Part shown: piece after piece, positions 1-64,000 of the stretch
How the letters are laid out: every line of letters starts with the position of its first letter
How positions within the stretch are numbered: position 1 is the stretch's first letter
NCBI RefSeq assembly: GCF_000426365.1
Contig: NZ_AUFF01000003.1
Coordinates: 1 to 64,000, forward strand
Direction of reading: 5' to 3'
Origin: Arenimonas composti TR7-09 = DSM 18010
Lineage (GTDB): Bacteria > Pseudomonadota > Gammaproteobacteria > Xanthomonadales > Xanthomonadaceae
DNA: 64,000 nt
Notes under the pieces: model-generated
Seen by the model: only the letters and a program-made list of their open reading frames with translations
What the model was told of the DNA's origin: nothing
The model's database searches: none
Translations under genes and position numbers: made by a program

Positions 1-2
1 GC

Positions 3-1193
<1,191 letters not shown>

Positions 1194-1254
1194 TGCGATT
1201 ACCCGGTGGATACGAGGTGGATGGATCTCCGGGCCGCGGACGGCGCCGGGGTGG

Positions 1255-1330
<76 letters not shown>

Positions 1331-1377
1331 GAATTCTGGGTGTTGCGGTGTTGCCTGGAGCGGGTGCTGCATCTCAA

Positions 1378-1451
<74 letters not shown>

Positions 1452-1489
1452 CCGGACCCCGGGCCCGTTGCCGGGACCGGCGCCGAAGC

Positions 1490-1575
1490 TGGTGGAGGGA
1501 GGTGGATTCGAACCACCGAAGGCGTGAGCCAGCAGATTTACAGTCTGCCCCCGTTGGCCGCTTGGGTATCCCTCC
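1490..1575 (-). tRNA. tRNA-Tyr(GTA)
   Basis: The 86-nt length reflects a long variable arm (class II tRNA). The acceptor arm is GGAGGGA/TCCCTCC, the anticodon loop CTGTAAA carries GTA, and CCA is encoded. It opens the tRNA-tuf cluster, 71 nt downstream of ychF. Confidence 0.96.
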
Positions 1576-1646
1576 GTCAGGGAGCCCGCAATTTTCATGG
1601 TCGCGACGGGCTTTGTCAACGACATTTCGTCGACGCCGCGACGGAA

Positions 1647-2738
1647 TCACACATTGAAGCGGAAATGCAGGACGTCGCCCTCCTGGACGATGTAGTCCTT
1701 GCCCTCCAGCCGCAGCCGCCCGGCCTCGCGTGCGCCGGCCTCGCCGCGGTAGCGGATGAAGTCCTCGTAGGCGATCGTCTCGGCGCGGATGAAGCCCTTT
1801 TCGAAGTCGGTGTGGATCACCGCCGCCGCCTGCGGCGCGGTGGCGCCCTTGCGGACCTGCCAGGCACGGACTTCCTTCACGCCGGCGGTGAAATAGGTCT
1901 GCATGCCCAGCAGCGCGTAGCCGGCGCGAATCACCCGGTTCAGGCCCGGCTCGTCCAGGCCCATGCCGGCCAGGAACTCGTCGCGGTCGGCGTCCTCGAG
2001 CTGGGCCATTTCCTCCTCGATCGCGGCGCTGACCGCCACGACCTCGGCACCCTCGCCCGCCGCCCGCTCGCGGACGCGGTCGAGCAGCGGATTGTTCTCG
2101 AAGCCGTCCTCGAGCACGTTGCAGACGTACATCACCGGCTTCAGGGTCAGCAGGAACAGGTCGCGGACGAGCGCCTTGTCCTCGGCCGTCAGGCCCAGCG
2201 AACGCGCCGGCCGGCCCTGGTCGAGGCCGGCACGCAGCTTCGCCAGCACCTCCTTGCGGGCCACGGCGTCCTTGTTGCCGGTCTTGGCCTCGCGCTCGGC
2301 GCGGTTCAGGGCCTTTTCGACCGATTCCAGGTCGGCCAGCGACAGCTCCAGGTCGATCGTCTCGATGTCGGCCACCGGATCGACCCGGCCGGCGACGTGG
2401 ACGATGTCCGGGTGCTCGAAGCAGCGCACCACGTGGGCGATCGCGTCGACCTCGCGGATGTGCGCCAGGAACTTGTTGCCCAGGCCTTCGCCCTTCGAGG
2501 CGCCGGCGACCAGGCCGGCGATGTCGACGAACTCGAACGAGGTCGGGATCACCTTCTGCGGCTTGACGATCCCGGCCAGCGCGTTCAGGCGCGGATCCGG
2601 CACCGGCACGACGCCGGTATTCGGCTCGATCGTGCAGAAGGGGAAGTTCGCCGCGGCGATGCCCGCCTTCGTCAGCGCGTTGAAGAGGGTCGACTTGCCG
2701 ACGTTCGGCAGGCCGACGATGCCGCACTTGATGCCCAT
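1647..2738 (-). CDS. ychF: Redox-regulated ATPase YchF (OLA1 family)
   Basis: YchF is a TRAFAC-class Obg-like P-loop protein that prefers ATP and binds ribosomes; it is linked to stress and redox responses. The protein has 363 aa, the usual length. It opens with [20 protein letters not shown] (P-loop), has [10 protein letters not shown] (G3), and ends with the TGS-domain sequence [19 protein letters not shown]. Pth lies 13 nt upstream on the same strand, the widespread pth-ychF pairing, so the two are very likely cotranscribed. Confidence 0.97.
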
Positions 2739-2751
2739 GGGCAGGAGTTCC

Positions 2752-3330
2752 TCAGGATTTCGGGGTATGGAGGCGCTTCATCGCCTCGTTGAAGTCGCCG
2801 GCGACCGCCAGCGGCAGTACCGCCAGGGCGTCGTCGATGGCGCGCAGGATCGACGCCTCGTCGTCGCGGCCCGGGCGGCCCAGCACCCAGCCGGTGACCC
2901 GGTCCTTGTGCCCGGGGTGGCCGATGCCGATGCGCAGCCGGTGGAACCTGCCGTGGCCGAGCTGCTGGAGGGTGTCGCGCAGGCCGTTCTGGCCGCCGTG
3001 GCCGCCGTCGAACTTCAGGCGGGCGGTACCGGGCGGAAGATCCAACTCGTCGTGCGCGAGCAGCGCCTCTTCCGGGGCGATCTTCCAGTAACGCAGGGCG
3101 GCCGTGACCGACCGCCCGGACAGGTTCATGTAGGTCGAAGGCTTCAGCAGCCAGACGTTCTGGCCGCCGATGTTCGCCTTCGCGGTTTCGCCGTGCAGCT
3201 TCGATTCCAGCCCGAAGCGCGCCCCCGCCTGTTCGGCGAGGGCATCGATGAACCAGAACCCGGCGTTGTGCCGGGTCCGGGCATGTTCGGCCCCGGGGTT
3301 GCCGAGGCCGACGATCAGGCGCAGCGCCAT
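2752..3330 (-). CDS. pth: Peptidyl-tRNA hydrolase
   Basis: Pth cleaves peptidyl-tRNAs that drop off the ribosome, recycling the tRNA. The 192-aa protein has the family signatures [20 protein letters not shown], containing the catalytic His of the TRHNAG segment, [10 protein letters not shown] near residue 65, and [12 protein letters not shown] near 90 with the catalytic Asp. It sits 12 nt after rplY and 13 nt before ychF, so translation-related genes form one minus-strand operon here. Confidence 0.97.
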
Positions 3331-3342
3331 GTCGCGGCGCGA

Positions 3343-4008
3343 TTACTTCTTCTTCGGAGCGGCGTCGGCCTTGGCCTTGGTCGCCGGGACCTCGGCCGAT
3401 TCCTCGGTCGCGGCCGACTCTTCCTCGACGCGCGCGTGCTTGGCGATCACGACGGCGATGTCGTGCTCCTTGCCGTGCGCCAGCGCCGGGATCGCCACAC
3501 CGGCCGGCAGCGGCAGCTGCGACAGGTGGATGATGTCGCCGACCTTCAGCTCGGTCAGGTCGACCGTGATGAACTCCGGCAGGTCCTTCGGCAGGCAGTC
3601 GACCTCGACCTCGTTCAGCTCGTGCAGCACGACGACGCCCGCGGTCTTGCCGGCCGGCGACTTCTCCTGGTTGGCGAAGTGCAGCGGCACCTTGGCGCGC
3701 AGGGTCTCGTTCTCGGAGACGCGCAGGAAGTCCAGGTGCAGGATCTGCTGCTTGAACGGGTGGCGCTGCAGGTCACGCAGCAGGACCTTCTGGACCTTGC
3801 CGTCCAGTTCCATGTCCAGGATCGCCGAGTAGAACCACTCGTTCTGGCTGGTCAGCCAGAGGTGGTTGTGCTCGATCTGGATGCTCTGCGGCTCGGCGTG
3901 GCCGCCGTAGACGATGGCCGGGACCTGGCCGCTGCGACGGAGGCGGCGGCTCGCACCCTTGCCCTCGTCCTTGCGGCTGGTCGCCGTGATGTTGTGGTTG
4001 GTAGCCAT
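3343..4008 (-). CDS. rplY: 50S ribosomal protein L25/general stress protein Ctc
   Basis: L25 binds 5S rRNA in the large subunit. At 221 aa this is the long two-domain Ctc type: an N-terminal L25 domain (ASRRLRRSGQVPAIVYGG near residue 18) and a C-terminal TL5/Ctc domain, plus an Ala/Lys-rich tail ending in PKKK. The frame is open for another 36 codons upstream, but the conserved N terminus MATNHNITATSRKDEGKGAS and an AGAAGG about 10 nt before the ATG at 4008 support this start. It lies between prs and pth in the usual gammaproteobacterial order. Confidence 0.95.
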   Translation of the reverse strand: MATNHNITATSRKDEGKGASRRLRRSGQVPAIVYGGHAEPQSIQIEHNHLWLTSQNEWFYSAILDMELDGKVQKVLLRDLQRHPFKQQILHLDFLRVSENETLRAKVPLHFANQEKSPAGKTAGVVVLHELNEVEVDCLPKDLPEFITVDLTELKVGDIIHLSQLPLPAGVAIPALAHGKEHDIAVVIAKHARVEEESAATEESAEVPATKAKADAAPKKK

Positions 4009-4101
4009 TTCGGTGATGCCTTCTGGTGAGTGATGCGCCCTTCGGCGCTTGCCACCGGTGCCCGCGACCAGGCCCGGCGTCGTTCCCGGGACAGGGAATC
4101 G

Positions 4102-4127
4102 GGCATCGGCGCGCACACGCCGATGCC
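4102..4127. other. Intergenic hairpin between prs and rplY
   Basis: A 10-bp perfect stem (GGCATCGGCG/CGCCGATGCC) with a 6-nt loop lies in the 141-nt gap between prs and rplY. No T-run follows on the minus strand, so it is better read as an attenuating or RNA-processing hairpin than an intrinsic terminator. Confidence 0.5.
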
Positions 4128-4149
4128 GGATGCCCCGGCCCGCCCTGCC

Positions 4150-5109
4150 TCAGTCCACGTAGAGCGAACTGACCGATTCGCCGAACGCGATGCGGCGGAT
4201 GGTCTCCGCCAGCAGTTCGGCCACGCTGAGCTGGCGGATGCGCGGGCAGGCGCGCGCCGCCTCCGACAGCGGAATGGTGTCGGTGACCACCAGCTCGTCG
4301 AGCTGGGAGTTCGACACGTTGGCGATGGCCGCGCCCGACAGCACCGGGTGGGTGCAGTAGGCGACGACCTTCTTCGCGCCGTGCTGCTTCAGCGCCGCGG
4401 CCGCCGCGCAGAGGGTGCCGGCGGTGTCGACGATGTCGTCGACCAGCACGCAGGTCTTGCCCTCGACGTCGCCGATGATGTTCATCACCGTCGCCACATT
4501 GGCCTTCGGGCGGCGCTTGTCGATGATCGCCAGGTCGGCGTCGTCGAGGCGCTTGGCGATCGCGCGGGCGCGCACCACGCCGCCGACGTCCGGCGACACC
4601 ACGATCAGGTTGTCGGTGCCCTGGCTGCGCCAGATGTCGGCCAGCAGCAGCGGCGTCGCGTAGACGTTGTCGACCGGGATGTCGAAGAAGCCCTGGATCT
4701 GCTCGGCGTGCAGGTCGACCGTCAGCAGGTGGTCGGTGCCGACCGACGAGAACATCTTCGCGGCGACCTTCGCGGTGATCGCGACGCGCGCCGAGCGCGG
4801 CCGGCGGTCCTGGCGGGCGTAGCCGAAGTACGGCACCACCGCGGTGACGGTGGCGACCGAGGCGCGGCGCAGCGCGTCGATCATCACCAGCAGTTCCATG
4901 AAGTTCTCGGCCGTCGGCGCGCAGGTCGGCTGGATCACGAACACGTTCTGGCCGCGCACGTTCTCCTCGATCTCGATCTGGCTTTCGCCGTCGGAGAACT
5001 TGCCCACCAGCGCCTTGCCCAGCGGAATGCCCAGCTGGCGGCAGACGGCCAGCGCCAGCGGCCGGTTGGCGTTGCCGGTGAAGACGAGCAGGTTCTGCTG
5101 CTGGCTCAT
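4150..5109 (-). CDS. prs: Ribose-phosphate pyrophosphokinase
   Basis: The enzyme makes PRPP from ribose 5-phosphate and ATP, feeding purine, pyrimidine, histidine, tryptophan and NAD synthesis. The 319-aa length fits class I enzymes. Visible motifs are the flexible-loop [20 protein letters not shown] around residue 96, [18 protein letters not shown] near 130, VVSPDVGG, and the PRPP-binding [11 protein letters not shown] near 221. It follows tRNA-Gln and precedes rplY. The apt product at 49696-50217 is one consumer of its PRPP. Confidence 0.98.
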
Positions 5110-5154
5110 GGTCGGGGCGTTCCGCGGTGGAGGACGGTGCCGGGGTCGGCGGTG

Positions 5155-5232
5155 TGGCTGGGGCGGTAGGATTCGAACCTACGAATGCCAGGATCAAAAC
5201 CTGGTGCCTTGGACCAGCTTGGCGACGCCCCA
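5155..5232 (-). tRNA. tRNA-Gln(TTG)
   Basis: The 78-nt gene (including encoded CCA) has acceptor arm TGGGGCG/CGCCCCA, anticodon loop TTTTGAT with TTG, TTCGAAT T loop and a G discriminator. It lies between ispE and prs. The same ispE-tRNA-Gln-prs order occurs in other gammaproteobacteria. Its cognate synthetase glnS is elsewhere in this window, at 52552. Confidence 0.95.
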
Positions 5233-5243
5233 ACGGCGCTGTT

Positions 5244-6143
5244 TCAGGCTCCGCCGGCGGCCAGCACCCGGTGCAGGGGCGAGACGTCGACGCCCCCGGC
5301 GACGATGGCCCGGCTCCCTGCGGGAAGCTGCGCCAGCGCCGCCTCGGCGTCCGCCCGCGCGCCGAAGCGCACGAAGCAGCCGCCGCCGGTGCCGGTCAGG
5401 GCCGCCGGTCCGAGCTGCGACAGCCGGCGCAGCCAGTCGTCGACGACGGGCGCGCGGCGCCGCAGCACCGGCTCGAAGGCATTGCCGGGCACGAGGCCTG
5501 AAAACGAGCCGCACATTGTCGCCGCGGGGGCATCCCGGGTCAAATCCGGGGCCCGGAAAAGTTCAGCCGTCGGCACGCTGACGCCGGTGTCGACGACCAG
5601 GTAGAAAGCCGGTCCGAGCGCCATCGGCGTCAGCGCCTCGCCGACCCCTTCCGCCCAGGCGCTGCGGCCGCGCACGAACAGCGGCACGTCGGCGCCGAGG
5701 CGCAGACCGAGCGCGGCCAGCGCGTCCTCGTCGAGGCCCGCCCGCCACAACCGGTTCAGGGCGACCAGCACGGTGGCCGCATCCGATGAGCCGCCGCCGA
5801 AGCCGCCGCCCGTCGGGATGCGCTTGTCGATCAGGATATCGGCACCTTCGGAGACGTTGGCTTCAGATCGCAGCAGGTTCGCTGCGCGAACGACGAGGTC
5901 GTCGGGGCCGGCGACGCCGTAGCCGGGATCGTTCACCCGCTGGACCCGGCCATCGGCGCGCGGCCGCAGGTGGATCGTGTCGCCCCAGTCGAGCAGCTGG
6001 AAGGCCGTCTGCAGCAGGTGGTAGCCGTCCGCGCGGCGCCCGGTGATGCGCAGGAACAGGTTCAGCTTGGCCGGCGCCGGCCAGCGGCTCCAGCCGGTTC
6101 CGGCGGGGGCGGAATCGGGCGCGTCCAGCCGCGGCGGGCTCAT
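5244..6143 (-). CDS. ispE: 4-diphosphocytidyl-2-C-methyl-D-erythritol kinase
   Basis: IspE phosphorylates CDP-ME at the 2-hydroxyl in the MEP isoprenoid pathway; dxs, the first enzyme of that pathway, is at 40998. The 299-aa protein is a GHMP kinase with [21 protein letters not shown] near the N terminus, the glycine-rich ATP loop [14 protein letters not shown], and a C-terminal [12 protein letters not shown]. The frame extends 31 codons further upstream into lolB, but the ATG at 6143 overlaps the lolB stop by 4 nt (ATGA), so translational coupling supports this start. Confidence 0.96.
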
Positions 6144-6754
6144 GGCTGGCCCCAGGCCTCCACGACCAGGCGCACGCTGGCCCCGCCCTCGCTGGCGAAG
6201 ACCCGCCGCGGCCGCGCCGGTGCGCCCGGCAGCCATTCGCGGTATTCGACGGTCCAGCCGAACTGCTCGATCCTGGCCGGCAGGCCATCGGCGGCGAAGG
6301 CGATCCGCGCCGGGCCGGCGCTGCGCGCGCCGCGCGCCCAGTCGGCCAGGGCCTGCAGTGGCAGCCGCCAGCCGGTGGCCTCGGCCAGCAGCGCCTCGGC
6401 GTCGCTGCCGCTGCGCGGGCCGCCGTCGAGGCCGGACAGGGTCACGCGACCGCCGGTGGACTCGAGCACCCAGCTGCGCCGGGTCACCGGCGCCGACAGG
6501 GTGATGCGGTAGTCGCCGCCGCGCTGCTGCCAGTCGATCCGGCCGCTGCCGCCATCGCTGCCGGCCTGCACCGCCAACCGCCCCTGCATCCGCCAGTGGT
6601 CGGCTTCGGCCAGATCGGCCTCGCGCGCCGACTGCGCCGCCAGCAGCGCCGCCTCGCCGACCGGCACTTCGGCGCCCAGCCCGTCGCGCACCGGCGCGTG
6701 CCGGCAGGCCGCGAGCAGCAATGCGAAGGCGATCAGGATCAAGCGGGATCTCAT
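6140..6754 (-). CDS. lolB: Outer-membrane lipoprotein insertion protein LolB
   Basis: LolB is the outer-membrane receptor that accepts lipoproteins from periplasmic LolA and inserts them. The 204-aa precursor has a lipoprotein signal peptide with lipobox LLAAC around residue 17. The mature part contains [12 protein letters not shown] and the G-x-I-x-W-style strand [21 protein letters not shown] typical of the LolB beta sheet. It overlaps the TPR gene upstream and ispE downstream by 4 nt each, giving a tightly coupled TPR-lolB-ispE operon. Confidence 0.92.
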
Positions 6755-8403
6755 CGTTCGAATTCCAGCATCGTTGCGGTCAATACGGGGTTGTCGGCGT
6801 CGACGGCGCGGCCGGCGGCCCAGATGCTGCGCGCCTCCTCCTTCCGGCCGAGGCGCCAGAGCGCTTCGCCGAGGTGGGCGGCGATCTCGGGATCGGGCCC
6901 GGCCGACCAGGCCTGGCGCAGCAGTTCCAGGCCTTCCTCCACCCGGCCGAGCCGGACCAGCACCCAGCCGAGGCTGTCCTGGATCGCCACCGAGGTCGGC
7001 GCCACCCGGTGCGCGCGCTGCAGCAGCGGCAGCGCCGCCGCGAAGTCGCCGCGGTGCTGCGCCAGGGCATAGGCGTAGGCGTTCAGCGCGTGCGCATGAT
7101 CGGGCAATTCGTCGAGGATGCGGCGGAAGTCGGCCAGCGCGGCGTCGATCCGGCCGGTGCGCTCGTGCTCCATGCCGCGGGCGTAGAGCAGCACCGGGTC
7201 GCCTTCGAAGACTTCCAGGCCGGCATCGAGGGCCTTCAGCGCGTCGTCGGCACGGCCGGCCCGGATCAGCAGCTCGGCCTCTAGAAGGTGGCTGTCGCGC
7301 ACCCGCTCGCCGTCGGCATCACGGTTCTGCTGCAGTGCGTCGAGCAACTCGAGCGCCGCCGGCAGCCGGCCCATCTCGGCGAGCACGCGCGCCCGCCGGG
7401 TCACCGCCAGGTCGCGGCCCTCGCCGCTGTCGACCCCGGCATACCAGGCCTCGGCCTCGCTCCAGCGCATCAGCGCCTCGGCGAGGTGGCCGAGCAGCAG
7501 CTTGCGGGTCGGGCGCGCGTCGCCCGGGGCGCGGCGGACCTCGCGGTACAGCGCCAGCAGGCCGTCGCGGTCGCCACCGAGGATCAGCCAGCGGGCGCGT
7601 TCGCTGTAGCTCACGTCGTTCTGCGGGCCGCGGGCGAGCAGGGCGGCGGCGGCGGCGGGGTCGCCGGCCTGGGCGAGTTCGCGGGCAGCGGTGGAACGCA
7701 GGTCCGGCGGCAGCGGCGGCGCCTCGAGCAGCGCCCGGAGCACCGCCTTCGCCTCCTCCGCCTGCCCGTCCTGGCGCAGCCGCGAGGCCTGCAGGACGCG
7801 GCCGCGGGGATCGTCGGGGAAACGCGCGAGCGCCGCGGCCTCGATCCGCGCCGACAGCGCGCTGTCGTCGAGGCGGCGGGCGAGCCCGGCCAGCTGCAGC
7901 CAGGCCTGCAGGTCGTCCGGTGCCAGCGCCTGCCGGAACAGGGTGGCGACGACGCTACGGGCGATCACCGCCTCGTCGCCGCGCGCCTGCGCCAGCACGT
8001 CGAGCAGGGTCACCCAGCCGCCGTCTTCGGCGCGCGCCAGCATCGCCGCGGCCTCCTCCATCGCCGACTCGTGTTCGCCTTCGCGCAGGGCCAGGGTCAC
8101 GGCCGCCGCATGCATCGGCAACGCGTCCGGCTCCAGCAACCGCCAGCGCCGCAGCGCGCGCGCGGCCAGGCGGTCGTGGCCGGCCAGCAACGCGGTTTCG
8201 GTCGCGCGGGCGGCGATCCGCGGGTCGCCCGAGGCCAGCGCGGCCAGCAGGTAATGGCGCGCCGAGGTCGCGTAATCGCCCTGCTGGCGGGCGAATTCAC
8301 CGGCCATCAGGTCGCCGAGCGGCAATGGCCGGGAGTCGGCGAAGCTCGGCAGCGGGAGGATCGTCAGCAGCAGCGCGGGCAGAAGGCGGAAGCGCCGGTT
8401 CAT
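6751..8403 (-). CDS. Secreted tetratricopeptide-repeat protein
   Basis: A 550-aa protein with a signal peptide (residues 1 to about 22, ending PSFADS) and then helical repeats throughout. Clear TPR units near the C terminus include [59 protein letters not shown] and [20 protein letters not shown] arrays are protein-protein interaction scaffolds. The gene leads the TPR-lolB-ispE operon, so a role in envelope or lipoprotein biogenesis is a reasonable inference but not shown. Its start faces hemA across a 100-nt gap. Confidence 0.85.
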
Positions 8404-8503
8404 CGGGGTGTTTACCGCCTCGGGCTAGAATGCGCGCCGGATCCGAATCGGGAAGTCCAGCCCGCGAAAGCTTAGCGCACCGCGCGCCGACGCTGGCCAC
8501 GCC
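8404..8503. promoter_or_regulatory. Divergent promoter region, TPR-lolB-ispE versus hemA
   Basis: This 100-nt gap separates two divergent operons and must hold both promoters. On the plus strand TAGAAT at 8425-8430 resembles a -10 box for hemA, but no good -35 sits at the standard distance. No clear minus-strand promoter was recognised. Confidence 0.4.
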
Positions 8504-9757
8504 ATGACCCTGCTCGCCCTGGGACTCAACCACCAGACCGCCCCGCTCGCGCTGCGTGAACGGGTCGCGCTCGACGCTGCCCGCCTTCCAGTCGCGCTGA
8601 GCGAGCTGAAAGCCGTGCCGGGCGTCGAGGAAGCGGCGCTGCTGTCGACCTGCAACCGCACCGAGGTCTATGTCCAGGTCGCCGACGGTCGCGAGGACGC
8701 GGTGGCCGGCTGGCTGGCGCGCCACCACGGCATCGCCGCCGAGACCCTGGCCGCCTACCTGTACCGGCACCGCGACGACGAGGCCGTCCGCCATCTGTTC
8801 CGGGTCGCCACCGGGCTGGACTCGCTGGTGCTCGGCGAGCCGCAGATCCTCGGCCAGGTGAAGGACGCCTGGCAGGCGGCCCGCGCCGCGCATGCGCTGC
8901 GGACCCCGCTCGACCGCCTGTTCCAGCAGAGCTTCGCGGTCGCCAAGCGGGTGCGCACCGACACCCGCATCGGCGCCCACCCGGTTTCGGTGGCGTTCGC
9001 GGCGGTGCGGCTGGCGCGGCAGGTGTTCGCCGCGCTCGACGAGGCCACCGTGCTGCTGATCGGCGCCGGCGACACCATCGAACTGGCCGCCCGGCATCTG
9101 GTCGACGCACAGGCGAAACGCCTGCTGGTGGCCAACCGCACGCTCGAACATGCGCAGGTGCTGGCCAGCCGCCACGGCGGCTACGCGCTGCCGCTGTCGG
9201 AGCTGGAACGGCACCTGCCGGAAGCCGACATCGTGATCAGCGCCACCGCCGCCCGCGAACCGATCCTGCGCCGCGCCGGCGTCGCCGCGGCGCTGAAGGC
9301 GCGCCGCAACCGGCCGATGTTCCTGCTCGACCTCGCGGTGCCGCGCGACATCGAAGCGGCGGTCGCCGAACTCGACGACGTCTACCTGTACACCGTCGAC
9401 GACCTCGAGCAGGTGATCGAGGAGAACCGCGCCTCCCGCCGCGAGGCGGCGCAGCAGGCACAGGCGATCATCGACCTGCAGGTCGAGCACTTCATGGCGT
9501 GGTGGCGGGCGCAGGGCCGGCAGGATGCGTTGCGCGCCCTGCGCAGCCGCGCCGACGCCGCCCGCGACGAGGCGCTGGCGAAGGCGCGCGAGCAGCTCGC
9601 CACCGGCAAGCCCGCCGACGAGGTGCTGGCCCTGCTCGCCCACCAGCTGACCAACAAGCTGCTGCACGGCCCCAGCGCCGCCCTGCGCCAGGCCGCCCTC
9701 GACGGCGACCTCGACCTGCTGCAGGCCGCCAGCCGCCTGTACGGCGACGACGCATGA
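8504..9757 (+). CDS. hemA: Glutamyl-tRNA reductase
   Basis: HemA reduces glutamyl-tRNA to glutamate-1-semialdehyde, the first committed step of C5 tetrapyrrole synthesis. The 417-aa protein starts [20 protein letters not shown], has the catalytic cysteine in [11 protein letters not shown] near residue 50, the substrate segment [16 protein letters not shown], an NADPH-binding [13 protein letters not shown], and the C-terminal dimerization helices. The neighbour prfA overlaps by 4 nt (ATGA), the conserved hemA-prfA pair of proteobacteria. Confidence 0.98.
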
Positions 9758-10839
9758 CGCCGGCGCTGCAACGAAAACTCGAAGCCCTGGCCGAGCGCCA
9801 CGAGGAAGTGAGCCGCCTGCTCGCCGATGCCGAGGTGCTGGCCGACGCCAACCGCTTCCGCGCGCTGTCGAAGGAATTCGCCCAGCTCGAGCCGGTCGCC
9901 ACGGGCCTGGCCGCGTGGACGCAGGCGCAGCGCGACCTGCAGGCCGCCGAGGCGATGCGCGGCGATCCCGAGCTGCGCGAACTGGCCGAGGAGGAGATCC
10001 CGGCCGCGCGTACCCGCCTCGAGCAGCTCGACCACGAACTCGCGCTGCTGCTGGTGCCGAAAGACCCGCGCGACGACGCCAACCTGTTCCTCGAGATCCG
10101 CGCCGGCACCGGCGGCGACGAGGCGGCGATCTTCGCCGGCGACCTGTTCCGGATGTACGCGCGCTACGCCGAAGCGAAGCGCTGGAACGTCGAGATCGTC
10201 TCCGCCAGCGAGGGCGAGCACGGCGGCTACAAGGAGATCGTCGCCCGCATCGAGGGCCGCGGCGCCTGGTCGCGGCTGAAGTTCGAGTCCGGCACCCACC
10301 GCGTGCAGCGGGTGCCGGCGACCGAGTCGCAGGGCCGCATCCACACCTCGGCGGCGACGGTGGCGATCCTGCCCGAACTCGACGACATCGCCGACATCGA
10401 GATCCGCGACGCCGACCTGAAGATCGACACCTTCCGCGCCTCCGGCGCCGGCGGCCAGCACGTCAACAAGACCGACTCGGCGATCCGCATCACCCACCTG
10501 CCGACCGGCGTCGTCGTCGAATGCCAGGACGAGCGCAGCCAGCACAAGAACCGCGCCCGCGCGCTGTCGCTGCTGAAGGCGCGCCTGCTCGACGCCGAAC
10601 AGGCGAAACAGGCGGCGGCGCAGGCGCAGTCGCGCCGGCTGCAGGTCGGCAGCGGCGACCGCAGCCAGCGCATCCGCACCTGGAACTTCCCGCAGGGCCG
10701 GGTCACCGACCATCGCGTCGAGGGGCTGACCCTGTACGCGCTGCCGCAGATCATCGCCGGCGACCTCGACGAACTGATCGACCGCCTGACCCGCGAACAC
10801 CAGGCCGACGAACTGAAGCTGCTGACCGCTGCCGCCTGA
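9754..10839 (+). CDS. prfA: Peptide chain release factor 1
   Basis: RF1 reads UAA and UAG and triggers release of the finished peptide. The 361-aa protein has the codon-recognition PAT tripeptide in [15 protein letters not shown] near residue 187 and the catalytic GGQ in [17 protein letters not shown]. The frame runs open upstream inside hemA, but the conserved N terminus [19 protein letters not shown] and the 4-nt overlap with the hemA stop fix the start at 9754. In many proteobacteria prmC, which methylates this GGQ, follows prfA; here prmC is about 34 kb away at 44116. Confidence 0.98.
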
Positions 10840-10883
10840 GCGGCGCGTCCGCGAACACCGCTGGAAGACCGCAGGAAGACCGC

Positions 10884-11405
10884 ATGACCGCCGCCGCCGA
10901 ATTCCGCCCGCTCTCGCTCTGCGTGCTGACCGTCTCCGACACCCGCACGGCGGAGAACGACAGCTCCGGCGATTACCTCGTCGCCGCGCTGACCGAAGCC
11001 GGGCACGCACTGCACGAACGCGCGATCGTGCGCGACGACCGCTATGCGATGCGCGCGATCGTTTCGCGCTGGATCGCCGACGCGGCGGTGCACGGCATCC
11101 TCGTCACCGGCGGCACCGGCTTCACCGGCCGCGACTCGACGCCGGAGGCGCTGCGGCCGCTGCTCGACAAGGAAATGCCCGGCTTCGGCGAGATGTTCCG
11201 GGTGCTGAGCTTCGACGAGATCGGCACGAGCACGCTGCAGTCGCGCGCCTTCGCCGGCCTCGCCAACGCCACCTTCCTGTTCGCCCTGCCCGGCTCGACC
11301 TCGGCCTGCCGCACCGGCTGGGAGAAGCTGATCCGCGCCCAGCTCGACGCCCGCACGAAGCCCTGCAACCTCGCCAACCTGCGTCCACGGCTGCGCGAAA
11401 TCTGA
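10884..11405 (+). CDS. moaB: Molybdenum cofactor biosynthesis protein B
   Basis: A 173-aa MoCF/MoaB-Mog fold protein that binds molybdopterin; MoaB-type proteins adenylate MPT or support the step. Motifs are VLTVSDTRTAENDSSGDYL at the N terminus, LVTGGTGFTGRDSTPEAL near residue 75 and the C-terminal LPGSTSACRTGWEKLI. The open frame extends far upstream through prfA, but ATG 10884 gives the conserved N terminus. It is 44 nt after prfA. No other moa gene is in the window, so assignment rests on sequence alone. Confidence 0.92.
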   Translation: MTAAAEFRPLSLCVLTVSDTRTAENDSSGDYLVAALTEAGHALHERAIVRDDRYAMRAIVSRWIADAAVHGILVTGGTGFTGRDSTPEALRPLLDKEMPGFGEMFRVLSFDEIGTSTLQSRAFAGLANATFLFALPGSTSACRTGWEKLIRAQLDARTKPCNLANLRPRLREI

Positions 11406-11410
11406 TCCCT

Positions 11411-11507
11411 GGTTCGTGGTTCGTACGAGGTACGAGGCAATGAAGGCCGGCACTTCGCGCGAAGCGCGCGCCCTCACTACCTCGTACCTCGTACGAACTA
11501 CGAACTA
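11411..11507. repeat. Composite inverted repeat A (heptamer arms, GTTCGTA family)
   Basis: Two arms of about 26 bp (11411-11437 and 11481-11507) are near-perfect reverse complements and are built of 7-nt units such as GGTTCGT and ACGAGGT. A smaller CTTCGCGCGAAG palindrome lies between them. The element fills the gap between convergent moaB and the efflux adaptor, and its right arm overlaps the TAG stop codon of the latter. It shares arm sequence with the element at 27571. Confidence 0.9.
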
Positions 11508-12611
11508 AGGAATCACCCGCTGCCCCTCGATCAGGCGCTCGCCGCCGCGCACGACCAGCATGTCGCCGGGCTGCACGCCGCCATCGACCTCGACCAGGCC
11601 GTTCTCGGCCAGGCCGGTGCGCACCGGCAGGCGTTCGCCGCGGCCGTCGGCGGTGACGCGGACCACGAAGTCGCCGTCGCGGCGCATCAGCAGCGCGTCG
11701 CGCGGCACCGCGACGACCGGCCGCGGCGCTTCGCTCGGTACGCCGAGCTGCAGTGCGGCGCCGACCACCCAGCCGTGTTCTCCCACCGCCGACGGCGGCA
11801 GCGCGACCCGCAGTTCGAGCTGGCGCGACGCCTCGTCGCCGACCGGCACCACCGTCGCCAGCGGCAGTTCGAGCTGGCGTTCGCCGTCGCGGACGGTCAC
11901 CGCGACGCCTTCGCGCAGGCCCGCGGCGAGCGCGACCGGTGCCCGCGCCCGCAGTTCAAGTGCGGCGGTATCGACGAGGCGCGCGACCGGAGCGCCGACC
12001 GCGAGGAACTCGCCGCGCTCGACCGAGCGCTCGACGACGATGCCGGCGAAAGGCGTGCGTACCGCCGCCTGGCGCAGCGCCAGCTGCGCCTGCTCCAGCG
12101 CGACGAGCGCCGCCGCGACATCCTGCTCGCGCATCCGTCGCTCGGCGGCGACCTGGTCGAGCTGCGCACCGGAGATGCCGCCGCTGCGCACGAGCGCGGC
12201 GTAGCGCTCCTGCTGCCGGCGGGCGTAGTCGAGCTGGGCGCGAAGGCGGGCGAGATCGGCTTCGGCCTCGCGCTCGCGCAGGCGCAGCGGCGTCTCGTCG
12301 AGCCGGGCGATCACGTCACCAGCCTGCAGCACGCTGCCGACCTCGGCGACGAAGACGACCCGGCCGCCGGTCTCGGCGGCGATGCGGGCGTCGGCGCGGC
12401 TGGCGACGCTGCCCGGCGCCCAGTGCCGCGGCGCGAACTCGGCGGCCACCGCCGGCGCCACCTCCACGCGCGCGGGCGGTGCTTCCGGCGCGGCGGTCGG
12501 CGCGGCGGCCGCATCGGCGCGGGCGGCGACGGAACCGCCGGCGGTGGCGAACCAGACCGCGAACGCGGCGGCGGCGGCGGTGCCGATCAGCAACGGGCGC
12601 GACGTCTTCAT
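11505..12611 (-). CDS. RND efflux periplasmic adaptor (membrane fusion protein)
   Basis: HlyD/AcrA-type adaptor linking an inner-membrane RND pump to an outer-membrane channel. The 368-aa protein has an N-terminal membrane or signal segment (residues 9-30), the lipoyl half-motif GRVVFVAEVGSVLQAGDVIARLD, a helical hairpin (LARLRAQLDYARRQQERYAAL), the second half RTPFAGIVVERSVERGEFLAVG, and beta-barrel/MP domains ending IEGQRVIP. ATG 12611 overlaps the pump gene stop by 4 nt, so the pump is translated first. No outer-membrane factor gene is nearby. Confidence 0.93.
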   Translation of the reverse strand: MKTSRPLLIGTAAAAAFAVWFATAGGSVAARADAAAAPTAAPEAPPARVEVAPAVAAEFAPRHWAPGSVASRADARIAAETGGRVVFVAEVGSVLQAGDVIARLDETPLRLREREAEADLARLRAQLDYARRQQERYAALVRSGGISGAQLDQVAAERRMREQDVAAALVALEQAQLALRQAAVRTPFAGIVVERSVERGEFLAVGAPVARLVDTAALELRARAPVALAAGLREGVAVTVRDGERQLELPLATVVPVGDEASRQLELRVALPPSAVGEHGWVVGAALQLGVPSEAPRPVVAVPRDALLMRRDGDFVVRVTADGRGERLPVRTGLAENGLVEVDGGVQPGDMLVVRGGERLIEGQRVIP

Positions 12612-15600
12612 GCGGCATTCCTCGCGGGCAGGGGGAGGTTCGACGGGTCGGCGGCGACGGGCACGATTCCGGCGCCGGTGGCGTCCCGCGCCGCGCGCCG
12701 CGGCCACAGCCGGATCAGCGCAGGCACCAGCACGACGGTGAACACCAGGCTCAGCGCGACACCACCGACGGTGACCGCCGCCAGGCCGCGGTAGATCACC
12801 GCGCCGGGGCCCGGATTGACCGCCATCGGCAGCGCGCCGACGACGCCGGTGAGCGCGGCGATCAGGATCGGCCGCAGGCGCTGGTCGAGCGCCTGCGCGA
12901 TCGCCGCCTCGAGCGACAGCCCGGCGGTCTCGCCGTCGCGGGTCTGCGCGACCAGCAGGATCGCGTTGTTGATCACCATGCCGAGCAGCATGATGAAGCC
13001 GATCATCGACAGCAGGTCGAGCGTCTGTGGCGTGAACAGCTGCACGGTGCGCAAGCCGATCACCCCACCGAACACCGCCATCGGCAGGGTCGCGATCACG
13101 AAGGCGCTGTCGCGCACCGAACGGAACAGCGCCGCCATCAGCAGGAACAGCACCAGCAGCGCCATCGCGAAATTCCCGGCCATCGTCGCGACCACCTCGC
13201 CGAGGCGGTCGGCGCTGCCGGAGACACGCACCCCGGCATCGGCCGGCAGCGCCGCGCGCAGCGCCGGCACGATCTCGCCGTTCACGATCTCGAGCGCTTC
13301 TTCCAGGGACAACGCCGCCGGCGGATCGACCGTCAGCGTCAGCGTGCGCCTGCGATCGACGCGGCGCAGCTGGCCGGGCGCCAGGGTGGTCTGCAGCCGC
13401 GCCAGCTCGCCGAGGCCGAGCACGCCGCCGAGCGGGGTCGCCAGCGGCGCCGTCGCGAGGCGCTCGGGCTCGTCTATACCGCGGGGGCCGGCCGCGCGCA
13501 GCACGATCGGCAGCCGGCGTTCGCCGTCGAAGTGCTCGCCGAGCCAGGCACCGTCGCCGAGCACGCGCACCGCGGTCGCCAGGTCCGGGCGGCGCCAGCC
13601 GGCCTCGGCGAGACGGCGGTCGTCGGCGATCACGCGCAGCTCCGGCGCGGCGCCGTCGGCGTTGGGCCAGGCCTGCACGTTGGCACCGGCGAACTTCTCG
13701 ACGAGCAGGCGGCGCCCGGTTTCGGCGGCGAGGTTCAGCGCCTCGCCGTCGGCGTGCTGCAGATGGATCGCGATCGCCCGGGTGGAGCCGCCGAAGCCGC
13801 CGAACAGGTCGCCCTCGGCGGTGAACGCGCGGGTGTCGGGAAGGCCGGTGACGACCTCCTCGCGGACGATCGTCTCCAGTTCGCCGATGCGTTCCTCGTC
13901 GACCACACGGGCGCCCATCGTGCCGCCGTTCGGCCACAGGCTCAGGTACCAGTTGCGCAGCTGCGGCTCGCGCTCGCCGTCCATCAGCGGACGCATGCGG
14001 GCGAGCAGGGTCGGCACGATCTCCGCATCGATCGCCTGCGGGCTCATGCCGGGCGGGAAGTTGAACCAGGTGTCGATCGCCGCGCGCTTCACCGGAGGCA
14101 GATAGTCGATGCGCGGCAGCACCAGCCACGTCGCCAGCACCGGCGCCGCCACCAGCGCCGCGACCCAGGACCATTGCCGCCGCCGCGTCGCGGTCGCGCG
14201 CATTGCCCAGGCGGTGATGCGTGCATAGCCGCCGGCACCGCCGGCCGCGCCGCCGCGCAGCCAGCCGCCGGCCGCCGCCGGCAGCACCGTCAGCGCCACC
14301 AGCAGCGAGATGCCGACCGCGATCGAAATCGTCAGCGCGAGGTCGGCGAACAGCTGGCCCTCGACGTCCTGCATGAAGATCACCGGCAGGAACACCGCCA
14401 CCGTCGTCGCTGTCGACGCGAACAGCGCGCCGCCGACCTGGCAGGCGCCGGTCGCCGCCGCCTGCAGCGGCGACAGCCCCTCGCCGCGCAGGCGGACGAT
14501 GTTCTCGGCGACCACCACCGCCGCATCCATCACCATGCCGACCGCGAACGCGAGGCCGGCGAGCGAGATCACGTTGAGGCTGCGGCCGCCGAGCTGCAGC
14601 ACGATGAAGGTCGCAAGCAGCGAGATCGGAATCGCGGTGGCGATCAGCACCGTCGCGCGCACGTCGCGCAGGAACCACCACAGGCAGCCGACCGCCAGCA
14701 TCACGCCGGCGCCGAGGCTGCCGGTCAGCAGGCCGATCGCCCGGCCGATGAACAGCGACGCGTCGAAACTCTGCTCGATGCCCAGGCCGCGCTCCTTCAG
14801 CACACCGTCGCGCAGTCCGGCGACGACCCGCTTCACCTCGTCCAGCGTCGCCAGCACGTTGGCACCGCTTTCGCGACGGATGCGCAGGCCGATCGCCGGG
14901 TTGCCGTTCTGGTAGCTGAAGAAGCGCTGCTCGGAACGCTGCATGCGTACCGTCGCGACGTCGGCGAGGCGCACCGGTCTACCGTCGCGCCAGAGCAGGA
15001 TCAGCTCGCCGAGCTCGTCGGGAGCGTAGCGGCCGGCGAAGCGCAGCGTGTACTGGCGGCGGCCGGCGTCGAAACTGCCGCCGGATACGTCCGTCGCACG
15101 GCCGGCGACCTCGGCGACCAGCGGCAGGGTGACGCCGTAGGCGGCGGCGCGCTCCAGGTCGATCTCGATCGCCAGCTCGTCCGGATCGGCGCCGTTGATG
15201 TCGACGCCGGCGACGCCGGGCACCGCGGTGATCACCGGAACCACCCGGTCCTCGATGAACTGGCGCTGGTCGTGGATGTTGCCAGGCGTGCCCGGCAGCT
15301 GCTGCACGAAGAAGTAGGTCAGCGACTCGTTGGCACCGTCGGCGCCGAGCGACACCCGCGGCGGCACCGCGTCGCGCGGCAGCGGCGGCAGCCGGTTCAG
15401 CCGCGCCAGCACCTCGACCAGGGCCGCCTGCATGTCGGTGCCGACCGCGAACGCCAGCTCGATCGAGGTCCAGCCTTCGGCGACGGCCGCGGTCATTTCC
15501 GCCATCCCCGGCAGGCCCTCGAGCACCGTTTCGATCGGCTCGACGATCTCCGCTTCCATCTCCTGCGGCGACGCCGCCCGCCACGTGCTCTGCACGGTCA

Positions 15601-15733
15601 TGCGCGGCTGCTCGATGTCCGGGAACAGTTGCAGCGGCAGCGCACGCAGGGCGACGACGCCGAAGATCGCGACCAGCGCGACGACGACGGCGACGGCGGC
15701 GGGATTCCTCAGCGCGGACTCGGTGAGCTTCAT
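12608..15733 (-). CDS. RND-family efflux transporter, AcrB-like
   Basis: A 1041-aa proton-driven efflux pump subunit of the inner membrane with 12 predicted TM helices and two large periplasmic loops. TM1 follows LRNPAAVAVVVALVAIFGVV, and TM4 reads AVGMVMDAAVVVAENIVRLR. In AcrB the matching stretch has two adjacent aspartates; here the first is kept and the second is Ala, as in RND branches that vary this position. Substrate cannot be told from sequence. The gene heads the pump-adaptor pair; the LytS/LytTR genes lie just upstream on the same strand with a 135-nt gap. Confidence 0.95.
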   Translation of the reverse strand: MKLTESALRNPAAVAVVVALVAIFGVVALRALPLQLFPDIEQPRMTVQSTWRAASPQEMEAEIVEPIETVLEGLPGMAEMTAAVAEGWTSIELAFAVGTDMQAALVEVLARLNRLPPLPRDAVPPRVSLGADGANESLTYFFVQQLPGTPGNIHDQRQFIEDRVVPVITAVPGVAGVDINGADPDELAIEIDLERAAAYGVTLPLVAEVAGRATDVSGGSFDAGRRQYTLRFAGRYAPDELGELILLWRDGRPVRLADVATVRMQRSEQRFFSYQNGNPAIGLRIRRESGANVLATLDEVKRVVAGLRDGVLKERGLGIEQSFDASLFIGRAIGLLTGSLGAGVMLAVGCLWWFLRDVRATVLIATAIPISLLATFIVLQLGGRSLNVISLAGLAFAVGMVMDAAVVVAENIVRLRGEGLSPLQAAATGACQVGGALFASTATTVAVFLPVIFMQDVEGQLFADLALTISIAVGISLLVALTVLPAAAGGWLRGGAAGGAGGYARITAWAMRATATRRRQWSWVAALVAAPVLATWLVLPRIDYLPPVKRAAIDTWFNFPPGMSPQAIDAEIVPTLLARMRPLMDGEREPQLRNWYLSLWPNGGTMGARVVDEERIGELETIVREEVVTGLPDTRAFTAEGDLFGGFGGSTRAIAIHLQHADGEALNLAAETGRRLLVEKFAGANVQAWPNADGAAPELRVIADDRRLAEAGWRRPDLATAVRVLGDGAWLGEHFDGERRLPIVLRAAGPRGIDEPERLATAPLATPLGGVLGLGELARLQTTLAPGQLRRVDRRRTLTLTVDPPAALSLEEALEIVNGEIVPALRAALPADAGVRVSGSADRLGEVVATMAGNFAMALLVLFLLMAALFRSVRDSAFVIATLPMAVFGGVIGLRTVQLFTPQTLDLLSMIGFIMLLGMVINNAILLVAQTRDGETAGLSLEAAIAQALDQRLRPILIAALTGVVGALPMAVNPGPGAVIYRGLAAVTVGGVALSLVFTVVLVPALIRLWPRRAARDATGAGIVPVAADPSNLPLPARNAA

Positions 15734-15868
15734 GACGACGGCGGTGCAATGGGGCGACGGCGCGACTGTGCGCGTGGGCGCGCGGACTGCGGCATGACGG
15801 AAGTCACGGATTGCGCCGGGGCGTTGCCCGGCTGCGGCGGAACGTTCGCGGCCGCGGCGGCGTGCGGA
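15734..15868 (-). promoter_or_regulatory. Upstream region of the RND pump operon
   Basis: This 135-nt gap lies between the LytTR regulator stop and the RND pump start, both on the minus strand. No convincing sigma-70 boxes, terminator or copy of the ACGTTCC repeat found upstream of the kinase were seen, so the pump could be read through from the regulator operon or have its own unrecognised promoter. Confidence 0.3.
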
Positions 15869-16687
15869 CTACGGGCTGCTTTTCAGCAGTGCGAGACGGT
15901 CGCGGTAGGAGCGCGAGAGTTTCAGCTCGTGGCCGCAGTCGAGCGCGAGGAACTGCTCGCCGTTCGTGTGCGGGCGCAGCGCGACGACACGCGCGGCATT
16001 GACCAGGGTCGAGCGGTGCACGCGCGGGAACTGGCGCGGGTCGAGCCGATCCTCGAGTTCGCGCATCGTCGCCCGCAGCACATAGGTCTCGCTGTCGGTG
16101 TGGATGCACATGTAGTCGCCGGCGGCATCGACCCAGCGCAGCGTCGACAGCTCGACCAGGACGGTGCGCTGGCCGTCGCGGATGCTCAGGCGATCGCCGC
16201 GTCCGAGCCGGCGTTCGCCGGCACCACCGAGCGCTTCCTCGAGACTGAGCGCCGGCCGCCCGCTGAGTTCGCCGAGCAGCTTCAGCAACTGCTCGCAGTG
16301 CCGGCCGGCTTCGCGGCGGTCGAGCTCGGCGCGGACGCGGAACAGCGCCTGGTGCAGGCGGCTGTCGTCCACCGGCTTGAGCAGGTAGTCGACCGCGTTC
16401 GCCTCGAAGGCGCTGATCGCGTAATGGTCGAAGGCGGTGACGAAGACCACGATCGGCATCTGTGCCGCCGGAATCGCGCGCAGGGTCGCGAAACCGTCCA
16501 GCCCGGGCATCTGCACGTCGAGCAGCATCAGGTCCGGCGCCAGTTCCGACACCGCCTTCATCGCCGCGGCGCCGTCGCCGCACTGGCCGACGATCTCGAC
16601 CTCGGCGACGTCGCCCAGGCGCAGTTGCAGACCGCGTCGCGCCAGCGGTTCGTCGTCGACGATCAGCGTGCGGATGCGGCGGCTCAT
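15869..16687 (-). CDS. LytTR-family response regulator
   Basis: A 272-aa cytoplasmic regulator with an N-terminal receiver domain and a C-terminal LytTR DNA-binding domain. The receiver starts IRTLIVDDEPLARRGLQLRL (acidic pocket DDE), has the phospho-Asp in DLMLLDVQMPGLDGF near residue 55, T in VTAF and the Lys in LLKPVDD. The LytTR half includes WVDAAGDYMCIHT and FPRVHRSTLVNAARV near the C terminus. It overlaps the kinase gene by 4 nt, so the two are coupled. It resembles the AlgR/LytR class. Confidence 0.95.
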   Translation of the reverse strand: MSRRIRTLIVDDEPLARRGLQLRLGDVAEVEIVGQCGDGAAAMKAVSELAPDLMLLDVQMPGLDGFATLRAIPAAQMPIVVFVTAFDHYAISAFEANAVDYLLKPVDDSRLHQALFRVRAELDRREAGRHCEQLLKLLGELSGRPALSLEEALGGAGERRLGRGDRLSIRDGQRTVLVELSTLRWVDAAGDYMCIHTDSETYVLRATMRELEDRLDPRQFPRVHRSTLVNAARVVALRPHTNGEQFLALDCGHELKLSRSYRDRLALLKSSP

Positions 16688-17802
16688 GCCCGTGCCGTTC
16701 CCGCCGTTTCGAAGGGAATGCTCAGGGTCACGCGGACGCCGCCGTCGTCGCCGTGGCCTTGCGCCACCGTCACCGACTGGGCGTCGCCGTAGAGCACGCG
16801 CAGGCGCTCGCGGGTATTGCTGAGGCCGACGCCGCAACCGTCGCCGTTCGTGTGCACGCCGTCGCTGCCCGGCGCGCCCGCCGGCAGACCGGCGACCACG
16901 CCGGGGCCGGTGCCGTTGTCGGCGACCTGCAGTTCGAGGCGGTCGCCGCGGCGCTCGGCGGCGATGGTCAGGCGGCCACCGGCGAGACGGCGCGCGATCG
17001 CGTGCTTGATCGCGTTCTCGACCAGCGGCTGCAGCAGCAGGCTCGGCAACAGCGCGTTCCAGCACTCCGGCGCGACCTTCGTCTCGACGCCGAGGCGCTC
17101 GGCGAAGCGCATCTTCTCGATGTCCAGGTAGAGGTTCAGGGCATCGAGTTCCTGCTTCACCGTCACCCGCTGCATCGGGTCGCTGTCGAGCGAATGGCGC
17201 AGGAAGGCGCTCAGCCCCTGCACCATGCGGTTGGCGACGGTGTTGTCGCGGTCGAGCACCAGGGTGGATATCGCGTTGAGCGTGTTGAACAGGAAATGCG
17301 GATTGAGCTGGTAGCGCAGCATCTTCAGCTGCGCCTGGTGCGCCATCGCGGTCGCCGCCAGTGCCCGCTGCGTCTGCAGTTGCAGCTGGCGGTGGTATTT
17401 CAGGCCGACATACAGGCCCACCCAGCTCAGCACGACGTAGAGATGGCCGGTGGTGTAGGCGATGTAGCCGAGGGTGTCGACCGGCCGGCATTCCTGGCAG
17501 CGGTTGGCGAGCAGGGTCATGTAGACCATGCCGAGCACGGTCGAGCCGAACGCGACGCAGGCGGCGGCGATCGGCACGAACACCGCAGGCGGCCGCCCCC
17601 AGGCGCGGCGCAGCACCGGCCGCAGCAGCAGCGTCACGAGGAAGCCGGTCGTGCCGATGCCGACCGGTACCGGCCAATACTCGACACCCTTGCCGTGCGC
17701 CAGCGCCGACAGGTAGCTGATCGTGATGTAGGCCGCCCAACCGCCGGTCTGCAGCAGCCAGAACAGGCGGCGGTTGCGGATGTCGTCGAGCGCCTCGCTC
17801 AC
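16684..17802 (-). CDS. LytS/AlgZ-type sensor histidine kinase
   Basis: A 372-aa membrane kinase. Residues about 12-155 form several TM helices with a short segment RCQECRPVD carrying two cysteines. The His_kinase domain begins around MLRYQLNPHFLFNTLNAIST (phospho-acceptor His in NPHFLFN), and the ATPase domain has LLQPLVENAIKHAI (N box), ADNGTGPGV (G1) and GVGLSNTRERL (G2). There is no recognisable periplasmic sensor domain, so the signal is probably sensed by the membrane part. The partner regulator is downstream, overlapping by 4 nt. Confidence 0.95.
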   Translation of the reverse strand: MSEALDDIRNRRLFWLLQTGGWAAYITISYLSALAHGKGVEYWPVPVGIGTTGFLVTLLLRPVLRRAWGRPPAVFVPIAAACVAFGSTVLGMVYMTLLANRCQECRPVDTLGYIAYTTGHLYVVLSWVGLYVGLKYHRQLQLQTQRALAATAMAHQAQLKMLRYQLNPHFLFNTLNAISTLVLDRDNTVANRMVQGLSAFLRHSLDSDPMQRVTVKQELDALNLYLDIEKMRFAERLGVETKVAPECWNALLPSLLLQPLVENAIKHAIARRLAGGRLTIAAERRGDRLELQVADNGTGPGVVAGLPAGAPGSDGVHTNGDGCGVGLSNTRERLRVLYGDAQSVTVAQGHGDDGGVRVTLSIPFETAGTARA

Positions 17803-17850
17803 GGGCCGGATCCGGGATGGGTCGGCGCCATCCTAGCGGCGGCCCGGCAT

Positions 17851-17892
17851 GCGCCGGAACGTTCCGGCGCGGTTCGCGCACGTTCCGGCGCG
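17851..17892. promoter_or_regulatory. Candidate LytTR operator (13-bp direct repeat, 21-bp spacing)
   Basis: ACGTTCCGGCGCG occurs perfectly twice, at 17859-17871 and 17880-17892, exactly 21 bp apart. The first copy also forms half of a 20-bp palindrome at 17851-17870. LytTR regulators are known to bind two direct repeats about 21 bp apart with an ACGTT-like core. The site is 57-90 nt upstream of the LytS-type kinase start, so autoregulation is the simplest inference. Confidence 0.6.
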
Positions 17893-17905
17893 CGGCCGGA
17901 GGCGC

Positions 17906-18528
17906 TCAGGGCGCGGGGCCGTCGATGACGGCGGCGAGGTCGTCCGAGGTGACCGGCCCGAGGAACTTCTTCGCGACCGCGCCGTCCGGCCCGACCAGCA
18001 CCGTCAGCGGCAGCCCGCGCGGCGTGTCGAAGTCGGCGGGTGGCGCGTAGACGTCGACCAGCGCGATCGGATAGCCGGCCGGGTGTTCGACGAGGAACTC
18101 GCGCATCGCTTCCGGCTCGATCTCCTCGTAGGCCAGGCCGATCACGCGCACGTCGTCGCGGGCGGCGTCGAAGGCGCTCAGGTCCGGGATCTCCTTCAGG
18201 CAGGGCTTGCACCAGGTCGCCCAGAAGTTCACCACGACCCATTTCCCGCGCTGCTCGGCGAGGTCGAAACAGCCGTCGTCGAGGGTCTCGACCGCCAGTC
18301 GCGGGTGGGTCGGCTTGCCGTCGTCGCCGGTCGCGGAGGCGTCGCCGCCCACCGCGCAGCCGCCCGCATCGGCGCCGGCGGCGGCGGCGTCGGCGGGGGA
18401 CGCGGTTGCGGCAACCGCCGGTTCCGTGCCGGCGGGGAGCGGCGCGGCGCTCTCGTCGGCGGCTTGCTCGGACGACGGCGAGCACGCGGCCAGCAGCGCG
18501 GACAGCAGGAAGGCGGTGAGCGGACGGT

Positions 18529-18532
<4 letters not shown>
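17906..18532 (-). CDS. TlpA/ResA-like thioredoxin-fold lipoprotein
   Basis: A 208-aa periplasmic thiol-disulfide protein anchored by a lipoprotein signal (lipobox LLAAC around residue 17). After an Ala-rich linker, the thioredoxin fold begins near residue 85 and has the redox motif in VVNFWATWCKPCLKEIPDL, with the cis-Pro region GLPLTVLVGPDG. Such proteins reduce or isomerize disulfides, for instance during cytochrome c maturation; the substrate is unknown. Its ATG overlaps the yihY-family stop by 4 nt, so the two form an operon. Confidence 0.92.
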
Positions 18533-20808
<2,276 letters not shown>

Positions 20809-20847
20809 TCCGCGCCGCGCGACGCGCGCGGGACCAGCGAGGAACCC

Positions 20848-21336
20848 ATGGACGAACTGCTGATCGTCACCACCGGCGGCACCATCGACAAGGTGTATTT
20901 CGACGACAAGTCCGATTACCAGGTCGGCGAGCCGCAGATCGGCCGCATCCTGCAGGAGCTCGGCGTCGCCTTCCGCTTCACGGTGATCCCGATCCTGCGC
21001 AAGGACAGCCTGCACGTCACCGCCGAGGACCGCGAACTGATGCGCGCGACGATCGCCGCGCAGCCGACCCGGCATGTGCTGGTCACCCACGGCACCGACA
21101 CGATGGTCGAGACCGCGAAGGTGCTCGCGACGATTCCCGACAAGACCATCGTGCTGACCGGTGCGCTGAACCCGGCCCGCTTCCGCGGCTCCGACGCCGA
21201 ATTCAACATCGGCACCGCCGTCGGCGCGGTGCAGTCGCAACCCGGCGGCGTCTGGATCGCGATGAACGGCCGGGTGTGGGATCCGGCGCGCGTGCGCAAG
21301 AACGTCGCGGCGAACCGGTTCGAAGCCCTCGGCTGA
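20848..21336 (+). CDS. Single-domain asparaginase-like protein
   Basis: A 162-aa protein matching only the N-terminal domain of L-asparaginases, which are usually about 330 aa. The first catalytic motif is VTTGGTIDKVYFDDKS (nucleophilic Thr in TTGGTID) and the second is VLVTHGTDTMVETAKVL with the Thr-Asp pair. The sequence closes with a conserved-looking NGRVWDPARVRKNVAANRFE, so it does not look truncated by mutation. Short stand-alone asparaginase-domain proteins exist in this bacterial group; activity on asparagine is unproven. Confidence 0.88.
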   Translation: MDELLIVTTGGTIDKVYFDDKSDYQVGEPQIGRILQELGVAFRFTVIPILRKDSLHVTAEDRELMRATIAAQPTRHVLVTHGTDTMVETAKVLATIPDKTIVLTGALNPARFRGSDAEFNIGTAVGAVQSQPGGVWIAMNGRVWDPARVRKNVAANRFEALG

Positions 21337-21338
21337 AG

Positions 21339-21470
21339 GCGAGAAACGAGAAACGAGGAACGAGCGTAGGAGCGGCTTCAGCCGCGATCACTCACCACTC
21401 GCGCGCGAAGCACCCCCGCGCCCCAAGCGCGGCCGCCACTCGTTTCTCGTTCCTCGTTTCTCGTTTCTCA
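21339..21470. repeat. Composite inverted repeat B (ACGAGAA heptamer arms with REP core)
   Basis: The left arm (21339-21364) and right arm (21439-21470) are built of 7-nt units GAGAAAC/GAGGAAC and are reverse complements of each other. A REP-like unit, starting GTAGGAGCGGCTTC, lies inside at 21366-21388. The element begins 2 nt after the asparaginase-like stop and fills the convergent gap up to the terminator of the protease gene. Confidence 0.9.
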
Positions 21471-21474
21471 TAGT

Positions 21475-21508
21475 CAAAAAAGAAGGGGCCCGGCTTGCGC
21501 CGGGCCCC
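21475..21508 (-). terminator. Intrinsic terminator of the S8 protease gene
   Basis: On the minus strand a 10-bp perfect stem (GCCGGGCCCC partner GGGGCCCGGC) with a 4-nt loop is followed by TTCTTTTTTG. It lies 27 nt after the protease stop codon, the expected place for a rho-independent terminator. Confidence 0.9.
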
Positions 21509-21534
21509 CGAAGTGCACATCGAAGCGGCAATCG

Positions 21535-23898
21535 TCAGAAAGTGATGGACCAGCTGTTGATGTAGCCGGTGTCACCGTTCGCGTTGTCGTTCACCCGCAG
21601 CCGCCAGGTGCCGTTGAGGGCCTCGCTGGACAAGTTGACCGTGTACGTCTTCACGATGTTGTCGGTGCTGCCGCCGCTGCGGTTGTGCAGGTTGTAGACC
21701 GAGCCGTCCGGTGCCACCAGGTCGACCTTCAGGTCGCCGATGTACGTGTGGACGATGTTCACCGCCACCGAGGTGTTCGACGGCGCGTTGCCGCTGCGCC
21801 CCGACACCGTGATCGGGCTCTCGACCGTCGCGTTGTTGTTGATCGCGTAGTCGCCGGTGTTGGTGTAGGTCTGCGGGCTGCCGCCACCGCCGCCGGCGGT
21901 GTAGTTGCCGACCAGGCTGACGCCGGAGAAGCTCGTGTAGGCCTTCACGCGGACGTGGTAGGTGCCCGCCGACGGCGCCGCGATCGTGCAGGTCTCGGCA
22001 TTGCCGCTGAGGTACGGACGGCAGACATAGCTGCTGTCGGTCGGCTGCGAACCGAACCGCACGTACAGGTCGGCATCTCCGGTACCGCCCGACATCTGGA
22101 ACGTCAGGTTGGTGGAGCCGGCCGGGACGACCATCGTGTAGTACAGCGAGTTGCCGGTGCTGGCCGACAGGCCGGTGACCGCGACGCCCTTGGTCAGCAC
22201 GCTGCCGCCGCCGGCGGCGGTGACCGTGACCGACTTGCTGACGCTGTGGCTGGCGCCGTTGTTGTCGGTGACCGTCAAGGTGACGTTGTAGGTGCCGGCC
22301 GCCGAATAGGTCTTGCTCGGATTGGCCGCCGTCGAGGTGGTGCCGTCGCCGAAGTTCCAGCTGCGCGAGGCGATGCTGCCGTCGCTGTCGCTGGAGCCGT
22401 CGGTGAAGTTCACCGTCAGGCCGCTGCTCGCGAACGTGAAGTTCGCCACCGGCGGGGTGTTGCCGGTGCCGCCACCGCCGGCGGCGACGACCGCCGCGTA
22501 CGCATCGATGATGCCGGCGCCGCAGCCGCCCGAGCACGCGCCCGACAGCGGATAGGCGGTCGACTTCAGCATCGACTCGACCTGGGCCGGCGTCAGCAGC
22601 GGCAGGCCGAGCGCGAGGCGGCGGCTCTGCATCAGCGCGACCGTACCGGCGACGTGCGGCGCCGCCATCGAGGTGCCGTTGTAGGACACGTAGTTCTCGG
22701 TGGTCGGGCCGTTGGTGCCGGCATTGAGGGTCGACAGGATGTTCGAGCCCGGCGCCGAGACGTCGATCAGGCTGCCGTAGTTCGAGAAGCTCGAACGCGC
22801 GGACGCCGAGGTGACCGAGGCGACGTTGATCACGTTGTTGCAGCTCGCCGGCGAGAAGCCGGAGGCGTTGGCGTTGTCGTTGCCGGCGGCGACGACCACG
22901 GTGGTGCCGCGGCCGACGGCGCCGTTGATCGCGTTCTGCGTCAGCGTGTCGCAGGAACCGCTGCCGCCCAGCGACATGTTGATGACCTTCGCGACGTTGG
23001 CCGAGGACAGCGAGGGCACGCCGGAGACGGTGCCACCGGACGCCCACACGATCGCGTCGGCGATGTCGGAGGTGTAGCCGCCGCCCTTGCCGAGCACGCG
23101 CACCGGCATGACCCTGGCGCCCCACGCGGTACCGGCGACGCCCTTGCCGTTGTTCGTCACCGCGGCGACGGTGCCCGCGACGTGCGTGCCGTGCCAGCTG
23201 GACGGATAGCCGCCGTAGGCGTCGCCCGGATCGGCCGGGTTGTTGTCGCGGCCGTTGCCGTCACCGGCGACCGAGGCGTCGTTGATGAAGTCGTAGCCGG
23301 CGACGATGTTCGCGCCGAGGTCGGAGTGGGTGACGTAGCCGGTGTCGAGCACCGCGACGATCACGCCGGCGCCGTTCGCGATATCCCAGGCCTGGGTCGC
23401 GCGGATGCCGGCGTCGGCATCGGTATAGCCCCACTGCTGGCTGAAGTTGGTGTCGTTCGGCGTGAACGCCGGCCGCATCAGGCGGTCGACCTGCACGAAC
23501 TCGACGTTCGGATGGCTGGCGATCTGCTGCATCAGCGCGATCGCATCGGCGCGGCTGAGACCGCGCGAGGTGCGGATCACGTCGGCGCCCATCGACATGC
23601 GGCGCAGATGGCTGGCGGTCACCGGCGAGGCGGCGTTGCCGCCACGCTGGGCGACACCGCCCTGGATCAGCTGGTTGGCCCGCACCGACGCCGCGTCGAG
23701 CGCGCGCTGCAGGTTGGCCGGGCTGGACTGTTCGGGCGTGCCGTCGCGGTACTTCACGACGAAGCGGTCGTAGAGCTGACCGTTCTCCAGGCCCATGGTG
23801 CCGACCTGCCCGGCCGCGAGGGCGGACGTGCTGGCGAGGGCCAGCGTGGTGGCGGCGACGAGCGAACGCATGCGGATCTTGCGACTGTGCTTGCTCAC
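21535..23898 (-). CDS. Secreted multi-domain subtilisin-like serine protease (S8)
   Basis: A 787-aa extracellular protease. The chosen GTG start gives VSKHSRKIRMRSLVAATTLA, a basic n-region and a signal peptide ending near SALAA, with GGGGAT about 10 nt upstream. Next come an I9-like propeptide (about 40-130), the S8 domain with Asp in VAVLDTGYVTHSDL, His in SWHGTHVAGTVAA and Ser in NGTSMAAPHVAGT, a PKD domain (NFTFASSGLTVNFTDGSSDS), a PPC domain (DADLYVRFGSQPT) and a C-terminal P/proprotein-convertase domain (YIGDLKVDLVAPDGSVYN). This fits type II-secreted proteases of Lysobacter and Xanthomonas. Cleavage of the tail domains on maturation is likely by analogy. Confidence 0.95.
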   Translation of the reverse strand: MSKHSRKIRMRSLVAATTLALASTSALAAGQVGTMGLENGQLYDRFVVKYRDGTPEQSSPANLQRALDAASVRANQLIQGGVAQRGGNAASPVTASHLRRMSMGADVIRTSRGLSRADAIALMQQIASHPNVEFVQVDRLMRPAFTPNDTNFSQQWGYTDADAGIRATQAWDIANGAGVIVAVLDTGYVTHSDLGANIVAGYDFINDASVAGDGNGRDNNPADPGDAYGGYPSSWHGTHVAGTVAAVTNNGKGVAGTAWGARVMPVRVLGKGGGYTSDIADAIVWASGGTVSGVPSLSSANVAKVINMSLGGSGSCDTLTQNAINGAVGRGTTVVVAAGNDNANASGFSPASCNNVINVASVTSASARSSFSNYGSLIDVSAPGSNILSTLNAGTNGPTTENYVSYNGTSMAAPHVAGTVALMQSRRLALGLPLLTPAQVESMLKSTAYPLSGACSGGCGAGIIDAYAAVVAAGGGGTGNTPPVANFTFASSGLTVNFTDGSSDSDGSIASRSWNFGDGTTSTAANPSKTYSAAGTYNVTLTVTDNNGASHSVSKSVTVTAAGGGSVLTKGVAVTGLSASTGNSLYYTMVVPAGSTNLTFQMSGGTGDADLYVRFGSQPTDSSYVCRPYLSGNAETCTIAAPSAGTYHVRVKAYTSFSGVSLVGNYTAGGGGGSPQTYTNTGDYAINNNATVESPITVSGRSGNAPSNTSVAVNIVHTYIGDLKVDLVAPDGSVYNLHNRSGGSTDNIVKTYTVNLSSEALNGTWRLRVNDNANGDTGYINSWSITF

Positions 23899-24112
23899 GT
23901 TGATTGGATCCCCGAAATTGGATGGCGATGAGGGCCGCGATGCGGCCACGTGCGCTTCCATGCCCCGGGTCCCCTGGGCAAAAAGACCCCCCGCGCCGGC
24001 CTTGTGGCCGCAGTCTTCGTAGCGGGGAATTTCGCACCACCCGGATGTGTGATGCAGTTCTCGTCTGCACGACACCGGCCGGACGCTAGCGTGCCGAAAG
24101 TCACGGTGTCAA
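23899..24112 (-). promoter_or_regulatory. Protease promoter and long structured 5' leader
   Basis: On the minus strand TTGACA (24107-24112) and TAGCGT (24083-24088) are 18 nt apart, a good sigma-70 promoter. Transcription from it would give a leader of roughly 175 nt before the GTG start. The leader contains CCCCGC pairing with GCGGGG around a GGCC-ACAA-GGCC stem (24029 to about 23985) and a GGGTC/GACCC hairpin near 23966-23990. I could not match it to a riboswitch class I know. Confidence 0.6.
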
Positions 24113-24176
24113 CGGCGGAAAACGCTTCCCGGATAAAGATTTCCGGAAGGCTTCGTGAAGGCCCGTTAGCGCTTCG

Positions 24177-25568
24177 CTACAGGCTTTCGAGGAACGACAG
24201 CAGGGCTGCACGCTCTTCGCCGGAAAGCTGCTGGAATCGCTGCTGCGCCGCAGCGGATTCACCGCCGTGCCAGAGGATCGCTTCCTCGAGCGAACGGGCG
24301 CGGCCGTCGTGCAGATAGAAGCTGTGGCCGTTCGTGGTGGGCACGAGACCGAGGCCCCACAGCGGCGCCGTGCGCCATTCGCTGCCACTGGCCGCGAAGT
24401 CGGGACGGCCGTCGGCGAGCCCCTCGCCCATGTCGTGCAGCAGCAGATCGGTGTACGGCATGAAGGCCTGGCCGGCGACATGGTGCGGGACCGCGTCTTC
24501 GCTCGTGCGCTGCAGCGGCACATGGCACGCGGCGCAGCCGATGCGCGCGAACAGCTGCTCGCCGCGTGCGTTCTTCCCGGCGTCACCGCTTCGCCGTGCC
24601 GGTACCGCCAGCACCTGCATGTAGAACACCAGCTTGTCGAGGTGGGCATCGCGCAGGTCGGGCGCATCGCCACGCATGGCGGCCGCGCAGGCGTCCTGGC
24701 CGGCACCGCAGTTCTCGTCGGGGAAGATCCGGCTGCTCAGGCCCATGTCGCCGTGCGCGGCGGCGGCCGATTGCGCCAGCACCGTCGCCGCATTCGCCTT
24801 CCAGCCGAAGCGTCCGGGTTCGATGCGTCCGCTCACCGGGTTCCAGACCCGGTTCGCGCGTCCGGAGATGCCGTCGCCGTCGCGGTCGTCGGGATCCTCG
24901 CGCGCCAGGATGTCGGCCTCGGGGATCGCTTCCAGCAGACCCATGCCCGGCATCGCCGGCGCGACGCGGGGCGAGATCAGCAGCGTGCCCGGATCGCCGT
25001 AAGCGAAGTCCTCGAGGTGCACGTCGGGTGCGCGCAGCGAATACGGGGTGCCGTCGGGATAGGTGCCGGGGACTTCGCGCCACGCGATGCGCACGCGGGC
25101 TTCCGCCGGCACGCCGGGAATGCCGCGGTCGCTGATCTGGTCGCCGTAGGTCGGATGCGGCCGCGGTCCGCCATGTTCGTCGACACCCGGAACGCTGACG
25201 CGCACCAGCATCGACAGCAGTTCGTCCTCGCCCTCGACCGGCGGCCGGCCGCGGCCGTCGCGCAGATGGCAGCCCGAACACGACACCCGGTTGAACAGCG
25301 GGCCGAGGCCGTCGAAGGCGTCGACCGAACCCGGCGCGACCGCCCAGTTCGTGTTGAAGATGCGATTGCCGAAATTGAAGTCGCGCAGTTCCTGCGGCGT
25401 CAGGTTCGGCGCCGGTCGGGTGAAGGCCTCGCGGTTGTCGAGCGCGCGCGTCAGCGCACCGCCGGCCGGCACGACGATGCCGTCGTCGGCGCTGCCGACC
25501 GCGGCGAGGCCGAGGCCGGCCGCGAGCAGCAGGCCGGCGAGCGGCCCGGTTGGCGACCGCGGATTCAT
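24177..25568 (-). CDS. Di-heme oxidoreductase (DHOR/putative thiol oxidoreductase family)
   Basis: A 463-aa exported c-type cytochrome. After a signal peptide ending near VGSADDG, two heme attachment sites are visible: NRVSCSGCHLRDGRG near residue 100 and ARIGCAACHVPLQ near 345; the family signature FNFGNRIFNTNW and FGWKANAATVLAQSAAA are present. The family is related to di-heme peroxidases; the physiological substrate is unknown. It begins 1 nt after the imelysin stop, so the two are one iron-linked operon. The frame is open further upstream, but ATG 25568 has the signal peptide. Confidence 0.9.
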   Translation of the reverse strand: MNPRSPTGPLAGLLLAAGLGLAAVGSADDGIVVPAGGALTRALDNREAFTRPAPNLTPQELRDFNFGNRIFNTNWAVAPGSVDAFDGLGPLFNRVSCSGCHLRDGRGRPPVEGEDELLSMLVRVSVPGVDEHGGPRPHPTYGDQISDRGIPGVPAEARVRIAWREVPGTYPDGTPYSLRAPDVHLEDFAYGDPGTLLISPRVAPAMPGMGLLEAIPEADILAREDPDDRDGDGISGRANRVWNPVSGRIEPGRFGWKANAATVLAQSAAAAHGDMGLSSRIFPDENCGAGQDACAAAMRGDAPDLRDAHLDKLVFYMQVLAVPARRSGDAGKNARGEQLFARIGCAACHVPLQRTSEDAVPHHVAGQAFMPYTDLLLHDMGEGLADGRPDFAASGSEWRTAPLWGLGLVPTTNGHSFYLHDGRARSLEEAILWHGGESAAAQQRFQQLSGEERAALLSFLESL

Positions 25569-25569
25569 T

Positions 25570-26832
25570 TCAGACGCCGGAAACCAGGACGAGGACGCCG
25601 AGCGCCGCGCCGGCATCGCGCAGGCCGGCGCCGAGTTCCTGCAGCGCGCTCACCGCGGCCTCGCCGCGCGCGCGCGCCTCGCTGCCTTCGGGACTGACGA
25701 GCATCGAATCGAAGGGATCGGGCAGCGCGGCGACCGCCGCTTCCGCCTGCGCGAAGCGGGCATCGAGTTCGTCCGCCAGCGCCGGGCGCACGCGGCGCAG
25801 TACCGGCGCCAGGCCCTGGCCCTGCGCATGGCCGTACCAGGCGCGGCGCACGCCTTCGAGCCCGTGCACGAAATCCTGCTTCGTGGTGTCGCTGAAACAG
25901 CTCTGCTCGTCTTCCTGCGAGCCGGAATCGAGCGCGACCGCGAGCCGCTCCGACGCGAGTTCGTGGCCGGCGAGGTTCGCGGCGCCGGTGAGGATCCGGC
26001 CGATCGCCTCGTGCTGTTCGAGCGCGAGGAACCAGCGCGCGTAGCCGTCCTCGCGCGCCGGATCCCACTGCGCCTGCAGCCAGTCGAGGTCGTCGATCAG
26101 CTGGTCGGCGAGCAGCAGCAGATAGGTGCTGCGGCGGTCACGCGCCGGGTCGCCGGGCGCGAAGTCGCTCGCCGGCCGGTCGCCGGGGCCGTCCGGGTCC
26201 TGGTCCTGGCCCCACAGCAGGAACTCCAGCGCGTGCCAGCCGGTGGTGACGTCGGCCTCGTCGCTGACCTGGTCGTTGGCGAGGATGGTCCCGCGGGTCA
26301 GCGGGACGTCGAAGGCGTGCACCAGGCCGGCATCGGGGTCGCCTTCGACCGCGTCGATCACCGCCTCGTTCAGCGGCCAGGCATTGATGCGGCCTTCCGG
26401 CCCGGCCGGGCGTTCCGCCGTTTCCGGGCCGTCGATCGGCCCGTCGTAATAGCGGAAGGCCTCGGTGCGCAGATAAGGCTGGCGGGCCTCGATCCAGGCG
26501 GAGCGGGCGGCCGCGAGCCGCTCGGCGTCCGGGGCCGCCAGCAGGGCTTCGAGCGCGCTACGCATCCGCCGCGCGGCGTCGGCGGCTTCGCCGTAGGCGG
26601 CATGGGCGCCGGCGGCGTAATCACGGATCGCGGTATCGGCGGCGTAGACCGGGTCGACCTCGGCGTCGAGCAGCAGCCGGTACTGCGACGGCACCTCGCC
26701 GGCTTCGCCACCCTCGCCGCCTTCGCCGCCCTCGCCGCCATCGGCGACCGCCGCCATCGAGGCGACGGCCAGCGGCAGGCCGACCGCCAGCGGGGCACCG
26801 AGACGGGTCCAGAGTTTCAGGCGCGGGGTCAT
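25570..26832 (-). CDS. Imelysin-family (M75) iron-regulated periplasmic protein
   Basis: A 420-aa exported protein with a signal peptide (residues 1-30) followed by a Gly/Glu stretch with repeated GGEGGE. The imelysin signature GWHALEFLLWGQD (GxHxxE) is near residue 190, with other family segments such as DGPIDGPE and RINAWPLNEAVID. Imelysins (IrpA, EfeO-like) are periplasmic proteins of iron uptake and are not proven peptidases. The operon with the di-heme oxidoreductase and the Fur-like box 53 nt upstream support an iron-limitation role. Confidence 0.93.
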   Translation of the reverse strand: MTPRLKLWTRLGAPLAVGLPLAVASMAAVADGGEGGEGGEGGEAGEVPSQYRLLLDAEVDPVYAADTAIRDYAAGAHAAYGEAADAARRMRSALEALLAAPDAERLAAARSAWIEARQPYLRTEAFRYYDGPIDGPETAERPAGPEGRINAWPLNEAVIDAVEGDPDAGLVHAFDVPLTRGTILANDQVSDEADVTTGWHALEFLLWGQDQDPDGPGDRPASDFAPGDPARDRRSTYLLLLADQLIDDLDWLQAQWDPAREDGYARWFLALEQHEAIGRILTGAANLAGHELASERLAVALDSGSQEDEQSCFSDTTKQDFVHGLEGVRRAWYGHAQGQGLAPVLRRVRPALADELDARFAQAEAAVAALPDPFDSMLVSPEGSEARARGEAAVSALQELGAGLRDAGAALGVLVLVSGV

Positions 26833-26884
26833 GGCGATCCGGGCAGCAGGGGGATGCCGCTATTATCGGCGTTCCCGCCCTTCC

Positions 26885-26899
26885 TGCAAATCATTCTCA
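26885..26899. promoter_or_regulatory. Fur box between imelysin and PiuC genes
   Basis: TGCAAATCATTCTCA, read on the minus strand as TGAGAATGATTTGCA, matches the 7-1-7 Fur consensus TGATAATNATTATCA at 11 of its 14 defined bases. It lies between divergent genes that are both iron-related, 53 nt from the imelysin start and 6 nt from the PiuC start. A plus-strand -10-like TATTAT at 26861-26866 would place the box just downstream of the PiuC start point, where Fur would block transcription. Confidence 0.75.
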
Positions 26900-26904
26900 A
26901 CAAG

Positions 26905-27570
26905 ATGCTGTGCATCGCCGACCTGCTCGACGCCGCCGCCTGCGCGCGGATCCGCACCGCCTTCGCCAGCCTGCCGGCCGTCGACGGCGCCGCCACCGCC
27001 GGTTGGGCCGCGCGCGCGGCAAAGCGCAACCGCCAGTTGGACGGACGCGACCCTGGGGTCGCCGCGCTCGCCGGCGAGATCGCCGCCGCGGTCGCCGCGC
27101 ACCCCCTCGTGCGCCGTTACGCACGTCCGGCGCGGCTGTCGACGCCCCTGCTCAGCGCCTATGCCGGCGGCGAGACTTACGGCCTGCATGTCGACGACGC
27201 CCTGATGGGCGAGCCGCCCCTGCGCACCGACCTGGCCTGGACGCTGTTCCTCGCCGGGCCCGTTGCTTACGAAGGCGGCGAACTGGTACTGGATTCGCAC
27301 AGCGGCGAGACGCCGGTGAAACTGCCGGCCGGCGCGCTGGTGCTCTACGACTGCGGTGCCCTGCACCGGGTGGCGCCGGTGACCTCGGGCGAACGCCTGG
27401 CCGCGGTCGGCTGGATCCAGAGCCGCCTGCGCGATCCGCGCCAGCGCGAGCTGCTGTTCACCCTCGACGAGGCCCGTCGCAGCCTGCACGCCCGCGACGG
27501 CGACAGCACCGAGTTCCTGCAGCTCAGCCAGGTGCATTCCCAGCTGCTGCGGCTCTGGGCGGAGGTCTAG
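26905..27570 (+). CDS. piuC: PiuC-like Fe(II)/2-oxoglutarate dioxygenase
   Basis: A 221-aa PKHD-type hydroxylase, the family often found with TonB-dependent iron receptors. The metal triad is visible as H and D in YGLHVDDALMG near residue 95 and the distal His in DCGALHRVAPVT; the 2-oxoglutarate Arg follows in SGERLAAVGWIQS. Start ATG 26905 gives MLCIADLLDAAACARIR, the usual N terminus; the ribosome-binding site is weak and the Fur box abuts it. No receptor gene is adjacent. The substrate of PiuC proteins is unknown. Confidence 0.92.
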   Translation: MLCIADLLDAAACARIRTAFASLPAVDGAATAGWAARAAKRNRQLDGRDPGVAALAGEIAAAVAAHPLVRRYARPARLSTPLLSAYAGGETYGLHVDDALMGEPPLRTDLAWTLFLAGPVAYEGGELVLDSHSGETPVKLPAGALVLYDCGALHRVAPVTSGERLAAVGWIQSRLRDPRQRELLFTLDEARRSLHARDGDSTEFLQLSQVHSQLLRLWAEV

Positions 27571-27743
27571 ATCGTAGTTCGTAGTTCGTACGAGGTAGTT
27601 CGTAGTCGTCGCGCTCGTGGCGACGCGACTGCGTCACATCGGCGCGGTGACCGCAGCTCGCGCCTCGGCCGCCGGCAAGTTCCAACGCAGTGTCGTCGCT
27701 GCCGCAGCGACGACTACGAACTACCTCGTACGAACCACGAACT
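27571..27743. repeat. Composite inverted repeat C (GTTCGTA heptamer arms)
   Basis: The left arm (about 27573-27612) and right arm (27707-27743) are reverse complements over about 37 bp with one mismatch. They consist of 7-nt units AGTTCGT, AGTTCGT, ACGAGGT, AGTTCGT. The element starts at the first base after the piuC stop and ends 4 nt before the SufT stop, filling a convergent gap. The 94-nt centre has no obvious gene. Confidence 0.9.
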
Positions 27744-27747
27744 GCTT

Positions 27748-28302
27748 TCAGAACATGCCGGTCTCGAGGCGCGCGGCGTCGGACATCATCGACTGGTTCC
27801 ACGGCGGGTCGAATACCAGTTCGACGTCGGCCTCGACGATCGTCGGCACCGCCTCGACCTTGCTGCGCACGTCCTCGACCAGGATGTCGCCCATGCCGCA
27901 GCCGGGCGCGGTGAGGGTCATCCGGATCGCCACGGTGCGTTCGCCCTCGGCGTTGCGCCCGAGGTCGCAGTCGTAGACGAGGCCGAGTTCGACGATGTTC
28001 ACCGGGATCTCGGGGTCGAAGCAGGTGCGCAGCTGGTCCCAGACCAGCTTCTCGACCTCGGCGTCGCCGGCGCCCTCGGGCAGTACCAGCGGTGGCGGCG
28101 GCGACCTGCCGATCGCGTCGGCGTCGGCACCGGCGATCCGGAACAGGTTGCCGTCGACGAACACCGTGAAGGAACCGCCCAGCGCCTGGGTGATGTAGCC
28201 ACTGGTGCCGGCCGGCAGGGTGACCTGCTCGCCCTGCGGCACCATCACCGCCGGGCAGTCGCGTTCGAACCGGACCGGCTCGCTGGTACGGGAATAACTC
28301 AC
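27748..28302 (-). CDS. sufT: SufT-like Fe-S cluster assembly protein (DUF59/MIP18)
   Basis: A 184-aa protein with a short beta-rich N-terminal part and a DUF59/MIP18 domain from about residue 90. Key segments are DPEIPVNIVELGLVYDCDLG and MTLTAPGCGMGDILVEDV, with the conserved Cys, then VFDPPWNQSMMSDAAR. SufT proteins help deliver or mature Fe-S clusters. GTG 28302 gives VSYSRTSEPVRFERD; a TTG start 7 codons upstream is possible. No sufBCD genes are in the window. Confidence 0.9.
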   Translation of the reverse strand: MSYSRTSEPVRFERDCPAVMVPQGEQVTLPAGTSGYITQALGGSFTVFVDGNLFRIAGADADAIGRSPPPPLVLPEGAGDAEVEKLVWDQLRTCFDPEIPVNIVELGLVYDCDLGRNAEGERTVAIRMTLTAPGCGMGDILVEDVRSKVEAVPTIVEADVELVFDPPWNQSMMSDAARLETGMF

Positions 28303-28361
28303 GGGATGGCCGCCTGCCTGCAAAGACGGCTATTTTACCCCGCCCTCCGCTCGCGATCCGC

Positions 28362-28793
28362 ATGCCTTCTTCGCAACCCTCCCGCCCGTCCGCCTGGGTG
28401 CTGCCGGCCTTCGCGCTGCCGGTCGCCGTGCTCGGCGCCGCCGCGCTGTGGCTGGGCCTGCGCCTGGTCCTGCGCGGACCCGGCGTCGGCTGGTGCGTCT
28501 GGGTGGCGCCGCTGATCGCGCTGGACGTGGCCTTCATGCTCCGCCTCGCCGCCGCCCCGGCCGGCCGCCTGCGCGCCGGTCTCGCCGTCCTCGGCACCGC
28601 CGCGGCGATCGCCTTCGGCTACTGGACCGTGGTCGCCGCCGAGATGGCCGCCCTGATCGGTCTCACCATCCCGGAATCGATCCAGCGCCTCGGCCCGTCG
28701 CTGTTCTGGACCCTGGTCGAGCGGGGCACGTCGGCGTGGGAGATGGCGCTGGTGGTGACGGCCCTGCCGCTGGCGTGGTGGCTCGCGCGGTAG
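28362..28793 (+). CDS. Hypothetical membrane protein
   Basis: A 143-aa protein with four hydrophobic segments at roughly residues 12-35, 43-62, 71-95 and 125-141 and short charged loops. A conserved-looking stretch between the third and fourth helix reads IPESIQRLGPSLFWTLVERG. I do not recognise a family. It is divergent from sufT with 59 nt between starts, and convergent with pntB. Confidence 0.75.
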   Translation: MPSSQPSRPSAWVLPAFALPVAVLGAAALWLGLRLVLRGPGVGWCVWVAPLIALDVAFMLRLAAAPAGRLRAGLAVLGTAAAIAFGYWTVVAAEMAALIGLTIPESIQRLGPSLFWTLVERGTSAWEMALVVTALPLAWWLAR

Positions 28794-28794
28794 G

Positions 28795-28942
28795 GCGAGC
28801 AACGAGAAACGAGGAACGAGAAACGAGTGACGGCCCGCGCGCCTTGCGGGCGAAGAGCGAGTGGAGTGGCCCCGCGCCGGGAGCCGGATAGCGGCTGAAG
28901 CCGCGCCTACTCGTTTCTCGTTCCTCGTTTCTCGTTCCTCGC
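28795..28942. repeat. Composite inverted repeat D (ACGAGAA heptamer arms with REP core)
   Basis: The 33-bp arms at 28795-28827 and 28910-28942 are reverse complements with one mismatch and consist of 7-nt units GAGAAAC and GAGGAAC. A variant REP unit lies just inside the right arm at 28888-28910. The element fills the whole 150-nt convergent gap: 1 nt separates it from the membrane-protein stop and 1 nt from the pntB stop. Confidence 0.93.
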
Positions 28943-28943
28943 C

Positions 28944-30365
28944 TCAGTGCCCGTCGACCGCCTTGAGCTCCGACACCAGCTGCCCCACTGCCGCCGCCGC
29001 GTCGCCGTAGAGCATGCGGGTGTTGTCGGCGTAGAACAGCGCATTCTCGATGCCGGCGAAGCCGGTGCCCTTGCCGCGCTTGATCACGACGGTGTTCTTC
29101 GAGGCGACGACGTCGAGGATCGGCATGCCGTAGATCGGCGAGGCCGGGTCGGTCTTCGCGACCGGGTTCACGACGTCGTTGGCGCCGATCACCAGCGACA
29201 CGTCGGTGGTCGGGAACTCCGGATTGATGTCGTCCATGTCGGCGATCAGGTCGTAGGGCACCCCGGCCTCGGCGAGCAGTACGTTCATGTGTCCCGGCAT
29301 GCGCCCTGCGACCGGATGGATCGCGAACTTCACCTTCACGCCGCGCTTGAGCAGCACCTGCGTGAGTTCCCAGACCTTGTGCTGTGCCTGCGCGACCGCG
29401 AGGCCGTAACCCGGCACGATCACGACGCGCTCGGCGTAGGCCATCATCGCGGCGACATCGCCGGCCTCGATGGGCTTCTGCGCGCCGCTGATCTCGGCCG
29501 CCTGCCCGCTGGCGCCGAAGCTGCCGAACAGAACGCTGGCGATCGAGCGGTTCATCGCCTTCGCCATCAGCTGCGTCAGCATCGTGCCGGCGGCGCCCAC
29601 GACCATGCCGGCGATGATCAGCGCCTCGTTCTGCAGCACATAGCCTTCGAAGCTCACCGCCAGCCCGGTCAGCGCGTTGTAAAGCGAGATCACGACCGGC
29701 ATGTCGGCGCCGCCGATCGGCAGCGTCATCAGCACGCCGACCGCCAGCGCGGCGACGAAGAAGCCGATGATCGCCGGCTGGTCCAGCCCCCAGACCACCA
29801 GCGCGCCGAGCACCAGCGCGGCGACGAACACCAGTGCGTTGAAGGCCTGCTGCCCGGGGAACACGAATCGCTTGTCCATGCGCCCGTCGAGCTTGGCCCA
29901 GGCGATCACCGAGCCGGTCAGCGAGATCGAGCCGATCAGGGCGCCGACCACCGCCAGCACCAACGCCGTCGTCGGGATGCCGGCCGCAGCCGCGCCGTCG
30001 ACCGGGAACGGGCCGGCGTGGGTGGCCGCCGAGAACTTCAGCAGCTCGACCGCGCCGATCGCCGCCGCCGAACCGCCACCGAGGCCGTTGTACAGCGCCA
30101 CCATCTGCGGCATGTCGGTCATCGCGACCCGCTTGCCCGACCACCAGGCGACCACGGTGCCCAGCACCACCGCCGCCAGGATCAGCGGGATGTTGTGCAT
30201 GTCGGGCAGGAAGAAGGTCGCGACGGTGGCGACCAGCATGCCGGCACCGGCCCAGCGGATTCCGCTGGCCGCCGTCTTCGGCGAGGCCATGCGCTTGATG
30301 CCGAGGATGAACAGCAGGGCCGCGACGAAATAGCTGGCCTTCACCAGCAACGGCAGCCAGCTCAT
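28944..30365 (-). CDS. pntB: NAD(P) transhydrogenase subunit beta
   Basis: PntB is the NADP(H)-binding membrane subunit of the proton-pumping transhydrogenase. The 473-aa protein has nine or so TM helices and a soluble C-terminal dIII domain with VPGYGLAVAQAQHKV (NADP-binding GYG), FAIHPVAGRMPGHMNVLLAEA, IGANDVVNP and IKRGKGTGFAGIENALF. Its start overlaps the alpha-2 stop by 4 nt. The alpha-1 gene is not contiguous: it lies at 32305, beyond an oppositely oriented sigma-factor cassette. Confidence 0.97.
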   Translation of the reverse strand: MSWLPLLVKASYFVAALLFILGIKRMASPKTAASGIRWAGAGMLVATVATFFLPDMHNIPLILAAVVLGTVVAWWSGKRVAMTDMPQMVALYNGLGGGSAAAIGAVELLKFSAATHAGPFPVDGAAAAGIPTTALVLAVVGALIGSISLTGSVIAWAKLDGRMDKRFVFPGQQAFNALVFVAALVLGALVVWGLDQPAIIGFFVAALAVGVLMTLPIGGADMPVVISLYNALTGLAVSFEGYVLQNEALIIAGMVVGAAGTMLTQLMAKAMNRSIASVLFGSFGASGQAAEISGAQKPIEAGDVAAMMAYAERVVIVPGYGLAVAQAQHKVWELTQVLLKRGVKVKFAIHPVAGRMPGHMNVLLAEAGVPYDLIADMDDINPEFPTTDVSLVIGANDVVNPVAKTDPASPIYGMPILDVVASKNTVVIKRGKGTGFAGIENALFYADNTRMLYGDAAAAVGQLVSELKAVDGH

Positions 30366-30655
30366 GCGCCGCCCTCCTTCTGCGAGGGCTTGAACATCTC
30401 GAGCATGCGCTCGGTCACCACGTAGCCGCCGGCCGCATTGCCGGCGCCCATCAGCACCGCCAGGAAGCCGATCACCTTCTCGAGCGGGGTGTCGGCGTGA
30501 CCCAGCACGACCATCGCACCGATCATCACGATGCCGTGCACGAAATTGGAACCCGACATCAGCGGCGTATGCAGGATCACCGGCACCCGGCCGATGATCT
30601 CGTAGCCGGTGAAGGCGGCGAGCATGAAGATGTACAGCGCGACGAAGCCGTCCAT
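30362..30655 (-). CDS. pntAb: NAD(P) transhydrogenase subunit alpha-2
   Basis: A 97-aa membrane subunit with three TM helices (about residues 4-22, 33-50, 59-80) containing the PVILHTPLMSGSNFVHGIV family motif. In three-subunit transhydrogenases, as in Rhodospirillum rubrum, the alpha polypeptide is split into soluble alpha-1 and this small membrane part. GGGGAGGGG lies just before the ATG. It overlaps pntB by 4 nt. Confidence 0.95.
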   Translation of the reverse strand: MDGFVALYIFMLAAFTGYEIIGRVPVILHTPLMSGSNFVHGIVMIGAMVVLGHADTPLEKVIGFLAVLMGAGNAAGGYVVTERMLEMFKPSQKEGGA

Positions 30656-30766
30656 GTCCCCTCCCCGCGCGGACGCGCGCCGTTCATTCTTACCACGGCC
30701 CCACGGTCAACCACGAGGCCTTCCGTGCGTTAATGCCTGCATGTCCGCCCCATCCGCCAGCGCGTG
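30656..30766. promoter_or_regulatory. Divergent promoter region, pntAb-pntB versus ECF sigma
   Basis: This 111-nt gap separates the pntAb start (minus) from the sigma-factor start (plus). It should contain promoters for both, but no consensus sigma-70 or ECF boxes could be assigned with confidence. Confidence 0.3.
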
Positions 30767-31315
30767 ATGCCGTTCGACGCCGCTCCCGTCGAAACCCCGG
30801 TCGACCTCGACGGCTTCCTTGCCTCGGTCGAGAAGCGTGCCTTCCGCATGGCCGAGCTCGCCCTCGGCCACCGCGAGGACGCGCTCGACGCGGTGCAGGA
30901 GGCGATGATCAAGCTGGTCGGCTACCGCGCGCGGCCGCCGGCGGAATGGACGCCGCTGTTCTGGAGCATCCTGCGCCGGCAGATCACCGACCGGCACCGC
31001 CGCAACACCGTGCGCCGCCGCGTCTTCGCGGTCCTCGGCCGCGACGACGAGGACGGCCCCGATCCGCTGGAGACCCTGCCGGATCCCGGCCGCGACCCGG
31101 CCGCGCGCCAGGAGGACGCCGCCGCCTGGTCCGCCCTCGGCGCGGCGGTACGCCGGCTGCCGCGGCGGCAGCGCGAGGCCTACCTGCTGCGCGAGCTGCA
31201 GGGCCTGGGCGTGGCCGAGACGGCGCAGGCGATGGGCTGTTCGGAAGGCTCGGTGAAGACGCACCTGTCGCGGGCGATGGCCGCCCTGCGCACGCAACTG
31301 GAGGATTGGCGATGA
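30767..31315 (+). CDS. ECF-family RNA polymerase sigma factor
   Basis: A 182-aa alternative sigma factor with region 2 (AFRMAELALGHREDALDAVQEAMIKL near residue 25), a linker with an acidic stretch, and region 4 (RRLPRRQREAYLLRELQGLGVAETAQAMGCSEGSVKTHLSRAM). It reads through ATG 30767; the preceding GTG at 30764 is an equally possible start. The neighbours DUF3619 and DUF3106 are co-directional and overlapping, so this is a three-gene operon of the kind found in Xanthomonadaceae. The target regulon cannot be read from the window. Confidence 0.93.
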   Translation: MPFDAAPVETPVDLDGFLASVEKRAFRMAELALGHREDALDAVQEAMIKLVGYRARPPAEWTPLFWSILRRQITDRHRRNTVRRRVFAVLGRDDEDGPDPLETLPDPGRDPAARQEDAAAWSALGAAVRRLPRRQREAYLLRELQGLGVAETAQAMGCSEGSVKTHLSRAMAALRTQLEDWR

Positions 31316-31674
31316 GCCACGATCTCGATGCCGGCCCGCGCCGCGCCCGCGAGCTTTTTTCGCGCGCCGCCGAGGGCCTGGATCACGGCATGGCGTTCCG
31401 GCTTCGCCGCGCCCGTGCCCAGGCGCAGCAGGCGCCGGCGCGCGCGTCGCGTTTCGCGGTGCTGGTGCCGGCCGGAGTCGCCGCCGCGGCGGCGCTGGCG
31501 CTGGTGCTCACCTGGTGGGTCCCGGCCGGGGAACGGCCGCCGACGGCGGTCGACCTGGCCGCGACGCCGATCGAGGAACCGCAGGACATCGACGCGCTGA
31601 TGGCCGGCGACGACGACCTGGCGATGTACGCGTGGCTCGCGGACGCGCCGGTGGCGACCGGGAGGCTGCGCTGA
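31312..31674 (+). CDS. DUF3619-like membrane protein, possible anti-sigma factor
   Basis: A 120-aa protein with one TM helix (about residues 44-64, VLVPAGVAAAAALALVLTWW) between a basic N-terminal cytoplasmic part and an acidic C-terminal part containing DIDALMAGDDDLAMYAWLAD. Its ATG overlaps the sigma stop by 4 nt. Size, topology and tight coupling to an ECF sigma suggest an anti-sigma role, but there is no recognisable zinc-binding anti-sigma domain, so this is inference. Confidence 0.8.
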   Translation: MSHDLDAGPRRARELFSRAAEGLDHGMAFRLRRARAQAQQAPARASRFAVLVPAGVAAAAALALVLTWWVPAGERPPTAVDLAATPIEEPQDIDALMAGDDDLAMYAWLADAPVATGRLR

Positions 31675-32276
31675 TGCGCGCCGGCGGGCTCGTCGCACTG
31701 GCTGCCACGCTGTTCCTGGCCGGGCTGGCAGGCGCCGCGGCCGCGGTCGCCTCCCCGCCGCGGCCGGCGGTCGAGGCGGCGGCGCCGGCACGCACGCAGG
31801 GTGTGCGCCACGACGACGATCCGCGCCAGGAGGAACCGGCGCCGGGCCATCGCCGCCGCCACCGGATGGCGCACGGCCTCGACTTCCCGACGCCGGTGCC
31901 GGCCGGCGTCGTCGTGCCGCGCTGGGACGAGCTAGACGCCGAGCGTCAGCGCCAGCTCGAGCACCTGCGCGAGACCTGGGACCAGCTTCCGGCCTCGCGC
32001 CGGGCCCTCGCCCTGGAGCGCATCGAACGGCATGCCCGCTGGCGGGCGCTGTCGCCGGAAGAGCGCGAACGCCTGCGCGAAGGCGCCCGCAATTTCCATG
32101 ACCTGTCGCCGGAGCTGCGCGAGAAGATGCGTACCAGCTTCCACGTGGTCAACGCCCTACCCGCCCCCGAGCGCGAACACCTGCTCGCGCGCTGGCGGGC
32201 GATGGACCCGCAGCAGCGGCGGGCGTGGCTGGAGGCGGGCGGGCCCGGCATCGCACCGGAACCCGGCGGCGACTGA
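31674..32276 (+). CDS. DUF3106 exported protein
   Basis: A 200-aa protein with an N-terminal signal peptide (residues 1 to about 27) and a His/Arg-rich linker. The C-terminal half has the DUF3106 pattern of repeated Trp-containing helices: LRETWDQLPASRRALALERI, RHARWRALSPEERERLREG and RWRAMDPQQRRAWLEAG. Its ATG shares one base with the previous stop (TGATG). As the last gene of the ECF operon it may be the envelope component; function is unknown. Confidence 0.85.
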   Translation: MRAGGLVALAATLFLAGLAGAAAAVASPPRPAVEAAAPARTQGVRHDDDPRQEEPAPGHRRRHRMAHGLDFPTPVPAGVVVPRWDELDAERQRQLEHLRETWDQLPASRRALALERIERHARWRALSPEERERLREGARNFHDLSPELREKMRTSFHVVNALPAPEREHLLARWRAMDPQQRRAWLEAGGPGIAPEPGGD

Positions 32277-32304
32277 GCCGCAGGCGGCGCCGGAGCGACG
32301 GCGG

Positions 32305-33414
32305 CTACTTCTGCGGTTCCGGGGCGACGCCGTCGCGCACCAGGCAGGTCTTCGCGATCAGCTCGTCGTCCCAGTCGAGGTTCAATGCGCCGTCCTTCAG
32401 CGACAACGCCAGGAAGTTGTGCACGTTGCGTGCGTACATCTCGCTGGCGTGCACGGCGCCCTGGCTGGCGAGGTTCAGCGGCCCGGCGATCGTGACGCCG
32501 TTGCCGCTCTCGAAGGTCTCGCCGGGCCGGGTCAGCTCGCAGTTGCCGCCGGTCTCGGCGGCGAGGTCGACGATCACGCTGCCGGGCTTCATGCCGGCCA
32601 CCATCGCCGCGCTGACGATCTTCGGCGCCGGCCGTCCCGGCACCGCCGCAGTGGTCACGATCACGTCGATGTTGCGCAGGTGTTCGCCGAGGCGGCGCTG
32701 CTGCTCGGCGCGCTCCTCGTCGGTCAGCGGGCGCGCATAGCCGCCCTCGCCGACCGCGCTGACGCCGAGGTCGAGGAACTTGCCACCCAGCGACTCGATC
32801 TGCTCGCGCGTCTCCGGGCGCACGTCGAAGCCCTCGACCTGGGCGCCGAGCCGGCGCGCGGTGGCGATCGCCTGCAGTCCGGCGACGCCGGCACCCACGA
32901 TCAGCACCTTCGACGGGCGGATGGTGCCCGCCGCCGTGGTCAGCATCGGGAAATAGCGCGGCGCCAGCTGGGCGGCGATCAGCACCGCCTTGTAGCCGGC
33001 CATGCCGGCCTGCGAGGACAGCACGTCCATCGCCTGTGCCCGCGTCGTGCGCGGCAGGCGCTCGAGCGAGAACGCGGTCAGTCCCGCGGCCGCCAGCGCC
33101 GGCAGCCGCCCGGGATCGGCATGCGGTGCCAGCAGGCCGATCACGACGGCACCGCGCTTCAGGCGTGCGAGGCGGGCGTTGTCGGGGGGCTGCACGCAGA
33201 CCAGCACGTCGGCTTCGGCCAGCGCGGCGTCGCCATCGCCGGCGAACCCGACGCCGGCATAGGCGTCGTCGGGAAAGTACGAGGCGGCACCGGCGCCGCG
33301 TTCGAGTACGATCCGCGCGCCGAGCGCGGCGAGCTTCTTCGCGGTTTCCGGCGTCAGCGCGACCCGGCGTTCGCCGGCGGCGGTCTCACGGATCGACACG
33401 ATGCTGACCGGCAT
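32305..33414 (-). CDS. pntAa: NAD(P) transhydrogenase subunit alpha-1
   Basis: A 369-aa soluble NAD(H)-binding dI subunit, related to alanine dehydrogenase. Motifs are SIVSIRETAAGERRVALTPE at the N terminus, TIRPSKVLIVGAGVAGLQAI (Rossmann loop) near residue 165 and GFDVRPETREQIESLGGKFLD. GGGGGAG precedes ATG 33414 at good spacing; an in-frame start six codons upstream is less likely. Unlike the usual contiguous order, 1.6 kb and three opposite-strand genes separate it from pntAb-pntB. Confidence 0.96.
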   Translation of the reverse strand: MPVSIVSIRETAAGERRVALTPETAKKLAALGARIVLERGAGAASYFPDDAYAGVGFAGDGDAALAEADVLVCVQPPDNARLARLKRGAVVIGLLAPHADPGRLPALAAAGLTAFSLERLPRTTRAQAMDVLSSQAGMAGYKAVLIAAQLAPRYFPMLTTAAGTIRPSKVLIVGAGVAGLQAIATARRLGAQVEGFDVRPETREQIESLGGKFLDLGVSAVGEGGYARPLTDEERAEQQRRLGEHLRNIDVIVTTAAVPGRPAPKIVSAAMVAGMKPGSVIVDLAAETGGNCELTRPGETFESGNGVTIAGPLNLASQGAVHASEMYARNVHNFLALSLKDGALNLDWDDELIAKTCLVRDGVAPEPQK

Positions 33415-33456
33415 GCGACGCGACTCCCCCACGTGGATGTCCCGATGCTACCGGAA

Positions 33457-33485
33457 GCAAAACGGGCGCGGCCAGCCGCGCCCGT
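33457..33485 (-). terminator. Intrinsic terminator of the DUF1631 gene
   Basis: On the minus strand a 10-bp perfect stem (ACGGGCGCGG partner CCGCGCCCGT, 33462-33485) with a 4-nt loop is followed by TTTTGC. It lies 24 nt past the DUF1631 stop, and pntAa begins 43 nt further on, so pntAa probably needs its own promoter. Confidence 0.82.
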
Positions 33486-33508
33486 TCGGGGAACCGGAAC
33501 GGCCCCCT

Positions 33509-35866
33509 TCAGCCGACGTCGTTGCGCAGCTTGCCCATGACCCGGTGCAGGACCTGGTCGAAGACGTTTTCCTGCTCGCGGATCAGCAGGTTGCCCTCGC
33601 GCTTCATCGCCGCCAGTTCCTCGATCGAGGCGACCAGCACGCGCACGCCGCGGCGGTTGACGAACATCAGCCGCGACGAAATCGGGCTGACCCACGACAG
33701 CTTCACCGGGTGGTGCTTGCCGTCTTCGCCGGCGATGTGGATCCAGGTGCCGATCTTGAGTTCGCGCAGCTGCTGCACGTCCTCTTCGTCGACCTCGATC
33801 TCGGCCTTGCCGCCGACCACTTCGAGCTTGGGCTTGAGCAGCTCCGCCGCCGCGGCGACGGCCGGGCTGCGGCGGTCCGGCATCGTGACGACGTTGGCCG
33901 CATCGACGATCGCCGGCGCGGCGACCTCGACCGGGGCCGGGGCCTGGCCCCTGGCGAGGTCCTCGAGGCTGTCCGAAATCGCGCGCACCACGTCGTGGGC
34001 GGCATCGCCGGTGATGCCGGAGCTGGCCAGCACGGTCTCGATCGGCTCGCGCAGGGCGACCAGCGCCTTGCCCGGCGACTGCGCCTGCTCACCCTCGCGC
34101 GGCAGCAGCGACAGCAGGCGGTCGGCGACGGTCAGCGCCGACTGCCAGGCAGCGCCGTCGGGACCTTCGCGCAGGGCGATCATCGAAAGGTGGTGGGTCC
34201 AGCAGCGGCCGAGGAAGTCCTCGATCACCGGCGTCGGCTTCAGGCCCTGGGTGCGCTGCTCGAGCTCCTTCGCGGCGAGTACGCGCGCCTGCTCCAGCCG
34301 CTCCTGGCCACGCTGGGCCTCGGCGGCGCGGCGCTCGGCGAGCTCGACGCGGCGGCGATGCTGGTCGAGGAACGCGCGCAGCTCCTGCTCGAGCGTCTCG
34401 AAGATCGCGATGTCTTCGTTGAACTCGGCGATCAGGCGGTCGACCGTGGCCTCGGCCTTCTGCAGCAGCTCGCGCTCCTGCGGGCCTTCGCCGCGGTTGC
34501 CTTCGACCGCCTCGGCCAGCGAGTTCAGCAGGCGCCGCGCCGGATGGGTCTTGTAGAGGAACAGCCGGCGGTCCATCACCGCCGCCTTCACGAACGGCAC
34601 GACCAGGCGCGAGATCAGGTCGCGGGCGGCCTGCTGGAAGTCGCGTTCGTCGAACATCACGTCGAACAGCATGCCGACCAGATCGACCGCGTCCTGGTCT
34701 TCCTGGCTGATCGTGACCTTGTCCGGCGGCAGCCCGATGCGGGTGGCTCCCCGCACCAGCTCGGTCTTCAGCAGCGCGGCGAGCGAGGCCTCCGGCTGGT
34801 TCATCGCATGCGTGACCGCCTCCGGCACGCTGTTCTGCATCAGCGACAGCACCGACATCATTTCTTCGGTCGCCAGCGGCCGGCCGCCGGGATTGCCGAC
34901 GAAACCGCCCCGGCCACCGCCGGCGGCGCCACCTGCACCGGCACCGGCACCGCCACCGGCGCTGCCATCGGGGCGGTACTGGTGCAGCAGCTGGACGAGC
35001 GCATCGAAAACCGCGCGGTCTTCCGGGCTCGGTGGGCCCGACAGCGGAGCCGCACCGCCATAGGCCCCCGCCGCGCCGCCGTAGGCACCGCCGGCGAAAC
35101 CGCCGTGGGCGGCGCCGGCATGTCCCGGATGCTCGGATGCGGGTCCGGCGGGCAAGTCGGCGCCCGCCGTGGCCGCGGCCGCACCCGGGGCCGGCGGGCG
35201 CACCACCTGCCGCGGCGGAACCACCGGGTTGATGCCGGCGGCGGCCAGGCGGCCGTTGACGTCGACCAGCAGGTCGCGCAGGTCGTGGATCAGTTCGCGC
35301 TCGTAGTACTTGAACAGCACCATCCGCACGTCCGGCGGCACGTCGACGCCGACATGGGCGTGGCGGATGGCATTCGCCAGGCTGTGCGCGCTGAGCGGAT
35401 TGCGCTCCGGATCCATGCGCTCCATGCCGAACATCTTGGCCAGGCGCGCCGCGAGTTCGTCGAGCGGCGTGCCGTGGATGCGCTGCACCGCCTCGGCGAT
35501 CAGGTTCGTGGCGAGCTGCTGCTCGAGCTCGCTCTCCTCGACCAGGGTCAGTTCGGAAAGGTCGGGAGCCTGCTCGCCGCCTTCCGGCTGCACGCGCCGC
35601 TCGAGGCCGGCGAAGGCGGCGGCGATGTATTCGCCGAAGCCGCGTTCGATCGGCGCGCGCGAGGTGCGCAGCGCGCGCATCGCATGCAGGTAGGGCGAGC
35701 CGTCCGGCACGCCGTCCTTCTTGGCAAGGTCGAACAGCCAGTCGTCGGCGCGTGCGAAGACCCGGGCCAGCACCGCCTGCAGGTGCTCGGTACTGCGGCG
35801 ACGGATGCCCGGCAGCAGGTCACGGGAGGTGCGGGGATCGGCGTTCTGCACTGTCGCTTCGCTCAT
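33509..35866 (-). CDS. DUF1631 family protein
   Basis: A large 785-aa cytoplasmic protein that belongs by length and C-terminal pattern to the DUF1631 family. The C terminus has IGTWIHIAGEDGKHHPVKLSWVSP and SSRLMFVNRRGVRVLVAS, a PilZ-like or SH3-like segment. A Gly/Ala/Pro-rich low-complexity linker sits around residues 225-330, followed by helical, probably coiled-coil, segments near 490-560 rich in Glu, Arg and Ala. Function of the family is unknown; some members carry misleading names. The gene is monocistronic with its own terminator. Confidence 0.88.
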   Translation of the reverse strand: MSEATVQNADPRTSRDLLPGIRRRSTEHLQAVLARVFARADDWLFDLAKKDGVPDGSPYLHAMRALRTSRAPIERGFGEYIAAAFAGLERRVQPEGGEQAPDLSELTLVEESELEQQLATNLIAEAVQRIHGTPLDELAARLAKMFGMERMDPERNPLSAHSLANAIRHAHVGVDVPPDVRMVLFKYYERELIHDLRDLLVDVNGRLAAAGINPVVPPRQVVRPPAPGAAAATAGADLPAGPASEHPGHAGAAHGGFAGGAYGGAAGAYGGAAPLSGPPSPEDRAVFDALVQLLHQYRPDGSAGGGAGAGAGGAAGGGRGGFVGNPGGRPLATEEMMSVLSLMQNSVPEAVTHAMNQPEASLAALLKTELVRGATRIGLPPDKVTISQEDQDAVDLVGMLFDVMFDERDFQQAARDLISRLVVPFVKAAVMDRRLFLYKTHPARRLLNSLAEAVEGNRGEGPQERELLQKAEATVDRLIAEFNEDIAIFETLEQELRAFLDQHRRRVELAERRAAEAQRGQERLEQARVLAAKELEQRTQGLKPTPVIEDFLGRCWTHHLSMIALREGPDGAAWQSALTVADRLLSLLPREGEQAQSPGKALVALREPIETVLASSGITGDAAHDVVRAISDSLEDLARGQAPAPVEVAAPAIVDAANVVTMPDRRSPAVAAAAELLKPKLEVVGGKAEIEVDEEDVQQLRELKIGTWIHIAGEDGKHHPVKLSWVSPISSRLMFVNRRGVRVLVASIEELAAMKREGNLLIREQENVFDQVLHRVMGKLRNDVG

Positions 35867-35998
35867 GGCTGGGGCACGTCCGGGGGGGAGTACGCGCTAT
35901 GGCGGAGTTTGCCCCCACTCTGCCACAGAGTTCTGTGACTGCCTTCCCATAATCCGTCGGGCGGAGCGGGAGAAGGCGTGAATGGTAGGCTGAGCGCC
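35867..35998. promoter_or_regulatory. Divergent promoter region, DUF1631 versus nitroreductase
   Basis: A 132-nt intergenic gap between divergent genes. CATAAT at 35949-35954 is the best -10-like hexamer on the plus strand for the nitroreductase operon; a matching -35 is not obvious. Confidence 0.35.
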
Positions 35999-36565
35999 AT
36001 GAACGGACTCGATTTCCTGCACCGGAGGCGCTCGGTGCCCGCGCGGCTACTCGGCGAGCCAGGCCCCTCCCGCGAACAGCTTGCCGCAATCCTGGGCGCC
36101 GCGGTGCGCGTGCCCGACCACGGCAAGCTCGCACCCTGGCGTTTCCTGCGGATCACCGGCCCCGACCGCGCGACCCTCGGCGAGCTGCTCGCCGCCCGCG
36201 CGCTGGAGCGTGATCCGGCGGCGCCGCCGGCGGTGATCGACAAGGACCGCGGCCGCTTCTCGCAGGCGCCGCTGGTGCTCGTCGTGATCGCCCGCCTGAG
36301 CCCCGGACACAAGGTGCCGGAACAGGAGCAGCTGCTGTCCGGCGGCGCCGTCTGCTTCGCCGTGCTGCAGGCAGCCCAGGCGCTGGGCTTCGGCGCGCAA
36401 TGGCTGACCGGCTGGGCGGCCTACGATCCGGTGATCAGCGCCCGCCTCGGCCTCGGCGCCGACGAGCGCGTGCTCGGCTTCATCCATATCGGCACCCCGG
36501 CCGGCGAGGCGCCCGAACGGCCCCGCCCCGACCCTGCGGCGCTGCTCTCCGACTGGTCGCCCTGA
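35999..36565 (+). CDS. YdjA-like nitroreductase
   Basis: A 188-aa FMN-dependent nitroreductase-fold protein. It has the N-terminal LHRRRSVPARLL phosphate-binding segment, VRVPDHGKLAPWRFLRITG near residue 40, and AVLQAAQALGFGAQWLTGW near 125. These match the small YdjA class, which lacks helices E and F of the larger nitroreductases. MNGLDFLHRRRS at 35999 is preferred to a GTG start 7 codons earlier. The exonuclease gene begins at its stop codon (TGATG), so they share an operon. Confidence 0.9.
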   Translation: MNGLDFLHRRRSVPARLLGEPGPSREQLAAILGAAVRVPDHGKLAPWRFLRITGPDRATLGELLAARALERDPAAPPAVIDKDRGRFSQAPLVLVVIARLSPGHKVPEQEQLLSGGAVCFAVLQAAQALGFGAQWLTGWAAYDPVISARLGLGADERVLGFIHIGTPAGEAPERPRPDPAALLSDWSP

Positions 36566-37446
36566 TGCCCGGCCCGGTCCACCTGGTCGACGCCAGTCTG
36601 TACGTGTTCCGGGCCTGGCATTCGATGCCGCCGGACTTCACCTGCCGGGACGGCTGGCCGGTGAACGCCGTGCACGGCTTCACCCGCTTCCTGCTCGAGT
36701 TGCTGGAACGGCAGCGGCCGGAACGGATCGCAGTCGCCTTCGACGAATCGCTCGACAGCAATTTCCGCAACGAGCTCTACCCGGCCTACAAGGCGAACCG
36801 CGAGCCGGCGCCGGAAGAGCTCAAGCGCCAGTTCGCGCACTGCCAGGCGGTCTGCCGGGCGCTCGGCCTGACCGTGCTCGCGAACCCGCGCTACGAAGCC
36901 GACGACCTGATCGGCGCCGCCCTCGATCAGGTGCGCCGGGCCGGCTGCAGCGGCGTGATCGTGTCCGCCGACAAGGACCTGTCGCAGCTGCTCGACGGCG
37001 ACGACGAGCAGTGGGACTACGCGCGCGGCGACCGCTGGCGCGCCGACGGCGTCAAGGCGCGCTACGGCGTGCATGCGCACCAGGTCGCCGACTTCCTCGG
37101 CCTGACCGGCGACGCGATCGACAACATCCCCGGCGTGCCCGGCATCGGCGCCAAGACGGCGGCGGTGCTGCTGGCCCATTTCGGCAGCCTCGACGCCTTG
37201 CTCGAGCGCCTGCGCGAAGTGCCCTACCTGCGCCTGCGCGGCGGCGCCCAGCATGCCGCCCGGCTGCAGCAGCACCGCGAGATCGCCCTGCTTTCGCGGC
37301 AGCTGGCGACGATCGACCGCGCCGCGCCGCTGCCCGGGGACTTCGGCGAGGGCGAACGCCGGTCGACCGACCCGGCGGCGCTGGAAGGGCTGTGCGAACA
37401 CCTGCGCTTCGGCCCGATGAGCCGGCGCCGCATGCTGGCAATCTGA
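36565..37446 (+). CDS. 5'-3' exonuclease/flap endonuclease (ExoIX/XNI type)
   Basis: A 293-aa protein equal to the stand-alone 5' nuclease domain of DNA polymerase I. It has DASLYVFRAWHSMP at the N terminus, the acidic metal-ligand segments VAFDESLDSNFRNELYPAYKANR and ANPRYEADDLIGAALD, SADKDLSQLL, and the helix-three-turn-helix LTGDAIDNIPGVPGIGAKTAA. It probably trims flaps or RNA primers alongside PolI. It is translationally coupled to the nitroreductase and followed after 10 nt by a NUDIX gene. Confidence 0.93.
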   Translation: MPGPVHLVDASLYVFRAWHSMPPDFTCRDGWPVNAVHGFTRFLLELLERQRPERIAVAFDESLDSNFRNELYPAYKANREPAPEELKRQFAHCQAVCRALGLTVLANPRYEADDLIGAALDQVRRAGCSGVIVSADKDLSQLLDGDDEQWDYARGDRWRADGVKARYGVHAHQVADFLGLTGDAIDNIPGVPGIGAKTAAVLLAHFGSLDALLERLREVPYLRLRGGAQHAARLQQHREIALLSRQLATIDRAAPLPGDFGEGERRSTDPAALEGLCEHLRFGPMSRRRMLAI

Positions 37447-37456
37447 GGACGCAGCG

Positions 37457-38011
37457 ATGGCCCACGACGACACCGAGACCCTCTGCGAAGGCCGCTGGCT
37501 GCGCCTGCAGCGGCGCGGGCACTGGGAATACGCCGAGCGCATCCGCGGCGGCTCGGCGGTGATCGTCATCGCCCTGACTCCGGAGCGGAAACTGCTGTTC
37601 GTCGAGCAGTTCCGGGTTCCGCTGGGGGCGCCGACGATCGAGATGCCGGCCGGCCTGATCGGCGACCACGACGATGCCGACACCGCCGAGGCCGCGGCCC
37701 GCCGCGAGCTGCTCGAGGAAACCGGCTGGGAAGCCGCGCACATCGAGATCCTGCTGACCGGCCCGACCAGCGCCGGCCTGAGCAACGAGGAGATCACCTT
37801 CGCCCGCGCCACCGGCCTGCGCCGCGTGCACGCCGGCGGCGGCGTCGACGGCGAGGACATCACCGTGCACGAGGTCCCGCTGGCCGAGGCGCCGGCCTGG
37901 CTGGCCGCGAGGATGGCCGAGGGATTCCGCCTCGACGCCAAGCTGTGGGCGGGACTCTGGCTGGCCGAGCGCGCGCCCGATGGAAGCCCGGTGGAGCGTG
38001 GCGAGGACTAG
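37457..38011 (+). CDS. NUDIX hydrolase, ADP-ribose pyrophosphatase-like
   Basis: A 184-aa hydrolase of nucleoside diphosphate derivatives. The NUDIX box is visible as AEAAARRELLEETGWEA around residues 73-90, preceded by the ADPRase-type segment EQFRVPLGAPTIEMPAGLIG. The N-terminal strand ERIRGGSAVIVIALTPERK is typical of the NudF group. It closes a nitroreductase-exonuclease-NUDIX operon and ends 6 nt before the convergent prolyl iminopeptidase stop. Confidence 0.92.
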   Translation: MAHDDTETLCEGRWLRLQRRGHWEYAERIRGGSAVIVIALTPERKLLFVEQFRVPLGAPTIEMPAGLIGDHDDADTAEAAARRELLEETGWEAAHIEILLTGPTSAGLSNEEITFARATGLRRVHAGGGVDGEDITVHEVPLAEAPAWLAARMAEGFRLDAKLWAGLWLAERAPDGSPVERGED

Positions 38012-38017
38012 TCCACC

Positions 38018-38959
38018 TTACCGGAACCCGTCGGTGGCGCGGATCAGGATGTCGGTGAGTTCGGGCTCGAAGGCCGAATGCCCGGACGTCGGGGCGATCT
38101 CCAGCTTCGCGTCCGGCCAGGCGCGCGCCAGGTCGGTGGCGTTCTGCACGGGGCACACCACATCGTAGCGGCCGTGGGCGATCACGCCCGGGATGCCCTT
38201 CAGGCGATGCGCATCGCGCAGCAGCTGATCGTCGACGTCGAAGAAGCCGCCGTGCACGAAGTAGTGGCATTCGATGCGGGCGAAGCTCAGTGCGAAATGC
38301 GCGTCCTCGTGGCTGCGGATGAAGGCCTCGTCCTGGTGCAGGAAGCTGGTGCTCGCTTCCCAGACCGACCAGGCCCGCGCCGCGGCCAGGCGCACCGCTT
38401 CGTCGGCCGAGGTCAGGCGGCGGTGATAGGCGCTCATCAGGTCGTGGCGCTCGGTTTCCGGAATCGCCTCGAGGTATTGCCGCCAGGCTTCCGGGAACAG
38501 GCGCGACGCGCCCTGCTGGTAGAACCACTCCAGCTCCCAGCGCCGCAGCATGAAGATGCCGCGCAGCACCAGCTCGCTGACCTGGCCCGGATGCGCCTCG
38601 GCATAGGCCAGCGCCAGGGTCGAGCCCCAGCTGCCGCCGAAGACCTGCCAGCGCTCGATGCCCAGGTGGCGGCGCAGCTTCTCGATGTCGGCGACCAGGT
38701 CCCAGGTGGTGTTGTCGACGAGGTCGGCATGCGGCGTCGAGCGCCCGGCACCGCGCTGGTCGAACAGGATGATCCGGTAGCGCGCCGGATCGTGGAAACG
38801 GCGCATGCGGGCGCCACAGCCGGCGCCGGGACCGCCGTGCAGCAGCACGACCGGCTTGCCCTGCGGATTGCCGCACTGTTCGTAATAGAGGCGGTGGCGG
38901 CCGTCGACGGCCAGCATGCCGCTGTCCCAGGGTTCGATGTCCGGATACAGCCCGCGCAT
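38018..38959 (-). CDS. pip: Prolyl iminopeptidase
   Basis: A 313-aa alpha/beta-hydrolase of family S33 that removes N-terminal proline from peptides. Motifs are VVLLHGGPGAGCGARMRRF (oxyanion HGGPG), the nucleophile elbow FGGSWGSTLALAYAEAHP near residue 108, the catalytic Asp around GRYDVVCP and the His in TSGHSAFEPE near the C terminus. The start MRGLYPDIEPWDSG fits the family; no in-frame upstream start looks better. It is convergent with the NUDIX gene and divergent from the HNH gene. Confidence 0.95.
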   Translation of the reverse strand: MRGLYPDIEPWDSGMLAVDGRHRLYYEQCGNPQGKPVVLLHGGPGAGCGARMRRFHDPARYRIILFDQRGAGRSTPHADLVDNTTWDLVADIEKLRRHLGIERWQVFGGSWGSTLALAYAEAHPGQVSELVLRGIFMLRRWELEWFYQQGASRLFPEAWRQYLEAIPETERHDLMSAYHRRLTSADEAVRLAAARAWSVWEASTSFLHQDEAFIRSHEDAHFALSFARIECHYFVHGGFFDVDDQLLRDAHRLKGIPGVIAHGRYDVVCPVQNATDLARAWPDAKLEIAPTSGHSAFEPELTDILIRATDGFR

Positions 38960-39068
38960 GTGTCGCCCCTTCCGCTTCGTGGCCTGCGATCATAGCCCGG
39001 GCGGTGAAGGCGTTTCTTCGCGCGGTGCACGCTTGAACCGACATCGACATGGCGTATGCTCGCAGGCG

Positions 39069-39719
39069 ATGCACACGCCAGCACACGCAGTCCTGGTGGG
39101 TTCCGGGCAGGAGGCCTCTCCCCCGGACGCGGTGGTTTCACTTCGCGAAGCGGCGATGCCGCGGGTGCTCTCCCTCGACGCGCACGGCCGCATCCTCGAC
39201 TGGATGCACTGGCAGGACGCGGTCTGCCTGTACGTGCGCGACGCGGTCGCCTGGACCCTCGGCGAACCGTGCATGACCGTGCACGGCGGCATCAACCGGC
39301 TCAGCGGCCTGCAGAGCACCGTCGACCTGCATCCGATCGTCGCCGCCCGCGGCCGTGCCCAGGGCAAGGGCATCGATCCGACGCCGGCGCTGACCAACAC
39401 CGCCCTGTTCGCCCGTGACGGCAACCTGTGCATGTACTGCGGTCACGAGTTCCGCCGCCAGGCCCTGACCCGCGACCACGTGGTGCCCGTCTCGCGCGGC
39501 GGTCGCGACATCTGGGAAAACGTCGTCGCCGCCTGCTGCGCCTGCAATTCGCGCAAGGGCGGACGCACCCCGCAGCAGGCCGGCATGCCGCTTCTGGCCG
39601 TGCCCTACCGGCCGAGCTGGGTCGAGCACCTGATCCTGTCGAACCGCAACATCCTCGCCGACCAGATGGCCTTCCTGAAGAACCACCTGCCGCGCCGCCC
39701 GCCCCGCCCCGCGCATTGA
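39069..39719 (+). CDS. HNH endonuclease-domain protein
   Basis: A 216-aa protein with an HNH nuclease fold in its C-terminal half: LCMYCGHEFRRQALTRDHVV (CxxC and HNH His), PVSRGGRDIWENVVAACCAC and CNSRKGGRTPQQAGM (second zinc-binding Cys pair). The N-terminal half contains RVLSLDAHGRILDWMHWQDAV, found in conserved chromosomal HNH proteins that are not part of mobile introns or restriction systems. Role unknown. MPRVLSLD, 28 codons downstream, is an alternative start. Confidence 0.88.
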   Translation: MHTPAHAVLVGSGQEASPPDAVVSLREAAMPRVLSLDAHGRILDWMHWQDAVCLYVRDAVAWTLGEPCMTVHGGINRLSGLQSTVDLHPIVAARGRAQGKGIDPTPALTNTALFARDGNLCMYCGHEFRRQALTRDHVVPVSRGGRDIWENVVAACCACNSRKGGRTPQQAGMPLLAVPYRPSWVEHLILSNRNILADQMAFLKNHLPRRPPRPAH

Positions 39720-39797
39720 CGGCCGCCCCGGCCGCGGCCGACACTGCGCCGCACTTCGCCCCGCCCCGCGCGGCCGGCGACCAGGGGAATCCAGAGA

Positions 39798-40910
39798 ATG
39801 AGCACGACCAGCATCTGTTTCGCCGGCCTCTCGCGCGACGAGGAGGCCGAGATCATCACCCGTTTCAAGCAGGCCAATGCCCGGCTCGGCAACCGCTGGC
39901 TGGTGACGCCGGAAGTCGATGCCGCCGTGCTGGTCATCGACATGGATTCGATGTACGGCCAGATGAGCCTGATGAAGGCCCTGGGCACCGGCAAGACCCT
40001 CGTCGCCCTGACCGCGAGCGGCCGCGCCGACACCGACTTCGTGCTGCAGCGCCCGGTGAGCGCCGAGGCGATCGAGGAGCTGCTGCGCAGCATCGCGGCC
40101 GGCACCGATCCGCAGGCCGCGCGGGTGACCGCGGAAGTTCCCGCGGCGCCCGCAGCCGCCGTAGCGCCAGCGCCGGCGCCTGCTGCGGCGCCCGCTCCCG
40201 CTCCCACTCCGGAACCGGAACCGACCCCAGCGCCTGCACCGACGCCGGTCGCCGCCGAGCCCGCCGCGACCCCGGCCGCGGCGGCCGAACCGACTCCTGT
40301 TGCCGCCCCGGTGCCAGCTCCCGCGCCGGTCCCGGCTGCCGCCCCGCCGCCGCCGGACGAACTCCGACTTGCCGACCTGCTGCGTCCCGGCGTGTTGCCG
40401 GGGCCGGTGCTGATCCAGCTCGGCGACAACCCGCCGCTGCTGCTCGAGCCCGGCAGCCAGGTCTATTTCGCCGGCAGCGCGCTGAAGCCGCTGCTTCCCT
40501 ATACGACCGCCGTGCTGCGCGAGCAGGACCTGAGCCCGGTCGCGGCGGCCGACCTGCCGGCGCAGGCGTCGCGGCTCGGCGCCAGCCAGCCCTTCGCCCG
40601 CCTCGCCTGGCTGTGCGCCCTCGGCGGCAGCGGCGGCGCCCTGCTTCCCGGCTACGGCCCGAACGACAGGTACAAGCTGCTCAAGTGGCCGCAGACCGAG
40701 CGCGAGTGGCCGAAGCACTTCCGCATCGCCACCGTGATGATGAAGGGGCCGGCGCTGCTGACCGAGATCGCCGAGCAGAGCGGCGTGCCCCTGGCCGAGG
40801 TGATCGAGTTCGTGAACGCCAGCCTCGCGGTCGGCGTCGCCGAGCCCGACGCCGGAGCGCCGCCGGCGCCCGAGCCGAAAGGTGGCCTGCTGGGGCGCTT
40901 CCGCCGCTGA
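39798..40910 (+). CDS. Uncharacterised protein with receiver-like N terminus and Ala/Pro linker
   Basis: A 370-aa protein with three parts. Residues 1-110 (SICFAGLSRDEEAEIITRF ... VLVIDMDSMYGQMSLMKAL) resemble a degenerate receiver-like alpha/beta domain; the VIDMDS segment sits where a receiver would carry its phosphorylated Asp. Residues about 115-190 are an extreme Ala/Pro linker. Residues 195-350 form a second folded domain with DRYKLLKWPQTEREWPKHFR and a helical end (MMKGPALLTEIAEQSGVPLAEVIEFVNA) that may be winged-helix-like. No family is recognised; a signalling or motility adaptor is a guess. Confidence 0.8.
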   Translation: MSTTSICFAGLSRDEEAEIITRFKQANARLGNRWLVTPEVDAAVLVIDMDSMYGQMSLMKALGTGKTLVALTASGRADTDFVLQRPVSAEAIEELLRSIAAGTDPQAARVTAEVPAAPAAAVAPAPAPAAAPAPAPTPEPEPTPAPAPTPVAAEPAATPAAAAEPTPVAAPVPAPAPVPAAAPPPPDELRLADLLRPGVLPGPVLIQLGDNPPLLLEPGSQVYFAGSALKPLLPYTTAVLREQDLSPVAAADLPAQASRLGASQPFARLAWLCALGGSGGALLPGYGPNDRYKLLKWPQTEREWPKHFRIATVMMKGPALLTEIAEQSGVPLAEVIEFVNASLAVGVAEPDAGAPPAPEPKGGLLGRFRR

Positions 40911-40997
40911 GGTGATGACGGGGTGAGGCGTCGCCTTGCCCCGCCGGGCGGGGTACCGGACAATTCCGGGCTTGCCCTGTAGGCCCCGGTCTTCCCG

Positions 40998-42896
40998 ATG
41001 GATTCCCAGCGCTACCCGCGCCTCTCCCGCATCGACTTCCCCGCCGACCTTCGGCAGTTCCCGGAAACGGAGCTGCCGGCCATCGCCGACGAACTCCGCG
41101 CCTGCCTGATCGAGAAGGTCAGCCAGAGCGGCGGCCATTTCGGCGCCGGCCTCGGCGTGATCGAGCTGACGGTGGCGCTGCATTACCTGTTCGACACCCC
41201 GCACGACCGCCTGGTCTGGGACGTCGGCCACCAGTGCTACCCGCACAAGATGCTGACCGGCCGCCGCGACACGATCCACACCGTGAAGCAGAAGGACGGC
41301 GTCGCGCCGTTCCCGAAGCGCGAGGAAAGCGAGTACGACACGCTCGGCGTCGGCCACAGCTCGACCTCGATCTCGGCGGCCCTGGGCATGGCGATCGCGC
41401 TGCAGGCGCGCGGCGACCACCGCAAGGTCGTCGCGGTGATCGGCGACGGCGCGATGACCGCCGGCATGGCCTTCGAGGCCCTGAACCACGGCGGCGGCAT
41501 GGACCCCGAACCCGACGTGCTGGTCATCCTCAACGACAACCGGATGTCGATCTCGGAGAACGTCGGCGGCCTGACCCGCATGCTCGGCCGCGTGTCCGGC
41601 AGCCGCACGCTGAATGCGCTGCGCGAAGGCGGCAAGAAGCTGTTCGGCGACAAGCGCGGCCAGCCGGCGAAGTTCATGCGCCGCTGGGAAGAGCACTGGA
41701 AGGGCATGTTCGTGCCCTCGACGCTGTTCGAGGAAATGGGCTTCCACTACACCGGCCCGATCGACGGCCACGACCTGCCGACCCTGGTCGCGACGCTGAA
41801 GACGCTGAAGGGCCTGAAGGGTCCGCAGCTGCTGCACGTGATCACCACCAAGGGCAAGGGTTATGACCTCGCCGAAGGCGACCAGATCGAGTACCACGCG
41901 GTCGGCCCCTTCGATCCCGAGGTCGGCGTTGTGAAGAAGTCCGGCCCGGCGAAACCGACCTATACCCAGGTCTTCGGCGACTGGCTGTGCGACATGGCCG
42001 CCGCCGACACCAGGCTGCTCGGCATCACCCCGGCGATGCGCGAGGGTTCCGGGCTGGTGCGCTTCTCGAAGGAATACCCGGACCGCTATTTCGACGTCGC
42101 GATCGCCGAGCAGCACGCGGTGACGCTGGCCGCCGGCATGGCGATCGAGGGCGCCAAGCCCTGCGTGGCGATCTATTCGACCTTCCTGCAGCGCGCCTAC
42201 GACCAGCTGATCCACGACGTCGCGCTGCAGAACCTCGACGTGCTGTTCGCGATCGACCGCGGCGGCGTCGTCGGCCCGGACGGCGCCACGCATGCCGGCA
42301 GCTTCGACCTGAGCTACCTGCGCTGCGTGCCGAACATGGTCGTGATGGCGCCGGCCGACGAGAACGAATGCCGGCAGATGCTCAGCACCGGCCACCAGTA
42401 CGCCGGCCCGGCGGCGGTGCGCTATCCGCGCGGCACCGGTCCCGGCGTCGCGGTGCAGACGAACCTCGACACGCTGCCGATCGGCAAGGCCGAGGTCCGC
42501 CATCGCGGCGGGCCGATCGCCCTGCTCGCGTTCGGGGCGATGGTGCCGGCCGCCGAGAAGGTCGGCCGCGAGCTCGGCCTGACCGTCGTCAACATGCGCT
42601 TCGTCAAGCCGCTCGACCGCGCGCTGGTCCTCGAGCTGGCGCGTTCGCACGCCGGCTTCGTGACCCTCGAGGACAACGTCGTGATGGGTGGTGCCGGCAG
42701 CGGCGTCGCCGAGCTGCTCGCCGCCGAGGGCATCGTGCTGCCGGTCCAGCACCTGGGGCTGCCGGACCGCTACCAGGAGCACGCGAGCCGCGAGCAGGTG
42801 CTCGCCGATGCCGGCCTCGACGCCGACGGCATCCGCGCCGCCCTCCTCGAGCGCTGGCCGCAGCTCTCCGGTCCCACGCGCGCCATCTCCGGCTAG
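40998..42896 (+). CDS. dxs: 1-deoxy-D-xylulose-5-phosphate synthase
   Basis: Dxs condenses pyruvate and glyceraldehyde 3-phosphate with thiamine diphosphate, opening the MEP isoprenoid pathway. The 632-aa protein has [17 protein letters not shown] (catalytic His), the ThDP motif [15 protein letters not shown] ending in [15 protein letters not shown], and the transketolase-type [18 protein letters not shown] (catalytic Glu). It ends with the C-terminal transketolase domain. It stands alone; ispA/xseB, common partners, are absent. Confidence 0.98.
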
Positions 42897-43002
42897 CGCG
42901 CGGCTGCGCACCGACCTCTCGCGTCGAACCTTGGCGGGATCGGGCTGCCGCCACGCAGGAATGCCCGCCGCGGAGGGTTCGCCGGGCGGGCCGCCGCCGC
43001 AT
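42897..43002. other. Short gap after dxs
   Basis: This stretch, part of the 464-nt dxs-to-Anbu gap, has only a GCCCGCC/GGCGGGC inverted repeat near 42964-42990 without a T-run. No gene or promoter was recognised. Confidence 0.3.
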
Positions 43003-43090
43003 GCAGTGCGTTCGGCGGACACGGCGTGAATCCATCCATGGAGCCTCTTCGGCGACGTCCCTGTCGCCGAAGGTCCGCCGAACGCACTGC
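43003..43090. repeat. Bulged palindromic element 1
   Basis: An outer 18-bp perfect stem (43003-43020/43073-43090) encloses an inner 10-bp perfect stem (43047-43056/43063-43072). A 26-nt bulge lies on one side only (43021-43046). Read on the minus strand, the bulge contains CATGGATGGATTCA and the loop AGGGAC, matching element 2 at 43167 in the opposite orientation. Confidence 0.9.
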
Positions 43091-43166
43091 ACGCGTCGAC
43101 GTCCCTCCCCAGCTTCTGCAGGCGACGGGCCTCCCTGCGCGGCGGCGACCCGATGTCGGATCGCGG

Positions 43167-43257
43167 CGCGAGGGGCCGGTCGGGGACCTTCGCGGACAGG
43201 ACGTCCGCGAAGAGCTACATGGACGTATTCATGCGTGTCCCCGACCGGCCCCTCGCG
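43167..43257. repeat. Bulged palindromic element 2
   Basis: An outer 21-bp perfect stem (43167-43187/43237-43257) encloses an inner 10-bp perfect stem (43188-43197/43203-43212) with loop AGGAC. A 24-nt bulge on one side (43213-43236) contains CATGGACGTATTCA. The plan is that of element 1 but the stem sequences differ. Confidence 0.9.
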
Positions 43258-43360
43258 TCGCCGCCACCCACGCCATCCGCCCCGTCGTCCGGAAGCGCTT
43301 TCGGCGCGGAACCGGACGAAGGGGACGCGGAGTTCACGGGTGGGTGGGGAGACTTCGGAC

Positions 43361-44119
43361 ATGACGTATTGCGTGGGCATCGCGACGGGTGAGGGGCTGG
43401 TGTTCGCGGCGGACACCCGCACGAACGCGAGCCACGACAACGTCCGCGTCCACCGCAAGCTGCACGTGTTCGAGTGGCCGGGCGAACGCGCGTTCGTGAT
43501 CATGAGCGCGGGCAACCTGGCGACGACCCAGCTGACGCTCGCGCGCCTGCGCGCGGACGTCGACGACGGCGCCGGGCGCAACCTGCGTCGCTTCACCCAC
43601 CTGCACGAAGTCGTCGCCTACGTCGGCGAGGTGCTCGCGCAGAGCCAGCTGCGGCCGCCCGACGAGGAGAATGCGGACTCGACCGAGGCCGATGGCCCGG
43701 ACTTCGGCGCGACCCTGCTGCTCGGCGGGCAGATCGCCGGTGAAGCGCCGGGCCTGTACATGCTCTATTCGATCGGCAACGCGATCCAGGCCTCGCCGGA
43801 AACGCCCTACCTGCAGATCGGCGAGACCAAGTACGGCAAGCCGATCCTCGACCGCCTCGCGCACCCGGACCTGCCGCTCGAGGATGCGGCGCGGCTCGCG
43901 CTGCTTTCGCTGGACGCGACGATGCGCTCGAACATCTCCGTCGGCATGCCGCTCGACCTCGCCCTGCTGCGCGCGGACGCGCTGAAGGTGGAGCCGACGC
44001 TGCGCCTCGAGGCCGATTCCCTGCTCTACACCGAACTGCGCTCGCGCTGGCAGCACGGGCTGCGCCAGGCGGTCGGGATGCTGCCGCGCTTCCGCTGGGA
44101 ACCGAAGGCCGAGCCCTAG
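43361..44119 (+). CDS. Anbu-type proteasome homologue (peptidase T1 family)
   Basis: A 252-aa Ntn-hydrolase beta-type subunit. It begins [20 protein letters not shown], so Thr2 would be the N-terminal nucleophile after Met removal. The family pattern continues with [18 protein letters not shown] and [13 protein letters not shown]. Anbu differs from HslV and the 20S beta subunit and forms open helical rings. It is often clustered with alpha-E, transglutaminase and circularly permuted ATP-grasp genes, none of which is here. The frame is open upstream through dxs, but ATG 43361, with GGGGAG upstream, gives the mature N terminus. Its 3' end overlaps convergent prmC by 4 nt. Confidence 0.9.
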
Positions 44120-44949
44120 GCCTTCCAGCGGCCGAGGCCGACGCGGTCGCGCCCCTCGAGGTCCTGTGCGGTTTCGACGGCGGTGAACCCGGCCGCGGCG
44201 AACAACCCTCGCACCGCCGCCGCTTGCGTCCAGCCGTGTTCGACCAGCAGCCAGCCGCCGGGCTCGAGATGGGCCGGCGCCGCGGCGATGATCGTGCGCA
44301 GGTCGGCGAGACCTTCCTCGCCGCTGGCCAGCGCCGAGCGCGGCTCGAAGCGCAGGTCGCCCTCCTGCAGGTGCGGGTCGTCCTCGGCCAGGTAGGGCGG
44401 ATTGCTGGCGACCAGCGCGAAGCGTTCGCCGGCCACCGGTGCGAACCAGTCGCCGTGCAGCAGCCGCAGCGGCAGTCCGAGTGCGGCGGCGTTGCGGGCG
44501 GCGACCGCCAGCGCGCCGGCACTGGCGTCGACCGCGGTCACCCGCGCCCGCGGCCGTTCGCGGGCGATCGCCAGCGCGATCGCGCCGGTGCCGGTGCCGA
44601 GATCCAGCACGGCGGGCGCGCCGTCGGCGGGCAGGCGTTCCAGCGCCAGTTCGACCAGGCGTTCGGTATCGGCACGCGGCACGAGGGTGTCGGCACCGAC
44701 CTCGAGGTCGAGGGTCCAGAAACCGCGCCGGCCGGTGACCATCGCCACCGGCTCGCCGGCGGCGCGGCGCTGCAGCAGCGCGGTGTAGCGCACGGCATCT
44801 TCGGCGGCGAGGGCATCGTCGGCGTGCGCGTAGAGCCAGCTGCGCGGCCGCGCCAGCGCATGGGCGAGCAGGAGCTCCGCTTCCAGCCGCGCCTCGCCGC
44901 CCGGAAGCCGGGCGGCGCCCTCGCGCAGCGCGGCGGCGACCGTCGTCAT
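44116..44949 (-). CDS. prmC: Release factor glutamine methyltransferase
   Basis: PrmC (HemK) methylates the Gln of the GGQ motif in release factors using SAM; its substrate RF1 is at 9754. The 277-aa protein has an N-terminal helical domain, the SAM motif [20 protein letters not shown] near residue 112, [14 protein letters not shown] and the hallmark [17 protein letters not shown]. The start shares one base with the upstream DUF5706-like stop (TGATG). In many proteobacteria it follows prfA; here it is detached. Confidence 0.96.
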
Positions 44950-45527
44950 CAGCGCAGCAGCAGCGAGGTGACCTGCACGAACACCGCCAGCACGAAGCCG
45001 CCGAGGAAGAACAGGTAGGACAGGCGCAGGTACCGGTACTTGTGGTGGGCGAGGTACCAGCCGAGGGCATAGGTGTCGCGCGCCATCGTCTCGTAGACCG
45101 AGCCGTCGGACTTCATCGCGCCGGCGATCTCGCTGAGGAAACGCTCGCGCGGCAGCTCGGCGAAGTGGCCGAAGAACAGCACGTTGAACTGCGGCGGGAT
45201 CGCCGCGTCCGGACTCGGCAGCCGCAGCGGCCGGTATTTCGGCAGCACCGCCAGCACCGCCAGCAGCAGCGCCAGCATCGTGAAGCAGGTCAGGGTGATC
45301 GACGCGAAGCGCAGGGTCGGGTCGTCGAGCCGGCCCAGCACCATCGTCAGCACGATCGACGACATCGTGATGACGATGTTGGCCTTGTTGTCGGCCATGT
45401 TCGACAACTGCACGTGGTGCTGCTGCATCGTGCGCAGCAGGCAGTCGCCGGTATTGCGTTCGGGGATCGCCGCGAACAGCCGCTCGATGTCGCTCGCGGC
45501 CGGCGTCGGCGCGGTTGCCGTGTTCAT
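44949..45527 (-). CDS. DUF5706/PycTM-like membrane protein
   Basis: A 192-aa protein with a soluble helical N terminus containing [20 protein letters not shown] near residue 45, then TM helices at about 52-68, 75-98 and 165-190. The DNKAN-type motif followed by a TM pair resembles the DUF5706 membrane domain, which includes Pycsar effector PycTM. No nucleotide cyclase or other defence gene is adjacent; it is coupled to prmC instead. The family match is by eye and a housekeeping role is just as likely. Confidence 0.7.
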
Positions 45528-45575
45528 CTGACGCTCCGGGTGGTCGGGATGCGGGATGATACGGCGGGGAAAGAC

Positions 45576-45713
45576 AGAAACGAGAAACGAGGAACGAGAA
45601 ACGAGGAACGGGAAACGAGTGGGTGCGCCCGTGCCCGGCGGGCGCGGAAAGAGGGGGGAGTGATCGCGGCTGAAGCCGCTCCTACGGGTTTCTCGTTGCT
45701 CGTTTCTCGCCTT
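45576..45713. repeat. Composite inverted repeat E (ACGAGAA heptamer arms with REP core)
   Basis: The left arm (45576-45619) holds about six 7-nt units GAGAAAC/GAGGAAC; the right arm (45686-45711) is a shorter, less perfect reverse complement. A REP-like unit lies at 45663-45685, next to the right arm. Unlike the other four composites this one sits between co-directional genes, after the ahpF stop and before the DUF5706-like start. Confidence 0.88.
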
Positions 45714-47269
45714 CAGGTGCTCCTGATCAGGTGATCGAAAGCCGACAGCGCCGCCGTCGAGCCGGCACCCATCGCGATGATGATCTGCTTGTACGGCACC
45801 GTGGTGGCGTCACCGGCGGCGAAGACGCCGGGGACATTGGTGGCGCCACGCTCGTCGATCACGATTTCGCCGCGCGGCGACAGCTCGACCGTGCCCTTCA
45901 GCCACTCGGTGTTCGGCAGCAGGCCGATCTGCACGAACACGCCCTCCAGGGCCAGGCTCTCGACCTTGCCGGTGCCGCGGTCCTCGTACAGCAGGCCGAT
46001 GACCTTCTGGCCGTCGCCGAGCACCTCGGTGGTGCGCGCCGACACCACGACGTCCACGTTCGGCAGGCTGCGCAGCTTGCGCTGCAGCACCTCGTCGGCG
46101 CGCAGCTTGCCGTCGAACTCGATCAGGGTGACGTGGGCGACGATGCCGGCGAGGTCGATCGCCGCCTCGACACCGGAGTTGCCGCCGCCGATCACCGCGA
46201 CGCGCTTGCCCTTGAACAGGGGGCCGTCGCAGTGTGGGCAGTAGGCCACGCCCTTGTTGCGATAGTCGGCCTCGCCGGGCACGCCGAGCTGGCGCCAGCG
46301 GGCACCGGTCGCGAGCACGACGCTGCGCGACTTCAGCACGGCGCCGTTCTCCATCTCGACGCCGACCAGGCCGTCGTCGCCGGCCGGGATCAGCTTCGCC
46401 GCCCGCTGCAGGTTCATGATGTCGACGTCGTACTCGCGCACGTGGCGCTCGAGGTCGGCGGCGAGCTTCGGACCTTCGGTGTAGGGCACCGAGGTGAAAT
46501 TCTCGATCGCCATCGTGTCGAGCACCTGGCCGCCGAAACGCTCGGCGGCGACGCCGGTGCGGATGCCCTTGCGCGCGGCGTAGATCGCCGCCGCGGCGCC
46601 GGCCGGGCCACCGCCGACCACGAGCACGTCGAACGGCGCCTTCTCGCGCAGCCTGTCCGCCGCGCGCGCGGCGGCGCCGGTGTCGAGCTTGGCCAGGATC
46701 TCTTCCAGGCCCATGCGGCCGGAGCCGAAAACTTCGCCGTTGAGGTAGACGGTCGGCACCGCCATCACCTGACGCGCCTCGACCTCTTCCTGGAACAGCG
46801 CGCCGTCGATCGCGACGTGGCGGATGTTCGGGTTCAGCACCGCCATCAGGTTCAGCGCCTGCACGACGTCCGGGCAGTTCTGGCAGGACAGCGAGAAATA
46901 GGTCTCGAAGCCGAAGTCGCCCTCGAGCCCGCGCACCTGCTCGAGCAGCTCCTGGGATTCGCGCGACGGATGCCCGCCGACCTGCAACAGGGCCAGCACC
47001 AGCGAGGTGAATTCATGGCCCATCGGGATGCCGGCGAAACGCACCTGCACGTCGGTGCCGGCGCGGACGATCGCGAACGACGGCCGGCGCGGATGCGCAT
47101 CGTCGTCGCGGCGCAGCGTGATCAGGTCGGACAGGCCGTCGATCTGCTGCAGCAGCGCCCACAGCTCGCGCGACGCGTCGCGGTCGTCGAGCGACGCGAC
47201 GAGTTCGATCGGCTGCTGCAGCTTCTGCAGATAGGCCTGCAACTGCGTGACGAGGTTCTGATCGAGCAT
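45713..47269 (-). CDS. ahpF: Alkyl hydroperoxide reductase subunit F
   Basis: AhpF is the FAD/NADH-dependent disulfide reductase that recycles AhpC. The 518-aa protein has two fused thioredoxin-like folds at the N terminus, with CQNC in [13 protein letters not shown] near residue 128, then FAD-binding [20 protein letters not shown] near 211, the redox CPHC in [16 protein letters not shown] near 343, and NAD-binding [24 protein letters not shown] precedes ATG 47269. It is downstream of ahpC with a hairpin between. Confidence 0.97.
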
Positions 47270-47308
47270 GGCGAAACCTCCGGAGGAGATCGGATGGGGA
47301 GTTCGGGA

Positions 47309-47373
47309 GGGGCTTGCCGCAGACGCCGCCCCGGCGGCTCCGGCAAGCCCCGCTCCCGGCGTACCGGGAGCGG
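47309..47373. other. Two hairpins between ahpC and ahpF
   Basis: An 11-bp perfect inverted repeat (47309-47319/47341-47351) is followed by a 10-bp stem with 4-nt loop (47350-47359/47364-47373). On the minus strand the short stem comes first, 21 nt after the ahpC stop, without a T-run. It may stabilise the ahpC message or attenuate reading into ahpF, matching the usual need for more AhpC than AhpF. Confidence 0.6.
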
Positions 47374-47393
47374 GACGGTTCAGCGTGGTCGGG

Positions 47394-47957
47394 TCAGATC
47401 TTGCCGACCAGGTCCAGCGACGGCGCGATGGTCTTGGCGCCTTCCTTCCACTTCGCCGGGCAGACCTCACCCGGATGCGCGGCGACGTACTGCGCGGCCT
47501 TCAGCTTGCGCAGGGTCTCGGACATGTCGCGGGCGATCGCGTTGTCGTGGATTTCCAGCGTCTTGATCACGCCTTCCGGGTTGATGATGAAGGTGCCGCG
47601 CAGGGCCAGGCCTTCCTCGTCGATGTGCACGCCGAACGCCTTCGTCAGCTGGTGGGTCGGGTCGCCGACCAGCGGGAACTGCGCCTTGCCGACGGCCGGC
47701 GAGGTCTCGTGCCACACCTTGTGCGAGAAGTGGGTGTCGGTGGTGACGATGTAGACCTCGGCGCCCATCTTCTGGAACTCGGCGTAGTTCGCGGCCGCGT
47801 CCTCGACCTCGGTCGGGCAGTTGAAGGTGAAGGCGGCCGGCATGAACACGACGACCGACCACTTGCCCTTCATCGAGGCATCGCTGACTTCGACGAACTT
47901 GCCGTTGTGGAAAGCCTGGGCCTTGAAGGCGGGGATCTGGGTGTTGATCAACGACAT
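47394..47957 (-). CDS. ahpC: Alkyl hydroperoxide reductase subunit C (peroxiredoxin)
   Basis: A 187-aa typical 2-Cys peroxiredoxin that reduces H2O2, organic peroxides and peroxynitrite. The peroxidatic Cys is in [18 protein letters not shown] near residue 47 and the resolving Cys in [15 protein letters not shown] near 166. [16 protein letters not shown] at 47957 is the family N terminus, with GAGGAAT before it; an in-frame start 25 codons upstream is unlikely. It is divergent from oxyR and upstream of ahpF. Confidence 0.98.
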
Positions 47958-48027
47958 GGGTCGATTCCTCATGGTTGGTGGGTGGCTGGACGAGGCGAAT
48001 GTTGGCAGCCCCATCCCTGAAGGTAAA

Positions 48028-48064
48028 GGCAATTGATTTGATCGGCTCGATAGGCGCAGTATAT
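48028..48064. promoter_or_regulatory. Candidate OxyR-binding region, ahpC/oxyR intergenic
   Basis: ATAGGCGCAGTATAT at 48050-48064 resembles one OxyR half-site (ATAGntnnnanCTAT). The expected second half-site 22 nt away (48028-48042) matches only weakly. The 133-nt gap separates divergent ahpC and oxyR, where an OxyR site is expected from Xanthomonas. TATACT on the minus strand (48058-48063) could be an ahpC -10. Confidence 0.4.
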
Positions 48065-48090
48065 CACAACGCCCTGCCCGAGGCCTGCCG

Positions 48091-49032
48091 ATGAACCTGC
48101 GCGACCTGCGTTACCTCGTCGCCCTCGCCGACCACCTGCACTTCGGTCGCGCTGCGGAAGCCTCGCACGTCAGCCAGCCGACCCTGTCGACGCAGATCCG
48201 CAAGCTCGAGGACGAGCTCGGCGTCTCCCTCGTCGAGCGGGCGCCGCGGCAGGTGATGCTGACCGCGGCCGGCGAGGACATCGCCCGGCGCGCCCGCCGG
48301 GTGCTGGCCGAGGTCGAGCAGATGCGCGAGACCGCCCGCCGCACCGCCGACCCCGAGGCCGGCACGATCCGCCTCGGCCTGTTCCCGACGCTGGCGCCCT
48401 ATCTGCTGCCGCACGTGGTCGGCAAGCTGCGCCTGCGCTTCCCGCGCCTGCAGCTGCTGCTGGTCGAGGAGAAGACCGAGCCGCTGCTGCAGCAGCTGCG
48501 CGAAGGCCGGCTCGACGCCGCGGTGCTGGCTTTGCCGTTGCACGAGGACTGGCTGGAAATCGAACCGCTGTTCGCGGAACCCTTCCTGCTCGCGGTACCG
48601 CAGGGACACCCGCTGGCGGATCGCGACGACCTGTCCCTGCACGACCTCGACGACCAGCCGCTGCTGCTGCTCGAGGAAGGCCACTGCCTGCGCGACCAGG
48701 CGCTCGAGGTCTGCGCCCTGGCCGGCGCCGGCGAGCAGGAGGGCTTCCGCGCGACCAGTCTGGAAACGCTGCGGCAGATGGTCGCCGCCGGGGTCGGCGC
48801 GACCCTGCTGCCGGCGCTGGCGGTGCAGCCGCCGGTGGCGCCGTCGGAGGCGATCCATCTGGTCCGCTTCCGCGGCGAGCCGCCGAGCCGGCAGCTGGCG
48901 ATGGTCTGGCGGCGCAGTTCGGCCAGCGGCGACTTCCTGCGCAAGCTCGCGGCGGTGCTGCGTGACCTGCCGCCCGGCCTGCTGGCATCGACGCCACCGA
49001 TCGTCGCGGAATCGTCGGGAGGGACGCCATGA
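48091..49032 (+). CDS. oxyR: Hydrogen peroxide-responsive regulator OxyR
   Basis: A 313-aa LysR-family regulator. The N-terminal helix-turn-helix reads FGRAAEASHVSQPTLSTQIRKLEDELG. The redox pair is visible as LLEEGHCLRDQALEVCALAG, matching Cys199 and Cys208 of E. coli OxyR, so this is the peroxide sensor rather than another LysR protein. It is divergent from ahpC, its expected target, and overlaps the next gene by 4 nt. Confidence 0.96.
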   Translation: MNLRDLRYLVALADHLHFGRAAEASHVSQPTLSTQIRKLEDELGVSLVERAPRQVMLTAAGEDIARRARRVLAEVEQMRETARRTADPEAGTIRLGLFPTLAPYLLPHVVGKLRLRFPRLQLLLVEEKTEPLLQQLREGRLDAAVLALPLHEDWLEIEPLFAEPFLLAVPQGHPLADRDDLSLHDLDDQPLLLLEEGHCLRDQALEVCALAGAGEQEGFRATSLETLRQMVAAGVGATLLPALAVQPPVAPSEAIHLVRFRGEPPSRQLAMVWRRSSASGDFLRKLAAVLRDLPPGLLASTPPIVAESSGGTP

Positions 49033-49673
49033 ACAACCGCCACCTGTTCGCCGCGCTGGCGGTCTGCACCATCGCCTTCTTCTGGTTCGCGCGGAAGGAT
49101 CATGCCGCGGCGCTGGTCGCCACCGACGAGGGCGGCGGCCCGGTCGCCTGCCGGGTCGAACGCGGTCCCGGCAATCCCGGGCAGATCGACCTGCCGGCCG
49201 GTTTCGGCGCTTTCCGGCTCGGTCCCGCCGAGGTGACGCCGCTCGCCGCCTTCCACGTGCAGGCGCGGGTGCTGGGCCGCGAGGACTACCGCCACGACGC
49301 CGGCGCCCGCTGGTCGCCGACCGATCTGGCGCTCGGCTGGGGTCGGATGGCCGATCCGGCCGTGTACCGGCCGCTGCGGGTCAGCCAGGGCGGCCGCTGG
49401 TACCGCTACCAGTGGGGGCCCGAGGGGCCGCCGATCCCGCTTCCGGAGATCGTCCGCTCCAGCGCCAACATGCACATGATTCCGTCGAACGACGAGGTCG
49501 CACGCTCGCTGGCGCGGGTGGCGGAGGACGACGAGGTGATCGTCACCGGCCTGCTGGTGCAGCTCAACGGCGACGACGGCTACCGCTGGCGCAGTTCGCT
49601 GACCCGCGAGGACAGCGGCGACGGTGCCTGCGAGCTGGTCTACGTCTGTTCGCTGGAGATCCGCGGCCGCTGA
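49029..49673 (+). CDS. Conserved hypothetical protein downstream of oxyR
   Basis: A 214-aa protein with an N-terminal hydrophobic segment (residues 5-21, LFAALAVCTIAFFWFA) that is a signal anchor or signal peptide, then a soluble domain rich in Trp and Arg with GWGRMADPAVYRPLRVSQGG and YRYQWGPEGPPIPLPEIVRSS. Two Cys near the end (ACELVYVCSLEI) could form a disulfide. ATG overlaps the oxyR stop by 4 nt. An unknown gene, orfX, follows oxyR in Xanthomonas; this gene has that position, but homology is not shown. Confidence 0.8.
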   Translation: MNNRHLFAALAVCTIAFFWFARKDHAAALVATDEGGGPVACRVERGPGNPGQIDLPAGFGAFRLGPAEVTPLAAFHVQARVLGREDYRHDAGARWSPTDLALGWGRMADPAVYRPLRVSQGGRWYRYQWGPEGPPIPLPEIVRSSANMHMIPSNDEVARSLARVAEDDEVIVTGLLVQLNGDDGYRWRSSLTREDSGDGACELVYVCSLEIRGR

Positions 49674-49695
49674 GGTCGCGCGCCGACGCCGGCGC

Positions 49696-50217
49696 TCAGA
49701 CCTGCAGCACCGCGTGCAGCGGCGCCGACCGGTGCCAGCGGGCACGACCTCCGAGCGCGGCGATCTCCAGCAGCACGGTCGCCCCGGCGATCCGCGCGCC
49801 CAGGCCGGTTTCCAGCAGCCGCGCCGCCGCATCGAGCGTGCCGCCGGTCGCCAGCACGTCGTCGAGCAGCAACACCGGCGCAGCTTGCGGAAGCGCGTCG
49901 GCCTGCACCTGCAGGCGATCGCTGCCGTATTCGAGCGCGTATTCGACCTCACGCAGCACGCCGGGGAGCTTGCCGGGCTTGCGCAGCGGCACGAAGCCGA
50001 TGGCGAGCTCGCGCGCGACCGCGGCGCCGAGGATGAAACCGCGCGCCTCGATCCCGGCGACGGCGACGAGGCCGGCGCCGCGCCACGGCTCCGCCAGCGC
50101 GGCGACCGCCGCCGCGAAACCGCGGCCGTCGGCGAGCAGCGGCGCGATGTCGCGGAACTGGACGCCGGGCGTCGGGAAGTCGGGAACGGTGCGGATCAGA
50201 TGGGCGAAACCGGGCAT
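49696..50217 (-). CDS. apt: Adenine phosphoribosyltransferase
   Basis: Apt salvages adenine with PRPP to AMP. The 173-aa protein has [20 protein letters not shown] at the N terminus, [32 protein letters not shown] and the PRPP motif [17 protein letters not shown] near residue 118. The frame is open for over a kilobase upstream, but MPGFAHLIR at 50217 gives the right length. Its start overlaps the stop of the GGDEF-like gene by one base (TGATG). Confidence 0.95.
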
Positions 50218-52445
50218 CAGCTGAACACCTGGTTGCCGCCGTTGCGGCGCGCGATCTGCGCGGCACGGTCGGCCCGCTGCAGCAGGATCACCGGATCGCG
50301 GTCGTCGCCGAGCTGGGCGACGCCGATGCTGATCGACAGCATCGGCGCGATCTTCGGGTCGATCGGCAGCCGCGTCATCGCGACGCGCAGCCGTTCGGCG
50401 TAGTCGCGGGCCTCGATCAGGCGGCGGTTCTCGGCGATCACCACGAAGCCGTCGTCGCCGCCGCGTCCGACCAGGTCGCCGTAGTCGATCTCGTCGCGCA
50501 GCAGTTCGGCGACCGGGCGCAGCGCCGCGGCCAGCGCGTCGGCGCCGCCGGCGGCACGCAGGGAATCGGCCTGGTCCAGCAGCACCGCGAGCACCGACAG
50601 GGGTTTCTGCCGCTGCCGGGTCGCATCGATGCGCTTCTGCAGATGCGCGCGCAGTGGTTCGGTGCGCAGCAGGCCGGTGTCGGGGTCGGTCTCGGCGGTG
50701 CGCTGGGCGCTGACCGCCGCCGCGGCCTCCTCGCCGGCGAGCATCGCGACCTGGGCGAACTCGGCGCACAGGTCGAGTTCGTCGTCGCTGTAGGTGACGT
50801 CCTTCGCGCGTTCGACCAGCAGCGCGCCCCAGCCCGGCTTCGGCACCGGCAGCGGGATCACCGCCAGCTGCACCTGGTCGAGCGGTCCCTCGGGGCCGTC
50901 GAAGTCGATCGAGATCTGCTGCGGCGCGCGCAGGCGGCTGATGTTCTTCAGCAGGGTCGCGCGCTGCGCCAGCAGTTCCCGGTAGCGCGGCTCGGCCTCC
51001 TTGGGCTCGACCTGCAGCTGGTCGTCGCCGCGGAAGTTGTTCGCGACCACCGCCGCCGAGGTCTGCGGCAACACCGTCTTCAGGCCGTCGAGCAGGCGGC
51101 GGAACGCGATCCAGGTCATGTCGCCGTCGTCGGCGTTCTTCAGCCCCGACTGCAGCGAGGCCAGCAGGCGCTCGCGGGCGAGCTTGATCTTCTCTTCCGG
51201 GCTCGGCTCCGGCGGTGTCGCCCGCCGGCGGACCTGCCAGCGCTGCAGCGCCGAGCGGATCCACGGCAGGGCGACCAGCAGCACCATCGTCGCGGCCAGC
51301 ATCAGCTGCCAGCCGTACAGGTAGAACAGCGTCGGCCGCAGGATCTGGCGGTCGCAGAGCTCGCGCAGCACCCACAGCGCGACCAGCATCGACAGGCTCG
51401 CCAGGGGCGCCCAGCGGGTCGCCCGCGAGTCGCACAGCAGCATCAGCGCGCTGACGAGGATCGCCGCGGCGAAACCGGCCGTCGCGACGACCTGCACCAG
51501 GCGGGCGTCGGTGCCCGACACGAGCACCATGCTGGCGAGTGCGGCGGCGATCAGCGACCAGGCCAGGCCGCGCGCGTAGGGCCACAGCCACGGCGCCGAG
51601 CGTTCCACCGCCGAATAGCGTGCCGTCGCCAGCACCAGCGGTCCGGCCGCCAGCAGCAGCAGCGCCATCGGCGCGGTGGCACCGAAGTTCGCGAGCCGGG
51701 CGACCTCGGGCAGCGAATACAGATGGCCGTTGATGCCCAGGCAGGCCAGCCACGAGGCCACCGCGGCGGCGCTGACCGCCAGCGCGCCGCTGGACGGTTC
51801 GCGCAGGCGGCGGGCGAGCCCCAGCGCCGCGGCCAGCAGCAGCAGGCCGTAGACCGAGCGGAAGTAGACCCGCGCGCCCGCCGAGGCGCGCTCGGAGGCG
51901 GCCACGGGCAGCACGCTGACGTGCAGGCCGCCGCGGACGTCGCCTTCCAGTTCCAGGTAGAGCTCGATCTCGCCGGAGAGCCCCGGTGGCAGCGGCAGTT
52001 CGAACTGCGACGACCACGGCTCGCGTTCGCCCGGAGCCTCGTAGAAGGTGCGCTCGAGCACCAGGCTGCCGTCGGGCAGGCGCAGGCGCACGACGTTCAG
52101 CGGCACCCGCACGATGTCGATCTGCCAGCGCTCGGACGGCCCGGGCGGCAGCCGGGTGCGCAGGCGCGCCCAGACGGCCTTGTCGGGATGCGCATCGAGG
52201 CGGGCGCCGGGGCTCAGCAGCGGGATGAAGCCGAGGCGGGCGCGGCCACTGGTGATCTCGGGCAGCGGCGTGCCCAGTGGCGCCTCCAGGATCGCGAGGT
52301 CGAACGGCAGCGAGACGGGCGGCGCCGCGTCCGCGCTCGCGCCCTGGCGCTCCGGCGTGGCGATGGCACCACCGGCTCCGATCAGGCCCAGACAGGCGAC
52401 CAGGACGATGGCGAGTGCAGAGATGATCCGACCGGTGCGCTGCAT
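50217..52445 (-). CDS. 7TMR-DISM-like membrane protein with degenerate GGDEF domain
   Basis: A 742-aa inner-membrane signalling protein. A signal peptide is followed by a periplasmic beta domain (about 40-200) with [14 protein letters not shown], then seven or so TM helices (about 210-400), a GAF-like region (about 440-590) and a C-terminal GGDEF-fold domain. The active-site signature reads [12 protein letters not shown], so the GGDEF position aligns as GDDGF: the catalytic Glu and one Gly are replaced. This predicts loss of diguanylate cyclase activity. It is coupled to apt by TGATG. Confidence 0.88.
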
Positions 52446-52551
52446 GCGTACCCGCTCCCCGAAAAACTTCCATCCCCTGTCCGGCGATTCTAACCTCGGG
52501 CAGGGCCGCTGCCGGTAAACTTCCCGACCCCACCGCAGATCCCCCGTGCGC
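52446..52551. promoter_or_regulatory. Divergent promoter region, GGDEF-like gene versus glnS
   Basis: This 106-nt gap lies between divergent starts. TAACCT at 52491-52496 and GGTAAA near 52513 are AT-richer islands that could belong to glnS promoters, but no pair of boxes at standard spacing stands out. Confidence 0.3.
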
Positions 52552-54288
<1,737 letters not shown>

Positions 54289-54289
54289 G

Positions 54290-54844
54290 GTGATCCATGC
54301 GCAACTGCACCTGACGCTGCCGGCCTGGATCCACGAGGACGTCGACGAGCAGCGCGCCTATCCGGCGCCGGACGACAAGATCGCGCTGGCGATCCAGCTC
54401 TCGCGCCGCAACGTCGAGCACCGCAGCGGCGGCCCGTTCGGCGCCGCGGTGTTCCGCGACGACCGCCTCGTCGGCGTCGGCGTCAACCGCGTCGTCCCGC
54501 ACAACTGCTCGGCCGCGCACGCCGAGATCATGGCGATCGCGACCAGCCAGCAGCGCCTGCAGAACTTCCGCATGAACCTCGCCGGCGGCCGCATCACGCT
54601 GGCGACGTCGGCGCAGCCCTGTTCGATGTGCTACGGCGCGTCGATCTGGGCCGGCATCGACGAACTGCTGATCGCCGCGACCGCCGACGACGTGCAGACC
54701 CTCGCCGGCTTCGACGAGGGCCCGCTGCCCGCCGACTGGCGCGGCGAACTCGAGCGCCGCGGCATCGCCGTGCAGGAAGGGCTGATGCGCGACCACGCCC
54801 GCGACGTGCTGCGCGACTACGGCCGGGACGGCCTTGTCTACTGA
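54290..54844 (+). CDS. Nucleoside/guanine deaminase-like protein (CDA fold)
   Basis: A 184-aa zinc-dependent deaminase. The zinc ligands are seen in [16 protein letters not shown] (HAE, His ligand and catalytic Glu) near residue 78 and [16 protein letters not shown] (PCxxC) near 110, preceded by [16 protein letters not shown]-like FGAAVF. These fit the guanine deaminase and CMP/dCMP-deaminase group more than TadA; the exact substrate is uncertain. GTG 54290 has GGGAGG upstream and directly follows glnS. Its last 11 nt overlap rlmM. Confidence 0.88.
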
Positions 54845-55880
54845 AGGCCTGCTGGGCTACTGCCGCGCCGGCTTCGAGCCGGAGCTGGCGGCCGAGTTCG
54901 CCGAGCGCGCGGCCGCCGCGGGCTTCCCCGGCTACGCGCGCACCGACCGCGGCAGCGGCTTCGTGCGCTTCCTCGGCGTCGACGATCCGGCGGCGCTGGC
55001 GCGCGCCCTGCCCTGGTCGACGCTGATCTTCGCGCGCCAGAAGCTGCGCCTGCTGGCGGAAGTCGCCGGCATGGATCCGAAGGACCGCATCGCGCCGATC
55101 ATGGACGCGCTCGGCGGCCGCGGCCGCCACGGCGACGTCTGGGTCGAACATCCCGATTCCGACGCCGGCAAGCCGCTCGCCGGGCTCGCGCGCGCCCTCG
55201 GCAATGCCCTGCGCCCGGCGCTGCGCCAGCGCGGCCTGCTCAGCGAGCGCGAGGATCCGCGGCTGCCGCGCCTGCACGTGCTGCTGCTCGACGGCGACCA
55301 TTGCCTGCTCGCCAGCGCCGACCCCGGCGACGCCTCGCCCTGGCCGCTCGGCGTGCCGCGCCTGCGCGCGCATGCCGACGCGCCGAGCCGCAGCGCGCTG
55401 AAGCTGGAAGAGGCGCTGCTCACGCTGCTGACGCCGGCGGAGCGCGAGCAGTGGCTGTTGCCCGGCATGAGCGCCGCCGATCTCGGCGCCGCGCCCGGTG
55501 GCTGGAGCTGGGTGCTGGCGAAGCGGCACGTGCGCGTGTTCGCGATCGACAACGGCCCGCTCGCGCAGAGCGCGCTCGACACCGGCATCATCGAACACGT
55601 GCGCGCCGACGGCTTCCGCTGGACGCCGCCGAAGCCGCTCGACTGGATGGTCTGCGACATGGTCGAGTCGCCGCGCAAGGTCGCCGACCGCATGGCCACC
55701 TGGTTCCGCGAAGGCTGGTGCAAGCGCGCGGTGTTCAACCTGAAGCTGCCGATGAAGAAGCGCTGGGACGAGACCCGCGACTGCCTGCAGCATTTCGTCG
55801 ATCACGCCGGCCGGCCGTTGACGCTGCGCGCGAAGCAGCTCTACCACGACCGCGAGGAGATCACCGTCCATGCGCACTGA
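54834..55880 (+). CDS. rlmM: 23S rRNA 2'-O-ribose methyltransferase RlmM
   Basis: RlmM methylates C2498 of 23S rRNA. The 348-aa protein has an N-terminal THUMP-like domain and a C-terminal Rossmann methyltransferase with the SAM motif SAADLGAAPGGWSWVLAKR near residue 215, VCDMVESPRKVADRMATW and a basic end including KLPMKKRWDETR. The start is TTG, within the last 11 nt of the deaminase gene; no better start exists downstream near the conserved LGYCRAGFEPELA. Its own last 11 nt overlap the EF-hand gene. Confidence 0.93.
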   Translation: MSTEGLLGYCRAGFEPELAAEFAERAAAAGFPGYARTDRGSGFVRFLGVDDPAALARALPWSTLIFARQKLRLLAEVAGMDPKDRIAPIMDALGGRGRHGDVWVEHPDSDAGKPLAGLARALGNALRPALRQRGLLSEREDPRLPRLHVLLLDGDHCLLASADPGDASPWPLGVPRLRAHADAPSRSALKLEEALLTLLTPAEREQWLLPGMSAADLGAAPGGWSWVLAKRHVRVFAIDNGPLAQSALDTGIIEHVRADGFRWTPPKPLDWMVCDMVESPRKVADRMATWFREGWCKRAVFNLKLPMKKRWDETRDCLQHFVDHAGRPLTLRAKQLYHDREEITVHAH

Positions 55881-56211
55881 AGCCACGCTGCGTCCATTCG
55901 CCCTCGCCCTCGTGCTGGCGTTCGCCGCCGGCGGCGCCGCGGCGCAGGAAGACGACTGGTTCGCGCGCGTCGACACCGACGGCGACGGCCGCGTGTCGCT
56001 GCCGGAATTCCTCGAGAAGATGAGCTGGGCCTTCACCCAGCGCGACAACAACGGCGACGGCGTGCTGCAGCCGGAAGAACAGCACGTGCCGAACGCCCGC
56101 GCGATCACGCTCGCCGATCACCACGCGCGCTTCGAGCGGCAGTTCCGGCGCCAGGACAGCGACGGCGACGGCTTCCTCAGCCGCCGCGAACTCCTCGCCC
56201 CGCCGCGCTGA
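55870..56211 (+). CDS. Exported EF-hand protein
   Basis: A 113-aa protein with a signal peptide (residues 1 to about 25, ending GGAAAQ). Three EF-hand loops follow: DTDGDGRVSLPEF near 35, DNNGDGVLQPEE near 59 and DSDGDGFLSRRE near 95. The calcium-coordinating Asp/Asn positions are intact, so calcium binding in the periplasm is likely. It overlaps rlmM by 11 nt. A REP array begins 24 nt after the stop. Confidence 0.88.
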   Translation: MRTEATLRPFALALVLAFAAGGAAAQEDDWFARVDTDGDGRVSLPEFLEKMSWAFTQRDNNGDGVLQPEEQHVPNARAITLADHHARFERQFRRQDSDGDGFLSRRELLAPPR

Positions 56212-56235
56212 GCGCCCCCGCCCCCGATCCACATT

Positions 56236-56371
56236 GTAGGAGCGGCTTCAGCCGCGATGCTTTTCCGGCCGGAAGCATCGCGGCTGAAGCCGCTCCTACA
56301 TCCGGGCAGGGCATCGCGGCTGAAGCCGCTCCTACATCCGGGCAGGGCATCGCGGCTGAAGCCGCTCCTAC
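56236..56371. repeat. REP array: one inverted and three tandem units
   Basis: A 23-nt REP-like palindromic unit (starting GTAGGAGCGGCTTC) occurs at 56236-56258 forwards and at 56277-56299, 56313-56335 and 56349-56371 reversed. The three reversed units have an exact 36-nt period with a constant 13-nt spacer. The array fills the gap between the convergent EF-hand and MAPEG genes. Other copies are at 21366, 28888, 45663, 57256 and 57336. Confidence 0.95.
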
Positions 56372-56382
56372 AGAGGCGGGGG

Positions 56383-56796
56383 TCAGCCGTAGACGGGGGT
56401 GTCGAGGACGGCCGGCTGGTGCAGGTAGCCGTAGATCGCGAATCCCGACATCGCGACCATCAGCAGCAGGGTCAGCGCGGTGCCGAGGAAGCGGCCGGGG
56501 CTGGCGGCGGAGCTGCGACTCAGTCCCCAGGCGTGCAGCAGGCGCGAGATGAACAGCGTGCAGCCGAACACGTGGATCACCGCGTCCTCGTAGCCGTTGA
56601 GCTCCATGCCGCCGAGCAGCAGCAGGGCCAGCGGCAGGTACTCGATCGCGTTGGCGTGCACGCGGATGCGCTTCTGCAGTACCGGATTGCCGCCGTCACC
56701 GATGCCGATGCGCAGGCGCAGGCGGGCGACGATCACCCGCAGCGCGAGCGCGATGACCAGCAGGGTGCAGAGCGCGGCGTAGAACAGGGTGATCAT
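56383..56796 (-). CDS. MAPEG-family membrane protein
   Basis: A 137-aa membrane protein with four TM helices (about 2-20, 50-68, 74-92, 103-122). The MAPEG signature is visible as RIRVHANAIEYLPLALLLLGGMELNG, with the conserved Arg, Asn and Glu residues of the glutathione-binding region. Bacterial MAPEG members are glutathione-S-transferase or peroxidase-like; the substrate is not known. The DUF4920 gene is 24 nt upstream on the same strand. Confidence 0.9.
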   Translation of the reverse strand: MITLFYAALCTLLVIALALRVIVARLRLRIGIGDGGNPVLQKRIRVHANAIEYLPLALLLLGGMELNGYEDAVIHVFGCTLFISRLLHAWGLSRSSAASPGRFLGTALTLLLMVAMSGFAIYGYLHQPAVLDTPVYG

Positions 56797-56820
56797 CGAA
56801 GGGCTTCCCGGGGCGATGGT

Positions 56821-57240
56821 TCAGAGCACGCGGATCGCGGTGGCGACGATGCGCAGTTCCTCGCTCGCCGGGGCCGCGGCGCCGTCGTCCTCGACCAGAT
56901 GCCGGGCGTGGTCCTCGCTGATCGGCTCGACCTCGAGCACGCCCCAGGCGATCGCCTCGCCGCTGGCGTCCTTCGGCACCGCGAAGCCGTGGTCCTTCGC
57001 CATCACCCGCGCGCTGTGGCCGTCGCTTTCGAGCACGACCCAGCAACCGGCCTTCTGGCAGACCTGGGTGATGCGGCCACGATAGAGCGCGGGCGCGCCG
57101 GTGCGCGCGGCCGGATCGGTGGCGGCGACGGCGATGTCGATCGCCTCGCCCTCCGGCATCGCCGCACCGTAATCGGCCGCATCGGCGTTGGTGGTGACGA
57201 TTGCGGCGAAGAACAGCGCGAGCAGACTCTTGAACTTCAT
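56821..57240 (-). CDS. DUF4920-domain exported protein
   Basis: A 139-aa exported protein with a signal peptide ending near NADAAD. The domain has YRGRITQVCQKAGCWVVLES with two Cys five residues apart, RVMAKDHGFAVPKDASGEAI, and a C-terminal strand. DUF4920 proteins have an OB-fold-like pattern and are found with metal- or redox-linked genes; function is unknown. It is flanked by REP pairs and precedes the MAPEG gene. Confidence 0.85.
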   Translation of the reverse strand: MKFKSLLALFFAAIVTTNADAADYGAAMPEGEAIDIAVAATDPAARTGAPALYRGRITQVCQKAGCWVVLESDGHSARVMAKDHGFAVPKDASGEAIAWGVLEVEPISEDHARHLVEDDGAAAPASEELRIVATAIRVL

Positions 57241-57255
57241 CGGACCCTCCAGCCT

Positions 57256-57358
57256 GTAGGAGCGGCTTCAGCCGCGATCCTGAAACTACCTCACTCTTCC
57301 TGTAACCGCTGCGCGCGCTTCGCGCGGATAGCCGGATCGCGGCTGAAGCCGCTCCTAC
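57256..57358. repeat. Inverted REP pair
   Basis: Two REP units in opposite orientation (57256-57278 and 57336-57358) bracket a 57-nt centre with a GCGCGCTTCGCGC palindrome. The right unit covers the TAG stop codon of the MBL-fold gene (57355-57357). The left unit lies just upstream of the DUF4920 start. Confidence 0.93.
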
Positions 57359-58245
57359 AGGGGGCTTTCGCGGGCGCGCAGCGCGGCGACCTCGTGCGTC
57401 GTCGAGAACCTGCCCTTGGCATCGCGTGTCACCGCCGCGAGCGCGCATTCGGGATCGTGGGTGAAGAACAGATGGACGTTGCGGTCCAGCTTGTCCTCGA
57501 GGAAGGCGCGCTTCTCGTCGATCAGCATTTCCGGGTAGCGGTCGTAGCCCATCGTGATCGGCACGTGCACCCAGGCGCGGCCGGGGATCAGGTCGGCGCA
57601 GAACACCAGGCCGCCGTGCGGGCGGCCGTCGGTTCCGGGAGCGCCGCAGATCTCGGCCAGCATCAGCCCCGGCGTGTGGCCTTCGCTGAAATGGAAGCGC
57701 ACGGTGTCGCCGAGCGCCGCGCAGTGCTCGCCTTCGACGAGTTGCAGGCGGCCGCTGGCCTGCAGCAGCGGCGCCAGTTCCGGGATGAAGCTGGCGCGGT
57801 CGCGCGGATGCGGACTGGTGGCACGACGCCAGTGGTCGGCGCCGACGACGTAGGTCGCGTTCGGGAACAGCAGTTCCGGGGCACCGCCGTCGCGCCACGG
57901 CGCCAGCAGGCCGCCGGCGTGGTCGAAGTGCAGGTGGCTGAGCACGACGACGTCGACGTCCTCGTGCGAGAACCCGGCCTCCGCCAGCGAATCCAGCAGC
58001 ACGTGCCGGTCCTCGGCGACGCCGTAGCGCTCGCGCAGCTTCGGCTCGAAGAAGACGCCGATGCCGGTCTCGAACAGCACGGTCTTGCCGTTCAGCGGCG
58101 CCGCCAGCAGGCCGCGGCAGGCCAGGCGGATGCGGTTGCGCTCATCCGGGGGCGTCCACTTCTCCCACATCGCCCGCGGCGCGTTGCCGAACATCGCGCC
58201 GCCGTCGAGCAGCTGCGAATTTCCCATCACCGACCACAGTTTCAT
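57355..58245 (-). CDS. MBL-fold metallohydrolase
   Basis: A 296-aa metallo-beta-lactamase-fold hydrolase. The metal motif is [19 protein letters not shown] near residue 105, with further ligands in [11 protein letters not shown] and the later FFTHDPECA. The N terminus [21 protein letters not shown] is characteristic of a conserved proteobacterial group without known substrate. GAGGCAGG precedes the ATG. The stop codon lies in a REP unit, so the last residues may have been altered by repeat insertion. Confidence 0.9.
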
Positions 58246-58258
58246 TCGCCTGCCTCTT

Positions 58259-60028
58259 TCAGCGGTAGATCGTCGCGTCGCCGGCGCTGGCCTTGCCGAC
58301 ACCGCGCCAGCGCGGGTCGGTACCGGCCTCGACCGTACCCAGGTCGCGCCGCCAGAGCACCGCCTGCATGTTGCCCCAAGGCTCCGCGGCCACCGTGACG
58401 GTGTGGCCACGCGCCGCGAGGTCGGCGCGCACCGCCGGACCCAACGCCTCGGGCTCGACCTGCAGCCGGTCCGGCAGGTACTGGTGGTGGAAGCGCGGGC
58501 TTGCGACCGCGGCCTGGGCGCCCTGCCCGTCCATCATCGCCAGCAGCCCGATCAGCACCATCGTCGAGATGCGGCTGCCGCCGGGCGTTCCGAGCACGCC
58601 GACGCGGTCGGGGCCGAACAGGAAGGTCGGGGTCATCGACGACAGCGGCCGCTTGCCGGGCGCGACCGCATTGGCCTCGTCGCCGACCAGGCCGAAGGCG
58701 TTCGGCACGCCGGGCTTCACCGAGAAATCGTCCATCTCGTTGTTGAGCAGGAAGCCGGTGCCCGGCACGACCAGCGCATTGCCATACGGCAGGTTCACCG
58801 TCTGCGTCACCGCCGCCAGGTTGCCCTCGGCGTCGATGATCGAGAAATGGCTGGTGTCGGGCCGGCCCCGGCCGGGATCGACGCCCGGCAGCAGTTCGCT
58901 CGGCGTCGCCCGCTGCGGATGGATGCCGGCGCGCAGGCCGGCGGCGTAATCGGGGCTGGTCAGCAGACGCACCGGCACATCGACGAAATCGGGATCGCCC
59001 ATCCGGGTCGCACGGTCGCGGGCGGCGCGGCGCATCGCCTCGACGGTGAGGTGGATGCGGTCGGCCTCGGCCAGCGCCGGCAGGTCGTAGCCGTCGAGGA
59101 TGTTGAGGATCGCCGCCAGCGTGATGCCGCCGGACGACGGCGGCGGCGCGGTGACGATCTCGAAGCCGCGGTGGCGGATGCGGATCGGCTCGCGTTCGAT
59201 CACCGCGTATTCGGCGAGGTCGCGTTCGCTCCAGATGCCGCCGGCGGCGCGCACACCGGCGACGAGCCGGGCCGCGAAGTCGCCGCGGTAGAAGCCGGCG
59301 GCGCCGTCGGCGGCGAGCGCCTCGAGCGTGCGCGCGTAATCCTCGTTGCGCATCAGCGTGCCGGGGGCCGGTACGTCGCCGTCGCGCAGGAACAGTGCGG
59401 CGGCGGCGGGACTGCGCGCCAGCACGTCGCGGCGGAAACCGATCATCGCGTGGTTCTTCGGGCCGAAGCGCCAGCCTTCGCGGGCCAGGCGGATCGCCGG
59501 CGCCAGCGAGCGCGCGAGCGGCAGCCGGCCGTAGTGCCGCGCGACGTGGTCCAGTGCCGCCGGCATGCCGGGGATCGCCGCGGCCAGCGCACCGTCGATC
59601 GAGCGCCGCGGCACCGCCTCGCCGTCGGCGCCGAGGAACATGTCGCGCTGCGCGGCCAGCGGCGCGCGTTCGCGGGCGTCGACGAAGACGTCGCGGTCGT
59701 CGGCTGCCACGTGCAACAGCAGGAAGCCGCCACCACCGAGGCCGGAACTCTCCGGTTCGACCAGGCCGAGCACGGCACTGACCGCGATCGCCGCATCGAA
59801 GGCATTGCCGCCGGCCGCCAGCACTTCCATGCCGGCGTCGGTGGCGTAGGCATTGGCACTGGCGATCGCCGGCTGCGCCGGGTGTTCGCCGGGCGCGGGA
59901 CGCAGCGGCCGGGCGACCGCGACCGCGACCTCGGCACCGGCCGCCGGCGGACCGGGCGGCGGCGACAGCGCCTGCAGCGGCGCCGCGAGCACGAGCAGCC
60001 AGGTGGCGAACAGCGCCCGCAGGTTCAT
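58259..60028 (-). CDS. ggt: Gamma-glutamyltransferase
   Basis: A periplasmic Ntn-hydrolase that cleaves glutathione and transfers the gamma-glutamyl group. The 589-aa precursor has a signal peptide (1-20), [32 protein letters not shown] and the autoprocessing Thr in [20 protein letters not shown] near residue 390, which becomes the N terminus of the small subunit. The glycine-rich [15 protein letters not shown] follows. The start overlaps the ferredoxin stop by 4 nt. It closes the coaD-to-ggt minus-strand run. Confidence 0.95.
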
Positions 60029-60285
60029 GCCGCGCCCTTCTCGGCCATCAGGGCCGCGTACTTCAGTTGCAGCGCCGCGCGCGATTCCGGCCGCTGCGGG
60101 TCGGGGATGATGCATTCGACCGGACAGACGACGACGCATTGCGGCTCCTCGTGATGGCCGACGCATTCGGTGCAGCGGCGCGGCTCGATCTCGTAGATGA
60201 ACTCGCCCTGGCTGATCGCGTCGTTCGGACAGGCGGGCGCGCAGACGTCGCAGTTGATGCAGACGTTGGTGATCAGCAGCGACAT
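60025..60285 (-). CDS. yfhL: YfhL-family 2[4Fe-4S] ferredoxin
   Basis: An 86-aa ferredoxin with two cluster motifs: CINCDVCAPACPNDAI (CxxCxxCxxxCP) near residue 9 and CTECVGHHEEPQCVVVCPVECI near 38, where the longer spacing after CTEC is typical of YfhL/Alvin-type ferredoxins. MSLLITNVCINC at 60285 is the family N terminus. A lipoprotein gene lies between it and coaD, its common neighbour. Confidence 0.95.
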   Translation of the reverse strand: MSLLITNVCINCDVCAPACPNDAISQGEFIYEIEPRRCTECVGHHEEPQCVVVCPVECIIPDPQRPESRAALQLKYAALMAEKGAA

Positions 60286-60317
60286 CTTCTTTCCCCGCGG
60301 CCGCCGCATCCGGCGCA

Positions 60318-60342
60318 CGCCCGGCCCGCGCGGGGCCGGGCG
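60318..60342 (-). terminator. GC-rich hairpin after the lipoprotein gene
   Basis: A 10-bp perfect stem CGCCCGGCCC/GGGCCGGGCG with a 5-nt loop lies 10 nt after the lipoprotein stop. No T-run follows on the minus strand, so it may only attenuate reading into the ferredoxin gene. Confidence 0.35.
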
Positions 60343-60352
60343 CTGCCACGGA

Positions 60353-60865
60353 TCACTTCGCTTCGACGAACACGTAATTGGCGCCGGCGGCCTCGACCGC
60401 GGCTTTCACCCGGTCGTTGTCGGCGGCGGCGCCGATGAACAGGACTTTCGAGCCCTTCAGCGCGTTCGGCTCGGCGCCCTGGAAGGCGGCGACGATCAGG
60501 TCGGCCATCTTGCTGCTGTCCGGCGAACCGAAGGCGAGCATGTTGCCCGGCAGCACGGTGCGCAGCACGACGATGTTCACCTGCTCGACCATGCGCTGGT
60601 ACTTGGTGCGCTTGTCGGCGGCCTCGTCCTCCGGGGTCAGGACGTCGCTGTCCATGCCCAGGTAGTACGAGTACACGTTGTCGGTGACGCCGGCGCGGTT
60701 GGCGTTGATCTCCTGGCCGAGGTAGGCCTTCCACGCGTTGTCGTCGCGCGGGTCGGACGGCGCCGTCAGGCGCTGCCGCTCGGTCTGCACCGGCTCCTCC
60801 TTCTTGCAGGCAGTGGTCAGGACCATCGGGGCCAGCAGGGCGAACAGGATCAGCACGCGTTTCAT
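60353..60865 (-). CDS. Hypothetical lipoprotein
   Basis: A 170-aa precursor with a lipoprotein signal peptide and lipobox VLTTAC around residue 19, followed by KKEEPVQTERQRLTAPSD. The mature domain is mixed alpha/beta with NVYSYYLGMDSDVLTPEDEA and a C-terminal VLFIGAAADNDRVKAAVEAAG that looks like a small Rossmann-like strand-helix unit. No family was recognised. It follows coaD by 22 nt and so is in its operon. Confidence 0.85.
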   Translation of the reverse strand: MKRVLILFALLAPMVLTTACKKEEPVQTERQRLTAPSDPRDDNAWKAYLGQEINANRAGVTDNVYSYYLGMDSDVLTPEDEAADKRTKYQRMVEQVNIVVLRTVLPGNMLAFGSPDSSKMADLIVAAFQGAEPNALKGSKVLFIGAAADNDRVKAAVEAAGANYVFVEAK

Positions 60866-60887
60866 CTTCGGTTACCTCCGGATTTTC

Positions 60888-61430
<543 letters not shown>

Positions 61431-62015
61431 TCAGCCGGCGGTTCCGTCGCCTGTCCGGAACAGCGCGTAGGCGACGTCTCGGGTCGCGCCGCGGCGGTGA
61501 TCGTGCCAGGCGACCGGCAGCACCGGTTCCACGCCGACCGGTGCCTCGACGTAGATCCAGGCACGCGGCGGCAGCCACGGTGCCAGTGCCGCCGCTGCCT
61601 CGGCCCAGAGCCCGGCCGCGAACGGCGGGTCGAGGAAGACCAGGTCGAAGGACCGCGGCGGCTGCGTGCGCAGCCAGGCCAGCGCATCGGCGGCGTGCAC
61701 CGTCACGACATCGTCGATCCTCAGCCGCTGCGCCTGCGTGCGCAGGTCCGCGGCGAGGCCGGCGTCGGCCTCGACCAGCACGACCTCGGCGGCACCGCGC
61801 GAGGCGGCCTCGAAACCGAGGGCGCCGGTGCCGGCGAACAGGTCGAGCACGCGCAGACCGCGCGGCGCCGGCTGCAGCCAGTTGAACAGGGTCTCGCGGA
61901 CGCGGTCGGCGGTCGGGCGCAGGCCCGGCCGGTCGGCGACCGGCAGCTTCGAGCCGCGCAGGCGGCCGGCGATGATCCGCACCTGACCCGGCGGGCGTCC
62001 GGCGGTCGCTTTCAT
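61431..62015 (-). CDS. rsmD: 16S rRNA (guanine(966)-N(2))-methyltransferase
   Basis: RsmD methylates G966 of 16S rRNA. The 194-aa protein has VRIIAGRLRGSKLPV at the N terminus, RPTADRVRETLFNWL, the SAM motif VLDLFAGTGALGFEAASRGA near residue 55 and the catalytic FDLVFLDPPF near 125. MKATAGRPP at 62015 is preferred to an in-frame start 11 codons upstream. It is divergent from ftsY, the same rsmD/ftsY arrangement as in many gammaproteobacteria. Confidence 0.95.
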   Translation of the reverse strand: MKATAGRPPGQVRIIAGRLRGSKLPVADRPGLRPTADRVRETLFNWLQPAPRGLRVLDLFAGTGALGFEAASRGAAEVVLVEADAGLAADLRTQAQRLRIDDVVTVHAADALAWLRTQPPRSFDLVFLDPPFAAGLWAEAAAALAPWLPPRAWIYVEAPVGVEPVLPVAWHDHRRGATRDVAYALFRTGDGTAG

Positions 62016-62071
62016 CGGGGCTGGAGGGGGGCCGGTGATACCATCCACGCATTGTCCGCGAAAGCAGCGCG

Positions 62072-63180
<1,109 letters not shown>

Positions 63181-63184
<4 letters not shown>

Positions 63185-64000
63185 GTCCCGCCGCCGCGGC
63201 GACGCCGACGACGCGTACGCCGAAACGCCGGCGCTGGCCGCGCGTGCTGGCGGTGCTGGCGATCCTGCTGCTGGCCGCCGCCTGGTGGATCGATCACCAG
63301 CTCGAACCGCACCGGCTGGCGAACACCGTGCTGGCGCGCGCCGGCGCCGCGCTCGGTCTCGAACTCAGCTACGAAGGTGATCCCGATTACGCACTGCGCC
63401 CGGAACCACGGCTGCGCCTGCCCCGCTTCAGCGCCCGCGTGCCCGGCGCGGCGACGCCGCTGCTGACCGCCGACCGGCTCGAGGTGTCGCTGCCGTGGTC
63501 GACGATCCTCGACGGCGAGGCGGTGGTGATCACCCGCATCGAACTCGACGCGCCGCGGCTGGACCTTGCCGCTCTGAATGCGTGGCTGGATTCGCGGCCG
63601 CCGTCCGACGCCCCGTTCGAGCTGCCCACGCTCACCGACGGCCTGCGCATCACCGACGGCCGCATCGACGGCGACGGCTGGAGCCTGCAGGCACTCGAGG
63701 TTTCGCTGCCGCGGCTGGTGCCGCAGACCCCGGCCGATGCGTTGATCGCCGGCGAATTCCGCCGCGCCGATCTCGCGGTCGACTTTCGCGGCCGCCTGCA
63801 GCAGGCGACCGCCGGGCTGCGTTCGCCGACGCTGGCGGAATTCGCCGGCACCTGGTCGGCCGGCGACATCGCCATGCCCTGGCAGTTCAAGCTCGGCGGC
63901 GACCTCGATCTCGGCGACGAGGCCTGGCGCCTCGGCCACCTGAGCCTCGCCGCCGACGGCCGCCTGCCGCCGGCGACGGCCGAAGGCGCGGAAACGGCCG
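63181..64000 (+). CDS. AsmA-like protein (3' end beyond window)
   Basis: An open frame starting at ATG 63181, overlapping the ftsY stop by 4 nt, continues past the window end (at least 273 aa). After a basic Arg-rich N terminus there is one TM helix (VLAVLAILLLAAAWWI), then a beta-rich periplasmic part with SYEGDPDYALRPEPRLRLP, LEVSLPWSTILDGEAVVITR and LDAPRLDLAALNAWL. This is the pattern of AsmA-family envelope proteins, which affect outer-membrane lipid transport. Without the C terminus the subfamily cannot be fixed. Confidence 0.75.

Follow-up and report, generated by a model that had tools for sequence, protein, structure and literature searches.

Inverted arms of tandem heptamers beside stop codons in Arenimonas composti: a candidate foldback insertion family

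Background

What kind of element fills the space between two convergent genes completely, from one stop codon to the other? The question is raised by a locus in the 64-kb window, i.e. the whole stretch of DNA that was analysed, 64,000 nucleotides of contig NZ_AUFF01000003.1 of Arenimonas composti TR7-09 = DSM 18010, whose genome size is 3.16 Mb. At this locus a membrane-protein-like gene (28398..28793, + strand, delimited by our own gene caller and annotated by the original prediction) ends with TAG at 28791-28793, and a pntB-like gene (28944..30365, - strand, from our own gene caller, the name again being that of the original prediction) ends with a stop at 28944-28946, which is TCA on the + strand. 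The original prediction described in the gap two inverted 33-bp heptamer arms around a REP-like core, and proposed either a bidirectional element that stops transcription or protects RNA ends, or a non-autonomous mobile element that targets gene ends.

We examined the element, its copies in the host genome and its counterparts in relatives and in other taxa, with genes called throughout by our own codon model, for which six genes of the window served as seed. With somewhat better than an even chance, we regard the locus as a member of a foldback insertion family that is REPIN-like in layout and tolerated beside stop codons.

Results

One foldback from stop to stop

The gap of 150 bp between the two stop codons, 28794-28943, is one foldback over its full length. 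Sequence and RNA fold place the left arm at 28794..28828 with GAGRAAC units on the + strand and the right arm at 28909..28943 with the units on the - strand; the units are thus read inward from both flanking genes, and the arms, each of 35 nt, are paired at 34 of 35 positions. The two inverted heptamer arms with one mismatch are therefore real and slightly longer than predicted, and the element, which was said to span all but two bases of the gap, occupies the whole of it. Between the arms lies a core of GC-rich hairpins (28829..28908) with a degenerate REP (consensus TAGGAGCGGCTTCAGCCGCGA) at 28886..28910 on the - strand, which overlaps the first bases of the right arm and, counted by eye, has two mismatches to the REP pattern. 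The RNA fold of the element is predicted at -100.1 kcal/mol with a z of -9.28, a value that none of 200 shuffles equalled.

An intrinsic terminator was considered for this element and rejected, since a stem followed by a T-run is absent from 28794-28943 and a terminator scan of 28600-29150 gave one weak match (shuffled mean 0.2, sd 0.5); the earlier statement that this is not an ordinary terminator holds. A search of the 64-kb window against Rfam at the gathering score returned four tRNAs only and left the element without a family match.

The two related copies predicted in the window, at 21339 and 45576, are real as well, each with an exact REP. The former (21340..21469) lies in a convergent gap, has its REP at 21367-21387, and is separated from its right-hand gene by a terminator-like hairpin. 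The latter (45576..45709, REP at 45664-45684 on the - strand) lies between tandem genes rather than convergent ones, with a stop codon 3 bp away.

Copies and gene context in the host genome

With the arm pattern CGAGRAACGAGRAACGAG at <=2 mismatches, 101 forward and 113 reverse matches (214) were found genome-wide, against 0 forward and 1 reverse for the reversed control of the pattern at the same threshold in the same genome. Analysis of 40 stretches around listed matches and of the window itself, with place C16 left out, located at least 48 arm clusters, a set which was drawn at a permissive threshold among the matches listed and is neither complete nor strong throughout. One cluster without a right-hand neighbour was dropped from the context counts; among the 47 with both neighbours, 26 have two opposed arms, 13 have minus arms only and 8 plus arms only, and the 21 one-armed clusters count against a foldback family. 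The polarity is plus then minus (GAGRAAC->...<-) in all 26 two-armed clusters.

Mapped against convergent gene pairs, the clusters (n=47) are convergent in 21 cases, tandem in 25 and divergent in 1, while the arm-free gaps in the same DNA are convergent in 17, tandem in 139 and divergent in 17 (chi-square p 1e-7), which corresponds to a convergent enrichment with an odds ratio of 7.4 (p 3e-7). Arm-free gaps of >=80 bp, which are convergent in 4 cases, tandem in 39 and divergent in 12, differ from the clusters as well (p 8e-6). The nearest stop codon is <=14 bp away in 25 of 46 clusters, two of the 48 having no usable stop. Location by itself does not show function, because part of the text of PMC3733652 reports REPs at the same places; and since REPs too have this residence at gene 3' ends, we write that the elements are found at gene ends rather than that they target them. 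Being found there is the part of the predicted targeting that stands; arrays inside genes elsewhere and two divergent loci among nine of the host's own TAGGAAG-type loci, both described below, speak against targeting.

By eye, hairpins like intrinsic terminators stand beside or inside some elements. One element (L142, G000:C5:33042-33203) shows by eye a short inner hairpin of opposite sense, and this element and another (L139, G000:C4:85873-86054) have a terminator-like hairpin between the two arms; in the orthologues of both in the congener G004, again judged by eye, the terminator-like hairpin is present without arms. Such an inter-arm hairpin with a counterpart in G004 is not simply explained by the insertion of a unit.

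Orthologous gaps and lineage-specific units

Pattern search with <=1 mismatch showed that GAGRAAC arms are absent from all 26 congeners, and among 34 other relatives (60 searched in total) one genome, G029, has arm matches, 24 in number. Across the class, 369 sampled genomes include 13 with matches, the host among them, and the highest other genome has 8.

At the pntB locus, a convergent neighbour was called in 16 of 26 congener pieces, with a gap of 0-41 bp, the homology of this neighbour being established for G004 only; four congeners show 468-607 bp with no convergent gene called close by, and the other six pieces are fragments or uncalled. The pntB gene is about 91% identical between the host and G004, and the bases of the two genomes are not matchable one to one because G004 has diverged. 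From the G004 matches, 30 loci were picked. The neighbour is unchanged in 23 of these, where the host gap is longer in 16, shorter in 6 and equal in 1; when the G004 gap is <=160 bp (n=18), the host gap is longer in 16, with medians of 163 bp in the host and 66 bp in G004. In G026, 7 of 10 loci keep the same neighbour, the host gap being longer in 4 and shorter in 3. The gaps that are longer in the relative (6/23 in G004, 3/7 in G026) count against a foldback insertion family. At L136, 108 bp lie between host genes whose G004 counterparts have a 4-bp overlap, and at L131 and L135 an arm is read into the C-terminus of a protein whose G004 counterpart has a different C-terminus there. At the species level, the notion of a non-autonomous mobile element fits these data: dispersed copies, none in 26 of 26 congeners, and gaps longer than those of G004 in 16 of 23 cases.

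Two of the 23 orthologous gaps in G004 carry arms of another heptamer, TAGGAAG (L218 for L128, L245 for L135). A genus-wide scan found 14+21 TAGGAAG arms in G004 and 6+4 in the host, 8+3 TAGGAAA arms in G023, and none of either kind in the 24 other genomes scanned. The loci displayed share the + ... - layout of the GAGRAAC elements, and unit and architecture are therefore separable. The nine TAGGAAG-type loci of the host comprise 4 convergent, 3 tandem and 2 divergent ones (L278, L281), and the divergent ones weaken a strict rule of gene 3' ends. In the pairs L128/L218 and L135/L245, foldbacks of different units stand in the same orthologous gaps of two species; either the sites are old and their units were exchanged, or they are hot spots.

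Constant arms and variable cores

In Pseudoxanthomonas composti, one 30-bp arm that includes a GTGGAGA unit in fixed position has 151 matches (<=3 mismatches; control 0), and at least 41 exact copies occur among the matches listed. The first 30 exact places listed, a sample selected for this one arm, represent 26 distinct elements, in which adjacent arms are +- in 24 cases, -+ in 2, ++ in 1 and -- in 2. Stop distances fall between -12 and +13 in 21 of 30 places; the context (n=26) is convergent in 6, tandem in 18 and divergent in 2, and the convergent excess of the host is not strongly seen. Many of these arms begin at AGGAACGAG, while the outer ends of host arms vary. No target-site duplication was seen by eye in the 26 elements, which also counts against the foldback family.

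While the arms are constant in P. composti, the cores vary: in 24 cores with a median of 31 bp, 0 of 274 pairs are alike, the mean fold z is 0.14 and no fold (0/24) is significant. A core derived from a parent transposon, as in MITEs, was not found among these short and mutually unrelated sequences. Cores are thus clearly free to vary in P. composti, but not in every group. The fold z is -1.38 for the 26 cores of the host (significant in 11), -1.41 for six cores of Gemmatimonadaceae (significant in 3) and -0.14 for eight of P. yeongjuensis and P. wuyuanensis (significant in none); for the TAG-type cores, folds are significant in 1 of 6 in the host, 2 of 4 in G004 and 0 of 3 in G023. The seven cores of Clostridia are strong hairpins, all significant, with a fold z of -4.70. 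Host cores (likeness 0.344 vs 0.259) and Clostridia cores (0.471 vs 0.216) are related to each other beyond chance, so that variable cores are not universal.

Covariation of the arms was tried as proof of RNA structure, and the result was weak only. Likeness is slightly higher between partner arms than between arms from different elements (0.690 vs 0.653, reached by 180 of 20000 shuffles), and a second test agrees (0.488 vs 0.403, 129 of 5000 shuffles); arm lengths within an element are uncorrelated (rho 0.12, p 0.57), and in 2 of 26 pairs an arm matches its true partner best. This weak likeness fits a kept stem, and also common descent or occasional mirroring.

These comparisons bear on whether the foldback is a functional bidirectional 3'-end element, with a stem that would block 3' exonucleases or stop convergent read-through and a layout that would be selected while the heptamer drifts. 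Such a function would suit the closeness to stops and the convergent enrichment of the host clusters, the very stable fold at the pntB locus, the slight partner-arm likeness, the layout kept with TAGGAAG and TAGGAAA units, and the hairpins of Clostridia. It is unlikely nevertheless: arm lengths are uncorrelated, partners are rarely each other's best match, all 26 congeners lack GAGRAAC arms at the same genes, and REPs occupy the same address according to the part of PMC3733652 compared. The missing T-run, the separate terminator-like hairpins and the unstructured cores of P. composti leave the predicted stopping of transcription or protection of RNA ends without support.

REP and Y1 transposases

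The host has 441 REP matches and its congeners 0 to 118, with any match in 17 of 27 genomes. The REP had been predicted as the shared core of the elements, and as a constant core it is rejected, given that 9 of the 48 clusters have the strict REP 12-mer enclosed by their outermost arms; 19 have it within 120 bp, and a variant REP adds 4 more. No arms are near any of 27 Y1_Tnp loci (within about 1.5 kb; 7 genomes, RAYT and other Y1_Tnp pooled), a result that rejects a RAYT adjoining the arms and counts against the foldback family too. Next to one of the five host Y1_Tnp loci (L157, G000:C2:478478-481741), TAGGAGCGGCTTCAGCCGC-type REPs stand on both sides, and its gene is likely a RAYT with its own REP family, distinct from the heptamer arms. 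Because REPs stand beside one Y1_Tnp locus and arms beside 0/27, REP and arms are two systems with common addresses. No GTAG- or CGTC-tagged stem-loop was seen by eye in the arms of the host and P. composti.

That the elements are REPINs or BIMEs moved by a RAYT, the core REP being mobile and the heptamer arms carried along as passengers, is decidedly improbable. The abundance of REPs in the host, their position at L157 and the exact REPs in the copies at 21339 and 45576 would be expected; the rarity of strict REPs between arms, the lack of arms at Y1_Tnp loci, the arm-bearing genomes G029 and G071 with no Y1_Tnp match, and the congeners that have up to 118 REP matches without arms would not.

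Other taxa and arrays inside genes

An exact 24-mer scan of genome contigs found at least 106 loci, in Pseudoxanthomonas, Stenotrophomonas, Luteimonas, Prevotella, Clostridia, Gemmatimonadaceae, Planctomycetota, cyanobacteria and others, a taxonomic spread that is a lower bound. Twenty genomes chosen from the 24-mer loci, and G029 in addition, contain 2 to 262 matches each; these genomes were selected for having matches, and the reversed control gave 10 in the Prevotella genome, 1 in two others and 0 elsewhere. The opposed-arm layout occurs also in Pseudoxanthomonas, S. ginsengisoli, Gemmatimonadaceae and Clostridia, and one reversed pair (-+) was found in Planctomycetota NC670; over the loci L009-L114, adjacent arms 8-100 bp apart are +- in 46 cases, -+ in 6, ++ in 7 and -- in 3.

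Arm clusters lie inside called genes 14 times in Prevotella and 10 times in the MAG RI_491, and the in-gene arrays are in sense in 12 of 17 and 12 of 12 cases, respectively. The ClpB of Prevotella ruminicola KHT3 (L105 1-1615) has an in-frame GAGRAAC array in its middle domain (SREARNEERGTRN) and exceeds the best solved ClpB match by four residues; the OGDH E1 of RI_491 shows a four-residue gain against its best solved relative. Twelve in-frame sense arrays occur in RI_491 at L046, L067, L076, L098 and L038, among them those of MurE and OGDH E1, and one array-bearing gene of this MAG is presumably PriA-like. MurE was rejected as a case of insertion, its array being in frame with zero net residues against the best solved relative.

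Among tandem arrays, period 7 accounts for 212 of 372 at L009-L114, loci which were chosen for the GAGRAAC heptamer so that the count is biased by selection, and for 0 of 21 at congener pntB loci. Other heptamers (GGAGTGA, GAATGAG, GGTCCCC and others) form arrays near the GAGRAAC ones, and arrays with a period of 7, 14 or 21 number 253, of which 134 are neither AACGAGG nor AAACGAG.

The prevalence of period 7, the many other heptamers nearby and the weak mirroring of the arms agree with an origin without any mobility, by which heptamer satellites would arise through slippage at gene ends and be mirrored by template switching across a local hairpin. We consider this quite unlikely, as the exact 30-bp arms of P. 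composti with GTGGAGA fixed in place need copying between loci, and one unit common to the whole genome is not expected under independent slippage. Highly improbable is a telomere-like addition, in which an RNA-templated polymerase would extend both 3' ends of a break with a species-specific heptamer and the ends would be joined via filler DNA. It predicts the polarity, with the unit sense outward from each flank, uncorrelated arm lengths, unique cores, a fixed period of 7, a species-specific unit and a patchy spread over phyla; the fixed internal order and outer ends of the P. composti arms stand against it, as do the slight partner-arm likeness and the related cores in the host and Clostridia.

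Discussion

We return to the foldback insertion family as the preferred reading. In its favour stand the observed inverted arms, their copy number, polarity and position, the shorter gaps of relatives, the constant arms around variable cores in P. composti, the lineage-specific units and the in-frame arrays within genes of other taxa. Its unit would be two constant inverted arms of tandem heptamers with a core free to vary, inserted into gaps that are short in related species. Survivors would be found where insertion costs least, i.e. just past stops, between convergent genes and in gaps from a stop to a downstream promoter, and their position would then reflect tolerance rather than targeting. 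Within a genome the arms would stay alike and the number of units would change, presumably by slippage, and the heptamer would drift between species. Movement would most probably proceed by copying or excision via a single-stranded hairpin of the arms, carried out by a putative enzyme that acts on heptamer arms, with effects on transcript ends, if any, being secondary. If the family is immobile, the genome-wide homogenisation of a seven-base unit needs explanation. Such gaps are unsafe to read as terminators, and one unit may replace another from species to species within an unchanged layout.

The elements share with simple sequence repeats and STRRs of heptamers the tandem seven-base units in mostly intergenic positions. 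Foldback and Galileo transposons are eukaryotic elements with a known transposase. They resemble the present family in their long inverted arms with internal repeats (PMC3573991, in the part of its text compared, as for each paper cited below), and differ in that no transposase is linked to the heptamer arms here.

REPINs (Bertels and Rainey 2011, PMC3116915) are similar in their inverted conserved ends, less conserved spacer, hairpin formation, extragenic position and many copies. Inverted ends occur in all 26 two-armed host elements, and residence near the 3' ends of convergent or tandem genes is common to both; REPIN ends are tagged palindromes, whereas the arms are heptamer arrays without a tagged stem-loop in each end, and no arms stand near Y1_Tnp genes (0/27 loci). 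The REPIN spacer is reported to be capable of a hairpin, unlike the P. composti cores, which do not fold (PMC3116915). REPs with GTAG or CGTC tags adjoin the 3' ends of convergent and tandem genes, and like the heptamer-arm elements they may supply a stop codon with their ends and have some copies inside ORFs; the arms have neither tag nor stem-loop of their own, and a tagged REP makes up no more than part of the core (PMC3733652).

In the literature consulted, the 17-mer GAGGAACGAGGAACGAG was in no paper found, and an inverted heptamer-arm family was absent from titles and the starts of abstracts. Heptamers as such are on record in several lineages. GGGNATC heptamers of Xanthomonas and Nostoc occur in sense <=50 bp after stops and in antisense <=50 bp before starts (Rehm 2015, PMC4692102); they too form intergenic arrays, with a strand polarity that is that of inverted arms, and this strand rule follows from inverted arms, although in the text compared they are treated as single G-quadruplex arrays instead of opposed arms, and GAGRAAC has no G-tract. 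In the P6b loop of the Nostoc trnL intron, 7-nt repeats form both stem sides and the repeat class is swapped while the structure is kept, but this is one intron locus and the heptamer-arm family is dispersed (PMC4476775). The TAACTGA heptamers of Beggiatoaceae are likewise intergenic and patchy across phyla, with shorter, repeat-free gaps in relatives, but they are direct repeats, mostly just before start codons, with a single inverted case (MacGregor 2015, PMC4679880). The heptamers of Xanthomonas, Nostoc and Beggiatoaceae were described separately and, in the parts compared, with no mechanism; an opposed-arm unit with a free core offers one testable frame for them.
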